Of a stretch of 64,000 bases of DNA, positions 1 to 64,000 are shown one piece after another. The stretch spans positions 16,340,535 through 16,404,534 of the forward strand of contig OX387608.1 in NCBI GenBank assembly GCA_947568835.1, in the 5' to 3' direction. The stretch comes from Protonemura montana. Its lineage: Eukaryota > Arthropoda > Insecta > Plecoptera > Nemouridae. The number at the start of each line of letters is the position of its first letter. Within the stretch, counting starts at the first letter, position 1. Both the position numbers and the translations under genes were made by a program. The notes under the pieces were generated by a model. It did not search any database. It was not told the origin of the DNA and saw only the letters and a list, made by a program, of their open reading frames with translations.

Positions 1-250
1 ACAGATCTCCAAGGAGTAGAACCCAGAGGCTGTGAATACTCACAGTCACTCTGATTCTAGAGACGCTATACCACGTCACAACCTGTCAAACTCGAGTAAC
101 TCCAATATGACGTTAGATGAGTCTTACCCCCCACCCAAGGCCACCTAGGGGACCCCGGCTTAACGTCTTTGAAAAACAGGATTCTCCACAAATCCATGCT
201 GTCGAGAGGTTGATAAGCAAGGCGAGTGAAGTTGCTGTACTAACTTTCAT
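1..250. other. Left window edge, no gene identified
   Basis: No supported coding exon. The minus-strand L1-domain gene is still open when it reaches its last visible donor at 657, so its next exon may lie here or beyond the window. I found no stretch here resembling the expected exon (the counterpart of 3172-3342). Confidence 0.4.
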
Positions 251-625
251 CCCTCCAACCTCTTTTCTAAACAGAACTGCTCATGTGTATAATGGTCACC
301 CATCCAATACCTGACCCATCGCAGTGTTGCTTAATGTTCATCCCTCCAACCTCTCTCCCTAACAGAACTGGTCATGTGTATGATGGTCACCCATCCAATA
401 CCTGACCCAGCGCAGTGTTGCTTAACTTTCATCCCTCCAACCTCTCTCCCGAACAGAACTGGTCATGTGTATGATGGTCACTTATCTAATACCTGACCCA
501 GCGCAGTGTTGCTTAACTTTCATCCCTCTAACCTCTCTCCCGAACAGAACTGGTCATGTGTATGATGGTCAACCATTCAATACCTGGCCCAGCGCAGTGT
601 TGCTAAACTTCGGAAATCTCACAAA
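251..625 (-). repeat. 91-bp tandem repeat with 5S rRNA-like core, about 4 units
   Basis: The landmark ACAGAACT recurs at 271, 362, 453 and 544, a period of 91 bases. Read on the minus strand, each unit contains AAGTTAAGCAACACTGCGCT followed by GTATTGGATGGGTGACC. This resembles the box A to box C part of metazoan 5S rRNA (GAAGTTAAGCA...TACTTGGATGGGTGACC). The rest of the unit is unlike 5S, so this is a 5S-derived satellite or SINE-like fragment and not a 5S gene. A second array of the same unit, in the opposite orientation, lies at 57395-57835. Confidence 0.8.
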
Positions 626-657
626 TTCTTGTAATTTTACGGTAACTAGTTTTTTAC

Positions 658-3600
658 CTTACAAGTGAGACGGGTCTTGGTTTCGTTGGCAAAGTAAGCC
701 GTGAGGCTGAGTCCATCCCAGAGGCTTTCCCTGAGATCGCTCAGTGGAAAGTCTGCCTTCATCTGCTGAGCCATGAAGGGTTTCAGGAAGCTGGGGTCGG
801 CCATATTGTGCAGCACCGTGTCGTAGCGTTTGGCCATCGCATTTAGGGCTAACTCGTCGCCAGAATTGAATGCGTTTCGGGCCATTCTTGCGTGTAAGAC
901 CTGCAGGGAAAACGCGGCAAGCGTTGAAACTCGAGCCGTTGGAAAGATAACCAAGATGTTTATTGGTTCAGAGCCACAGTTTGACTTTTTGAGTCGATCA
1001 TCCGGACTTGGGTGTCGCCCAACTGCAGGTGAAATGTTTGCAAACCCCAACGTCTGCTTTAGAACCAAAAAATGACATCAAAACCATCTCCAAAGCTTTA
1101 ACTCTTGTATTGAATTTATGTCACACTTTTATGTATGATAAAGAGGTATTCCTTTTTTTTCTTAAACTTACTTTTACATAGGTTTTACTTTTATGCAAGA
1201 TTTTTGTTGGAATGATTTATCAAGATATTCTAGTTTTGTGAGATAAATCTGATAATGAATGCCTGTAATATTTTCAGGATAAGAATGGCCAAAAAAAGTG
1301 GCAGACATACAATCGTCTTGCTCAAAGAGTCCCCCTATTAAAGTGCCCCAAAGAGTGCCCTACAATTTCTTGAAGGCAAATGTTGGTTGAAAGGAGTTGA
1401 AAGTTTTGAAAGTTTGTGTAATGTGCGTTCCTCACTGAACGTTAAAAACTGTGATTAGATTTTTTTTTTTTTTTAAAGCATAGGACTGATTTTTGTTGTA
1501 CATTTGTGGCCTTACATTTACTCTACCAGTGACAGGTGCCTCGACCACCGCGTCTTTGACGGCATCCACATCTGCGTCGTTGTCCAACAGGAAGCACACA
1601 CTGCGGTTCATACTCAGCGGGTGGGGCAGCTTCCTGTCAATCAAACGCACACATTAACACTCCTAGCGACCTGTTCCTACCTAACAGCATCAAGGCCCGG
1701 CCACCGCTTAGCCCTGTCCCTTTGACACACTATGTTGGCTGCTCCTGTCCAACAGCACCAAGGACCGGCCACCGCTTAGCCTTGTCCCTTTGACACACTA
1801 TGTTGGCTGCTCCTGTCCAACAGCACCAAGGACCGGCCACAGCTTAGCCTTGTCACTTTGACACACTGTGTTGGCTGCTCCTGTCCAACAGCACCAAGGA
1901 CTGACCACCGCTTAACCTTGTCCCTTTGACACACTGTTTTGGCTGCTCCTGTCCAACAGCACCAAGGAGGGACAAAGACCGATGACCCCTCATCATAAAC
2001 TTGACTTATCACAACTCACGGGAAGCCCTGAATGCTCGAGGCTTCGTAGAAATTTTTGAGTGCCAGCTCCAAGAAAACGGTGAAGCTTAGGTTCTGAAAA
2101 GCAGGGGGACCCTTAGTGCTTGGCCAATCAGCAAACCTCCTCAGCTTGCCAATGCTGGCCAGAAGCTGAAAAAAATTAAGGGTGATGTCAATCAACAGAG
2201 ATATTAGTACAAAGTTTTCTAATTATGTATATGCCCTCGCACGCAGTACATATGTCCCTGGCTCTCATTGAAGATGCCAACCCAGCTGTACACATCCATG
2301 CTTGCACCATGCCCTATACCTTGACACACATGTCCCTGGCTCCCATTGAAGATGCCAACCCAGCTGTACACATCCATGCATGCACCATGCCCTATACCTT
2401 GACACACATGTCCCTGACTCCCATTGAAGATGCCAACCCAGCTGTACACATCCATGCTTGCACCATGCCCTATACCTTGACACACATGTCCATGGCTGTG
2501 TCTCTACATATGTTAGCAGAGAATATACCTGCTCACCAAGTTATGAATATTATGTTGTTACTCACCTCATCATCAGCAACGTGAAAGCGGATGTGAACCT
2601 AAAAAAAAAAAAAAAAAAAGTTACACCCTCCAACAAGGTCTTATACAAACGAGGGGCACAAGATGGCAACCTCTCGCGTGAAAGGCTTGACGTTAAAGCA
2701 GCACGAAGATTCCATGTAGTATTGAATTCATGAAGTCCTCACGCAATTACAAACGGCTCGTTTGTTGCTCCAACTCTAGTAATTGTTCAGTAAGTTTTGG
2801 CTTAGAGATGAAGATAGGTAAGAAAATTAGACCCGAGTATTCGTAAAAATTCTGGACAAAAAATGTATTGGAAAATTACAATTTATAATCGAATAATATT
2901 TTGAGCACTCAAGGCTGAAGCATTTTTCAGAAAGAGATTGATTGGCCAAACAAAAGATCCTCTTGTAGATATGATTTATTGCTTTACAACTAGGAATAAA
3001 TAAAAAATAGCTTGTTCCACACTAAAACAGACCAGATAAGATACTGAAGCTTTAGGCAAAATTCAAACCTTCAGGATGCCAAAGAGCTACTCCTGTTATT
3101 CTTGCAATTTCAACATGGCCTCTCATTAACTTGGAAACGCAGCGCCATATCAATGCTCCTCGTTTCCATACCTTTCGGTCTTCATGAATCGTGACTCCCT
3201 CGATGCTGCCTGTCTTGAGATGTATCAACTCAACACTAGCGAGTCCCTTGAGTGAGATTCCGTTGTTTTGCTGGGTGACATCGTTGACCACACTTGTTAT
3301 GTTCTCCTGCAGCTGCTGGTTTGTGAGTCCAGTATGGCCAACCTGCAAGCACAAGTCAACTCTCAAAAACTTCTGGTCTTAATTATTTTTCTCAAGCCAG
3401 CTTGTGAGAGGCAATTTTTTAGTATACAAGGAGCCGATTCTTTGCTAATCAGTTCGCTTGCTTTATTCTTGGTTCTTCTCGAATAAGAAGACACTACAAA
3501 GCAATATAAGTACAATTAAAACACTCACCTTGATAAAATATGCAGTGTTTGCCAAATTCTTCCACAGTACAGTTTTTGCCAAGTCTGTTCCAAAAGTCTT

Positions 3601-5322
3601 GACAGACGAAGATATGCAGCACTTGAACTCTTTCAAAAAAGAGCTCTGCTTGTCCATCAAACTAAAAGATTTGATGCTCGAATCAAGAAAGTATGTATCA
3701 TATTTTTCAGCGAGTCTTGCGATAGCTTCATCATCTTTCTCTTCGATCGCCGTGTCCACCAAGCTTTGAGGTACGACCTGCAAATACAACCCAGGTCAAG
3801 AATCTGAACCAAAGTCCCTGTCTTAGTCTCGACTGCATCCTTACCTTGATCTTGCCAAGAACGCCAGCCTCTCTGAGTTTCTGCTTTATCTCGGCTTTCT
3901 GTTCTTTCGTTAGATCGTCGTTACTGATGTAGCACACCCTGCGATCCAGGCTCAGAGGATGCGGCAAATGTCTGTCACAAATAAAACCGAGATCAATAAT
4001 TAGAAGACTCGCTGATTGCAAAGAACAACCAGCAACATACATGATTAACCGCGGGCCATTCGAGCCTGTGCACAGAGCGGTTCACTACAACGGTGTACGT
4101 ACATTGCACAGGAAAACTAAAGAGTTGCAAGCTTTGCTACTTCAATAAGTGCTTGACTTTTAAGTACCCTAATATTTCTTTTATGATAATAGCTACGCCA
4201 CAGAAGTTAATATATAACAAAACTCACAGGAATATGTGCTTAAATGGTTCGTTCAAACTCCCCTTTTCCTTAGGCACAAACTCGAGGTAGATGGTGTTGG
4301 ATTCGTCGTTGAACTCTGGTGTTTCTGTTTCATTTGGCCAATCGGATGCAGCCTTCAGCGCCTCTATGTCGTCGGGAATCTGTTCACAGGAAGAAGTTGT
4401 CACAAATATCGACTCGATGAGCAAGACTTTATAAGATTCTTCTGGCAAAATGCGATGAAAGTGACATACTTCAAAAGTACCTTCAGAATACCTGCTTCGT
4501 CATTCAACAAAGACAACGTTTTACAGCCTAGCTCAAATAACCCAGCTCGATAAACAAGCGAGTTCCTTGGTTTGGTTGGTAGGTGAAAAAATTAAAATCT
4601 GGCCTAATCACTGACTGATGACCATGGATTGCAATCGTTTAAATAACTCAATGTGTGTCTGACGACCAGGTTTAAATGTCAAGATATGCTTGTCCTTGAC
4701 TAAAGCCACAAGGAAGTATGCCTGCATTAATTATCTGAACTGAATTCTTAAATTGTCTCTGATTAAAATTGACCACTTTTCTGCTTGGACACAATTTACT
4801 TAACTTGGTTGAACAACGATGTAACAAAAGCTGTAAGCTGCAGCTTGAACGAGCCGATGTAAATTACGTAAAATTAAACTTAGCAGCAAATTGTCTTTAA
4901 ACCATTCAATTTATCTATGAACTGCTTCGTACCTGGCTAGTTGTAGATTCAGCTTATCTTTTACAACCGTCGTGACCCAAACACAAGTAATCAGCAACCA
5001 ACAAACGCAACAAAACATGCACCATCTTTTTCAACAGCTTCTTTGATCTTACCCTGTCAATTAGTTGCTTTCTTCTGCTCTCTGTGCTATCTCTAGCCTT
5101 TTTTGAGACGTTACTATTGCCAGGGATGCCTTCTATTAGATTGCTTTCTTCGACTGTCCAGGCGCCATTAGCAGCATCTTCTATCTTGATATCTTTAACG
5201 ATCCCCTCTTCAAATGTATTCTGAATGTGCTTGTTCGTTTTTACTTTCTTTTTCTGTGAATGATGGAGTTCATTTGTAGTTTTCTTCTCTATCTCTGGAG
5301 CGGAGTCCTTCTTGCGCTTCAT
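658..5322 (-). CDS. Ribosomal L1-domain protein (RSL1D1/UTP30-like) with two tandem L1-like domains, partial
   Basis: RSL1D1/UTP30 proteins are nucleolar L1-fold proteins tied to ribosome assembly. Proposed exons in transcript order: 5322-5053, 4379-4228, 3971-3845, 3777-3529, 3342-3172, 2598-2566, 2165-2020, 1633-1516, 900-658. All have AG acceptors and GT donors (GTAAGA, GTGAGT, GTAAGG, GTGAGT, GTATGG, GTGAGT, GTGAGT, GTAAGG, GTAAAA), and the reading phase is kept throughout. Exon 1 encodes a Lys-rich N-terminus (MKRKKDSAPEIEKK...), fitting a nucleolar protein. Each domain has the family landmark LPHPLS (LPHSI in human RSL1D1), and domain 1 has VGHTGL where human has IGHVGM. The start is the first ATG of the Lys-rich exon. 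Exon 1 could also read on through its donor to a stop near 4954, and a small exon between 5052 and 4380 may be missing. The C-terminus is not visible. The alternative is two tandem genes, with the first ending at the stop at 3052. Confidence 0.72.
1672..1970. repeat. 68-bp intronic minisatellite, about 4 copies
   Basis: TGTTGGCTGCTCCTGTCCAA recurs at 1733, 1801 and 1869, with a variant near 1937, which gives a 68-base period. It lies in the intron between the 118-nt and 146-nt exons of the L1-domain gene. The minus-strand open frame across it is a repeat artefact. Confidence 0.85.
2240..2500. repeat. 78-bp intronic minisatellite, about 3.3 copies
   Basis: TTGACACACATGTCC recurs at 2321, 2399 and 2477, exactly 78 bases apart, with a partial copy upstream. 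78 is a multiple of three, so long frames stay open on both strands. The array lies wholly in the intron between the 33-nt and 146-nt exons. Confidence 0.85.
3172..4379 (-). other. L1-like domain 1 (exons 2-5 of the gene)
   Basis: The four exons are 152, 127, 249 and 171 nt with phases 0-2-0-0-0. They encode IPDDIEALKAASDW..., LHLPHPLSLDRRVCYI..., VVPQSLVDTAIEEKDD... and VGHTGLTNQQLQENITSVV.... The order and spacing fit an RSL1D1 L1 domain: an N-terminal helix and strand, the LPHP loop, the inserted sub-domain, and then the GH-G segment leading into the final strand (SVELIHLKTGS; human has SVKLLFVKTEKS). If the donor at 3171 is not used, exon 5 runs on to a stop at 3052 and adds about 40 residues that do not look like the family. 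Confidence 0.75.
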
Positions 5323-7534
5323 AGAACGCTCGGCCTATAATATGGTCAAAAGCAACTCTATATGTAATCTATATGAAATCAAACAGATCGTTCAGATCAG
5401 ATCTGTCGACTAATTCTGAGATTTTTCTTGATGCTTGTCAATACACTTAAATTTGTTCCATTGTAACCATTGGCAAAAATAGCAGATCGAGAAGTAGAAG
5501 TCGAAATCAATTAAAAAACCAGGTGTAGCTGTATCTTGTTGATACAGCCGATATTTAAGCGTGACTACGTTCAACTATCGCGTAGGCACGTAGGTCAACT
5601 ACTGTACTGACCATACTTCACATGCAAGTTTTACGTCTCTCTTTATTTGGGTTGTGTTTTCATATCTAATTTACATGCTGAAGGACTATACAGATTGGGA
5701 TGGAAGTGTCATCTTGCGATATATATATTTTATTTTGCATTAGTCTAATGACAAGTGCTAAAAACGCCGCCTCCTCTCACGCCTCCAATATTTAGTTTAT
5801 TGAAAATAAAAAAAAGTACCTCTAGAGAATTGTCTGAACTATTGAATGATAATAAATCGCACTCTGTACTTAGCTTCCTGTAGGCTGTATGGCTTGTTAC
5901 ACATGTGCCATTTTGGAGAGCAAATCCGTGCATGCCTCCCTATATAACGCGCTTTAAGACGTAGTCACGTCAAAATCTTAGATTAGCCCTGATCAGGGGT
6001 GTTTATTTTATAAAAATGTTGAATGGATTGTTGTGCATGATTGATGGCTGTCTATTTAAATTCTTTTGAAAATCAAAGGATGAGACAAGATATACTGCAC
6101 AAAATTTGGCATAATTATTTGTTTACACAATTGCTCTCCTGATCACTCTCAAAGTTTTCCTTCCTCCAGTTTTCATTTAGAAAGTAATCGTGTTCAAACG
6201 TCTTTGCTTTCTATCCCCGTGGTAATGGATTTCACTGCCGTGCTCATTTTAAAGAAACTTTCAAGATTGGCAAACTAATGTGTACTAACATTGCCAGACA
6301 CTCACGGTGAGTTGGCTAGTCGTTGGATGCATCATGACAGTAAGTTTCACGAGCACAGCACACCTGATGTTAAATATTTGGTGTTCGCTCATACACAGAC
6401 CAATCAGTAACCGAAGTTCACGGGATTTTCGGTTCTGAACACCTTAAGTGCTTTCCTGGATATGTGAACTACATTATTCTTGGGCATGCTACAGACATGC
6501 TACAGATGCTTCAGCACTTTGAAAGTTAGGTTATGAAAAGTAAACAGTATGATATCGACCTACTCCGGTACCTGTGATAAGTCAGTTTCTAATACTTCCC
6601 ATCTAGAAGCATCCTCAGGCCCATCTCGAGCGTTTAATTTCTTTTCTTTTTTCATGATGTAGTGAGTTTTTTGGAATTACGTACGAACCGCTATTCTTAA
6701 CTCAAACACGTGACAGGACCTAGTGTGAAACGCACCCGGGAAGTACGCCGCTGCCCGATAAACGGGTCCGGGAACCATCTCAACATAACGCAGTAAAAAA
6801 AAGGCAAAGAAAAAGCGCAACATGTGAAAAGTAAAAAAAAAAATAGAAACTAATTAACTTTCTATATTTTGAAAAAAAAACTTGCTTGAAGAGATAAACA
6901 ATTCATATAGGAAAAGAGAAAAAATATATTCCATTGTTATTTTTAACAGATATGTTATATTTATTTTATTTCTGTTGTTCTATTATTACTTACAAAATTA
7001 GGTAAAACCGTAAACAGCTAAAATAACATAAAAATTAAATAAAAAAACACAATAAGTATTTTCATCGGAGCCTGTACATTTAGTTTTAAAAAGGAAAATA
7101 ATATGTTGTTTACATACAAATGTACAATTACTACAGCTAAAATGTTTTAATAATACGATTTATACCTTGTTTATGATTCATTCCTGTAAATCTCACCGAG
7201 ACAAAATTATTTGGGCCCAAATTTTTTTGCCTCGATAGCAGAGTTTGCAGAGACAAATTTTTATTACAAAACATACAGTATAAAAAAGAGTCATTATTTC
7301 GCAAATTGTAAAGAAACTTAATGTATCAGCAAATACACAGTTGAGATTTGAGCAAACCTAGAGGTTGAAGCACATTGAAAAGAACCGTTATTGATTCCAA
7401 TTTCTAACTATTTTCCTGTCCAAGATCAGAGAAAAACAAAGCTCAGAGGCGAGTCGCCGCGTGGCAAGAAGCACACACTTTGTATAAGATAAAGCTATAG
7501 AGCACAAAACTAAAGATCAAAACACATACAATAC
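5323..7534. other. AT-rich intergenic spacer
   Basis: This is the upstream flank of the L1-domain gene, whose promoter should lie just right of 5322. No TATA or initiator element can be argued with confidence. The rest is AT-rich with oligo-A runs around 6800-7050. I see no gene, inverted-repeat element or RNA here. Confidence 0.5.
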
Positions 7535-8500
7535 TCACGCAAACAAGCACACACACGCACACGCACAAAAACACACGCACAAAAACACACGCACACGCAC
7601 ACGCACAAAAACACACGCACACGCACAAAAACACACGCATACACACACACAAACACACGCACACGCACAAAAACACACGCACACGCACAAAAACACACGC
7701 ATACACACACAAACACACGCACACGCACAAAAACACACGCACAAAAACACACGCACACGCACAAAAACACACGCACAAAAACACACGCACACGCACAAAA
7801 ACACACGCATACACACACACAAACACACGCACACGCACAAAAACACACGCACACGCACAAAAACACACGCACACGCACAAAAACACACGCATACACACAC
7901 AAACACACGCACACGCACAAAACACACGCACAAAAACACACGCACAAAAACACACACACACGCACAAAAACACACGCACAAAAACACACACACACGCACA
8001 AAAACACACGCATACACGCACATAAAACACGCATACAAGCACAAAAACACACGCATACAAGCACAAAAACACACGCATACAAGCACATAAAACACACATA
8101 CAAGCACAAAAACACACGCATACAAGCACATAAAACACGCATACAAGCACAAAAACACACGCACACGCACAAAAACACACGCATACAAGCACAAAAACAC
8201 ACGCATACAAGCACATAAACACACGCATACAAGCACAAAAACACACGCATACAAGCACATAAACACACGCATACAAGCACATAAACACACGCATACAAGC
8301 ACAAAAACACACGCATACAAGCAAAAAAACACGCATACAAGCACAAAAACACACGCATACAAGCACAAAAACACACGCATACAAGCACATAAACACACGC
8401 ATACAAGCACAAAAACACACGCATACAAGCACATAAACACACGCATACAAGCACATAAACACACGCATACAAGCACATAAACACACGCATACAAGCACAT
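7535..8500. repeat. CA-rich minisatellite, 22-bp unit with variants
   Basis: From about 8030 to 8500 the unit is ACACGCATACAAGCACAAAA with a 22-base period. From 7545 to 8030 it grades into CACACGCACAAAAACACACG variants. Three minus-strand frames stay open for over 330 codons and read as Cys/Val/Phe-rich repeats. A stop-free unit whose length is not a multiple of three explains that, so no protein is called. Confidence 0.9.
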
Positions 8501-9460
8501 AAATAGCACAATCCCACGCATCACCAGGACAAGCACAAATTAACAAGCAAACAAATAGATTCAATCGACCCATTGCTAAGCATCTAATTGTAGCAATAAA
8601 GCTTTAAATTAAAAGCGTATACTGAGCGGAAGCCTAGTTTAGCAAGTATTGAAAAGTCAAACTTATATTATACAAAGCATGCGCTGTGGTCAACGCTTGC
8701 GAAGACGCAATCGAAAAAAGAGAAGACCTAAATAAAATATTGATTGATCGTTTCTATAGCATTGTTGCATTTCATTTGGCTAAGCAAATCGATGTAAGGC
8801 ATAAGGCATTGCAAAAAGGCTCAATAAAAATCGCGCGACCAGGTTGTCGAAAGCATCGCCGCTAGACGGGAAAGAGACGCAGCGTGGACGGCTATTGCAG
8901 CTTGGCAGAGTCGAGGCGTCGTTCTGAAACGAAGAGAGGCGACGCTAGGAATTGTCAACTCAGTGAGTGCAAACTCCCCAATGACACTGCAATTTCCAGT
9001 TACAATTTCCAGAGATTTTGAGAAATCTCTCTAAAATGATTACATTATATGAAGGAAAATTCCGTGCCATGCTGACCTTCAAACCTAAAAGTGACTTTGA
9101 GAAGCGGTATTATTCTATTGAATGAACGGATTGAAAATGAACCCCACGTGGTTTTCTGTATTGAAACTGACCCTCGATACAGCACGCGCAAGATCTGGGA
9201 CTTAAGCACCTAATTATGAGGCAAATTGCACGCCATGCTTAAAATGTGTATTGGACAAACTATGCAGAACTAGTTTGCCGTTGTATGGTCCAAAGCTGCT
9301 GACATTTTCTTCATCTCAGATATATAATATGCCAAAGAGAAACTCAATTTTCTAATCAGCCATTTCCAAAAGCGAGGTACGGGAAAAGAACCACAGGAGA
9401 GTCGTTTTAAGTGTTTTGTGGACAAATGAGTTGACAAAGACTGCGATGAGATGAGAGATA
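8501..9460. other. Spacer with one weak exon-like stretch
   Basis: Around 8840-8960 the plus strand is locally GC-rich and open (VVESIAARRERDAAWTAIAA). It ends at a donor-like CTCA|GTGAGTGC. There is no good acceptor and no homologue I recognise. The rest is featureless. Confidence 0.25.
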
Positions 9461-9469
9461 AATGGAAGT

Positions 9470-9790
9470 AGGTATAACGATGAGATGGAGTACAGGAAAA
9501 GTCGCACAGAAAATCTTTTTTCAGCACTCACCAGTTAATGTCAAATCCAAGTCCTCGAAGATCTCGCAGTTCTCAAAGATCTTGAAGATCTCGAAGATCT
9601 TGAAGATCTCGATGATCTTAAAGATCTCGAGGTCTCGAAGTTATGGTGGAAGGTGGTTGAAGTGGAGCCCATCAAGGGCCACAAGATGAAGACACGGCAT
9701 TCCAGCGTGGAGAACCAAGTCAATCAGAGGGCGAATTCAGACCTCTCCAGAGCAATCTCGCAAGCGAAATAGGGACACCCACGACCTATG
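9470..9790 (-). repeat. Isolated exon-like block with GATCTC minisatellite
   Basis: Positions 9541-9650 hold degenerate 9-12-bp repeats of GATCTCGAAGATCTTGAAG. They are followed by a conserved segment (GGAGCCCATCAAGGGCCACA, TTCCAGCGTGGAGAACCAAG) that recurs in the blocks at 14885-16340. This copy lies about 5 kb from the others. It has lost the donor-like sequence found at the same place in most of them. Confidence 0.75.
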
Positions 9791-10000
9791 CGAGTAAACG
9801 GTATATGAAAATGTGTACGAAACAGGGACCAAAACTGGACCGGAACCCGAAAAACCCGAAATATTTTGAGGAACCGAAACTGGAATCGGAACCGTAATTT
9901 GATATTTTGCCAGAATTGAATCGGAACTGGAATCGTTATTGGGATGAACTAAAAATAACAGTTCTTTTCGATTATATTACGGTTCCGCCCTTACTGATAG
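9790..10000. repeat. Degenerate GGAACC-rich repeat
   Basis: Short variants of GGAACCGNAACTGGAATCGG are interspersed here. A similar stretch lies at 14630-14870, again beside a GATCTC block. The two probably belong to one larger duplicated or transposed segment. No terminal repeats were found. Confidence 0.5.
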
Positions 10001-10084
10001 TAAAAATGTATTACTTTTATTTTTATTTTGGCCAAATTGGGTAGCGTTAGTTGTGTATAGAATGAAATGTTTACATGTCTAACC

Positions 10085-10590
10085 TAGGGTTGCCATACGT
10101 CCCGCTAATGACGGGACAGTCCCGCTTTTCACTCAAAAGTCCCGCGTCCCGCTCGATCGTAATTTTCTTTAAAAAAATCGCGAAATCGATCATTGCATTT
10201 GCATTATTCCTTATAAATAGCTAATTGTGCCTCTTATTGTGCCAATGACATTATGATTGTACGTGAACTGTCCCAACAAAAAATTTAAAAATCTGTTATT
10301 AAATATAGATATTTTTTCAATAGTTATACAAATTATACCTAAATTGCCTGCTGCTAAATTGAAAGTTGATGCATAAATATGACTCAGGATTTCAAGTGCC
10401 AAGAAAAACCTTAATATATCTAAAATGCATAACTTTGCTGAAAATGACCCTCAGATCCTGTTCCCACATCCACACCCTTATTTTTTTTTTTGGGGGGGGG
10501 GGGCTGTCTGTCCCCCGAGCCTCCAGCCTAACTAATTTTCGTTTGTTAAAATTTGTCCCGCCTTCCGAAATTTTAATTATGGCAACCCTA
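10085..10590. mobile_element. Short hAT-type MITE (506 bp)
   Basis: The ends are TAGGGTTGCCATA and TATGGCAACCCTA, a perfect 13-bp inverted repeat. They are flanked on both sides by GTCTAACC (10077-10084 and 10591-10598), a perfect 8-bp target duplication as expected of hAT transposition. Subterminal GTCCCG motifs occur near both ends. No transposase remains. A T-run joined to a G-run lies near 10485-10502. Confidence 0.9.
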
Positions 10591-10599
10591 GTCTAACCT

Positions 10600-11437
10600 T
10601 TGGTCTAACCTATCTGTGGTTACTCGTTCCTGCACTGACAGACCCCCGCCCCCCCCCCGCCCCCTCCCCGGCTACTTCGAATTCGGTGTATGTACTAACA
10701 TAAAATGAATACTCCGAAATAGTATCCAAACCCAAAACAAAATCTGACAAACTCAACATTGTGGCGGCTTCGGCTTTGAAATGAGGCATACGCACGGTGG
10801 ATATTTCTACTCATTTTAACTACTGGGAGTTTTTGGTATATTGAGGCACCGACAAAGGGTTACTTGTCCAGACTTCCTGCAGTTTCACAAAATCACTACC
10901 AACCCTGACTTGAAAAAAGCAAGAGGTTGGTTCAAATGATGTGACCCTAGTCAGTCAGTCTCGAACTTCTGAACGGGAAGCACGTCGCGACGGGGATCTT
11001 TGTGTGATTTTGGTCTTAGAACGGTGTTAGTGCATCTACATCCAAAAAACAAACGAAACCCGGTGATGATAACAAAATCATCATTAAATATCAACATCCA
11101 TCGGTTGCTTCAGAAATAATTCTACTCGCGCACTGTTGTATTTATTGCGAGACGTTAGCAAGCAAAAAAATGACTCCCGAATTGAACCAGGTGCTGAACG
11201 AGTGTGTGAAAATAGTCAATTGTGTGAAAGCAATTTTGTGCGAGGAGACAGGTGCCTGTGATTCGACACTTCTCCTGCACACTGATGTTTACGGGCTGTA
11301 ACGAGGTAAAGTTCTCAATCAATTATTCGATTTGCGCGATGAGGCTCTAGTTTTTTTTGAAGGAGAGAAACAATCCCGTTGGGCCGTTTAGTTTCAGAAA
11401 CCGAGTGGCTTGGCAAACTAGCGTATCTGGCAGACAT
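10600..11437. other. Spacer, no gene
   Basis: C-rich homopolymer runs lie near 10640-10670. I see no supported exon, RNA or element boundary before the hAT end at 11438. Confidence 0.45.
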
Positions 11438-11457
11438 CAGTGGCGTAACTAGGTATA

Positions 11458-12022
11458 TTTGTTTATTAGCTACTGACAATTACATTGTAGTTGTATGGGC
11501 CTATTCTGGTAAAGATTTTTAAATGAAGGTAAAATACCGTTTATAACAAATAAAGGTGGTAAAATAGTAATAATGGTAGAGTTGTGTATACTATAATATA
11601 ATATACTAAAATTATAAATATATAATAGTGGTAGTAATGGTAAGGATAGTGGCTTAATGGTATAGTATAGGTTGTAAAATATAATAATCTTAGGTTCTAA
11701 TATGTCAATAACTTATGTATAATGTCAATAATAATGGTTTACTAAAAGTAATGATTAGGAACTAGCATCAATAGTTAGGTGGTTGTTCTAAGTCGTCATT
11801 GTTGATGGGCCAGGGGGAGATGGTGAGGTGTAGAGGTCAGGTATTCCTCTAGGTTGTAGAAGGGGTTTTGGATGAGAAAGATTCGTAGGTAGGAGTCGAA
11901 GGTGCTGCGTAGAGAGGATTCTTTGATGTGGGTCGGGAGGTGGTTGAATATTTTTGTGCATAAGTAGAGGGGACTTTGTGTGAAGAGGGAGGTGTGGTGT
12001 GGAACGATGCGAATTTCTTTTT
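11458..12022 (-). mobile_element. LINE 3' fragment inserted in the hAT element
   Basis: On the minus strand it translates to the C-terminal tail seen in Jockey/CR1-like LINE ORF2 (HHTSLFTQSPLYLCTKIFNH, then a segment ending FYNLEEYL). It is followed by a 3' end, ATGTAATTGTCAGTAGC, and then TAATAAACAAA. That 3' end resembles those at 43205, 45918 and 48378. It is heavily 5'-truncated and carries no reverse transcriptase. Confidence 0.75.
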
Positions 12023-12265
12023 ATCCTAGGACCAGGGGGCAAGATTTTTCGTTTGACCCCCCCCCCCCCCCCCCACCCACCCACCCACCCTTAAGAAAGG
12101 GGTTCCGATATTTCTGAATCACATGCAGTTGTTTACGTTCACTTGCGAATGCTGAAAAAAATACTTAAACAAATGTGTGGATACTAGAAATCAACAATTC
12201 TTTGCGATTCAGTAATTAATCGGGATCACCGAAGGCGATCCAAGGTGAAAAGTGACATATAGTTG

Positions 12266-13366
12266 TGTGAGGTCCCCATAATGCACGCAGGCTTCTAGCC
12301 ATGTGCGTCGAGCCATCTGTATAATATATCTGTTAGGCATCAATAAGGGTGACAAGTATTCTGGCATCGGTTTGTGCGATGCACATAATGCGTACAATCT
12401 TCGAGGCACGCGCGTCTGTTTAATATCCGATAGTTTTGTAAGGGTGACAAGTGTTCCGGCATCGGTTGAAAGGCGACTGGGTAGCCACATGCTTCGCAGG
12501 AATGTGTCGACGTTCGCAGTGAGGTCCAGTCCCCATGATCCTTTCCAAAGTGCCTCCCCCAATTAGTTATAGTTCTTGAAATGTAAAATAGAATACATTC
12601 GAGTAAATGATTGGCCGAGGAAGTCACGAGGAGTAATCTGGAGAGGGAGCGTGAGGAACGCCAGAAGAAGAACAAGATAGAAGCGAGAGACGGCCCGAGG
12701 CCGGTGAAGTGACAAGACGTGCTGGAGAGAAGGCCCGAGACCGGGAACGTGAGAAGGCTGATCAGAGGAGACGAGAGAGGACACCGGGACCAGTACACCA
12801 AGTCAGCGGAGGTACGACGCCTGGAGTGGCGACGCTGTCTCGAGCTAGGAATCCTGAGCCACGACGTCGCCTGATACCACGACGTCGCCCGAGTTGCGAC
12901 GCGGCCTCGATCCACGCCGCCTGTTTGATTGCGCCCGGAGTTGCGACGCGAACCCTAGCCACGACGCGTGAGTCGCGATCCTCATTAATCACACGACGCC
13001 TGTTCGACGAGTCAACGCGAACGTCGTCGCCTGATCGACGGAGAAACACGGCTACCTCGGCGATCAAATTCAAGTAATCTTCATAATTTTATTCTGGCCA
13101 ATGACAGCTAGCTAGGGACTTAGGGATTTTTTATCTTATCACTCTTATAGTAAATTGTTAGTTTGTAATTAGGATTATTTTCATATAACCTTTCATGTAT
13201 CAGAGTTGTCGTGCATTGAAAGTAAATTGTTATTTCTTAAGAGTGTTTTATATTAGGCAAACTTTGTACCCCGTACCCTACCCCTTCGAAGGACGACATT
13301 GCGTGCGTCGACGTACACTTGCGAGCATCGAGACGTTTAGAGGTATTTACCGGGTATTACCTTACA
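12266..13366. mobile_element. Solo LTR (about 1.1 kb)
   Basis: The sequence starts TGTGAGG and ends CCTTACA (TG...CA with a short imperfect inverted repeat). It is flanked by GTTG at 12262-12265 and 13367-13370. The sister hAT copy lacks it, and joining ...AGTTG to TTTCC restores collinearity. The GC-rich open frames inside (12709-13077 plus, 12340-12915 minus) show no gag or pol motifs and are treated as LTR sequence. The superfamily (Gypsy or BEL) cannot be decided without an internal region. Confidence 0.7.
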
Positions 13367-13415
13367 GTTGTTTCCAGTCACGAATTCCATTTGCCCCGGG
13401 GTAACTTCCCTTCAT

Positions 13416-13800
13416 TTAAACAGCTACTTGTCTTTTTCTGACAGCAAATAGCCAACACGATTGACAATACGCGAAATCGAGTGCAGGTGAATAGCCAAGT
13501 CCCGTTTTGTATTTAGTTTGATAGAAGCGGGCAAAAAAGCTTCGTTTTTGCTTTTTGCTCAGTGCAAGTCGGAAAAGGCTCCGAAGTACGATATGGGCCC
13601 TTGTTAACAAGAAAATGTTTCGTACGGGCACCAACGATGTCCGGGTCATGTTCGCGAGCAGTCGTATTATTAATTATTTCTTTCTGTCGGGACATTTGGG
13701 CAGTTCTGACATGATGAGAACGCAAATATTTCAGTCTCAGATGCGTTCCAAAAAAGCTAAAAGATAGCTTCATCAAACTCAATTTTCAGCGATATTCACA
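13416..13800 (-). pseudogene. hAT transposase remnant with zf-TTF region
   Basis: Minus-strand pieces in two frames read HDPDIVGARTKHFLVNKGPY and then LGYSPALDFAYCQSCWLFAV. These match the N-terminal zf-TTF module of ZMYM-like hAT transposases (a DP..., a FLV.KGP motif, a YS...FC..C.LF zinc finger). A frame break separates the two pieces and there is no catalytic domain. Its counterpart is at 44340-44640. Confidence 0.7.
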
Positions 13801-13860
13801 TCAAAATGACTACAGATTGAGGAAGAATGAAATATTTAAGTTTCTTTTGGCAAGTGGAGA

Positions 13861-14625
13861 TTTTTTCAAAAAATAAACTTGTTAGCGACTGAGCGTCTGA
13901 GCGACTCGCTCCAACTCACTTTCCTTAGCTACTGTACGTAATAAAGCGCAGCGCACCGACTTACGCGGACTTTGCGGACTTTGGTTTCATTGACAGTATT
14001 TGTCTGATTGAGTTGAGACTAACGTTTCTGGAATCTTCATGCTTAAGGGTCTTTCAAAATTGTATTAACTGGTAGGATTTCGGCGTTAAAACGTTAAACA
14101 TTTGAACACTATGAAAAACAATTGTTTTATTAGGAATTAGATAAGTAAGACGTCTGCAAACTTGGTACTCTCTCAAGATTAGTATTTTAGATCTATTATT
14201 TCTCGGAAAACCGAAGGCGAAAACAAAAAGGTGTTTTTCCCAGTTTCCCACAAATTTCCCACAGAATAATTTGTTGAGTGTTATTTTATTAGTGACTCAG
14301 CAACACGTAAGAATAAAGCCAAACATATTAGCTCTAGTATTGATTTTCACATTCCATATGAACCCCCTTAACCTACAACATACTTGATTTCTAAAATTCT
14401 ACCTTCAATGTTAAGGCCAGAAAAAACCGGAAAAAATGTGTCTGAAATCATTAGAGGTCTTTGCCCTTAATCACTATTTTAAATGAAATCGCCACGCAAA
14501 ATTGCTACATCACAAGGCAGCTACATTACACAACTACGTATAGCCGCTACCAAAGCCAAAAAGATAAGAATTTGAAGAAACAGAAAATAAAATATTAGCA
14601 GCCGATAAAGCCACATTAACGGTTA
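13861..14625. other. Spacer, no gene
   Basis: AT-rich sequence. The open frames are short and unlike any family, and no element ends were found. Confidence 0.4.
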
Positions 14626-14629
14626 TTTC

Positions 14630-14870
14630 GGAAAATTGTTATTGGAACCAAAATATTGATTACAGAGCCGGAACCAGAACCAGAACCAAAATTCGTATTT
14701 TGCAAGAACCCGAAGTAGAACCAAAATCTAAATTCACAATATTTAAAAATCAGAACTAGAACCATTATTTAAAAAAAAATTGGAACCAGAACCGTAATTT
14801 AAAAAAAATGGAACCGGGACCGTTATCGATTTCAGTTCGGATTCCTGGTTCAAAATATGTCGAAAAAAGT
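14630..14870. repeat. Degenerate GGAACC-rich repeat, second copy
   Basis: Variants of GGAACCAGAACC and AACCGTTAT are interspersed, similar to 9790-10000. It immediately precedes the GATCTC block array. Confidence 0.45.
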
Positions 14871-14884
14871 CAATTTTCATTTAC

Positions 14885-16340
14885 TTTTATCTCACTTACC
14901 GGTATATTTCAAATTCCAAGATCTCAATGATCACGAAGTTCTATAAGTGATTCTCAGAGGATGTTGAACTGGAGCCTATCAAAGAGGAAGGCTGGCTCAG
15001 CACGAGAAGGTCGCAGCAATACATGCCACATGGTATTCCAGGGTGGAGAATCAAGTCGATCAGAGGTAGTTCAGACACCGCGATCTGTGTGAGTTAACAG
15101 TACATGAAAATGTGCACACAATATGTCAAAAATGTACATTTTAATATATTACTTTACTTACCAGAAAATATCAAATTGCAAGTCCTCAATGATTTCAAGG
15201 ATCTCGAGAATCTCGAGGTCTGAAGGTCTCGAAGATCTTGAAGATCTCGAGGATCTTGCAGGTCTCGAAGATCTTGCAGGTCTCGAAGATCTTGAAGGTC
15301 TCGAAGATCTTGAAGGTATCGAAGATCTCGAAGATCGCAAGGATCTTAAAGATCTCGAGGATCTTGAAAGTCTCGAAGATTTCGAAGTGATGGCGGAAGG
15401 AATTTGAACTGGAGCCCACCAAGGGCCACAAGAGGAAGACGCTTCATTCCAGGGTGGAGAATCAGAGGGTGCTCAGTTGTTTTCAAGCCATTTTTGCAGC
15501 AAAACAGGGACACCGCGCCCTATGAGTAAACGGTAAATGAAAATGTGCACAAAAAAAAACGAAAAATATCAATTTAACTATCTTTTTACTTCACTTGCCA
15601 GTGTATTTAAAATTGCAAGTCCTCGATGATCTCGAAGATCTCGAATATCTAGAAGATCTTGAAAGTCTCGAAAGTATCAAAGGTCCCGATGTGATGCTGG
15701 GAGGAGGTTGAACTAGAGCCTACAAAGGACCACCACGGGGAAGACTGTCTCAAATCGATGAGATCGCAGAAAACCACGCAATGTTGTATTCCAGGGCAAA
15801 GAACCAAATCGATCTTAGGGCGGTCTGGCCTCTCTACAGCATCTCTGCAGAAAAACAGGGACCTATGTGAATTAACATTACATGAGAATGTGTACAAAAC
15901 ATGCCGAACAATACAAAATTAAATATATTTTTACTTCACTTACCAGTACATGTCAAATTCCAAGTCATCAAAGGTCTCGAAGTTATCAACTATCTCGAAA
16001 ATCTCGAAGGTCTCGAAGTTATGGTGGAAGGATTAAGGGCACCCCAGAGAAGTAGCTGCATTCCAGGGTGAAGAACCAAGTCGATTAGAGGGCGTTCAAG
16101 TCTTCAAGTCATCTTTGCAGCAAAGCAAGGACACCACGACCTATGTGAAAAAACAGTTTATATAGATTTGCACAAAATATGCCAAAAAAAATGGCAAAAT
16201 CTTTGAATGTATTTTTACTTCACTTACCAGTTAATGTCAAATTCCAAGCCATCAAAGATCTTGAAGATCTTAAAGATCTCGAAGGTCTCGACGGTCTCGA
16301 AAATCTTGTAGGTCTCGAAGATCTCAAAGTGACGTTATGA
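14885..16340 (-). repeat. Array of about five exon-like blocks, each with a GATCTC minisatellite
   Basis: Blocks begin near 14885, 15150, 15585, 15930 and 16215. Each has TTACTTCACTTACCAGT (minus strand: ACTG|GTAAGTGAAG, a strong donor-like sequence), then 9-12-bp GATCTCGAAGATCTTG repeats, then a conserved tail (GGAGCCCACCAAGGGCCACA, TTCCAGGGTGGAGAA). The 15585 block also has a good minus-strand acceptor, CTGTTTTTCTGCAG. Frames through the minisatellite read LEDLED on the plus strand and EIFKIF or SRSSRS on the minus strand. None is held open across all blocks. They may be repeated exons of a non-coding or decayed transcript. Confidence 0.65.
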
Positions 16341-16346
16341 TGAGAT

Positions 16347-16463
16347 TCAACTAGCAGGATCAGAAATGATATAATCTGAACTGTCAGGCAGGGTCCTCTT
16401 CATGTCTGCGTTGGGGCACGGTGCTGCGTCAGCATCAACTTCACTAATTAATTGCGTGGCGAT
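16347..16463 (-). CDS. Possible terminal coding exon, unknown protein
   Basis: After the acceptor TGCTCATTTCAG the minus strand reads IATQLISEVDADAAPCPNAD and ends ...DYIISDPAS then TGA, 38 codons of acidic composition. The flanks are AT-rich, so the frame is not trivially expected. No family is recognised. A second open stretch upstream (16537-16700, ...RATSLERFERTVRKRAFEY) could belong to it, but no splice pair joins the two in frame. Confidence 0.3.
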   Translation of the reverse strand: MATQLISEVDADAAPCPNADMKRTLPDSSDYIISDPAS

Positions 16464-18431
16464 CTGAAATGAGCACAAAAAATCAGCATTTTACACTGTC
16501 GCGCTGGACAACTCTAAGGCAATATTTTGTATCCCGTTACGATATTAAAGTGTCAGGTGGACTCCGTTGATAGCAAACAGGCGTTGGCAAAAATATTTCT
16601 AATATGGCACAGCCATACTCAAAAGCACGTTTTCTCACAGTTCTTTCAAAACGCTCCAACGAGGTAGCCCTGTCGGTGCGTTTAACGAAGAAAAGAGTAA
16701 GCTTTGAAGATTTGAACCACAAGTCAATCAAAGATATAAGTAACTTTAAGTAAAGTGTGCAGCTTATGCTTGTGTTACACAGGTTCCTTATGTGTGACCA
16801 GATAAATTGGAAAAAGATTGCAAAGTTAAGCGCTAGAATTTGCATACCTAACGTTTTCCAGATAAGAGAAGATGAAGTTATACTGTGTACACTATAAATA
16901 GAAGCATAATGACAGTTGCTAAGCATGTATAAAGCAGTCATCTCACTGGATATTAAACTTACACGCTGTTGACCTTATCAGCAATGTGTGGTATGAACAC
17001 CGCATCGAAACCAATCATGTCGTGACAAGTGCAGATGTCCAAGGCACTCAGCGACTCAGCAGTAATCTTTCATTATCTTCATGCCAGCTTACAGCTGGCA
17101 AGGAAAATAGCAGATCGGGAAGCAAACATGAAACATTCCAAAACAAAACGAAAAAGATTGCATTAGTGAGGCAAGTGTACGAGAGTCATGTACTTTAGTA
17201 AGAATTTGAGATAAGTCATTATTATGCTACAGAATAATTATGTAATTAACGAATTTACCTACATGACTTCCAAAAGACTTCTAATATTCAGAGTTTTCTT
17301 GCATGTGCTTCTGTTTTCATCATTTCACTATCTTGAAGCACTCACTTGGCACACGAGTTGGGAAATAACTTCCCGTAATCGCGATACCGTCGAGCACGTG
17401 CTCTTTGTACGACAGGAGCATTTGCTCAAACTGTCCCTGGGGCGGTGCACCCCGTAAAAGGCAAGGTCCACCCACGTGAAGCGATGAGTTTACTCTTGCA
17501 TGACATACTTCTAGGACGGTCAAGGAATTAGCGCTACATGTGTGTGTATTCCCCCCAAAATAGCCGAGCCCGCTAAGCGCGAGCTGTGCAGAACGCCCGC
17601 ACGCAATGATGCTGGATGATCTCGAAGTTCTACGTTGGCACTTGATTGAGCGCGCTGAAACTTACTGCAATAAGGAGCCTAGAGTGAACCGGAAAATTGG
17701 TGCGGCTATTTCAAAGGCGGCTATTTCAAGGTGGGAGACAAATTATCCTATTTCATTTCTAGTAACTGGCAATTATGAATGCATGCGTAAAAAGTCTTGG
17801 GCAATATCTGATTTTAAAACAAGCATACATTTCATACTAGACGCTAAAATATGAAAAACCCGAATCTCATGAAATTGGGAAAATTACATAAGTGGTGCAG
17901 AAAACCACGTTTTACATCAGTTACTATTCACTTCCATCAAGTGCTATTTCCTTTATCTACTGTTTTGAATTCAAGTGTATAAAACTGGGCCAGTGCTGTT
18001 TATCCCTGATGAACCTGACAAACCTATTCTACTTTCGATCACTCTGTCCATTACAGAACCGTGCTTTGAAGTCGGTGGACGGACAGAGCATCTGATTCAC
18101 CGACCCACTTCCTTGTGGATACCTACCCAATGCTACCTTGCATCAATAGCTCGTTCAGGTCTGGGGACATTGATAGGTACGATGGTACCGCTAAGAGAGT
18201 TCCGGATAACGCGAGGGTAGGGTGGCGACTAGCGGGGGTTGATATGAGTGATCGAGCTTGTTTCGAGCTAAAATGGGACTGTACTACGGGGATTGGGCAA
18301 TCGTGGACGTCTCTTTGGGACCACGGAACTGATGCTAGGTAAGCTGTAAAGGCAATAGACACCCAAGTGTGCAGGGACGCATTGCAACCCCAAGGGCCAA
18401 TGCGCCCACTGGATGAATTTGTCAGTCATTA

Positions 18432-18674
18432 TTACATCCTACGTTCAGCCATCAGTTCGGTGAACATTTGCAAGAGTTCGACACTCTGTAGTTGAGCTAA
18501 AATACATCCTAAGTGCCAACCAGCGGGCAACTTTTGTATGACAGACAGCAGAGTATTCGGACTCTCAATGTCGTCAGCTAAAAATGGGATCCTGCCTGAC
18601 CTCTTCACGCTTGCTGTAACGGGACACAAAGACAAAATGCAAGAAACAAAATACAAGCATGAAATGAAATTACC
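18432..18674 (-). CDS. Type A conserved frame of the macrosatellite, unknown protein
   Basis: The minus strand encodes 103 residues from MSNKASEGQVEELVLQGTHF to ...LMAERRM, identical in units 1, 3 and 6. A 60-nt intron (18614-18673, GTAATT...TTACAG) may be spliced out in frame, joining THFLSA to ASVKRSGRIPFLADD. The ends used here are the putative donor of the upstream exon and the stop. One unit 1/unit 3 difference inside the second exon is synonymous (GGA/GGT). No family recognised. The next exon upstream may encode MDFSDGVLLPLPHVFGVP, but in type A it is in another frame. Coding status is uncertain. Confidence 0.35.
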   Translation of the reverse strand, partial: GNFISCLYFVSCILSLCPVTASVKRSGRIPFLADDIESPNTLLSVIQKLPAGWHLGCILAQLQSVELLQMFTELMAERRM

Positions 18675-20961
18675 AGCTGAAAGAAAGTGTGTCCCCTGTA
18701 GCACCAATTCCTCAACCTGCCCTTCACTTGCCTTATTACTCATGTTTAACCTTAGTGTGTGAAGCTTGAAGAATCGTCAGCAACCTCCAAGCTGCAGTCC
18801 ATGCGAGGCCATCGCCCGCAGTCTGGAAGTTTGGAACTCCGAACACGTGGGGCAAGGGAAGTAACACGCCGTCACTAAAGTCCATTGTCACACGCATATT
18901 TCCACTGTCACACGATATTTTATACTGACACACGAATTTAAAACCCGGCCGCTAGACCTCCAATGGCTGCGTGGGTTGGTACGTTCACTCGCGATTACTC
19001 GACGTAATATTTTAATACTGGTAGAACAATACGTGAATCTGCCAGAATAAAACTAACACCAGCAAGCTTCTTGAGATAATCACAGACGTCGTTCCTCTGT
19101 CTGACGTGATCTCTGGCTAAATGTTGCGATACTTTGGGTTTAGTCCTTGCAGACATGAGCCCGAGTCTGATCTTGAAAAGGTCTGGGTGAATCCCCGAAA
19201 ACGATTTGATCGCAGAACTTGGCGTTTTCAGTAGTCGACGGCGTCAATATCTGACCGCTCCAGTGCTAGAACATAGTCCAGAATAATATTTAAAGCATGT
19301 CAAGAAAAAGATAAATCTTCATAAGATACTTTAACTCATTTTGCTATCTGTTGTATAAACAGTGCATTGTCGAGTAATTAAAATCAATTACTAATTAAAA
19401 AAAATGTGTGTTATATCCAGTATCGTAATGATTTTTCTAAATAACTCAGATATTTATTGTGTAGGTAATTTAGTTTTGATATCACTCTGGTATTGCAGGG
19501 TTCCTTCACAGAAAGCTAGTGGTTCCTGCTTGTCATAAAGCCTGGGATTCGATGCTGGCTGATGAACCGTACTCTGCCGCAGTCTTGGAACAGCCGCCGA
19601 CCACCGCAGGAAAACGAGGGACTTTGGAAGACCCTCACCTTCAATGTTGTGATGGCCACGATATGCAGTCAACAGCATTAATCTCTGGCTGCAAAGATGC
19701 TAGGGCAATGACAGAAAAGATTTTTACGGCATGGCCCAATATATAATTTGACTAATTAATTCAAACTGGTTCCATTGTCATTTATTACCAGTGTCTGTAC
19801 TAACTTATATCATAAGGATATTACTTAATTAGTAATGTATTAAATATGTAGGCAAATCATTTTGGTTTCTTCTTAGGGTTGCTCTGTTATTCACGGCCAG
19901 GAAGATGGTCTCGCTATTTGATTCTGGCCATATAACTGTACTCTGCCGCAGTCCTGGTCCAGCCGCCGACAGCACAATCTCCTGCTGCATAGGTGCTAGG
20001 ACCATATAAAGATTGTTATTAAAAGCTGGGCATGTGATCTGATTTTACTAAAAAATTCAAACTGGTACCATGTTCATTAACTACCAGTGTCCGTAATACT
20101 TAATATCATAAGGATTTTACTTAATTAGTAATGTATTTAATATGAATGCAAATTATTTTGGTTTCTTCTCAGCGTTGTACGGTTCTTTCACTGCCAGGAA
20201 GACGTTCTCGCTAAGAATGGAACTCGGGAACCGTACTCTGCTGCAGTCCTGGCAGGGCCGACGACGGCGTTAATTTCCGGCTGCATAGGTGCTAGGGCAA
20301 TGTCAAGAATGTTATTAAAAGCTGGGCATGTGATCCGATTTTACTTAGAAATTCAAACTGGTACTATGTTTATTCACTACCAGTGTCCGTAATAACTAAT
20401 ATCATAATGATATTACTTCATTAGTAATGTATATTTAATATTTAAACAATTTATTTTGGTTTCCTCTTGGCATCGCAGGGCATCTCACAGTGTTTCCACG
20501 AAAAGGGGAGGTCCGCGCATGGCCAGGTCATAAAACCCTGGATGCAACTTCGACGACAAGTCGTATTCAGTGGCTGTCAAGAAGCAGCTGCAGACTGAGG
20601 ATGTACCACTAGAGGGCCCCAGAACAATCTCGAGATGAAAAACTCTCTCGTTGCCAGGCTGGGTATGGAATAGTTTTTATTTAATACAGAGGAAAATCAA
20701 ATTAAAATGAGGAGGACTTAAAAATAAAAAGCCTATGTTTTTTTTAAATTCGATTTCAATTACCATTCTTGTCTGCTTCGATTGATAGTCTTTTCGCTTC
20801 TGCGACTTAATAGAAAAGATCGCAATGTTCTGTGTATGGGGCTTAGTACCTTTCATTCCCTGGATATAAGATGGTTACGAAACTGCAAAAGATGGATACA
20901 AGTCACGTGACAATTCCTTGGCAAGTAAAGGGCAGTCAGCTAACTGCAATGAATGACTTAC

Positions 20962-21526
20962 ATGCTGTAGATCTCTTCATCAATATGAGGGAGAGACATC
21001 CATGAACGACTAATCTAGAGTTGAATTAGCAGTGCAGACGTCCAAGGCAGTCAGCGACTCGGGAGTAGTCTTCAAAATCTTCTACCATCTTCATGCGTTG
21101 GGTTGCAGGCAGAGTTGTCTTTTGTTGGCTTCTGTCTGCAGCAAGAAAATGAATCATAATTAGATCAACTTGAGCTGAGTCAGTCCCATGGATTGGTGCA
21201 GATATTTAAGTACTTCCAGCGCACCTTGAATCCTTGAGAATGTTTGATGACGTATAAATTATGAGTTTTACAGCAAGTTGAGGAATACTGCTTAAGGTTA
21301 TAACATCATGAAATACACAATAAGATGTTCTTGATTAAATTTCGGTAAAGGTACTATCATCTGTTATCTGGCAAACAGTAATAATACAAGGTTCTTCCTG
21401 ACCTTGCTGAAGTAGTTTTGCAACAGTTTTACAGAAACCGCCCAGGACAGAGTTCTGTTCGTGGTTGTGAGATTGACGTTTTGCAATGCAGACCATGTCG
21501 TTTCAACACCACCAAATGGCCAAAAA
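20962..21526 (-). other. Exon-like junctions conserved across units (example in unit 1)
   Basis: Stretch 21526-21403 has the acceptor TTTTATTTGCAG and the donor GCAAG|GTCAGG, reading FWPFGGVETTWSALQ in one frame. Stretch 21135-20962 has the acceptor TTCTTGCTGCAG and donor GTAAGT. Further examples with the same spacing in each unit are the donor CCAA|GTGAGT (17345 in unit 1), an acceptor GCCTTTACAG, and the donor CAAAG|GTATAT. No single reading frame links them. A spliced non-coding RNA or a pseudogenised gene family is possible. Confidence 0.35.
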
Positions 21527-21720
21527 CTGCAAATAAAACAAAGGTTTGTCATAATTTTGGCTTATTTTTTTCAGAAATGTATTATCGAGTTTGAAGATAT
21601 ACCTTTGCTTTTTGATGGGCTGACATCAAACCAAAAGTAATCCGAATGAATCGCCAGCGGCTTGCAGACTAGTTCTCGCAGCTCCAAGCTGACAGGTCAA
21701 GACTCCAAGATGTGCACATG

Positions 21721-24700
21721 GAACATTCCAAAACAAAACGAAAAGGATTGCATTAGTGAGGCAAGTGTACGAGAGTCATGTACTTAAGTAAGAATTTGAG
21801 ATAAGTCATTATTATGCTACAGAATAATTATGTAATTAACAAATTTACGTACATGATTTCCAAAAGACTTCAAATATTCAGAGTTTTCTTGCATGTGCTT
21901 CTGTTTTCATCATTTCACTATCTTCAAGCACTCACTTGGCACACGAGTTGGGAAATGACTTCCCGTAATCGCGATACCGTCGAGCACGTGCTCTTTGTAC
22001 GACAGGAGCATTTGCTCAAACTGTCCCTGGGGCGGTGCACCCCGTAAAAGGCAAGGTCCACCCACGTGAAGCGATGAGTTTACTCTTGCATGACATACTT
22101 CTAGGACGGTCAAGGAATTAGCGCTACATTTGTGTGTATTCCCCCCAAAATAGCCGAGCTCGCTAAGCGCGAGCTGTGCAGAACGCCCGCACGCAATGAT
22201 GCTGGAAGATCTCGATGTTCTGCGTTGGCACTTGATTGAGCGCGCTGAAACTTACTGCACTAAGGAGCCTGGAGTGAACCGGAAAATTGGTGTGGCTATT
22301 TCAAAGGCGGCTATTTCAAGGTGGGAGACTAATTATCCTATTTCATTTCTAGTACCTGGCAATTATGAATGCATGCGTAAAAAGTCTTGGGCAATATCTG
22401 ATTTTAAAACAAGCATACGTTTCATACTAAACGCTAAAATATGAAAAACCCAAATCTTATAAAATTGGGAAAATAAAATTAGTGGTACAGAAAACCACGT
22501 TTTACATCAATTACTATTCACTTCTGTTATGTGCTATTTCCTTTATCTACTGTTTTGAATTGAAGTGTATATAACTGGGCTATTGCTGTATGTCCCTGAT
22601 TGAACCTGACAAACCTATTAGATCACTCTCTCCGTTACAGAACCGTGCTTTGAAGTCGGTGGACGGACAGAGCATCTGATTCACCGACCCACTTCCTTGT
22701 GGATACCTACCCGATGCTACCTTGCATCAATAGCTCGTTCAGGTCTGGGGACATTGAAAGGTACGATGGTACCGCTAAGAGAGTTCCAGGTAATGTGAGG
22801 GTAGGGTGGCGACTAGCGGGTGTTGATTTGAGTGATCGAGCTTGTTTCTAGCTAAAATGGGACTGTACTACGGGGATTGGGCAATCGTGGACGTCTCTTC
22901 GGGACCACGGAACTGATGCTAGGTAAGCTGTAAAGGCAATAGACACCCAAGTGTGCAGGGACGCATTGCAACCCCAAGGGCCAATGCGCCCACTGGATGA
23001 ATTTGTCAGTCATTATTACATCCTACGTTCAGCCATCAGTTCGGTGAACATTTGCAAGAGTTCGACACTCTGTAGTTGAGCTAAAATACATCCTGAGAGC
23101 CAGCCAGTGGGCATCTTTGAATGACGGACAGTAGAGCATTCGGGCTCTTAATGTCGTCAGCTAAAAATGGGTTCCTGCCTGACCTCTTCACGCTTGCTGT
23201 AACGGGACACAAAGACAAAATGCAAGAAACAAAATACAAGCATGAAATGAAATTACCAGCTGAAAGAAAGTGTGTCCCCTGTAGCAGCAATTCCTCAACC
23301 TGCCCTTCACTTGCCTTATTACTCATGTTTAACCTTGTTTGAAGAATCGACGGCAACCCCCGAGCTGCAGTCCATGCGAGGCCATCGCCCGCAGTCTGGA
23401 AGTTTGGAACTCCGAACACGTGGGGCAAGGGAAGTAACACGCCGTCACTAAAGTCCATTGTCACACGCATATTTCCACTGTCACACGATATTTTATACTG
23501 ACACACGAATTTAAAACCCGGCCGCTAGACCTCCAATGGCTGCGTGGGTTGGTACGTTCACTCGCGATTACTCGACGTTATATTTTAATACTGGTAGAAC
23601 AATACGTGAATCTGCCAGAATAAAACTAACACCAGCAAGCTTCTTGAGATAATCACAGACGTAGTTCCTCTGTCTGACGTGATCTCTGGCTAAATGTTGT
23701 GATACTTTGGGTTTAGTCCTTGCAGACATGAGCCCGAGTCTGATCTTGAAAAGGTCTGGGTGAATCCCCGAAAACGATTTGATCGCGGAACTTGGCGTTT
23801 TCAGTAGTCGACGGCGTCAATATCTGACCGCTCTAGTGCTAGAACATAGTCCAGAATAATATTTAAAGCATGTCAAGAAAAAGATAAATCTTCATAAGAT
23901 ACTTTAACTCATTTTGCTATCTGTTGTATAAACAGTGCATTGTCGAGTAATTAAAATCAATTACTAATTAAAAAAAATGTGTGTTATATCTAGTATCGTA
24001 AAGATTTTTCTAAATAACTCAGATATTTATTGTGTAGGTAATTGAGTTTTGATATCACTCTGGTATTGCAGGGTTCCTTCACAGAAAGCTAGTGGTTCCT
24101 GCTTGTCATAAAGCCTGGGATTCGATGCTGGCTGATGAACCGTACTCTGCCGCAGTCTTGGAACAGGCGCCGACCACCGCAGGAAAACGAGGGACTTTGG
24201 AAGACCCTCACCTTCAATGTTGTGATGGCCACGATATGCAGTCAACAGCGTTAATCTCTGGCTGCATAGATGCTAGGGTAATGACAGGAAAGATTTTTTA
24301 AGGCATGGCCCAATATATGATTTGACTAATTAATTCAAACTGGTTCCATTGTCATTTATTACCAGTGTCCGTAATACTTAATATCATAAGGATTTTACTT
24401 AATTAGAAATGTATTTAATATGTAGGCAAATCATTTTGGTTTCTTCTTAGGGTTGCTCTGTTATTCACGGCCAGGAAGATGTTCTCGCTATTTGATTCTG
24501 GCCAAAGAACTGTACTCTGCCGCAGTCCTGGTCCAGCCGCCGACGGCGTTATCTCATGCTGCATAGGTGCTAGGACAATATAATGATTGTTGTTAAAAGC
24601 TGGGCATGTGATCTAATTTTACTAATAAATTCAAACTGGTACCATGTTCATTAACTACCAGTGTCCGTAATACTTAATATCATAAGGATTTTACTTAATT

Positions 24701-26291
24701 AGTAATGTATTTAATATATAGGCAAATCATTTTAGTTTCTTCTTAGCGTTGCACCGTTATTTCACGGCCAGGATGATGTTCTCGCTATTTGATTCTGGCC
24801 AAAGAACTGTACTCTGCCGCAGTCCTGGTCCGGCCGTCGACGGCGTACTATCCTGCTGCATAGGTGCTAGGACCATATAAAGATTGTTATTAAAAGCTGG
24901 GCATGTGATCTGATTTTACTAAAAAATTCAAACTGGTACCATGTTCATTTACTACCAGTGTCCGTAATACTTAATATCATAAGGATTTTACTTAATTAGT
25001 AATGTATTTAATATTAAGGCAATTTATTTTGGTTTCTTCTTGAGTTTGCAGGGCATCTCAGGGTGTGTCCACGAACAGGGAGAGGTGCTCGCACGGTCAA
25101 GTCTTGAAACTCTGGATGGAACTTTGGCGACAAGTCACATTCATTCGCTGTCAAGGAACAGCTGAAGACTGAGGATGTACGACTCGAGGGTCCCGGAACT
25201 GTCTCGTGATGGAACACTCTCTCGCTGACGGCTGGGTATGAAATAGTTTATATTGAATACAGAGGAAAATCAAATTAAAATGAGGACTTAAAAATGACAA
25301 GCTTCTGTTATTTTTAGATTCGATTGTAATAACCGTTCGTGTCTGCTTCAATTAAAAATCGTTTCGCTTCTGCAACTTTGGAGAAAAGATCGCAAAGTTC
25401 TATGAACTGGGCTTAGAACCTATCATTCCCCGGATAAGAGATTATTACAAAACTGCTAAAGATTGAAAAAAGTCACGTGACAATTCCTTGGCAAGTAAAG
25501 AGCAGTCAGCTTACTGCATTTATTGACTTACATGCTGTCTACCTCTCCAACAATATCAGCCGAGAGACATCTACGACTGACTAATCTAGAGTTGAATTAG
25601 CAGTGCAGACGTCCAAGGCAGTCAGCGACTCGGGGGTAGTCTTCAAAATCTTCTACCATCTTCATGCGTTGGGTTGCAGGCAGAGTTGTCTTTTGTTGGC
25701 TTCCGTCTGCAGCAAGAAAATGAATCATAATTAGATCAACTTGAGCTAAGTCAGTCCCATGGATTGGTGCAGATATTTAAGTACTTCCAGCGCACCTTGA
25801 ATCCTTAAGAATGTTTGATGACGTATAAATTATGAGTTTTACAGCAAGTTGAGGAATACTGCTTAGGGTTATAATATCATGAAATACACAATAAGATGTT
25901 CTTGAGTAAATTTCGGTAAAGGTACTATCATCTGTTATCTGGCAAACAGTAATAATACAAGGTTCTTCCTGACCTTGCTGAAGTAGTTTTGCAACAGTTT
26001 TACAGAAACCGCCCAGGACAGAGTTCTGTTCGTGGTTGTGAGGCTGACGTTTTGCAATGCAGACCATGTCGTTTCAACACCACCAAATGGCCAAAAACTG
26101 CAAATAAAACAAAGGTTTGTCATAATTTTGGCTTATTTTTTTCAGAAATGTATTATCGAGTTTGAAGATATACCTTTGCTTTTTGATGGGCTGACATCAA
26201 ACCAAAAGTAATCCAAATGAATCGCCAGCGGCTTGCAGACTAGTTCTCGCAGATCAAAGCTGACAGGTCAAGACTCCAAGATGTGCACATG
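21721..26291. repeat. Macrosatellite unit 2 (type B)
   Basis: Carries the type B frame (23081-23506, minus) and two full 296-bp sub-repeats (from 24425 and 24721). A stop interrupts the VPWSRRDVHDCP frame near 22850. Unit 4 matches this unit plus one extra sub-repeat. Confidence 0.9.
23081..23506 (-). pseudogene. Type B version of the macrosatellite frame, frameshifted
   Basis: The same locus in units 2, 4 (32249-32662) and 5 (37116-37529). Upstream MDFSDGVLLPLPHVF is fused in frame with MSNKASEGQVEELLLQ. A one-base deletion relative to type A replaces LPAGWHLGCILAQLQ with CPLAGS and an early stop. This looks like a decayed paralogue if type A is coding. Confidence 0.35.
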
Positions 26292-29200
26292 GAACATTCC
26301 AAAACAAAACAAAAAGTATTGCATTAGTGAGGCAAGTGTTGGAGGGTCTTGTAATTAATAAGAATTTTAGATAAGTAATTATTATGTTGCAGAATAATTA
26401 TGTAATTAACGAATTTACCTACATGATTTGCAAAAGACTTCTAATATTCAGAGTTTTCTTGCATGTGCTTCTGTTTTCATCATTTCACTATCTTGAAGCA
26501 CTCACTTGGCACACGAGTTGGGAAATAACTTCCCGTAATCGCGATACCGGCGAGCACGTGCTCTTTGTACGACAGGAGCATTTGCTCAAACTGTCCCTGG
26601 GGCGGTGCACCCCGTAAAAGGCAAGGTCCACCCACGTGAAGCGATGAGTTTACTCTTGCATGACATACTTCTAGGACGGTCAAGGAATTAGCGCTACATT
26701 TGTGTGTATTCCCCCCAAAATAGCCGAGCTCGCTAAGCGCGAGCTGTGCAGAACGCCCGCACGCAATGATGCTGGATGATCTCGAAGTTCTGCGTTGGCA
26801 CTTGATTGAGCGCGCTGAAACTTACTGCAATAAGGAGCCTGGAGTGAACCGGAAAATTGGTGCGGCTATTTCAAAGGCGGCTATTTCAAGGTGGGAGACA
26901 AATTATCCTATTTCATTTCTAGTAACTGGCAATAATGAATGCATGCGTAAAAAGTCTTGGGCAATATCTGATTTTAAAACAAGCATACATTTCATACTAG
27001 ACGCTTAAATATGAAAAACCTGAATCTCATGAAATTGGGAAAATTACATTGGTGGTACAGAAAACCACGTTTTACATCAATTACTATTCACTTCCATCAA
27101 GTGCTATTTCCTTTATCTACTGTTTTGAATTCAAGTGTATAAAACTGGGCCAGTGCTGTTTATCCCTGATGAACCTGACAAACCTATTCTACTTTCGATC
27201 ACTCTGTCCATTACAGAACCGTGCTTTTAAGTCGGTGGACGGACAGAGCATCTGATTCACCGACCCACTTCCTTGTGGATACCTACCCGATGCTACCTTG
27301 CATCAATAGCTCGTTCAGGTCTGGGGACATTGATAGGTACGATGGTACAGCTAAGAGATTCCGGATAACTCGAGGTTAGGGTTGCGACTAGCGGGGGTTG
27401 ATTTGGGTGATCGAGCTTGTTTCGAGCTAAAATGGGACTGTACTACGGGGATTGGGCAATCGTGGACGTCTCTTCGGGACCACGGAACTGATGCTAGGTA
27501 AACTGGAAAGGCAATAGACACCCAAGTGTGCAGGGACGCATTGCAACCCCAAGGGCCAATGCGCCCACTGGATGAATTTGTCAGTCATTATTACATCCTA
27601 CGTTCAGCCATCAGTTCGGTGAACATTTGCAAGAGTTCGACACTCTGTAGTTGAGCTAAAATACAACCTAAGTGCCAACCAGCGGGCAACTTTTGTATGA
27701 CAGACAGCAGAGTATTCGGACTCTCAATGTCGTCAGCTAAAAATGGGATCCTGCCTGACCTCTTCACGCTTGCTGTAACGGGACACAAAGACAAAATGCA
27801 AGAAACAAAATACAAACATGAAATGAAATTACCAGCTGAAAGAAAGTGTGTCCCCTGTAGCACCAATTCCTCAACCTGCCCTTCACTTGCCTTATTACTC
27901 ATGTTTAACCTTAGTGTGTGAAGCTTGAAGAATTGTCAGCAACCTCCAAGCTGCAGTCCATGCGAGGCCATCGCCCGCAGTCTGGAAGCTTGGAACTCCG
28001 AACAGGTGAGGGGAGGAGAGCAGCATGCCGTCCTTAAAGTCCATTGTCACACGCATATTTCCACTGTCACACGATATTTTATACTGACACGAATTTAAAA
28101 CCCGGCCGCTAGACCTCCAATGGCTGCGTGGGTTGGTACGTTCACTCGCGATTACTCGACGTTATATTTTAATACTGGTAGAACAATACGTGAATCTGCC
28201 AGAATAAAACTAACACCAGCAAGATTCTTGAGATAATCACAGACGTCGTTCCTCTGTCTGACGTGATCTCTGGCTAAATGTTGCGATACTTTGGGTTTAG
28301 TCCTTGCAGACATGAGCCCGAGCCTGATCTTGAAGTGGTCTGGGTGAATCCCCGAAAACGATTTGATCGCGGAACTTGGCGTTTTCAGTAGTCGACGGCG
28401 TCAATATCTGACCGCTCCAGTGCCTGAACATAGTCCAGAATAATATTTAAAGCATGTCAAGAAAAAGATAAATCTTCATAAGATACTTTAACTCATTTTG
28501 CTATCTGTTGTATAAACAGTGCATTGTCGAGTAATTAAAATCAATTACTAATTAAAAAAAATGTGTGTTATATCTAGTATCGTAAAGATTTTTCTAAATA
28601 ACTCAGATATTTATTGTGTAGGTAATTGAGTTTTGATATCACTCTGGTATTGCAGGGTTCCTTCACAGAAAGCTAGTGGTTCCTGCTTGTCATAAAGCCT
28701 GGGATTCGATGCTGGCTGATGAACCGTACTCTGCCGCAGTCTTGGAACAGGCGCCGACCACCGCAGGAAAACGAGGGACTTTGGAAGACCCTCACCTTCA
28801 ATGTTGTGATGGCCACGATATGCAGTCAACAGCGTTAATCTCTGGCTGCATAGATGCTAGGGTAATGACAGGAAAGATTTTTTAAGGCATGGCCCAATAT
28901 ATGATTTGACTAATTAATTCAAACTGGTTCCATTGTCATTTATTACCAGTGTCCGTAATACTTAATATCATAAGGATTTTACTTAATTAGAAATGTATTT
29001 AATATGTAGGCAAATCATTTTGGTTTCTTCTTAGGGTTGCTCTGTTATTCACGGCCAGGAAGATGTTCTCGCTATTTGATTCTGGCCAAAGAACTGTACT
29101 CTGCCGCAGTCCTGGTCCAGCCGCCGACGGCGTTATCTCATGCTGCATAGGTGCTAGGACAATATAATGATTGTTGTTAAAAGCTGGGCATGTGATCTAA

Positions 29201-30875
29201 TTTTACTAATAAATTCAAACTGGTACCATGTTCATTAACTACCAGTGTCCGTAATACTTAATATCATAAGGATTTTACTTAATTAGTAATGTATTTAATA
29301 TATAGGCAAATCATTTTAGTTTCTTCTTAGCGTTGCACCGTTATTTCACGGCCAGGATGATGTTCTCGCTATTTGATTCTGGCCAAAGAACTGTACTCTG
29401 CCGCAGTCCTGGTCCGGCCGTCGACGGCGTACTATCCTGCTGCATAGGTGCTAGGACCATATAAAGATTGTTATTAAAAGCTGGGCATGTGATCTGATTT
29501 TACTAAAAAATTCAAACTGGTACCATGTTCATTTACTACCAGTGTCCGTAATACTTAATATCATAAGGATTTTACTTAATTAGTAATGTATTTAATATTT
29601 AGGCAATTTATTTTGGTTTCTTCTTGAGTTTGCAGGGCATCTCAGGGTGTGTCCACGAACAGGGAGAGGTGCTCGCACGGTCAAGTCTTGAAACTCTGGA
29701 TGGAACTTTGGCGACAAGTCACATTCATTCGCTGTCAAGGAACAGCTGAAGACTGAGGATGTACGACTCGAGGGTCCCGGAACTGTCTCGTGATGGAACA
29801 CTCTCTCGCTGACGGCTGGGTATGAAATAGTTTATATTGAATACAGAGGAAAATCAAATTAAAATGAGGACTTAAAAATGACAAGCTTCTGTTATTTTTA
29901 GATTCGATTGTAATAACCGTTCGTGTCTGCTTCAATTAAAAATCGTTTCGCTTCTGCAACTTTGGAGAAAAGATCGCAAAGTTCTATGAACTGGGCTTAG
30001 AACCTATCATTCCCCGGATAAGAGATAATTACAAAACTGCTAAAGATTGAAAAAAGTCACGTGACAATTCCTTGGCAAGTAAAGAGCAGTCAGCTTACTG
30101 CATTTATTGACTTACATGCTGTCTACCTCTCCAACAATATCAGCCGAGAGACATCTACGACTGACTAATCTAGAGTTGAATTAGCAGTGCAGAAGTCCAA
30201 GGCAGTCAGCGACTCGGGGGTAGTCTTCAAAATCTTCTACCATCTTCATGCGTTGGGTTGCAGGCAGAGTTGTCTTTTGTTGGCTTCCGTCTGCAGCAAG
30301 AAATGGAATCATAATTAGATCAACTTGAGCTAAGTCAGTCCCATGGATTGGTGCAGATATTTAAGTACTTCCAGCGCACCTTGAATCCTTGAGAATGTTT
30401 GATGACGTATAAATTATGAGTTTTACAGCAAGTTGAGGAATACTGCTTAGGGTTATAAGATCATGAAATACACAATAAGATGTTCTTGATTAAATTTCGG
30501 TAAAGGTACTATCGTCTGTTATCTAGCAAACAGTAATAATACAAGGTTCTTCCTGACCTTGCTGAAGTAGTTTCGCAACAGTTTTACAGAAACCGCCCAG
30601 GACAGAGTTCTGTTGGTGATTGTGAGGCTGACGTTTTGCAATGCAGACCATGTCGTTTCAACACCACCAAATGGCCAAAAACTGCAAATAAAACAAAGGT
30701 TTGTCATAATTTTGGCTTATTTTTTTCAGAAATGTATTATCGAGTTTGAAGATATACCTTTGCTTTTTGATGGGCTGACATCGAACCAAAAGTAATCCGA
30801 ATGAATCGTCAGCGGCTTGCAGACTAGTTCTCGCAGCTCCAAGCTGACAGGTCAAGACTCCAAGATGTGCACATG
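26292..30875. repeat. Macrosatellite unit 3 (type A)
   Basis: Intact type A frame at 27591-27902. It differs from unit 1 by a patch of substitutions without indels at about 27990-28040 (minus MDFKDGMLLSSPHLF against MDFSDGVLLPLPHVF). Two full 296-bp sub-repeats start at 29009 and 29305. Confidence 0.9.
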
Positions 30876-33800
30876 GAACATTCCAAAACAAAACGAAAAG
30901 GATTGCATTAGTGAGGCAAGTGTACGAGAGTCATGTACTTAAGTAAGAATTTGAGATAAGTCATTATTATGCTACAGAATAATTATGTAATTAACAAATT
31001 TACGTACATGATTTCCAAAAGACTTCAAATATTCAGAGTTTTCTTGCATGTGCTTCTGTTTTCATCATTTCACTATCTTCAAGCACTCACTTGGCACACG
31101 AGTTGGGAAATGACTTCCCGTAATCGCGATACCGTCGAGCACGTGCTCTTTGTACGACAGGAGCATTTGCTCAAACTGTCCCTGGGGCGGTGCACCCCGT
31201 AAAAGGCAAGGTCCACCCACGTGAAGCGATGAGTTTACTCTTGCATGACATACTTCTAGGACGGTCAAGGAATTAGCGCTACATTTGTGTGTATTCCCCC
31301 CAAAATAGCCGAGCTCGCTAAGCGCGAGCTGTGCAGAACGCCCGCACGCAATGATGCTGGAAGATCTCGATGTTCTGCGTTGGCACTTGATTGAGCGCGC
31401 TGAAACTTACTGCACTAAGGAGCCTGGAGTGAACCGGAAAATTGGTGTGGCTATTTCAAAGGCGGCTATTTCAAGGTGGGAGACTAATTATCCTATTTCA
31501 TTTCTAGTACCTGGCAATTATGAATGCATGCGTAAAAAGTCTTGGGCAATATCTGATTTTAAAACAAGCATACGTTTCATACTAAACGCTAAAATATAAA
31601 AAAACCCAAATCTTATAAAATTGGGAAAATAAAATTAGTGGTACAGAAAACCACGTTTTACATCAATTACTATTCACTTCTGTTATGTGCTATTTCCTTT
31701 ATCTACTGTTTTGAATTGAAGTGTATATAACTGGGCTATTGCTGTATGTCCCTGATTGAACCTGACAAACCTATTAGATCACTCTCTCCGTTACAGAACC
31801 GTGCTTTGAAGTCGGTGGACGGACAGAGCATCTGATTCACCGACCCACTTCCTTGTGGATACCTACCCGATGCTACCTTGCATCAATAGCTCGTTCAGGT
31901 CTGGGGACATTGAAAGGTACGATAGTACCGCTAAGAGAGTTCCAGGTAATGTGAGGGTAGGGTGGCGACTAGCGGGTGTTGATTTGAGTGATCGAGCTTG
32001 TTTCTAGCTAAAATGGGACTGTACTACGGGGATTGGGCAATCGTGGACGTCTCTTCGGGACCACGGAACTGATGCTAGGTAAGCTGTAAAGGCAATAGAC
32101 ACCCAAGTGTGCAGGGACGCATTGCAACCCCAAGGGCCAATGCGCCCACTGGATGAATTTGTCAGTCATTATTACATCCTACGTTCAGCCATCAGTTCGG
32201 TGAACATTTGCAAGAGTTCGACACTCTGTAGTTGAGCTAAAATACATCCTAAGAGCCAGCCAGTGGGCATCTTTGAATGACGGACAGTAGAGCATTCGGG
32301 CTCTTAATGTCGTCAGCTAAAAATGGGTTCCTGCCTGACCTCTTCACGCTTGCTGTAACGGGACACAAAGACAAAATGCAAGAAACAAAATACAAGCATG
32401 AAATGAAATTACCAGCTGAAAGAAAGTGTGTCCCCTGTAGCAGCAATTCCTCAACCTGCCCTTCACTTGCCTTATTACTCATGTTTAACCTTGTTTGAAG
32501 AATCGACGGCAACCCCCGAGCTGCAGTCCATGCGAGGCCATCGCCCGCAGTCTGGAAGTTTGGAACTCCGAACACGTGGGGCAAGGGAAGTAACACGCCG
32601 TCACTAAAGTCCATTGTCACACGCATATTTCCACTGTCACACGATATTTTATACTGACACACGAATTTAAAACCCGGCCGCTAGACCTCCAATGGCTGCG
32701 TGGGTTGGTACGTTCACTCGCGATTACTCGACGTTATATTTTAATACTGGTAGAACAATACGTGAATCTGCCAGAATAAAACTAACACCAGCAAGCTTCT
32801 TGAGATAATCACAGACGTCGTTCCTCTGTCTGACGTGATCTCTGGCTAAATGTTGTGATACTTTGGGTTTAGTCCTTGCAGACATGAGCCCGAGTCTGAT
32901 CTTGAAAAGGTCTGGGTGAATCCCCGAAAACGATTTGATCGCGGAACTTGGCGTTTTCAGTAGTCGACGGCGTCAATATCTGACCGCTCTAGTGCTAGAA
33001 CATAGTCCAGAATAATATTTAAAGCATGTCAAGAAAAAGATAAATCTTCATAAGATACTTTAACTCATTTTGCTATCTGTTGTATAAACAGTGCATTGTC
33101 GAGTAATTAAAATCAATTACTAATTAAAAAAAATGTGTGTTATATCTAGTATCGTAAAGATTTTTCTAAATAACTCAGATATTTATTGTGTAGGTAATTG
33201 AGTTTTGATATCACTCTGGTATTGCAGGGTTCCTTCACAGAAAGCTAGTGGTTCCTGCTTGTCATAAAGCCTGGGATTCGATGCTGGCTGATGAACCGTA
33301 CTCTGCCGCAGTCTTGGAACAGGCGCCGACCACCGCAGGAAAACGAGGGACTTTGGAAGACCCTCACCTTCAATGTTGTGATGGCCACGATATGCAGTCA
33401 ACAGCGTTAATCTCTGGCTGCATAGATGCTAGGGTAATGACAGGAAAGATTTTTTAAGGCATGGCCCAATATATGATTTGACTAATTAATTCAAACTGGT
33501 TCCATTGTCATTTATTACCAGTGTCCGTAATACTTAATATCATAAGGATTTTACTTAATTAGAAATGTATTTAATATGTAGGCAAATCATTTTGGTTTCT
33601 TCTTAGGGTTGCTCTGTTATTCACGGCCAGGAAGATGTTCTCGCTATTTGATTCTGGCCAAAGAACTGTACTCTGCCGCAGTCCTGGTCCAGCCGCCGAC
33701 GGCGTTATCTCATGCTGCATAGGTGCTAGGACAATATAATGATTGTTGTTAAAAGCTGGGCATGTGATCTAATTTTACTAATAAATTCAAACTGGTACCA

Positions 33801-35743
33801 TGTTCATTAACTACCAGTGTCCGTAATACTTAATATCATAAGGATTTTACTTAATTAGAAATGTATTTAATATGTAGGCAAATCATTTTGGTTTCTTCTT
33901 AGGGTTGCTCTGTTATTCACGGCCAGGAAGATGTTCTCGCTATTTGATTCTGGCCAAAGAACTGTACTCTGCCGCAGTCCTGGTCCAGCCGCCGACGGCG
34001 TTATCTCATGCTGCATAGGTGCTAGGACAATATAATGATTGTTGTTAAAAGCTGGGCATGTGATCTAATTTTACTAATAAATTCAAACTGGTACCATGTT
34101 CATTAACTACCAGTGTCCGTGATACTTAATATCATAATGATTTTACTTAATTAGTAATGTATTTAATATATAGGCAAATCATTTTAGTTTCTTCTTAGCG
34201 TTGCACCGTTATTTCACGGCCAGGATGATGTTCTCGCTATTTGATTCTGGCCAAAGAACTGTACTCTGCCGCAGTCCTGGTCCGGCCGTCGACGGCGTAC
34301 TATCCTGCTGCATAGGTGCTAGGACCATATAAAGATTGTTATTAAAAGCTGGGCATGTGATCTGATTTTACTAAAAAATTCAAACTGGTACCATGTTCAT
34401 TTACTACCAGTGTCCGTAATACTTAATATCATAAGGATTTTACTTAATTAGTAATGTATTTAATATTTAGGCAATTTATTTTGGTTTCTTCTTGAGTTTG
34501 CAGGGCATCTCAGGGTGTGTCCACGAACAGGGAGAGGTGCTCGCACGGTCAAGTCTTGAAACTCTGGATGGAACTTTGGCGACAAGTCACATTCATTCGC
34601 TGTCAAGGAACAGCTGAAGACTGAGGATGTACGACTCGAGGGTCCCGGAACTGTCTCGTGATGGAACACTCTCTCGCTGACGGCTGGGTATGAAATAGTT
34701 TATATTGAATACAGAGGAAAATCAAATTAAAATGAGGACTTAAAAATGACAAGCTTCTGTTATTTTTAGATTCGATTGTAATAACCGTTCGTGTCTGCTT
34801 CAATTAAAAATCGTTTCGCTTCTGCAACTTTGGAGAAAAGATCGCAAAGTTCTATGAACTGGGCTTAGAACCTATCATTCCCCGGATAAGAGATAATTAC
34901 AAAACTGCTAAAGATTGAAAAAAGTCACGTGACAATTCCTTGGCAAGTAAAGAGCAGTCAGCTTACTGCATTTATTGACTTACATGCTGTCTACCTCTCC
35001 AACAATATCAGCCGAGAGACATCTACGACTGACTAATCTAGAGTTGAATTAGCAGTGCAGAAGTCCAAGGCAGTCAGCGACTCGGGGGTAGTCTTCAAAA
35101 TCTTCTACCATCTTCATGCGTTGGGTTGCAGGCAGAGTTGTCTTTTGTTGGCTTCCGTCTGCAGCAAGAAATGGAATCATAATTAGATCAACTTGAGCTA
35201 AGTCAGTCCCATGGATTGGTGCAGATATTTAAGTACTTCCAGCGCACCTTGAATCCTTGAGAATGTTTGATGACGTATAAATTATGAGTTTTACAGCAAG
35301 TTGAGGAATACTGCTTAGGGTTATAAGATCATGAAATACACAATAAGATGTTCTTGATTAAATTTCGGTAAAGGTACTATCGTCTGTTATCTAGCAAACA
35401 GTAATAATACAAGGTTCTTCCTGACCTTGCTGAAGTAGTTTCGCAACAGTTTTACAGAAACCGCCCAGGACAGAGTTCTGTTGGTGATTGTGAGGCTGAC
35501 GTTTTGCAATGCAGACCATGTCGTTTCAACACCACCAAATGGCCAAAAACTGCAAATAAAACAAAGGTTTGTCATAATTTTGGCTTATTTTTTTCAGAAA
35601 TGTATTATCGAGTTTGAAGATATACCTTTGCTTTTTGATGGGCTGACATCGAACCAAAAGTAATCCGAATGAATCGTCAGCGGCTTGCAGACTAGTTCTC
35701 GCAGCTCCAAGCTGACAGGTCAAGACTCCAAGATGTGCACATG
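30876..35743. repeat. Macrosatellite unit 4 (type B, long)
   Basis: Type B frame at 32249-32662. There are three 296-bp sub-repeats (33581, 33877, 34173) where unit 2 has two, which accounts for its extra length of about 298 bp. Confidence 0.9.
33581..34469. repeat. 296-bp sub-repeats inside the macrosatellite (example in unit 4)
   Basis: GGCAAATCATTTTGGTTTC recurs at 33581 and 33877, and with one change at 34173. Each sub-repeat starts with an acceptor-like tract, TTGGTTTCTTCTTAG, followed by about 130 moderately GC-rich bases (TACTCTGCCGCAGTCCTGG) and then AT-rich spacer. The frames differ between copies, so it does not look protein-coding. Equivalent blocks lie near 19851, 24425, 29009 and 38451. 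Confidence 0.85.
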
Positions 35744-38700
35744 GAACATTCCAAAACAAAACGAAAAGGATTGCATTAGTGAGGCAAGTGTACGAGAGTC
35801 ATGTACTTAAGTAAGAATTTGAGATAAGTCATTATTATGCTACAGAATAATTATGTAATTAACAAATTTACGTACATGATTTCCAAAAGACTTCAAATAT
35901 TCAGAGTTTTCTTGCATGTGCTTCTGTTTTCATCATTTCACTATCTTCAAGCACTCACTTGGCACACGAGTTGGGAAATGACTTCCCGTAATCGCGATAC
36001 CGTCGAGCACGTGCTCTTTGTACGACAGGAGCATTTGCTCAAACTGTCCCTGGGGCGGTGCACCCCGTAAAAGGCAAGGTCCACCCACGTGAAGCGATGA
36101 GTTTACTCTTGCATGACATACTTCTAGGACGGTCAAGGAATTAGCGCTACATTTGTGTGTATTCCCCCCAAAATAGCCGAGCTCGCTAAGCGCGAGCTGT
36201 GCAGAACGCCCGCACGCAATGATGCTGGAAGATCTCGATGTTCTGCGTTGGCACTTGATTGAGCGCGCTGAAACTTACTGCACTAAGGAGCCTGGAGTGA
36301 ACCGGAAAATTGGTGTGGCTATTTCAAAGGCGGCTATTTCAAGGTGGGAGACTAATTATCCTATTTCATTTCTAGTACCTGGCAATTATGAATGCATGCG
36401 TAAAAAGTCTTGGGCAATATCTGATTTTAAAACAAGCATACGTTTCATACTAAACGCTAAAATATGAAAAACCCAAATCTTATAAAATTGGGAAAATAAA
36501 ATTAGTGGTACAGAAAACCACGTTTTACATCAATTACTATTCACTTCTGTTATGTGCTATTTCCTTTATCTACTGTTTTGAATTGAAGTGTATATAACTG
36601 GGCTATTGCTGTATGTCCCTGATTGAACCTGACAAACCTATTAGATCACTCTCTCCGTTACAGAACCGTGCTTTGAAGTCGGTGGACGGACAGAGCATCT
36701 GATTCACCGACCCACTTCCTTGTGGATACCTACCCGATGCTACCTTGCATCAATAGCTCGTTCAGGTCTGGGGACATTGAAAGGTACGATGGTACCGCTA
36801 AGAGAGTTCCAGGTAATGTGAGGGTAGGGTGGCGACTAGCGGGTGTTGATTTGAGTGATCGAGCTTGTTTCTAGCTAAAATGGGACTGTACTACGGGGAT
36901 TGGGCAATCGTGGACGTCTCTTCGGGACCACGGAACTGATGCTAGGTAAGCTGTAAAGGCAATAGACACCCAAGTGTGCAGGGACGCATTGCAACCCCAA
37001 GGGCCAATGCGCCCACTGGATGAATTTGTCAGTCATTATTACATCCTACGTTCAGCCATCAGTTCGGTGAACATTTGCAAGAGTTCGACACTCTGTAGTT
37101 GAGCTAAAATACATCCTAAGAGCCAGCCAGTGGGCATCTTTGAATGACGGACAGTAGAGCATTCGGGCTCTTAATGTCGTCAGCTAAAAATGGGTTCCTG
37201 CCTGACCTCTTCACGCTTGCTGTAACGGGACACAAAGACAAAATGCAAGAAACAAAATACAAGCATGAAATGAAATTACCAGCTGAAAGAAAGTGTGTCC
37301 CCTGTAGCAGCAATTCCTCAACCTGCCCTTCACTTGCCTTATTACTCATGTTTAACCTTGTTTGAAGAATCGACGGCAACCCCCGAGCTGCAGTCCATGC
37401 GAGGCCATCGCCCGCAGTCTGGAAGTTTGGAACTCCGAACACGTGGGGCAAGGGAAGTAACACGCCGTCACTAAAGTCCATTGTCACACGCATTTTTCCA
37501 CTGTCACACGATATTTTATACTGACACACGAATTTAAAACCCGGCCGCTAGACCTCCAATGGCTGCGTGGGTTGGTACGTTCACTCGCGATTACTCGACG
37601 TTATATTTTAATACTGGTAGAACAATACGTGAATCTGCCAGAATAAAACTAACACCAGCAAGCTTCTTGAGATAATCACAGACGTCGTTCCTCTGTCTGA
37701 CGTGATCTCTGGCTAAATGTTGCGATACTTTGGGTTTAGTCCTTGCAGACATGAGCCCGAGCCTGATCTTGAAGTGGTCTGGGTGAATCCCCGAAAACGA
37801 TTTGATCGCGGAACTTGGCGTTTTCAGTAGTCGACGGCGTCAATATCTGACCGCTCCAGTGCTAGAACATAGTCCAGAATAATATTTAAAGCATTTAAGC
37901 AAGAAAAAGATAAATCTTCATAAGATACTTTAACTCATTTTGCTATCTGTTGTATAAACAGTGCATTGTCGAGTAATTAAAATCAATTACTAATTAAAAA
38001 AAATGTGTGTTATATCTAGTATCGTAATGATTTTTCTAAATAACTCAGATATTTATTGTGTAGGTAATTGAGTTTTGATATCACTCTGGTATTGCAGGGT
38101 TCCTTCACAGAAAGCTAGTGGTTCCTGCTTGTCATAAAGCCTGGGATTCGATGCTGGCTGATGAACCGTACTCTGCCGCAGTCTTGGAACAGGCGCCGAC
38201 CACCGCAGGAAAACGAGGGACTTTGGAAGACCCTCACCTTCAATGTTTTGATGGCCACGATATGCAGTCAACAGCGTTAATCTCTGGCTGCATAGATGCT
38301 AGGGTAATGACAGGAAAGATTTTTTAAGGCATGGCCCAATATATGATTTGACTAATTAATTCAAACTGGTTCCATTGTCATTTATTACCAGTGTCCGTAA
38401 TACTTAATATCATAAGGATTTTACTTAATTAGTAATGTATTTAATATGTAGGCAAATCATTTTAGTTTCTTTTTAGCGTTGCACCGTTATTTCACGGCCA
38501 GGATTGTGTTCTCGCTATTTGATTCAGGCCAAAGAACTGTACTCTGCCGCAGTCCTGGTCCAGCCGCCGACGGCGTTATCTCATGCTGCATAGGTGCTAG
38601 GACAATATAAAGAATGTTATTAAACGCTGAGCATGCAATCTAATTTTACTAATAAATTCAAACTGGTACCATGTTCATTAACTACCAGTGTCCGTAATAC

Positions 38701-40643
38701 TTAATATCATAAGGATTTTACTGAATTAGTAATGTATTTAATATGTAGGCAAATCATTTTGGTTTCTTCGCAGCGTTGTACGGTTCTTTCCCGGCCTGGA
38801 AGACGTTCTCGCTAAGAATAGAACTCAGGAGGCAGGATTCGATTCTGGCTGATGAACGGTACTCTGCCGCAGTCCTGGCACAGCCGCCGACGGCGTTAAT
38901 CTCTGGCTGCATCGGTGCTAGAGCAATGACAAGAGAGATTTTTAAAGGATAGCCTGAGATTTAATTTGACTAATAAATTCAATCTGGTACCAATGTCATT
39001 TATTACCAGTGTCCATTCTTACTTATATCATAAGGATATTACTTAATTAGTTATGTCATTAATATGTAGGCAAATTATTTTGGTTTCTTCTCTGCGTTGT
39101 ACGGTTCTTTCACGGCCAGGAAGATGTTCTCGCTAATGATAGAACTCGGGAACCGTACTCTGCTGCAGTCCTGGCTGGGCCGACGACGGCGTTAATTTCC
39201 GGCTGCATAGGTGCTAGGGCAATGTCAAGAATGTTATTAAAAGCTGGGCATGTGATCCGATTTTACTTATAAATTCAAACTGGTACTATGTTTATTCACT
39301 ACCAGTGTCCGTAATAACTAATATCATAATGATATTACTTCATTAGTAATGTATATTTAATATTTAAACAATTTATTTTGGTTTCCTCTTGGCATCGCAG
39401 GGCATCTCACGGTGTGTCCACGAAAAGGGGAGGTCCGCGCACGGCTAGGTCTTGAAACCCTGGATGCAACTTGGACGACAAGTCGTATTCAGTGGCTGTC
39501 AAGGAGCAGCTGCAGACTGAGGATGTACCACTAGAGGGCCCCAGAACAATCTCGAGATGGAAAACTCTCTCGTTGCCGGCTGGGTATGGAATAGTTTTTA
39601 TTTAATACAGAGGAAAATCAAATTAAAATGAGGAGGACTTAAAAAATGAAAAGCCTATGTTTTTTTTTAATTCGATTTCAATTACCATTCTTGTCTGCTT
39701 CGATTGATAGTCTTTTCGCTTCTGCGACTTAATAGAAAAGATCGCAATGTTCTGTGTATGGGGCTTAGTACCTTTCATTCCCCGGATATAAGATGGTTAC
39801 GAAACTGCAAAAGATAGATACAAGTCACGTGACAATTCCTTGGCGAGTAAAGGGCAGTCAGCTAACTGCAATGATTGACTTACACGCTGTCGATCTCTTC
39901 ATCAATATGAGGCGAGAGACATCCATGAACGACTAATCTAGAGTTGAATTAGCAGTGCAGACGTCCAAGGCAGTCAGCGACTCGGGAGTAGTCTTCAAAA
40001 TCTTCTACCATCTTCATGCGTTGGGTTGCAGGCAGAGTTGTCTTTTGTTGGCTTCCGTCTGCAGCAAGAAAATGAATCATAATTAGATCAACTTGAGCTG
40101 AGTCAGTCCCATGGATTGGTGCAGATATTTAAGTACTTCCAGCGCACCTTGAATCCTTGAGAATGTTTGATGACGTATAAATTATGAGTTTTACAGCAAG
40201 TTGAGGAATACTGCTTAGGGTTAAAATATCATGAAATACACAATAAGATGTTCTTGATTAAATTTCGGTAAAGGTACTATCGTCTGTTATCTGGCAAACA
40301 GTAATAATACAAGGTTCTTCCTGACCTTGCTGAAGTAGTATCGCAACAGTTTTACAGAAACCGCCCAGGACAGAGTTCTGTTGGTGATTGTGAGGCTGAC
40401 GTTTTGCAATGCAGACCATGTCGTTTCAACACCACCAAATGGCCAAAAACTGCAAATAAAACAAAGGTTTGTCATAATTTTGGCTTATTTTTTTCAGAAA
40501 TGTTTTATCGAGTTGGAAGATATACCTTTGCTTTTTGATGGGCTGACATCAAACCAAAAGTAATCCAAACGAATCGTCAGCGGCTTGCAGACTAGTTCTC
40601 GCAGCTCCAAGCTGACAGGTCAAGATTTCAAGATGTGCACATG
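35744..40643. repeat. Macrosatellite unit 5 (type B, mosaic)
   Basis: The left half is type B (frame 37116-37529). From about 37700 it has the unit 3 variant GATCTTGAAGTGGTCTGG, and its right end (39060-39900) matches unit 1. Sub-repeats start near 38451, 38748 and 39069. Confidence 0.9.
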
Positions 40644-42320
40644 GAACATTCCAAAACAAAACAAAAAGTATTGCATTAGTGAGGCAAGTGTTGTAGGGTC
40701 TTGTACTTAATAAGAATTTTAGATAAGTAATTATTATGTTGCAGAATAATTATGTAATTAACGAATTTACCTACATGATTTCCAAAAGACTTCTAATATT
40801 CAGAGTTTTCTTGCATGTGCTTCTGTTTTCATCATTTCAATATCTTGAAGCACTCACTTGGCACACGAGTTGGGAAATAACTTCCCGTAATCGCGATACC
40901 GGCGAGCACGTGCTCTTTGTACGACAGGAGCATTTGCTCAAACTGTCCCTGGGGCGGTGCACCCCGTAAAAGGCAAGGTCCACCCACGTGAAGCGATGAG
41001 TTTACTCTTGCATGACATACTTCTAGGACGGTCAAGGAATTAGCGCTACATTTGTGTGTATTCCCCCCAAAATAGCCGAGCTCGCTAAGCGCGAGCTGTG
41101 CAGAACGCCCGCACGCAATGATGCTGGATGATCTCGAAGTTCTACGTTGGCACTTGATTGAGCGCGCTGAAACTTACTGCAATAAGGAGCCTGGAGTGAA
41201 CCGGAAAATTGGTGCGGCTATTTCAAAGGCGGCTATTTCAAGGTGGGAGACAAATTATCCTATTTCATTTCTAGTAACTGGCAATTATGAATGCATGCGT
41301 AAAAAGTCTTGGGCAATATCTGATATTAAAACAAGCATACATTTCATACTAGACGCTTAAATATGAAAAACCTGAATCTCATGAAATTGGGAAAATTACA
41401 TTGGTGGTACAGAAAACCACGTTTTACATCAATTACTATTCACTTCCATCAAGTGCTATTTCCTTTATCTACTGTTTTGAATTCAAGTGTATAAAACTGG
41501 GCCAGTGCTGTTTATCCCTGATGAACCTGACAAACCTATTCTACTTTCGATCACTCTGTCCATTACAGAACCGTGCTTTGAAGTCGGTGGACGGACAGAG
41601 CATCTGATTCACCGACCCACTTCCTTGTGGATACCTACCCGATGCTACCTTGCATCAATAGCTCGTTCAGGTCTGGGGACATTGATAGGTACGATGGTAC
41701 CGCTAAGAGAGTTCCGGATAACGCGAGGGTAGGGTGGCGGAGCTTGTTTCGAGCTAAAATGGGACTGTACTACGGGGATTGGGCAATCGTGGACGTCTCT
41801 TCGGGACCACGGAACTGATGCTAGGTAAGCTGTAAAGGCAATAGACACCCAAGTGTGCAGGGACGCATTGCAACCCCAAGGGCCAATGCGCCCACTGGAT
41901 GAATTTGTCAGTCATTATTACATCCTACGTTCAGCCATCAGTTCGGTGAACATTTGCAAGAGTTCGACACTCTGTAGTTGAGCTAAAATACAACCTAAGT
42001 GCCAACCAGCGGGCAACTTTTGTATGACAGACAGCAGAGTATTCGGACTCTCAATGTCGTCAGCTAAAAATGGGATCCTGCCTGACCTCTTCACGCTTGC
42101 TGTAACGGGACACAAAGACAAAATGCAAGAAACAAAATACAAGCATGAAATGAAATTACCAGCTGAAAGAAAGTGTGTCCCCTGTAGCACCAATTCCTCA
42201 ACCTGCCCTTCACTTGCCTTATTACTCATGTTTAACCTTAGTGTGTGAAGCTTGAAGAATCGTCAGCAACCTCCAAGCTGCAGTCCATGCGAGGCCATCG
42301 CCCGCAGTCTGGAAGTTTGG
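40644..42320. repeat. Macrosatellite unit 6 (type A, partial)
   Basis: Intact type A frame at 41918-42229. A deletion of about 26 bp at 41738 removes the region between GGTGGCG and GAGCTTG present in other units. It ends inside the unit at about 42320. Confidence 0.9.
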
Positions 42321-42499
42321 AGCTACGAACTCGGGTGGTTGTAGTTTGTCATTTCGAATTGCTGCGGTGTTTGTTTTGAGCTCTTCCCTGTAAGCTTTTC
42401 ATGCGATCACTCCTGCAAGGATTGAGAAGTCGGTAAAGTCCATAGGTTTGAACATACTTGGTGTTAATTTGCAATACATATAATCACAGTTATGAAATG

Positions 42500-43205
42500 T
42501 CATTCTATGCTTTTATATTTGGAATGGTCACTCTTTTGTATGAATCTTATAAATCAATCTTATAAACAAGCCATCGGAATAATGGCTGGAACGTCCCGCC
42601 GTAAATCCTGCAAGCCCCACTTTATGAACCAACAAATCCTGACCCTCACTTGCACTATAATTCAGATAGCAAGCACCCTCGTTCGATCCCACCTTGACCT
42701 CTTCCCTTTAACTCCTCTACCCACTCCTCTGCAATAAGAAATAAGAATGATATTCAAACTATTCCCCACTCCCACTCATTCTTCACACAGAGTCTTGAGC
42801 CTGCAAATGCTCAATCTTCGACTCCAGCCTCGGAAATTTCCTTATTTAAAACCCCTAAACTATCTCTACTAACACTACTTATACTATTTATACAATTTAT
42901 AATGATATACCTATCCCCTCCTTCCTATCTATTATCACCAAAATCATGAAGGAAGACAGACAAAATTATTACCTATTATTACTATTATCATTTCTATACT
43001 AAATGTTCTTATTATTAAAATAGAATACTATCATTACCTTTATTTTCATCTTATTAAGACTTTCTTAGGAGATTTTTGAAATATTCACCGTCTTAATCAC
43101 TACTATTATTATTATACATTGTATTACATCATCTATAACTAAATTACGTTCAAATAAGGCTCATACAATTACTATGTACCTGTCAGGTAGCCAAATAAAT
43201 AAATG
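42500..43205 (+). mobile_element. LINE 3' fragment
   Basis: The plus strand reads SYKQAIGIMAGTSRRKSCKP and then ILTLTCTIIQ, matching the conserved C-terminal part of Jockey/CR1-like ORF2 (RAIR...SCRP.F..L.ILTLPSLYI). It ends with ATGTACCTGTCAGGTAGCC and AAATAAATAAATG. There are several frame breaks and no RT core. The junction with the macrosatellite lies between 42320 and 42500. Confidence 0.7.
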
Positions 43206-43531
43206 CAGATAAGAGCATTACGAGCTGTGTTATTCGCTAGGGATATTACAAACAGCTGGTTAATTTTCATGCAGTCCATCAATCTCCACTTGGCTTAGAG
43301 GCAACAGGTAATACAAGGAGCAACCAAGCTAAACACATATTAATTACAGGAATATTCGTGTCGATGCTTGACAATCAAATCAAATCGGTTAATCAAAACC
43401 GATCAAATCAAAATTTTGTTGCCCAATGTTGAAACCTTACCAGCTATAGTCTGCAACAAACACTTGGCTAGGCTAGATGGAGTACCATGCGATGTGATCA
43501 AGAGCGCAACATTTCAAATATGTCTACCGTT

Positions 43532-44965
43532 CAGTGGCATAACTACCGGCAAGATAGGCAGGGTGACCGCCCCCGGGCCAAGAGGTTTTTCCCTGAAAAA
43601 CTTGGGTGCGTGCTGTACCCAGGCCAGCTGACGAGCTCGGGCCCACGACCCACGTTAAATTTATTTGTTGTGTTTGCCAAAATAATCTTGAAGTTATAGT
43701 TGCATTTCAGGCACTCTCACTACCTTATTGTGGCTGTGGGACTTTCCTAGCTACTGCCTTACTCTTTGTCGGAGCAAAAGATTGAATTTTTGTTATTTCT
43801 GTGGGTGTGGGTAATTTATTTTTCCCAATCGTAGGGAAAAAATGCTTTACACAATACAGTAAGAAGTTTAGTATTTACTGTTCACTCGGCTACGGTGGCT
43901 GACGGAAGTCACAGCGGGGCCATGGCGGGGTTCAAAAAAGGCGTATTAAATGTGATAAAACAAGAAAGTGAATATACTTTCTTAAAATAGCAGCTTTTTC
44001 GTGCCTGATGATTTGGGTTTTTCAGTACGCAGCGATAGTTTGGTAGTGACAAAAGAACTTTTAATAAAACTGGAAATTTGTCTGACGTGCACTACGAGAA
44101 AATGCAAGATGAATATATTAGGTTATACTTATATATGGCAGGGGTAAATTAATAATTATCCCATTTTCAGTTGTTTTAAATCAAATTTGACGCAAGGTGT
44201 CTTGTTCCGTTTCCTCTCCTATAAAGTAGGTACAGTATGCATTCCATCCGATCTTAAATTTCACATACTTTCTCAATCTATTGTCACTTTCAGGTGAATA
44301 TCTTTTAGCTGTTTTAGAACGCATATGAGACTGAAATATTTGCGTTCTCATCATGTCAAGACAGCCTAAATTTCCCGATACGAAGAAATATTGAATAATC
44401 CAATTGCTCGCAAACATGATCCAGACATCGTTGGTGCATGTGTGAAACATTTCCTTGTTGTCGAGGGCCCATGTCGTACTTCGGGGCCTTTTCCGACTTG
44501 AACCGAGTCAAAACGAAGCGTTTCTGCCAGCTTCTATGAAACAAAATACAAAGCGGGGCTAAGCTATTCAACTGCACTTGATGTCACATATTGTCAACCA
44601 TGTAGGCTATTTGCTGACAGAAAATAAGATAAGTAGTTGTTAAAATAAATGGAAGCTACACATGGGGAAATGTAATCCGAGAATGGAAACGTCTCTTTGT
44701 CGCTTTTCACCTTGGGTCGCTTTCGGTGATCCCGATTAAATACTAAATCGCAAAGAATTGTTTAATTTTAGTAACCACAATTTTTTAAGTCTATTTTTCA
44801 GCACTTGCAAGTGAACGTACAAATGTGTGCCGGATACAGAAACATTAAAACTGGTCATTTTTATCAGACCCCTTCCTTTGTAGTGTGTGGGGGGGGGGGG
44901 GGGGGGAGAGGACGCCCAACGAAAAATCTTGCCCCCGGGCCCAGGTATATCTAGTTACGCCACTG
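43532..44965. mobile_element. hAT element (1434 bp) inside the LINE
   Basis: The ends are CAGTGGCATAACTA and TAGTTACGCCACTG, an inverted repeat with one mismatch. The flanking 8 bases are CTACCGTT (43524-43531) and CAACCATT (44966-44973), an imperfect target duplication. Removing the element restores the LINE frame (...FQICLPLTNIINESF). A G-run lies at about 44887-44906. Confidence 0.9.
44340..44640 (+). pseudogene. hAT transposase remnant with zf-TTF region
   Basis: The plus strand reads KHDPDIVGACVKHFLVVEGP and then LSYSTALDVTYCQPCRLFAD, the same module as the minus-strand copy at 13416-13800. Stops lie between the pieces and the catalytic region is missing, so the element is non-autonomous. 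Confidence 0.7.
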
Positions 44966-45489
44966 CAACCATTAACAAACATCATAAACGAATCGTTCTC
45001 ACGAGGTGAATTCCCGACGAAACCCAAGAAAGCCACGCTGATAAACGCAGATAAGTATCGACCGATCAGTTTGCTATTCGGGTTGTCAAAGCTCTTCAAG
45101 GCTAAGTGCATTAGACTACTTGCATTCCTAAAAAAGTGCAACCTACAAAATGATTGCCAGCATGGATTCACCCAGAACAAGTCCACGAGTACAGCGATTG
45201 CACCGGAAGGAAGGAGCCCTTGGTATCTTTTATGATTATACCAAGGCCTTCGACACCCTGAACTACAGCATACTGCTTGAAAAATTAAGATGTCTGGGAA
45301 TAGATGGAATCGAAAATACCTGGAAAAGATCGTTCCTAAAAGTTCGAAGGCAAACGATTTGCAACAGAGGGAAGGAAAAGGACTACTATTCAGAAGAAGT
45401 TATCTGCAATGTCAGAATCCCCCAGAGAAGCACGCTTTCGCCTTTATTATTCATCTTGTACACAAATGACCTACCAGAGCAGAACCATA

Positions 45490-45918
45490 AGCTATATATA
45501 CCAAAGCACAGGCTGCAAGCTTTTAAATCTAATGTATTTTATAATGGTATTAGTTTTTTTTTTTTTTACCATCTTCCAACATGCTTAACATCAAAAGTAA
45601 AACACGCCTCCAATTTTAGAGCTAAAGTGAAAAGTGTTTTAATAAAAAAAGCTTTGTATAGCATAGATGAATTTTATCAGATACCAATGACAGAATGGAA
45701 ACTCTAATGTTAAGCCAGCATTATTATGTAAATAGTTTTTGATGTATACCTATCGTTTTTTTTTATTTTATTTATTTATTTATTTATTATTAATATTATT
45801 ATTAATTATTATATTCTTATCTTATTTTTAATTATTTTTAATTATTGACGAGCTCAAATCCTGTAAACTCTATGTACAATTGTGATAACGAGCAAAATAA
45901 ACGAATAAACAAACAATT
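45490..45918 (+). mobile_element. LINE 3' fragment nested in the LINE
   Basis: It encodes a C-terminal tail (FYHLPTCLTSKVKHASNF, FRAKVKSVLIKKALYSIDEF) followed by an AT-rich 3' UTR and ATGTACAATTGTGATAACGA, then AATAAACGAATAAAC. The host RT resumes at about 45920 with the FANN motif. The exact left junction lies somewhere in 45480-45540. Confidence 0.7.
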
Positions 45919-46800
45919 AATCAGGGGACATTTGCCAATAACACAACCCACTTTCTAAAGGCAATTAAAAATAAGCCCAACCTCACCACCAAAGGCAATG
46001 AGGTGACACAGAAAATGATCACTTACTGCGTTGGAAATGACCTTTTCATAAACCCTCACAAATCAACTGCATTAAAATTCTCTACCAAACGCAGAAAAAT
46101 AAATGACATACCACGACTTCGTATAGAAGAAAACGAAGTACCGATTGCAGAAGAAACTAAATTCCTGGACCTCTTCTTGGATAACGTCCTGGACTGGGGT
46201 CCACATGTCAATGCCCTAGCAAAGAAAGTAGCAGCAGCATGCTATCTAGTTAAGAAGATTATGGAGGTGTCATATCAAAAAATAGTGCTAGGGGTATATT
46301 ACGCACACGTTCATTCCAACCTCAATGGGGGGTTATCCTTTGGGAGGTTCAAATAGCACAAAAAGAATTTTTACGCTGCAAAAACGGGCTATAAAATATC
46401 TAGTTCACGCCAGCCTAAACCATGTGCAAACATATTTTACAAAGACACTTGTGTCTTTGTAACTAAGAAACTAGGCATTTTAACCCTTCAATGCTTGTAT
46501 ATTTATAATATTATTATATTTATAAAACAATTAAATCTAAAATCAGAGGATGAAAATGTTCTTGGCACTAGGCCGGCTCAGATAGGTGACAGGAAAATAA
46601 AACTATTCAAGCTGCAATCACCAGGTAGACACACAATACAGGCAGACATGAAGTTATACAATGCGTTTCCTCTGTGAATCAAATCAATTAAAGCACCAGA
46701 AGTGCTTAAAATCAAATTGAAAGCCTACCATGTAGACAAATGCTACTCTAAAATAAATTATACCTGTCCAAACTTTTAAGGTGTTCAAACTTTTAACACC

Positions 46801-47251
46801 CGACGTACCCGTAGTTCTATGCTGATTAATCTGGTATTACAAATTAAATATATAAATACGTTCTAGCTAAAGCTTATACTATTATGGAGGTATAGAATAT
46901 GCTGCTGTGCTGATTTTGAGGTATTTGAACCTAGATAATGCAAAGAGGAAGCATCAAAAAGAAGAAACCAAAGGGACCTCATGCCACCGACTGGATCTCA
47001 GAGGGAAAAATACAACGAGGACACTGTTAGCAGAAAGAAACGGAATAAGCTGATGCATGCGATTTCTCTCTTTGGCTTCTGATTACATTCTGGGTTGTAC
47101 TAAAGATAAAACCATGCGACCATGCGTGTCAGGCTTCGACGAAATTATCTGGATTGTTATATGCTAATAAAACACATTTCTCATTTATTTATTTCACTGC
47201 ATTGGGTTTAAAACTATTTAATAACCAATAATTGACCCACATGAATATTAA
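46801..47251. other. Spacer, no gene
   Basis: AT-rich sequence after the LINE 3' UTR. Nothing recognised. Confidence 0.4.
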
Positions 47252-47682
47252 CCCTTTTTGGTCCACAATAGATTAACAGTATTACAAGAGAATCTTATAT
47301 TTTTATAAAAAAAATAGATTTATAATAATTAATAACAAAAAAAAGTTTTTTTCTAAATATGTGCAATAATCACATTATTATTTACATTTTAAAAACTTTT
47401 ACGCAGTTTGATTTGCGTTGCAGATGAGCGTAACTTAATTTGTTCTTGATTAATTTATTTTTCTTTGGAAAGGGGTACACTTTCATGCTTCTTTAGGTAT
47501 TTTCTGTTGTTTATATTTTTGGTCATATTTATACTGTAAAAATGTTGCCATGTTGTAATGGATCATGGCATACCCTACATGTTTCTTTTGGTAATTTCGG
47601 TTCATTGTATTTTTCCTCCGCTCGCTACGCTCATTAATAATGAAAAAAAAGTTAATAACATTCGACATAGGACCATAAAGGG
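47252..47682. mobile_element. piggyBac-type MITE (431 bp)
   Basis: The ends are CCCTTTTTGGTCC and GGACCATAAAGGG (12 of 13 paired). It is flanked by TTAA on the left (47248-47251) and CTAA on the right (47683-47686), fitting TTAA-specific piggyBac insertion with one later change. The 61-codon minus-strand frame inside (KHVGYAMIHYNMATFLQYKY) is not a recognised transposase part. Confidence 0.75.
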
Positions 47683-47689
47683 CTAATAT

Positions 47690-48119
47690 GTTTATATTTA
47701 AAATATTTTACAGCTTTTGGTAATAACGAAAAAAAAACAAAAAAAAAACTGCAAGCTGACCAGGTGACTGGTAAGGCTGAGATGTGCTTTGCTGCGCCTT
47801 GAGCTGAAACCTAGCCAAACAAGATCTGCGATGATACTGACGACTCCATCTGTAACGATGTCATGAAATAGCACACCTTATGCACAAAAGTTAAGATCTT
47901 CTGGAACTGGTAAATACCTATATGGAATACAATGGTGATCAGGATTGGAACCATGAGAACTTCCAGTTGCAGAAGTGATCTCCATCCAGAAGAATTTCCT
48001 TAACCTTCAAGCAAACAGAATTGGAACCATGAAGAACTCTGGGCTGGATCGCTGTTTTGGATTTCGAATTGAAAGAACTGAACTTGCTGGAATTCTGGCA
48101 GATAGTGGAAGTAAAGATC
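47690..48119. other. Spacer, no gene
   Basis: Short overlapping frames on the minus strand have no family resemblance. Confidence 0.4.
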
Positions 48120-48378
48120 CACTTTAAGAACCCCATTTCTTAACGTGTTATTCATTACACAGTTAATCGAAACAATTCGAGCCATCCCCCACCAAACCAC
48201 TCACTTTGAACATAGCCTCTTATACATTTGTACCCAAATACACAATCACCTTCCCTCATTTAAACATTTATCTACTTTAATCTTAATGATATCACCATAC
48301 TATTGTAAACCTGACTTTGCCCACACAGGCATAATGTACCTGTCACCAGGAAAAATACTGATACAATAAAAATAAAAA
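48120..48378 (+). mobile_element. LINE 3' fragment
   Basis: The plus strand reads HQTTHFEHSLLYICTQIHNH, clearly related to HHTSLFTQSPLYLCTKIFNH at 11.9 kb. It ends ATGTACCTGTCACCAGG and then AATAAAAATAAAAATG. Only the last 80 or so codons and the tail remain. Confidence 0.7.
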
Positions 48379-48578
48379 TGATCTTTATAGGAAAGCCAGG
48401 ATAGGTGCCTACTACACAGTTAATAATATTTTAGAGTAAAATCTGCAGTTCTATGATTTCAACGTTTGTTTTTAAATGGCCTAGCTGCATAGCATTAGTA
48501 AACCTTTTTATCAGGAAAAGAGATGTTCGAATATCTAAAGCAAACATATTCTATAATGTGATAACACTTCATTAGTTC

Positions 48579-48764
48579 TTGTACACACCTATGCTACGTA
48601 CCTGGTGGTGGTGCAGCTGCTGTTCACATGCCGTGCTTATGTCGAGTTTGACCCTTCATCAAAGTGCAGGCGAAATTTACTGGCGGAATGCTCGCACAAC
48701 TGTCTCATGGAGGCGCCTGAAACAACATTCCTCTGTCATAGCTCACAGAATACATTACCAATGA
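48579..48764 (+). CDS. Possible Cys-rich (EGF-like?) exon
   Basis: The plus strand reads CRAYVEFDPSSKCRRNLLAE and then CSHNCLMEAPETTFLCHSSQ. The CSHNC...TFLCHS pattern is reminiscent of an EGF-like module (C..NC...F.C.C), but the closing Cys is replaced by Ser. The acceptor GGTGGTGGTGCAG precedes it. It is GC-richer than its surroundings. No neighbouring exon was found. Confidence 0.25.
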   Translation: MYTPMLRTWWWCSCCSHAVLMSSLTLHQSAGEIYWRNARTTVSWRRLKQHSSVIAHRIHYQ

Positions 48765-48799
48765 AAAATAAATTAACAGCTATCCCTAACGTAAAATAG

Positions 48800-49650
48800 G
48801 TCAAAGGGGTAATTTTTTAGTTCAATATTTTGTAACATTCTAAAAAACATTTAATTTAGTTTTCACATCTACATTTTAAAACAGAATATGCCTATTTTGC
48901 AAAGCGGATTGTCGAACTTAACTCTGGTTGGAAGTTGAGATGGAGATCGAGTTCGAGAAAGGCCAGATCGACCAAACTCATTAAATAGTTTCAAGGCACC
49001 AAGTAATCTAAAAATCTTGCTATGAACCCAATTTGCAAAAATCTATTTACACCTTAGTAGTAGCTTAAAATTCCCATTGATTGCCATGAGAAGTCATAGA
49101 AAACTGCAACCTGGGTAGTAGGCCACCTGAATCAAACGTTGACCTGCCCATTTGCGAAAGTTCCGGGAATGCCGGTCGCTAGTATCAAATGTGGGGCCAC
49201 CTAATATCAAGGTGGACCTTTATTCTGTTCCAGCTTTTTATGCAGTATGGTAGGCAGGCAAGTCCTTTTAAGGACTGCAAACCCATCTTAAAAGACCTGT
49301 TACCATAAAACTACAACTTTTTATCGATGGTGGGCCCCGAGAACCTTTGAAAAATCATAAGAATTAATATTTTCGTCTTAAATCTAATTTTCTGAAGCTG
49401 CATATTCTAAACACTTGGGTTGCCAGCGCTAAAGATCTCGTCTCTGCTATTACTGTCTTCAAAAAGTTATTAATATTATTGGTTTAAGGGCAAGCGCGAC
49501 ATGTTAACTCTGCTGCATTAGTGACTGACAGCTCTGGGAACCAAAGCAAGCTCTGCTTTCAAAGCCATGTTGTATCAATCATTTTATCTTTATTGGCATT
49601 TGCATCAAGTAGTCATCAAAATACCCCTTGACCACTTACGTACTTATAGG
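48800..49650. other. Spacer, no gene
   Basis: Nothing recognised. Confidence 0.4.
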
Positions 49651-51600
49651 GCCTTTCACCAACCACTAGTACTTCTTAATACCAAAACTACTTGCTCGTG
49701 ACGGAAGCGTTTGATTGCAGTTAGAGGTGGTCAACGCTCACAACTTTGAGCGTTGAGCATGAATGTGCACGCACCACAAATTGTCAAGCGTGATCGTGCA
49801 TGGCATTTAGTCACGCGTCAATTGTGACACGCGTGTCACACAGTAAGGGTAAACCACAATAAAAAATCTTGTGGTTCAAATTCTTATAAAATTCCATCTA
49901 TGTGTGACAAAAGACGTCCAAGAATGCGCAAGCTACGCCGTGTAAAACAGCTTGAGTAGCAGTAGCAGCAGTGTTTAAATTTCGTCATTTAATTTCAAAT
50001 GACTTTAGTTTCAGGGAAGTTCGCGGCGAAATAAGGCGAAGAAGTCATTTCAATCAGAGATTTAAAAGTTTTAAGAAATGAAGAATGTTTGTAATCGAAT
50101 TGATGACTCAAGTCTGAAATGGGGCTTTATGCACCACATCCAGTGAACAGTGATAGCAAAGATGATGTGTTTTTGGCAGACGATTAGCTTGGAATACGGA
50201 TTGAGTGCCAGGCATTGATTGAAGTTTGTTGACAACAACATACTACGGCCTAACGGAATTACTAGTGAGCATGCATCCGATTGATGGAGGTAATTTGGAT
50301 GTCGGTGTATCTATGCATTACCTCCCGCCCATCCCATAGTTAAAAAGTGCATTGTTTACACCTGATAAGGTAAATCTTAGGTTTTTTTTCCAAGGATGCT
50401 AAAAGGGTCAATATTGTGTAAGCCGTTTCTAAGTCGTTCCTACTACGAGCTGATTTGACAAACGAGATCATTTTCTATATAACGTTACATGCTTTTGGGG
50501 GGTGGGGACTGGGGATAGAAACCACAAAAATTGATGGGTGAGCAAAACAAAGTTCTGCCAGATTAATAGTTATCAATCAATTTTCGCTCAAATATGTAAT
50601 TTTTGGTACCGTTGCTCGAGAATATTTGCAAATAGTATCAATAAATCTGATTTTTCATTTGCCGCAAATCTCCATTGGTGATAGGCTCATGGTTATCACC
50701 CAATGTTTAAATTTTGTAAAATTTTGTCATGCGTGAGCAAGAATGGCTTAAAATAGCATGCTTGATTGTGCATAGTAAAATAATTTATTGTGAGTCGTGA
50801 TTCGTCGTAAATGGATTTCCACTCACGCGACCACCTCTAATTACAGTACCTTTTGTTTTCTTGCAAAACTGCAAAATTTCTTGGCACATGGCTGGTCCCT
50901 TGGATTGAATTTCGTGCGTGGTCGGCTACGTCATCGAAGCTGGAGTCCGAGTAAAACGCTGACGGGTGTTCAGCTGTTTCTCTGAGGTGTGAGCTCTGCA
51001 TGGTGCGATGACATTGTCCTGATTTTCCTCGGTCTGTAATTAAATTTCATTGTCAGAAAGTCTTTTCTGAAGTGCAGCATTTTCGTGTGAATATTTTTTT
51101 GAGTTCAAGTGAGAACTCAAATGGATGTAACAGTAAAGAAAGTTTTTTTTTTTAATTAAAGTGTAAAATATTTGGTCTTATCTCAAAATTTGAAAAAAAG
51201 GCAGGTAAACCAGGGGAATATTGAATTGTTGAGGTGGTACAAACGTTGTGAAACAGTTGTGAATCAACCACTTTTACATGCTTAAAGGGCCTTTCACCAA
51301 TCACAATCTATTCTTATTACCAAAACTTACATTCTAGTGATGGATGCTTTTGTTTGCAGGTCCCTTGAGTTGAAGTTAAGGCGTCGTCGGCTCAGTCTTT
51401 GAAGTCTTGGTTTCAGCGCAAAACGCTTGCCGTTACCTAATGTTACTCGTTTCTCCGTTTTGTTCTTCTCGGCACTCAGCTGGTCACTGGCGAAGCGAAC
51501 TCGGCATGATGCGGTAATGTTGTCCTGAGATTCCCCGATCTGTAATTACATTTCACTGTTAAAGCTTCCTCGAGCATATAAAGACTTTCCTAAAGTGCAG
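49650..51600. repeat. Diverged tandem duplication, left copy split by a hAT element
   Basis: GGGCCTTTCACCAA (49650 and 51289) is followed in both copies by a CTAGT.ATG/CTCGTGACGG-like stretch, TTTG.TTGCAG, GGTCCCTTG, GTCGGCT, TGATG/GCGATG, TTGTCCTGA, and CGATCTGTAATTA/CGGTCTGTAATTA. The left copy holds the hAT at 49722-50839. The TTTGTTTGCAG|GTCCC junction looks like an acceptor, but no shared frame follows. Confidence 0.6.
49722..50839. mobile_element. hAT-type non-autonomous element (1118 bp)
   Basis: The ends are TAGAGGTGGTC and GACCACCTCTA, perfect over 11 bp. The flanks ATTGCAGT (49714-49721) and ATTACAGT (50840-50847) match at 7 of 8, fitting a hAT target duplication. Subterminal repeats of the GCGTGA/TCACGCG kind occur near both ends. 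There is no transposase. Confidence 0.85.
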
Positions 51601-52680
51601 CAGGCTTAAGGAAACATGTGCTAGAAAAGTGTCGATATGGTCTCCAAATTTGGAAGGGTTGCAAGAAAGCCGGTGGCAGCACACGTACGTTCAGGGAAAT
51701 ATGAAGATGAATTTAATTGCGAAGTATTGTACCGCACCAGCTGCACAAAGTTTGCACTCATTTACGAGTGCATTACAAACATTGTGGCTGCTGCCGAACT
51801 AGTCTGGACATTTGAAAGGCAAGGATAAGGAAAATTGAAAGGTAAGGGAGGCTGGGATTGGGCTGAGCTAACAGGGGCTACATGGGCACATTTTAAGTGC
51901 TTTCTTTAAGATTGTAATGGAAAATAATATTTGCTAGATACAAGAGAACAGAAAACGTGTAGGTAATTTGAAGCTGTAAAAATGGATAGAAATAATTATG
52001 CATACAAAATCGGTATTCCGCCTAAAGGATTTAAGAGATCGTGTAAAAATGTCAAATATAGCATAGAAAACTCTGAAAAAATATTTTCCTTTGTGGTTGA
52101 AACTAGCATTGTGAATTAAAAAATAGCTAAGTAGGTACTAGTAAAAAGGAAGAGTAAAATTATTGGGTGTCTTTGAATAAACTTTTGTATTAATGTGGTG
52201 CAGGAATGTGGGATCATAAATGTGGACTGCAAGCCAATTGCAATAATTAGGACCGGTTTGATTTCAATGCAAAATATGCAAAGAAAGCAATTGATTAAGA
52301 AACTGTCGTAAAAATGTGGTTATATATATAAAAATCTTTTAGGTCCCGAAATTTTCCAAGAGACAGTGAACTAGAAGTTGAAGACTAAAGAAAACGTTGG
52401 AAAATTATGGAAACGGATTTTCCATTGGCGAGCGAAAAATTGAATCAATTTATTCGATTATTTGTGCGGTTAATTAAAGTTCGTTTTTAATGTGAAAATG
52501 GCGAGATAAAAATAGAAACCCTGATGGTTATTAAAGTCTTGCATACTTTTCGCACGACCCCAAGCAAATTTCAATGCACAATTATTGTGCAGTTATTCGG
52601 TTCAATAATAATGCGTAGGTCTCTACATTTTTAGTAATACCATAGTGGAGAGGTGTATGTAACTTACAGAACTGGTTTTG
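51601..52680. other. Spacer, no supported gene
   Basis: A 63-codon plus-strand frame at 51637-51828 has no family resemblance. The remainder is AT-rich. Confidence 0.4.
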
Positions 52681-52710
52681 TCAGAATTTGCACACTTTTA
52701 GTACAATAAA

Positions 52711-53269
52711 TCACGTTTTCTTTGCTACTGCGTCGACCGGGTGCCCACCGAACAGTTTTCCGGCGCAAAATGGCGGAGATCGGTCATGTTCCCGTGCCCC
52801 GGGGCCGGAGGAAGGCCATCGTCGGCACGTGCCGTTATACTCAGCGGAGAACAATGTCTGCCAATGGCGACCCGACTTCTGGATTATATTTGAGAAGTGA
52901 AAATTACCAATAAATTCGTTCAAATGAAAGGACCATGAAAGAAATATGAAAATAGTGGAGATAATTATAGAAAATAAATATTATCGTCAAGTTTCCCATG
53001 AACCACCCACTAAATTTTTCAACTAGAATATCAATTAGGGTAATAATTCGATCTGTGTATTCTGGTCTGGCCTTCAGGCAGACAAAGCCGGCAAAACTAA
53101 TTTCATGGAACGAGACGAAACTAAAGTATCCGGATTGTTAATTCATTGATGTCATCAAAATAAAACAAAATATGAAACTTACCGGACGGTGCTGATCGTG
53201 ATTTGAGGAAAAATTACACTGATTTTTTTCGATTTTGATCGGAGGTATTTCAAGCGAGTTCACTTCCAT
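52711..53269 (-). CDS. Possible two-exon gene for an 84-residue protein
   Basis: Exon 1 (53269-53183) starts GGCAATGG and encodes MEVNSLEIPPIKIEKNQCNF through ...DQHRP. It stops at a strong donor, CCG|GTAAGTTT. Upstream sequence to about 53340 is GC-richer, as expected of a promoter and 5' UTR. The best in-phase continuation is 52878-52711 (acceptor ATAATCCAG, weak pyrimidine tract), giving KSGRHWQTLFSAEYNGTCRR to a TGA. Exon 1 is better supported than exon 2. A plus-strand frame over exon 2 (MAEIGHVPVPRGRRK) is an equally open rival. No family recognised. Confidence 0.35.
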
Positions 53270-53769
53270 TGCCGTGAAACGGGAAACGGAAGGAAGACGG
53301 CGCGTATCTCCTCACCCAAGTCCAAAGTCAAATTGAAGGGTAATAAAAATATTCGCAACAAAAATATCTGCGGGTTTCATACTGATGTTCAGATAAAAAA
53401 AATATTTATGGGCGAAACTTGAAATAGGTTGGGTACCAAACTCAAACTAACTGGGTGAAGCCAAATCGGCGAAAACACTCTCAAGACTTCCTTTGCCTAT
53501 CGCAGTGACCCGAGAGGTCGAAATATTTTACACGAACACACGTGAACCGAAATTAACAGGAAGATGGCACAACTTATTTGACATACCTTATTTGTTGATA
53601 ATAGCGCTGGGTCAAAAAGAGATCACTTACAGAATTACACCGACTCGGTGGAAAGGAGTTGTCAGGTTTATTTGCCAGACAATTTCTTGGCCGACAAGTT
53701 CACGCTGACCTTGCCGGTCACCACCCGCCCTCTAGTGACAAATCGCGTCGCAGTTAGTGCAAGGAAGTC

Positions 53770-54800
53770 GCCTTTCGTTCCATATTTTTCAAACATGGAT
53801 TTAAAATAATGTCCATTTGAAAACTAACAAAATCAAGCAAATATAGTAAAATCGAATTAAAACTGCAAATGCGCTAGCATATTTGACAAGTTTTCACAAA
53901 AACAAAACGAACCAACTTTAGCATAAGTATGTTTTTTGTCCAATTCCAATCAACCCACCTCAATTCAAATCACAAAGCATCTCGGCCCTACTCGTCGTGC
54001 CCTGTTTAGAAGACAAAGCTCGAGCAAAGACCATGGATGGAGACGGAGTTATACTTTTCTTTTAGTGTATCAGTATCAGTACTATACACCAATGACAATA
54101 CACGTACATGTTGCTGCAGCTGTTGTGGTCGCTGTTATGAAATCTCTGGCAAATCGCTGGCCGGGTTGTCAATCTTTTGGATGGAAGCTTTGAGTGTAGC
54201 CATAATATGAAACCAATCTCAGTTGAAGATTCCGCATGCAGCTTACATGTGATTCAAATATAGGTACTTTGCTTGTTATTATTTGACTGGGAAATGTTAT
54301 GCCGCACGATCTGTTGCTGCTAGCATCGGCCTGCTAGTCCACCTCGGGTCGGTGAAATTCCGAACGTAGTGATGGGACAGTATCGTTAGTCAACCCTCAA
54401 AATATTGAATCAAATCGCAATACTTTATATGAAAACTGTCTAGTTGACGCTGAAAAATGCAGTTAACACTGCATATGCGTTGTTATTCGGGTATTAAGTC
54501 GTTGCACTCGCAAGATGTTTCCAAGATCGAGATAGTATGTCTCGCAGTCTCTTACTCACGGTTTAATTCACTATTAGTAATTCCCTCGAGCTATTTTATG
54601 TAAATTCACTGCCGATCAGTGCTGGCCAAATCCGGGCTGTTTTGAAAAGTAGAAATTCTTTGCTTCCGCAATACTAGCCAAAGTTTGACCTACTAACGGA
54701 CGCTCTCTGATTTCTACATGGTCCTCTGGGAGGGATGGTGAATACCGCCCCTACCCTACCCTAGCAACAGCTCCACCGCCTCTTGCTTCGTACTTTTAAA
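53770..54800. other. Spacer, no gene
   Basis: Nothing recognised. Confidence 0.4.
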
Positions 54801-54802
54801 TC

Positions 54803-55226
54803 ATGCAGCGAGTTAAAGTCGTTCAGGATTTTTCATACCTAATACAATCGTTGAATACTAACCTAATTCCTTTAATAGCCACCATGATTGCCCATGAATT
54901 AGAACAGCTTGAAATCAATTTCCTGGAATACGTTTGTGAACCACTGATGGGCCGGAAACTTCTTTTAATGGGCATGCTAGAAGAATGCAAAGAAGCATGC
55001 AGTTGGTGGTGTGATTTTTATATTACCTTTTAAAAGTCTGGGCACTATAAATAACCAATCACAATCGTCAATCATGAAAACTGTATTACCCTGCATCATC
55101 TTTGCATCACCTTTGACCTGCATATGCTTACATTGCCTGGAGGAGAAAACAGCGTTCGTTTCTTTCTTGAGACTTACATATCGTAATGGAATTGCAGCTA
55201 TCAAACGCTTTGCTGCTCAGTTTTAG
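54803..55226. other. Overlapping small open frames, function unknown
   Basis: Plus-strand frames of 76 and 71 codons and a minus-strand frame of 75 codons overlap. The first (MQRVKVVQDFSYLIQSLNTN) has plausible composition, but no splice sites or homologues can be argued. Confidence 0.15.
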
Positions 55227-55319
55227 TGGGAGCACATGTTATTGAACAATTATTCATTGTTATTTCTAACCATAAGTGCGGTGATTGAACTGGACAATGG
55301 CCCTGGACAAAAAAAGGCT

Positions 55320-56090
55320 AACTTTTACAAAATTTGCTTTTCAATTATTTGCGAGAAAATGAAGGGGGGGTACTCCCTAGAAATTTTCACAGATGATAGA
55401 GTACGTGATGGGCTTTCGATCTGTGAAGGTCTAAATTTTTGGCCCAGCCCTGGAAAAAAATGAGAATAAGCCTACAAAACTCATAAGCGCTAGCCTTAAA
55501 AAATACGTGATGTACTGAACGAAACAGGCTCACAATAAAAAAATTTGGTTTTCATTTATTTGCGAGAAAATGAAGGGGGGCTACTCCCTTGAAAGTTTCA
55601 CAGATGATAGAGTACGTGATAGGCTTTCGATCTGTGATGGTCTAAATTTTTGGCCCAGCCCTGGACAAAAATAGGCTAACTTTTACAACATTTTTGTTAT
55701 CATTTATTTGCGAGAAAATGAAGGGGGGGTACTCCCTTGAAATTTTCACAGATGATAGAGTAAGTGGTAAGCTTTCGATCCGCGATGGTCTAAATTTTTG
55801 GCCCAACCCTGGACAAAAATAGGCTAACTTTTACAAAATTTGCTTTTCAATTATTTGCGAGAAAATGAAGAGGGGCTACTCTCTTGAAATTTTCACAGAT
55901 GATAGAGTACGTGATAGGCTTTCGATCTGTGATGGTCTAAATTTTTGGCCCAACTTCTGGACAAAAATAGGCTAACTTTTACAAAATTTGCTTTTCAATT
56001 ATTTGCGAGAAAATGAAGAGGGGCTACTCCCTTGAAATTTTCACAGATGATAGAGTACTTGATAAGCTTTCGATCCGTGCCTTTTCAAAT
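55320..56090. repeat. 147-bp satellite, five copies
   Basis: GCGAGAAAATGAAG recurs at about 55351, 55561, 55710, 55858 and 56004 (spacings 210, 149, 148, 146). Each unit contains TTTTCACAGATGATAGAGTA and TTTTTGGCCCA. The first unit carries about 60 extra bases. Confidence 0.9.
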
Positions 56091-56587
56091 TTGAAGACCT
56101 GGTGCTGTTAGCTGCAATTTCCTTATGCGCCGGCATCCCCAATAAACACTTTACTTTGAAAACCATCCCGGGATCGGGAACATTTCCCTCGTGGAGAAAA
56201 AAGAATTTCTTTAAATTTCACCACGGCAGAGCATTGGTCTCCGTGGCCGCGAAATCGTGATTGACCACTTTGTCTCCGTCACCCGAATCAATCGAACTCA
56301 TTAAATTTTTAAAAAATGTAACACGGCTTGCTTCGACCAAGCGGGAGCAACGAGTGGGTGGAAATTGTCAGTGGTTCAACCGTGCCACAAAACACCTTAA
56401 ATACGAAAAATGTGAGAAATATTTTCTATGGTTGACATCGGTGATAGAGAAATGTTATGAAATTTCAGCAGAAAGCTCAACCTGCGAACTGTAACTTGTA
56501 ACGTTAGGTCGTTAGCTTGGCTAGCAGCGTATTCGTAGGTTCACTTGAATATCCATAGAGCTCGGAGTACCATCGACTCGCTTATTG

Positions 56588-56633
56588 CGCCGCTACCCTT
56601 TGTCGGTCAGCGCCGCTACCCTTTGTCGGTCAG
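56588..56633. repeat. 23-bp exact tandem duplication
   Basis: CGCCGCTACCCTTTGTCGGT followed by CAG occurs twice in direct succession. The rest of 56100-57100 shows no gene. Confidence 0.85.
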
Positions 56634-57119
56634 CGCCGACAAAGCAACGCGACAGTATGGAAAAAAGACAACTACTGGGTATAGGGTGGATTTTTTCTAG
56701 TTACTGAATGAGAAATTGTAGTCAAAATAGAACATTTACGACGAATTTTATGCTTGATAGGATGTATTGCCGTTTAGGATTTTTTAGCATAAAATCCCCC
56801 CACCCCCTCCCATCGTACCAACAATGCCCCATTGGAAAGGTTTGCTGACAGCTTTTTGAGTCTTAGATCCAACCCTGAGCGCACACACAGCTCATTCCGA
56901 ATGAGTCAATCGCCAATATCCAGCTAAAGCTCGATTCGAAGATGCAAACACATCTCTTACTGCAAATACCCGTGTGGGTATCTTTTCGAAATGAGCAACT
57001 GTTAGACTCAATATTTTCGATCGTCGCCTACGATTTACATGGAACGGATGAGAGAGTTGAGGCTAATGGGTTTCCAGCGTACATTTTTGTCCAACAACCC
57101 AGCAAGAAATGATTATGGA

Positions 57120-57390
57120 AATGAAACGATCGTGCATCTTAATGTCAGCTGCTGGGGCTCACATTTCAATTGCCAAGTGTTGTTCAACAAAAAACTTAAA
57201 AAAAGGAACGACTGTGCAAACGATCTTCATCTTTTAAAACGATCTTTTAAAATGATCTTTTGAAAGATCGTAAAAATTTCGATCGCGATCAAATTAAAAG
57301 ATCGTGTTACACAAAAAAGATCGCGATTAGTTCAAAGATCACTAAAAAAGGATCGCGATCGCACGATCGCGATCTTTTTAAAAGATCCTT
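57120..57390. repeat. GATC-rich palindromic cluster
   Basis: More than a dozen GATC sites fall in 270 bases, many inside AAAGATCG/CGATCTTT and CGATCGCGATC palindromes. It directly abuts the 91-bp array. No frame or known element explains it. It may be the hairpin end of a repeat or a degenerate satellite. Confidence 0.7.
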
Positions 57391-57394
57391 CCCC

Positions 57395-57835
57395 AACTAT
57401 GCACTGCGCTGAGTCAGGTATTGGATGGGTGACCATCATACACATGACCAGTTCTGTTCGGGAGAGAGGTTGGAGGGATGAAAGTTAAGCAACACTGCGC
57501 TGAGTCAGGTATTGGATGGGTGACCATCATACACATGACCAGTTCTGTTCGGGAGAGAGGTTGGAGGGATGAAAGTTAAGCAACACTGCGCTGAGTCAGG
57601 TATTGGATGGGTGACCATCATACACATGACCAGTTCTGTTCGGGAGAGAGGTTGGAGGGATGAAAGTTAAGCAACACTGCGCTGGGTCAGGTATTAGATG
57701 GATGACCATCATACACATGACCAGTTCTGTTTGGGAGAGAGGTTGGAGGGATGAAAGTTAAGCAACACTGCGCTGGGTCAGGTATGGGATGGGTGACCAT
57801 CATACACATGACCAGTTCTGTTCGGGAGAGAGGTG
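57395..57835 (+). repeat. 91-bp tandem repeat with 5S rRNA-like core, about 5 units
   Basis: GTTCTGTTCGGGAGAGAGG recurs at about 57451, 57542, 57633, 57724 (one change) and 57815, spaced 91 bases. Units carry AAGTTAAGCAACACTGCGCT and ATTGGATGGGTGACC on the plus strand, opposite to the array at 251-625. Confidence 0.85.
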
Positions 57836-58138
57836 GATGAAAGATAGTACAGCAACTTCATTTGCCTTGCTTGTCCTTCGGAAGGACAATTGGTGCCTGT
57901 GTGTAAATATTTTAAAACAAACTGGAGCGAATTGAACCAAGAACCATAAGAAGTCACCTGCTATTGTAATATGTAACACTAGAGTCGTACATTACTCATT
58001 TGCATACTGAAAATTTAAATGGGCGAATAAATGGCGCATGTAAGCATTCTTAGTCTTCGTATAAGAGTAAAATCACACATCATCATACACCTAACACACG
58101 TACCTACCAAGGTGAGGTTGTTTTGAGCACTCAGTGAT

Positions 58139-58202
58139 TTGGGGGGAGGGGGGGGGGGGGGGGGTGGTGGTTGGTGTTGGTGGTGGTTGTGGCCGTGGTG
58201 GT

Positions 58203-58233
<31 letters not shown>
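58139..58233 (+). repeat. Poly-G tracts flanking a GGT-rich stretch
   Basis: Long G runs (about 16 and 28) flank GGTGGTGGTTGGTG sequence. This could form G-quadruplex structure, and exact run lengths may be unreliable. Confidence 0.8.
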
Positions 58234-58261
58234 ATTGAATATTATTTTTGCCATATTTGGA

Positions 58262-58318
58262 GGTGTACGAAAGTCACCCATAAAATACCTGACCCAACGC
58301 AATTTTGCTTTACCTTAT
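58262..58318 (-). repeat. Single degenerate 91-bp-family unit in reverse orientation
   Basis: AAATACCTGACCCAACGCAA with CACCCATA matches the reverse complement of the 5S-like core (TTGGGTCAGGTATT.GATGGGTG). It lies about 430 bases beyond the forward array. Confidence 0.65.
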
Positions 58319-58329
58319 TGACCTCAATG

Positions 58330-59058
58330 ACCGATGTTATTTTTCTTGTGCTTAAATTAAGTGAATATCGTTCAATTGGATAAAAGCTAACAATCTTACT
58401 TTTAGAAGAAACAACTGTCGATTACTGAACATAAATGAAAGTTTACGGACCCAATTAAATATCAATGACAGGTGTGATCATTTTGATTTGCTTACATTGA
58501 AGAGGTCATGTCGACAATTAACATATTGACAATTTATCTTCCACTGCGAGTTACTAAGCAGTAATGTAATAATCAACCATCCAATCAGCAATTTATTTAA
58601 CGCAACAAATCGAACAACTTATAGAAAAAAACTCAATATCTATTAATATCTATTATATTCAAATATTTTTTAGTCCACGGGTAGGGATATTTGGCTGGCA
58701 AATAGCTTTCGCAAAGCCACGGTCCGAATGATTGCTTAACACAAATTGTTAGCAAGCCTTTTTTTCGGTCTCTTTGAGACATTGAATGAACATTTTACCT
58801 TTTTTCTCACGGACACCACTTGAAAATGAAAAGGCCAGGAAACAATCCTCTCTTTGGAAACGGTGATCGCTAGAAATTCAGACAGGATGTTGGATTTGAA
58901 AATGTTTCTTTCTACCAAATAGAACTTCCATGTGTTTCCAGGTAGAATCAACTTGGGATTGAACAACATCTCTGATTGGCCCCATAAACTGTACACCACG
59001 TATAAGTTCTTCCGCAATCGCTCCACTTTTATCCATTTTTTGTCCAGCTTCAAACAAA
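58330..59058. other. No recognised gene
   Basis: A minus-strand frame (58736-59040) is open and reads [17 protein letters not shown], but it has no homologue I know and no splice sites. It joins the 9-bp array only because the array lacks stops in that frame. Confidence 0.3.
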
Positions 59059-59712
59059 CACCATGAGCCCCCCGAGCCCCCCGAGCACCAAGAGCACCAA
59101 GAGCACCATGAGCACCATGAGCACCATGAGCCCCCCGAGCCCCCCGAGCCCCCCGAGCCCCCCGAGCACCATGAGCACCAAGAGCACCATGAGCACCATG
59201 AGCCCCCCGAGCCCCCCGAGCCCCCCGAGCCCCCCGAGCACCATGAGCACCAAGAGCACCATGAGCACCAAGAGCACCATGATCACCATGAGCACCATGA
59301 GCACCATGAGCCCCCCGAGCACCATGAGCACCATGAGCACCATGAGCACCAAGAGCACCAAGAGCACCATGAGCACCATGAGCACCATGAGCACCATGAG
59401 CACCATGAGCACCATGAGCACCATGAGCACCAAGAGCACCATGAGCACCAAGAGCACCAAGAGCACCACGAGCACCATGAGCACCATGAGCACCATGAGC
59501 ACCAAGAGCACCATGAGCACCATGAGCACCATGAGCACCATGAGCACCATAAGCACCATGAGCACCATGAGCACCATAAGCACCATGAGCACCAAGAGCA
59601 CCATGAGCACCATGAGCACCATGAGCACCATGAGCACCATGAGCACCATGAGCACCAAGAGCACCATGAGCACCATGAGCCCCCCGAGCACCATGAGCAC
59701 CATGAGCACCAC
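59059..59712. repeat. 9-bp repeat array, about 72 units
   Basis: Units are GAGCACCAT, GAGCACCAA and GAGCCCCCC. Three frames are open and read as STM on the plus strand and GAH or MVL on the minus strand. The 388-codon minus frame resembles a collagen-like repeat only because the unit has nine bases. Higher-order blocks of GAGCCCCCC recur at 59126-59164 and 59201-59238. Confidence 0.95.
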
Positions 59713-60194
59713 CTTTATCTTCAGCATTAGCGAATATCTTCATGGAAAAACTAGAGACAATAGCGTTGAATAGTGCGTTACTAAAACCTAAATGCTTTTT
59801 CAGATATGTAGATGACACTTTCTTGGTTTGGCAACATGGGAGAGAAAATTTGGATACATTTTTAGAACACATAAAAAGACAGCATGATAGGATAAAATTC
59901 ACTACGGAAGGTAGAAGAGAATAGATGTTTAGCTTTTCACAATGTTTTTGTTATTAGAAAAGAAGATGGCTCATTAGGGCACACTATCTACAGAAAGAAA
60001 GCAAACACAAACAGGGTTTTACACGCAGATTCATGTCATAATCCTCGGAAAAAACAGGGGGTACTAAACACATTAGCGACAAGATCAGCGAGATTAACAG
60101 ATGAGGAACACTTCGAGGCAGAAAAAGAAACACTTGGACAATTGTTCAACAGAATGATTATAAAACCAAAGAAATAAGAAGAGTACTTGAAAAA

Positions 60195-60881
60195 ATGAAT
60201 CGATTAAAAAATAAAGAAAGTAGGAAAATAAACTCTGAGATAGTTGAAAAGGGAATTAGTGAAAACAGTTTAGATGAAATCAAATCCATCGCAGTTTTAC
60301 CAAATGTACCTAAGATAGGAGAGAAAATTAAAAAAGTACTGTTGAAAAACCAGATTTTTACGGCATTTAGGGCAGATAGAAAAATAAGTACAATGGTAAG
60401 ACCAGTGAAGGATCAGGTTCCATTAGAATGCAAAGGCATCTATGAAGTAAGTTGTGAGTGTGGAAAAGTTACCATAAGAGAAACAGGTAGGAAAATTAGC
60501 ACGAGAGTCAAGGAACATGAAAGACACATAAGATTAGCAAAACAATCTAGCAGTGTTGGGGAAAAACAAAGACACTTAAATCAATCAGCTTGTGCAGAAC
60601 ACGGGAATGAGTTTCAACATCACATTAAAATAGACACGGTAAGGATTTTATGTCGAGATGATAGGAAATTCACTAGAAAAGTCAGAGAAGCAATAGAAAT
60701 TAAAAAACAAGCCAATAACTTCAATAGAGATGATAGTTTTCAACTTGATAGAGCTTGGGGAACAATTTTACAACAGAAAAATGTAATAGAGAATATCAGT
60801 GAGGAGACAGAAGAAATCAGCACAAAGAATCCAGAAGAAAATATTTGGACGGGTAGATTAAGAACTAAACGTAATGAATAA
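60195..60881 (+). pseudogene. Penelope GIY-YIG endonuclease region
   Basis: A 228-residue frame contains CKGIYEVSCECGKVTIRETG and RKISTRVKEHERHIRL, then a later H and the REAIEIKKQANNFNRDD segment. This is the usual order of the Penelope linker and GIY-YIG domain. The YIG tripeptide reads TIR, which should abolish function. The conserved Arg of TGR and the KEH motif remain. The first ATG is probably not the original start, because the element encodes one fused RT-endonuclease protein. Confidence 0.85.
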
Positions 60882-61140
60882 GGAAATTTTGATTGTATCA
60901 CATAACGTTAGGACAACCTCAAAAAATTGGCGTGTTTTCCATACACATAATTAGTTAGTTAAAAAACGCCAATGTGTTCGAGATCTTAATTCAGAAAATA
61001 CATAATACATTAGTTTTTAAGTTATTGAACCTGATTATTTTGTTTAGATGCATTTAGGAAGCTTGAACTTGGTAATTGTTATAATTTTATGTGGTTCTTA
61101 ATCTTTTGTTATCGGAAAATTGTCAGGACTGCTCAAACCT

Positions 61141-61175
61141 CTGAAGAAGTAACTAGTATATGTTACGAAACGTTG
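61141..61175 (+). ncRNA. Hammerhead-ribozyme-like motif of the Penelope element
   Basis: CTGAAGA is followed by GTAAC, an 8-base loop, GTTAC (a perfect 5-bp stem II) and GAAAC. This is the hammerhead core order CUGANGA - stem II - GAAA that Penelope-like elements are known to carry. The core has A where active hammerheads have U (CUGAUGA), so activity is doubtful. I did not find clear stem I and III pairing. Confidence 0.55.
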
Positions 61176-61199
61176 GGAAATTAAGTTGCCCTTTACTTA

Positions 61200-61918
61200 G
61201 CATTCAAAACCCAGTTAAAATAGTTTTTCTAAAAACGTTCCAATATTATTTCTTTTATTGTATTTATTTCTCTTACAAATGTGTATTTGCTGCACTGTGG
61301 TAAATTACATACATAATAGGTACACATGGAATATTTATTTACAACTTAAGTCCATAGATCAACAAATAATTATAATTAAGAGTACATAAACATCTAATAT
61401 ATAATTACAACTATAGGTATGCAAAATATAATTGGTTGATTTTATTTTCTAGCTCGGTGTAATGATTGATTGTAGAAAGTAACTCCCAAGTGTTATTCAA
61501 ACATAATTATTGTTTGCCGTCCTAAGCACACAGTGATTGACGACATTTTTATAACATTCTTCCGACAAACAGAAAACTATGCGAACGGCCATCGAACCAA
61601 GGACCCGCTACGTCCTGAAACTAGGCACGAGAGCGATATTTGCAGGCTGCCGAACTGGCGGGGTAAAGGATGAAGGTAATACAAATATTAATATCATCAT
61701 GAATTACTTTGATCTCAATTACTTTAATTATTTTCCAAATTTTATTGAACCTTGGCTTGTTGGTAATAAAACTAGGTGTAAATTAATTATTTTTTAATGA
61801 GCCCTGATGGTGATCAAGCTGAAATAGTAAACTCGTAGTAAATAGTGAAATAGTAAAATATCGACTACTATCGATATCGTTGTACAATGATCGTCTGACA
61901 AATAATATACATTATTAT
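61200..61918. other. Spacer with one weak exon-like stretch
   Basis: 61579-61670 (plus) reads MRTAIEPRTRYVLKLGTRAI and reaches a donor-like GAAG|GTAATA. It is GC-richer than its flanks. No homologue and no second exon were found. Confidence 0.2.
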
Positions 61919-63269
61919 TAGAGCCAAGATTTTACGGTGTTATGATTTCGATAATTTCGTGGTAAGCTTTTTGGATTTCGGTGTTATGGCGGTGTTATGG
62001 AAAAAGTACAGAATTTCATGTCTATAACAGATTTCAGACATAGGTGACGAAAAAAAGAAAAAACGTGTTTTTAGCATTAGTTTTATCGAAATTTTAGTGC
62101 TAATTATTTGAATTTTAGCTAAATAGAAAAAAGGGGTTTTGCGATCTACATTCGAAAGGAATGAAGATTTAGGGTAAGCACTGGGATCTTTAATAAAGAA
62201 GTGATCAATAATAATTACAATAAACCAAATATTTAGTGTAGGTCCTCAACATCGGTATTTGTTAGGGACTTGGAACAAAATTAATAGCACAAATCAATAT
62301 TTTACATAAATGCCACCATGAAATACATTGTATGGCAGTAAGAGCGACACCTACCACTTGTTAAACTGAACATTGAACAAGTTTCAATGGTAGCTTCCCT
62401 AAAAAACCTCTCTGCATCAACACTGTTCACTGGGGCCCAAATAGTTTGCTAAGTCAGAACTGCAAATGAGAAGTTTGAGATTTTTATGTCCATTAGAATT
62501 TGAATTAGACCCACTGCCTGGTACTAACATACTTTGCAAGATTGTCTTTTTTCTCCCAGACAAGTCTGGTGTTCCAGATTCCACACATGAAAATATATCC
62601 ATCACTCACAAAGAGTTGCTTTGCTTGATCCTTAAAAGTCAAAGATTTATTACACCCCATTGAAATTTGAAATCCCAGCTAATCTCTATATAGACTGAAT
62701 GCATGTGGCAAGGAGGGGAAGATTCAGCCAACCAATGGCAATGGTTTCCTACTGCAAACATTTTGCCCCACTACTTCTACCCCCTAAACTTAGGAATGTT
62801 GACAGCATTTGATGAGAAACAGACCTGAATATGACAAATTCATGGAAATGTGTGTTTAGAGAGATAAAATAAACATTCTAAATATTTTGCATGGAAATAA
62901 GTGGCTATTTCGCAAAATACACATATTTCAGTGAAATAGCTTCATTATCTCTTAATTTAGCATAAAAACAAACGGGTTATTTTATTTGTTTATTTATTTT
63001 CCGTGAAATATGGTTTGATAAAAATGAAAAAAATAACAGATTATCTGAAATTTAAGATAATTGGATGGGAAAAGGCTCATTTCGCGATGATTTCGCGGAA
63101 AATAGTTGATTTCTTTGTTATGGATGATTTTTCGTGAATTTCGCGTTTTGTCGCGATGAGCTTCTTACATATTTGAGTTGGGAATTCAATGAATCGCACT
63201 CATTTGTAAGAATAACAAGAGATAAGAACAATTCGCGATTTCGCGCATCACCATATAATCGTGGCTCTA
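61919..63269. mobile_element. hAT-type non-autonomous element (1351 bp)
   Basis: The ends TAGAGCCAAGATTTTA and TATAATCGTGGCTCTA pair over about 21 bases with three mismatches. ATTATTAT flanks both sides exactly (61911-61918 and 63270-63277). TTTCGCG-type subterminal repeats cluster in the right 200 bases. Internal frames (62417-62663) show no transposase. Confidence 0.85.
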
Positions 63270-63666
63270 ATTATTATCATTACATTTCGAAATTTACCGC
63301 AAATTTACGGCGTGAATTGGATACGAAATTTATTTTTTATCAGTTGGAAGTCCTGCAGAATAGCCTGGAAAGAGCTACCTTCACGCTACTTAGAGTAGCC
63401 GGCATTGCGAGCATGCTGGCTAGTTATATTTAACTCCAATATTCTTCTAAATTACGGTACTTTGTCATGGAGAGTATTCCCGGACTGATTCTGCAAGGTT
63501 TCTCAGCCTATGAGATTGATTATTTTAAACTTGTTTGGGTAAGTCTCCTGACATTGTTGTTATTCAATCTGCTAGGGTTACGCCAGGTTACGCCTAGGTT
63601 ATGTCAGAGATAAAGGATAGCCTATGGCCTGCATCGCCTTTTTACGTGTAGAAATAAATTCCTTAC
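63270..63666. other. Spacer, no gene
   Basis: Nothing recognised. A short direct repeat, GGTTACGCC, occurs near 63577-63598. Confidence 0.4.
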
Positions 63667-63802
63667 CAGGCGATGGTGTCCTAAAGCTTTCTGTAAGAAT
63701 CGGGACCTTTGCTGCGATGCCGTTAAACAATCGGAACATGGGTACCGGATCATCTAATTTAACGCTTAATTTCTCTTCACCAACCGTTGCGTAGCTTTCC
63801 AT
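63667..63802 (-). CDS. Possible first coding exon, unknown protein
   Basis: The minus strand reads MESYATVGEEKLSVKLDDPV and then PMFRLFNGIAAKVPIL, ending at the donor GCCTG|GTAAGGAA. The frame is open further upstream as well, with an alternative acceptor CGGTATTCTAG before it. Codon-like composition and a good donor support it. No family recognised. Confidence 0.3.
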
Positions 63803-64000
63803 GTTTGCATGTTTTAAGGGTGGGTTTGTTTTGCTTCTAGAATACCGCTGATGTCGATTGAAGTGCGAGCTAACGAGATCACAAGGTTGTTCACAATATT
63901 GCTGCCAAGAGACCTGAACTCCGTAATGGAGCAAGTCATCTTTATGACTGGCAATACTTGCAATTGCAATTCAGGCAATAGACTTTGGAACTGCAACCCT

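Follow-up and report, generated by a model that had tools for sequence, protein, structure and literature searches.

A Protonemura montana gene that probably encodes two L1-type domains lies at one edge of a cluster of candidate multi-L1 genes

Do two parallel sets of exons in the stonefly Protonemura montana encode a single protein in which a normally solitary domain occurs twice? The window analysed here, a 64,000-nucleotide stretch of contig OX387608.1, had received a first-pass annotation as an RSL1D1-like gene in which two L1 domains are joined in one polypeptide. All of the exons, sizes, phases, and splice sites proposed for both sets were found in the sequence, and the features of this gene (termed gene D) are as follows:

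6572..6655, reverse strand: possible first coding exon E0 (MKKEKK..., 28 codons, phase 0), in frame to the acceptor before 5334
5053..5334, reverse strand: exon E1, lysine-rich N-terminal region, with the ATG at 5322 if E0 is not used
4228..4379, reverse strand: exon E2, 152 nt, opening part of L1 domain 1 (D1)
3845..3971, reverse strand: exon E3, 127 nt, L1 domain 1 with LPHPLS motif
3529..3777, reverse strand: exon E4, 249 nt, L1 domain 1; donor rank 1 of 411
3172..3342, reverse strand: exon E5, 171 nt, closes L1 domain 1 with VGHTGLT motif; donor at 3171, rank 7 of 411
2975..2980, reverse strand: AATAAA in intron 5, 72 nt past the in-frame stop at 3052, a sequence signal only
2566..2598, reverse strand: linker micro-exon E6, 33 nt, VHIRFHVADDE, phase 0-0
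2020..2165, reverse strand: exon E7, 146 nt, opening part of L1 domain 2 (D2), with no in-frame Met
1516..1633, reverse strand: exon E8, 118 nt, L1 domain 2 with LPHPLS motif
658..900, reverse strand: exon E9, 243 nt, L1 domain 2, which continues beyond the window
C11:16340192-16340040, outside the window below base 1: last exon of D2
C11:16339647-16339345, outside the window below base 1: basic tail exon of gene D

Both exon sets have AG and GT borders and matching phases (0-2, 2-0, 0-0), and the donor at 3171 together with the 33-nt exon at 2598-2566 links them in frame without a stop, as had been proposed. Gene models were built with a home-made splice matrix of consensus frequencies and with a codon score, for which the exons under evaluation supplied part of the training set except in leave-one-out rows. 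By these measures, E1 is an open frame whose coding score is +32.1 bits; its donor ranks 5 of 411 and its acceptor 28 of 498. E6 combines the top-ranked acceptor of 498 with the second-ranked donor of 411 and a coding score of +3.8 bits. Judged from the sequence, gene D may start at 6655, via E0, instead of at 5322. The E0 donor is weak (0.81, rank 32 of 411) and its coding score is +0.7 bits; near it, CpG o/e is 1.37 across 6600-6900 and a CACGTG lies at 6707.

The two L1-like segments are homologous by BLASTP (4e-21), bearing out their parallel appearance. Their local (SW) score was 173 against a best of 55 among 2000 shuffles, and each of three D1/D2 exon pairs outscored all 1000 shuffles. 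When the alignment of the two domains was inspected by eye, three of four exon borders fell in the identical column, and the fourth (the end of E4 versus that of E9) had equal phase with an offset of about nine residues. The HMM search suggested as a check used Pfam Ribosomal_L1 (PF00687), whose curated cut-off of 32.2 bits is a whole-protein score; D1 scored 34.4 bits and the completed D2 36.5 bits. D2 exceeded the cut-off once its last exon, just outside the window, was added, and the in-window D2 exons alone gave no Pfam match. The second exon set is present in its named exons, but its domain is incomplete in the window. Searches of solved structures with D1 alone and with D2 alone found no match; a two-row D1/D2 profile matched one repeat protein, in which no stretch passed singly, and this was taken as spurious. 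Rfam gave nothing in the window at gathering score, nor in positions 1-700 at E up to 1.

Gene D lies at one edge of a 200-kb cluster that contains inverted copies and, outside the window, 12 further complete four-exon L1 modules. The 14 modules share a single four-exon plan, with exon lengths of 2, 1, 0, and 0 mod 3 and no internal stop. AG and GT flank 56 of 56 module exons, in part because borders were chosen accordingly; E2 shows homology to E7 and to the opening exon of each of the 12 sibling modules. Homology, modularity, phases, open frames, and Pfam matches are read directly from the sequence. Exons with provisional borders (M2.E4, M4.E4, M4.E5, and M5.E2) were included in codon training, while M4'.E4 (stops in its provisional frame), M6.E4, and M3'.E4 were not. 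A lone fifth-exon-like stretch in gene A (C11:16291549-16291668) was not counted as a module, and a partial locus at C12:15.39 Mb with no clear last exon and a single module at C11:8.55 Mb fall outside the 14.

The 12 sibling modules are best read as three genes (A, B, and C), each comprising a single initial exon, four modules, and a single lysine-rich tail. The initial exons, whose donors are phase 0, precede M1 (LLR 7.9), M5 (10.5), and M1' (6.6), and basic tail exons follow M4 (75.0), M8 (24.5), M4' (25.8), and D2 (27.2). At E up to 1, Pfam recognised four L1 stretches apiece in A, B, and C, which were submitted without tails, and B also without its initial exon; whole-protein PF00687 scores were 102.1, 111.0, and 111.8 bits, respectively. 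Weak rows below cut-off, such as DUF4394 in C (16.1 bits versus 29.6), were ignored. In both B and C, modules 3 and 4 are separated by a micro-exon of 45 nt and phase 0-0, most plausibly an internal linker; the two agree at 34 of 45 bases and score 42, whereas 500 shuffles reached at most 26. E6 of gene D occupies the same kind of place.

The initial-exon donors of A, B, and C are weak (0.6-0.7), with those of A and C being copies of each other. Because some inner module donors are also weak (M1 0.1, M1' 1.7, M5 2.1) and the last exon of all 14 modules has an in-frame stop 2-39 codons past its end if unspliced, a gene could in principle end at any module. Candidates resembling starts or ends were observed within gene A (the fifth-exon-like remnant; initial 10.2 and terminal 18.4 bits), between M6 and M7 (terminal, 6.3, overlapping M7 in another frame), between M7 and M8 (terminal, 4.1, an extended version of the linker), and between M3' and M4' (initial, 7.5). 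CpG peaks did not tell gene starts from inner module starts (M2 2.01, M8 1.5, start of B only 1.2) and were dropped as uninformative promoter marks. A search for the last exon of gene B did not find it.

We then considered whether D1 and D2 could instead belong to two tandem single-L1 genes, the first ending at 3052 with the AATAAA at 2980 and the second having its own start. The in-frame stop and the AATAAA do stand in the correct order, and a shorter D1-only transcript ending near this signal is possible. However, E6 and E7 have no in-frame Met, and the second set reaches its first Met only in E8, when about one quarter of the domain has already passed. A search from 3300 to 2167 for ATG exons whose phase-0 donor scores above 0 found none apart from two in a minisatellite. 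Read-through of 3171-3055 scores like intron, at -0.148 per codon (a score reached by 26% of null stretches) and a total of -4.9 bits versus the positive score of E6, and it encodes no basic tail, whereas one follows D2. Sibling genes with the same plan, two of them with homologous micro-exons between modules, likewise argue against separate genes. The signs named beforehand as refuting a single polypeptide, an end at 3052 and a separate start for the second domain, were both looked for in the sequence, and we regard tandem genes as very improbable. The lack of an early start in the second set, the splice ranks of E6, and the non-coding character of the read-through favor a gene D that is spliced, as we infer, into one mRNA and probably yields one protein with two L1 domains. 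Trans-splicing or an operon arrangement at the T-rich E6 acceptor was rejected; since E6 and E7 have no in-frame Met, trans-splicing there would not yield a whole D2 domain.

The two excepted ATG exons, at 2455 and 2377, lie in a 78-bp minisatellite.

No other module among the 14 is as diverged as D2, which has 23-29% identity to the other 13 and a very long branch in the tree (2.74), as might be expected of a decaying, untranslated duplicate. Against this, D2 has an open frame and AG/GT borders in each of its four exons, and the completed domain exceeds the Pfam cut-off. Leave-one-out codon scores of E7, E8, and E9 (0.27, 0.41, and 0.33) match those of the D1 exons (0.22, 0.32, -0.10, and 0.11, with the -0.10 of E4 the lowest of all), and identity between D1 and D2 by codon position is 0.47/0.59/0.34. 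Decay is, if anything, even harder to credit than tandem genes. Taken together, these findings make it likely that gene D encodes a protein of ~686 residues with a lysine-rich start, two tandem L1-type domains linked through an exon of 11 residues, and a basic tail, and that A, B, and C encode four L1 domains each.

With respect to the proposed origin by internal duplication, the tree neither shows nor rejects D1 and D2 as a clade (p-AU 0.473), and D1 is 35-44% identical to the 12 sibling modules versus 28% to D2. The modules group by position ({M1,M1',M5}, {M4,M4',M8}, and {M7,M3'}; bootstrap 84-100), and therefore the four-module gene seems older than the split of A, B, and C. The unit of growth would be the four-exon module; because it has phase 0 at both ends, head-to-tail copying keeps the frame.

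The label "RSL1D1-like" is weakened: D1 is closer to RSL1D1/UTP30 than to uL1, but the gene is a divergent paralogue, as are all genes of the cluster, and a canonical RSL1D1 candidate lies on C13. D1 scored 28.2 bits with an RSL1D1/UTP30 profile (shuffle maximum 8.2) versus 17.6 bits with a uL1 profile. The in-window D2 scored 0.7 versus 5.8 bits, neither above the best shuffles, and alone gave E 0.098 and probability 0.6 against RSL1D1 (hhalign). The tree places the human, S. pombe, and C13 rows in a clade of their own (100/98) and the modules in another, without grouping of the modules with RSL1D1 as orthologues; the tool warns of long branches meeting at this split. Among 43 columns invariant in the human, S. 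pombe, and C. thermophilum members, D1 keeps 14, and the in-window D2 keeps 9 of the 33 that align, with most of the P-LG-FY-K-PV core stretch of RSL1D1/UTP30 lost from both. The uL1 gene of this genome also lies elsewhere, on C4 (72-85% identity to human RPL10A, four matches), and the cluster genes are free to diverge because it and the canonical RSL1D1 candidate exist separately.

The suggestion that the two domains bind two rRNA sites fits badly with their net charges, -8 for D1 and 0 for D2; the L1 domains of four known RSL1D1/UTP30/CIC1 members carry +8 to +19. The 14 modules average -1.0 (range -14 to +8, the latter reached by M4'). Lysine-rich tails are present: the tail exon of D (100 aa) has 31% K+R and a net charge of +22, that of A (273 aa) 22% and +39, that of C (65 aa) 23% and +9, and the first tail exon of B (101 aa) 16% and +2. 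We tentatively propose, as the most likely mechanism, that the basic ends localise the protein and bind RNA while the L1 folds act as a multivalent binding chain. The ends would direct the protein to the nucleus or nucleolus and account for most of the RNA affinity, and the folds, having lost positive charge and most of the core motif in D1 and D2, would bind proteins or RNA in pre-ribosomes. A nucleolar role is suggested by family resemblance and the basic tails only.

The same losses in D1 and D2, the clustered expansion with inverted copies, and the separately kept canonical candidate could also mean that the multi-L1 proteins left ribosome assembly and now form a lineage-specific, fast-evolving family that serves some other nuclear or RNA-related purpose, such as binding RNA that is foreign or non-ribosomal. 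The dN/dS ratio of the two youngest pairs is 1.06 (M1/M1') and 0.85 (M3/M2'), and in seven of eight older pairs it is 0.44-0.57, with the eighth (D1/D2) saturated. However, the high ratios could equally reflect relaxed constraint, and the basic tails resemble those of RSL1D1; we consider such a departure unlikely. Slightly less doubtful is the idea of an undescribed class of poly-L1 proteins in which head-to-tail copying of a phase-symmetric four-exon module gave two and four L1 domains, and which evolve fast, have lost the rRNA-binding surface, and have a lineage-specific job outside canonical assembly. No relatives were found in viral_contigs or genome_contigs, neither of which is a eukaryote collection, and no protein with two or four L1 domains was described among the open-access matches listed.

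With neighbors that appear to carry four copies each, gene D seems to be part of a rapidly changing family whose chain-like members are related to a ribosome-assembly factor. Two- and four-L1 proteins would show an ancient rRNA-binding fold strung into a multivalent chain, the growth of which is made easy by an exon module with matching end phases. Within one genome, forms with one, two, and four modules would make up a series alongside the retained canonical candidate, permitting comparison of binding-surface loss, subfunctionalisation, and domain-number growth.

To our knowledge, L1-domain assembly factors known so far, including UTP30 and CIC1/NSA3, have a single L1 domain each. Human RSL1D1 (8fkp) and S. 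pombe C8F11.04 resemble the genes described here in their L1-fold domain and lysine-rich tail, but they have one such domain where D has two and, by gene model, A, B, and C have four, and the 14 modules are only 14-21% identical to them. In the canonical RSL1D1 candidate on C13, the match spans the E3/E4 border in one open stretch. The likeness to yeast UTP30 and CIC1/NSA3 is that of L1-domain assembly factors, although the yeast Utp30 fragment has a net charge of +19, unlike D1 and D2. Passages in the respective sources describe Utp30 contacting helix 41 in the 90S (PMC5354517) and Cic1 located together with the N-terminal part of ITS2 within the foot of the pre-60S (PMC6340896). Finally, uL1 (RPL10A) belongs to the same Pfam family, PF00687, but its profile gives D1 a lower score than that of RSL1D1/UTP30.

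Gene D, the RSL1D1-like gene on the minus strand of the window, was rebuilt as one open frame of 503 codons that continues beyond the window at its low edge, and the exon sizes and phases given by the first-pass annotation were right. Its last exons were recovered from the neighboring DNA of the same contig, C11.

Exons of gene D
5322-5053, 4379-4228, 3971-3845, 3777-3529, 3342-3172, 2598-2566, 2165-2020, 1633-1516 and 900-658, minus strand: exons E1 to E9 within the window, inner borders AG/GT
C11:16340192-16340040, minus strand: last exon of the second domain (VGHMGLTDKQL), found beyond the window, 342-494 bases below base 1
stop at C11:16339345, minus strand: basic tail exon, beyond the window

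An AATAAA lies 241 bases past this stop, and the predicted protein has 686 residues with the optional first exon. The introns of domain 2 hold minisatellites of 68 bp (window 1683-1968), seen again at C11:16178754-16179384, and of 78 bp (window 2248-2497).

The two parallel exon sets do encode homologous protein (local score 173, compared with 55 for the best of 2000 shuffles; BLASTP 4e-21, 30% identity), and their duplication is old, since at the DNA level the top local alignment between them extends over just 36 bases. That both are L1 domains, as had been proposed, held with Pfam Ribosomal_L1 (cut-off 32.2 bits) for the first domain, D1 (34.4 bits), and for the second, D2, when joined to the exon from beyond the window (36.5 bits), but not for D2 as truncated by the window edge, which fell below the cut-off. 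D1 scored higher with an RSL1D1/UTP30 profile (28.2 bits) than with a uL1 profile (17.6 bits), the respective maxima of 2000 shuffles being 8.2 and 7.6, and D1 alone matched no solved structure (phmmer, E up to 1). In-window D2 alone exceeded the best shuffles with neither profile; with D1 added to the profile it scored 13.3, compared with 7.0 for shuffles.

The annotation had joined the domains in frame through the donor at 3171 and a 33-nt exon (E6). When 498 AG and 411 GT sites on the minus strand from 6700 to 20 were ranked with generic consensus matrices, the E6 acceptor ranked first of 498 and its donor second of 411, and the donor at 3171 seventh of 411, in agreement with the join. Were D1 instead to end at the stop at 3052, the 3171-3052 read-through would be coding, yet it scores as non-coding (-4.9 bits versus +3.8 for E6); an AATAAA at 2980 (minus strand) means that a short isoform with D1 alone may exist. 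A separate start for the second domain fares no better: between 3300 and 2167 the only ATG exons found with a phase-0 donor scoring >0 are two within the 78-bp minisatellite, and E6 and E7 lack an in-frame Met. E6 may be a cassette exon, because E5 could also join E7 directly in frame.

A search of the genome (258-Mb assembly, 34 contigs; window at C11:16340535-16404534) with D1 (E up to 10) returned at least 56 exon matches, of which at least 51, gene D's included, lie on both strands of C11:16.148-16.345 Mb (hand count). Reading of this region yielded further four-exon modules, each encoding one L1 domain.

Modules of the C11 cluster
C11:16279006-16336426, plus strand: eight four-exon modules, M1-M8
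C11:16170057-16148224, minus strand: four four-exon modules, M1'-M4'

With D1 and D2, all 14 modules have exon lengths of 2, 1, 0 and 0 mod 3 (137-164, 115-127, 240-252 and 153-183 nt), and AG and GT flank every one of the 56 exons, whose ends had been picked for such borders. None of the 14 contains an internal stop or begins its first exon with Met. Every fourth exon has a phase-0 GT right after the domain (donor scores from 0.1, in M1, to 6.6); left unspliced, these exons reach a stop 2-39 codons further on. Repeats spaced by ~91 bp occur within the cluster's introns, some matching C11:16340705-16341158 (window 171-624).

Initial exons, tails and the contents of gaps between modules make three four-module genes, A (M1-M4), B (M5-M8) and C (M1'-M4'), plus the two-module gene D the simplest reading of the sequence, short of proof.

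Candidate initial exons (phase-0 donors), lysine-rich tail exons and gap contents
before M1: initial exon, MVPRDDEM..., 7.9 bits
before M5: initial exon, MARIGVSS..., 10.5 bits
before M1': initial exon, MVPRDDEM..., 6.6 bits
after M4: tail exon, 273 codons, 75.0 bits
after M8: tail exon, 24.5 bits
after M4': tail exon, 25.8 bits
after D2: tail exon, 27.2 bits
gap M2-M3: fifth-exon-like remnant, scoring 20.3 if read as internal, 18.4 as terminal and 10.2 as initial, plus weak candidates in other phases
gap M1'-M2': 39-43-nt candidate, entry phase 2
gap M6-M7: one terminal candidate, 6.3, overlapping the first exon of M7 in a different frame
gap M7-M8: 45-nt linker, 7.2, with weaker readings of that stretch, including terminal 4.1
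gap M3'-M4': stretch readable as an initial exon, 7.5

The three initial-exon donors are weak (0.6-0.7), and the exons before M1 and M1' are copies of one another. Nine gaps within A, B and C were inspected, the tenth, gene D's, being tested separately and having E6 as its linker; M1-M2, M3-M4, M5-M6 and M2'-M3' contain no candidate exon at ≥4 bits. A 45-nt micro-exon of phase 0-0 is present in each of gaps M7-M8 and M3'-M4'; the two, VLVKDELKPAFPTKV and NIVEDEPQPALPVKV, are homologous and identical at 34 of 45 bases (score 42, versus at most 26 in 500 shuffles). The stretch in gap M2-M3 (C11:16291549-16291668, gene A), a lone, internally shortened, open, phase 0-0 copy of a last module exon (VGHAGLT...), can be read as a remnant or as an additional short exon. 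CpG content did not help to place boundaries, and a search for the last exon of gene B did not find it. With tails left out, and B's initial exon as well, Pfam Ribosomal_L1 marked four stretches per protein in A, B and C, every stretch having E up to 1, and the whole-protein scores were 102.1, 111.0 and 111.8 bits. The gene A tail (C11:16313298-16314119) is a repeat of KKSKVVKRSTAPIDSAP-like units. Upstream of gene A, C11:16276786-16276997 scores strongly as a candidate terminal exon (phase 1, 27.8 bits) and is probably part of another gene; its cysteine pattern is one we take to resemble a thyroglobulin type-1 domain.

Trees group modules by position, as {M1, M1', M5}, {M4, M4', M8}, {M7, M3'} and {M2, M3, M2', M6} (bootstrap 93-100 in one tree, 84-100 in another), and therefore the four-module gene seems older than the separation of A, B and C; the third place in gene A seems to be held by a second-type module. 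A recent inverted segmental duplication (C11:16167178-16171213 and C11:16277867-16281821; 93.8% over 4,053 aligned bases), common to C and A, carries the starts of both genes. D1 shares 35-44% identity with the 12 siblings in A, B and C and 28% with D2, which forms a long branch; a topology test neither supported nor rejected a D1+D2 clade (p-AU 0.473). Relatives were found elsewhere in the genome.

Relatives outside the cluster
C11:8.551-8.554 Mb: single-module relative
C12:15.39 Mb: partial relative
C13:7709992: canonical RSL1D1 candidate, only the L1 part read, grouping with human and S. pombe
C4: uL1 gene, 72-85% identity to human RPL10A in four matches

By a home-made NG86 calculation, dN/dS was 1.06 for M1/M1' and 0.85 for M3/M2', and 0.44-0.57 in seven of eight older module pairs, the eighth, D1/D2, being saturated at silent sites.

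The window also holds, at 17126-42333, an array in which a ~4.6-kb unit is repeated head to tail about five and a half times, at about 90-97% identity; it includes ~297-bp inner repeats and an open frame of 113 codons, and the frames tried had no Pfam match. Tandem 91-bp repeats lie at 241-610 and 57402-57834, their unit presumably resembling part of 5S rRNA; Rfam gave nothing at gathering score across the window, nor in 1-700 when matches with E up to 1 were admitted. A reverse-transcriptase fragment (Pfam RVT_1, 32.9 bits) occupies 45132-45704, and an array of ~73 units of the 9-bp CACCATGAG, open in several frames, occupies 59059-59711.

Among the matches listed in a search of titles and abstract openings of the open-access literature, no paper describing proteins with two, tandem, multiple or four L1 domains was found; protein databases or other eukaryotic genomes may already record the architecture. 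In the family, Utp30 is described as binding rRNA helix 41 in pre-ribosomes (PMC5354517), Cic1 as being with ITS2 in pre-ribosomes (PMC6340896) and RSL1D1 as a nucleolar protein that has an L1 domain and one lysine-rich terminus (PMC8344204); one review's table pairs RSL1D1 with Utp30 (PMC9013438). Because of descent and basic tails (net charge +39, +22 and +9; +2 for the first tail exon of gene B), a nuclear or nucleolar role would be the default for the poly-L1 proteins. The annotation had suggested that two domains might bind two rRNA sites. Canonical rRNA binding by these modules being unlikely, given their charge and motif loss, we would prefer a multivalent scaffold of tandem L1 modules. 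Family-invariant residues, counted for D1 and D2 only, are kept at 14 of 43 positions in D1 and 9 of 33 in in-window D2; and whereas four known family members have net charges of +8 to +19, and the C13 RSL1D1 candidate fragment +11, the modules here range from -14 to +8, with a mean of -1.0.
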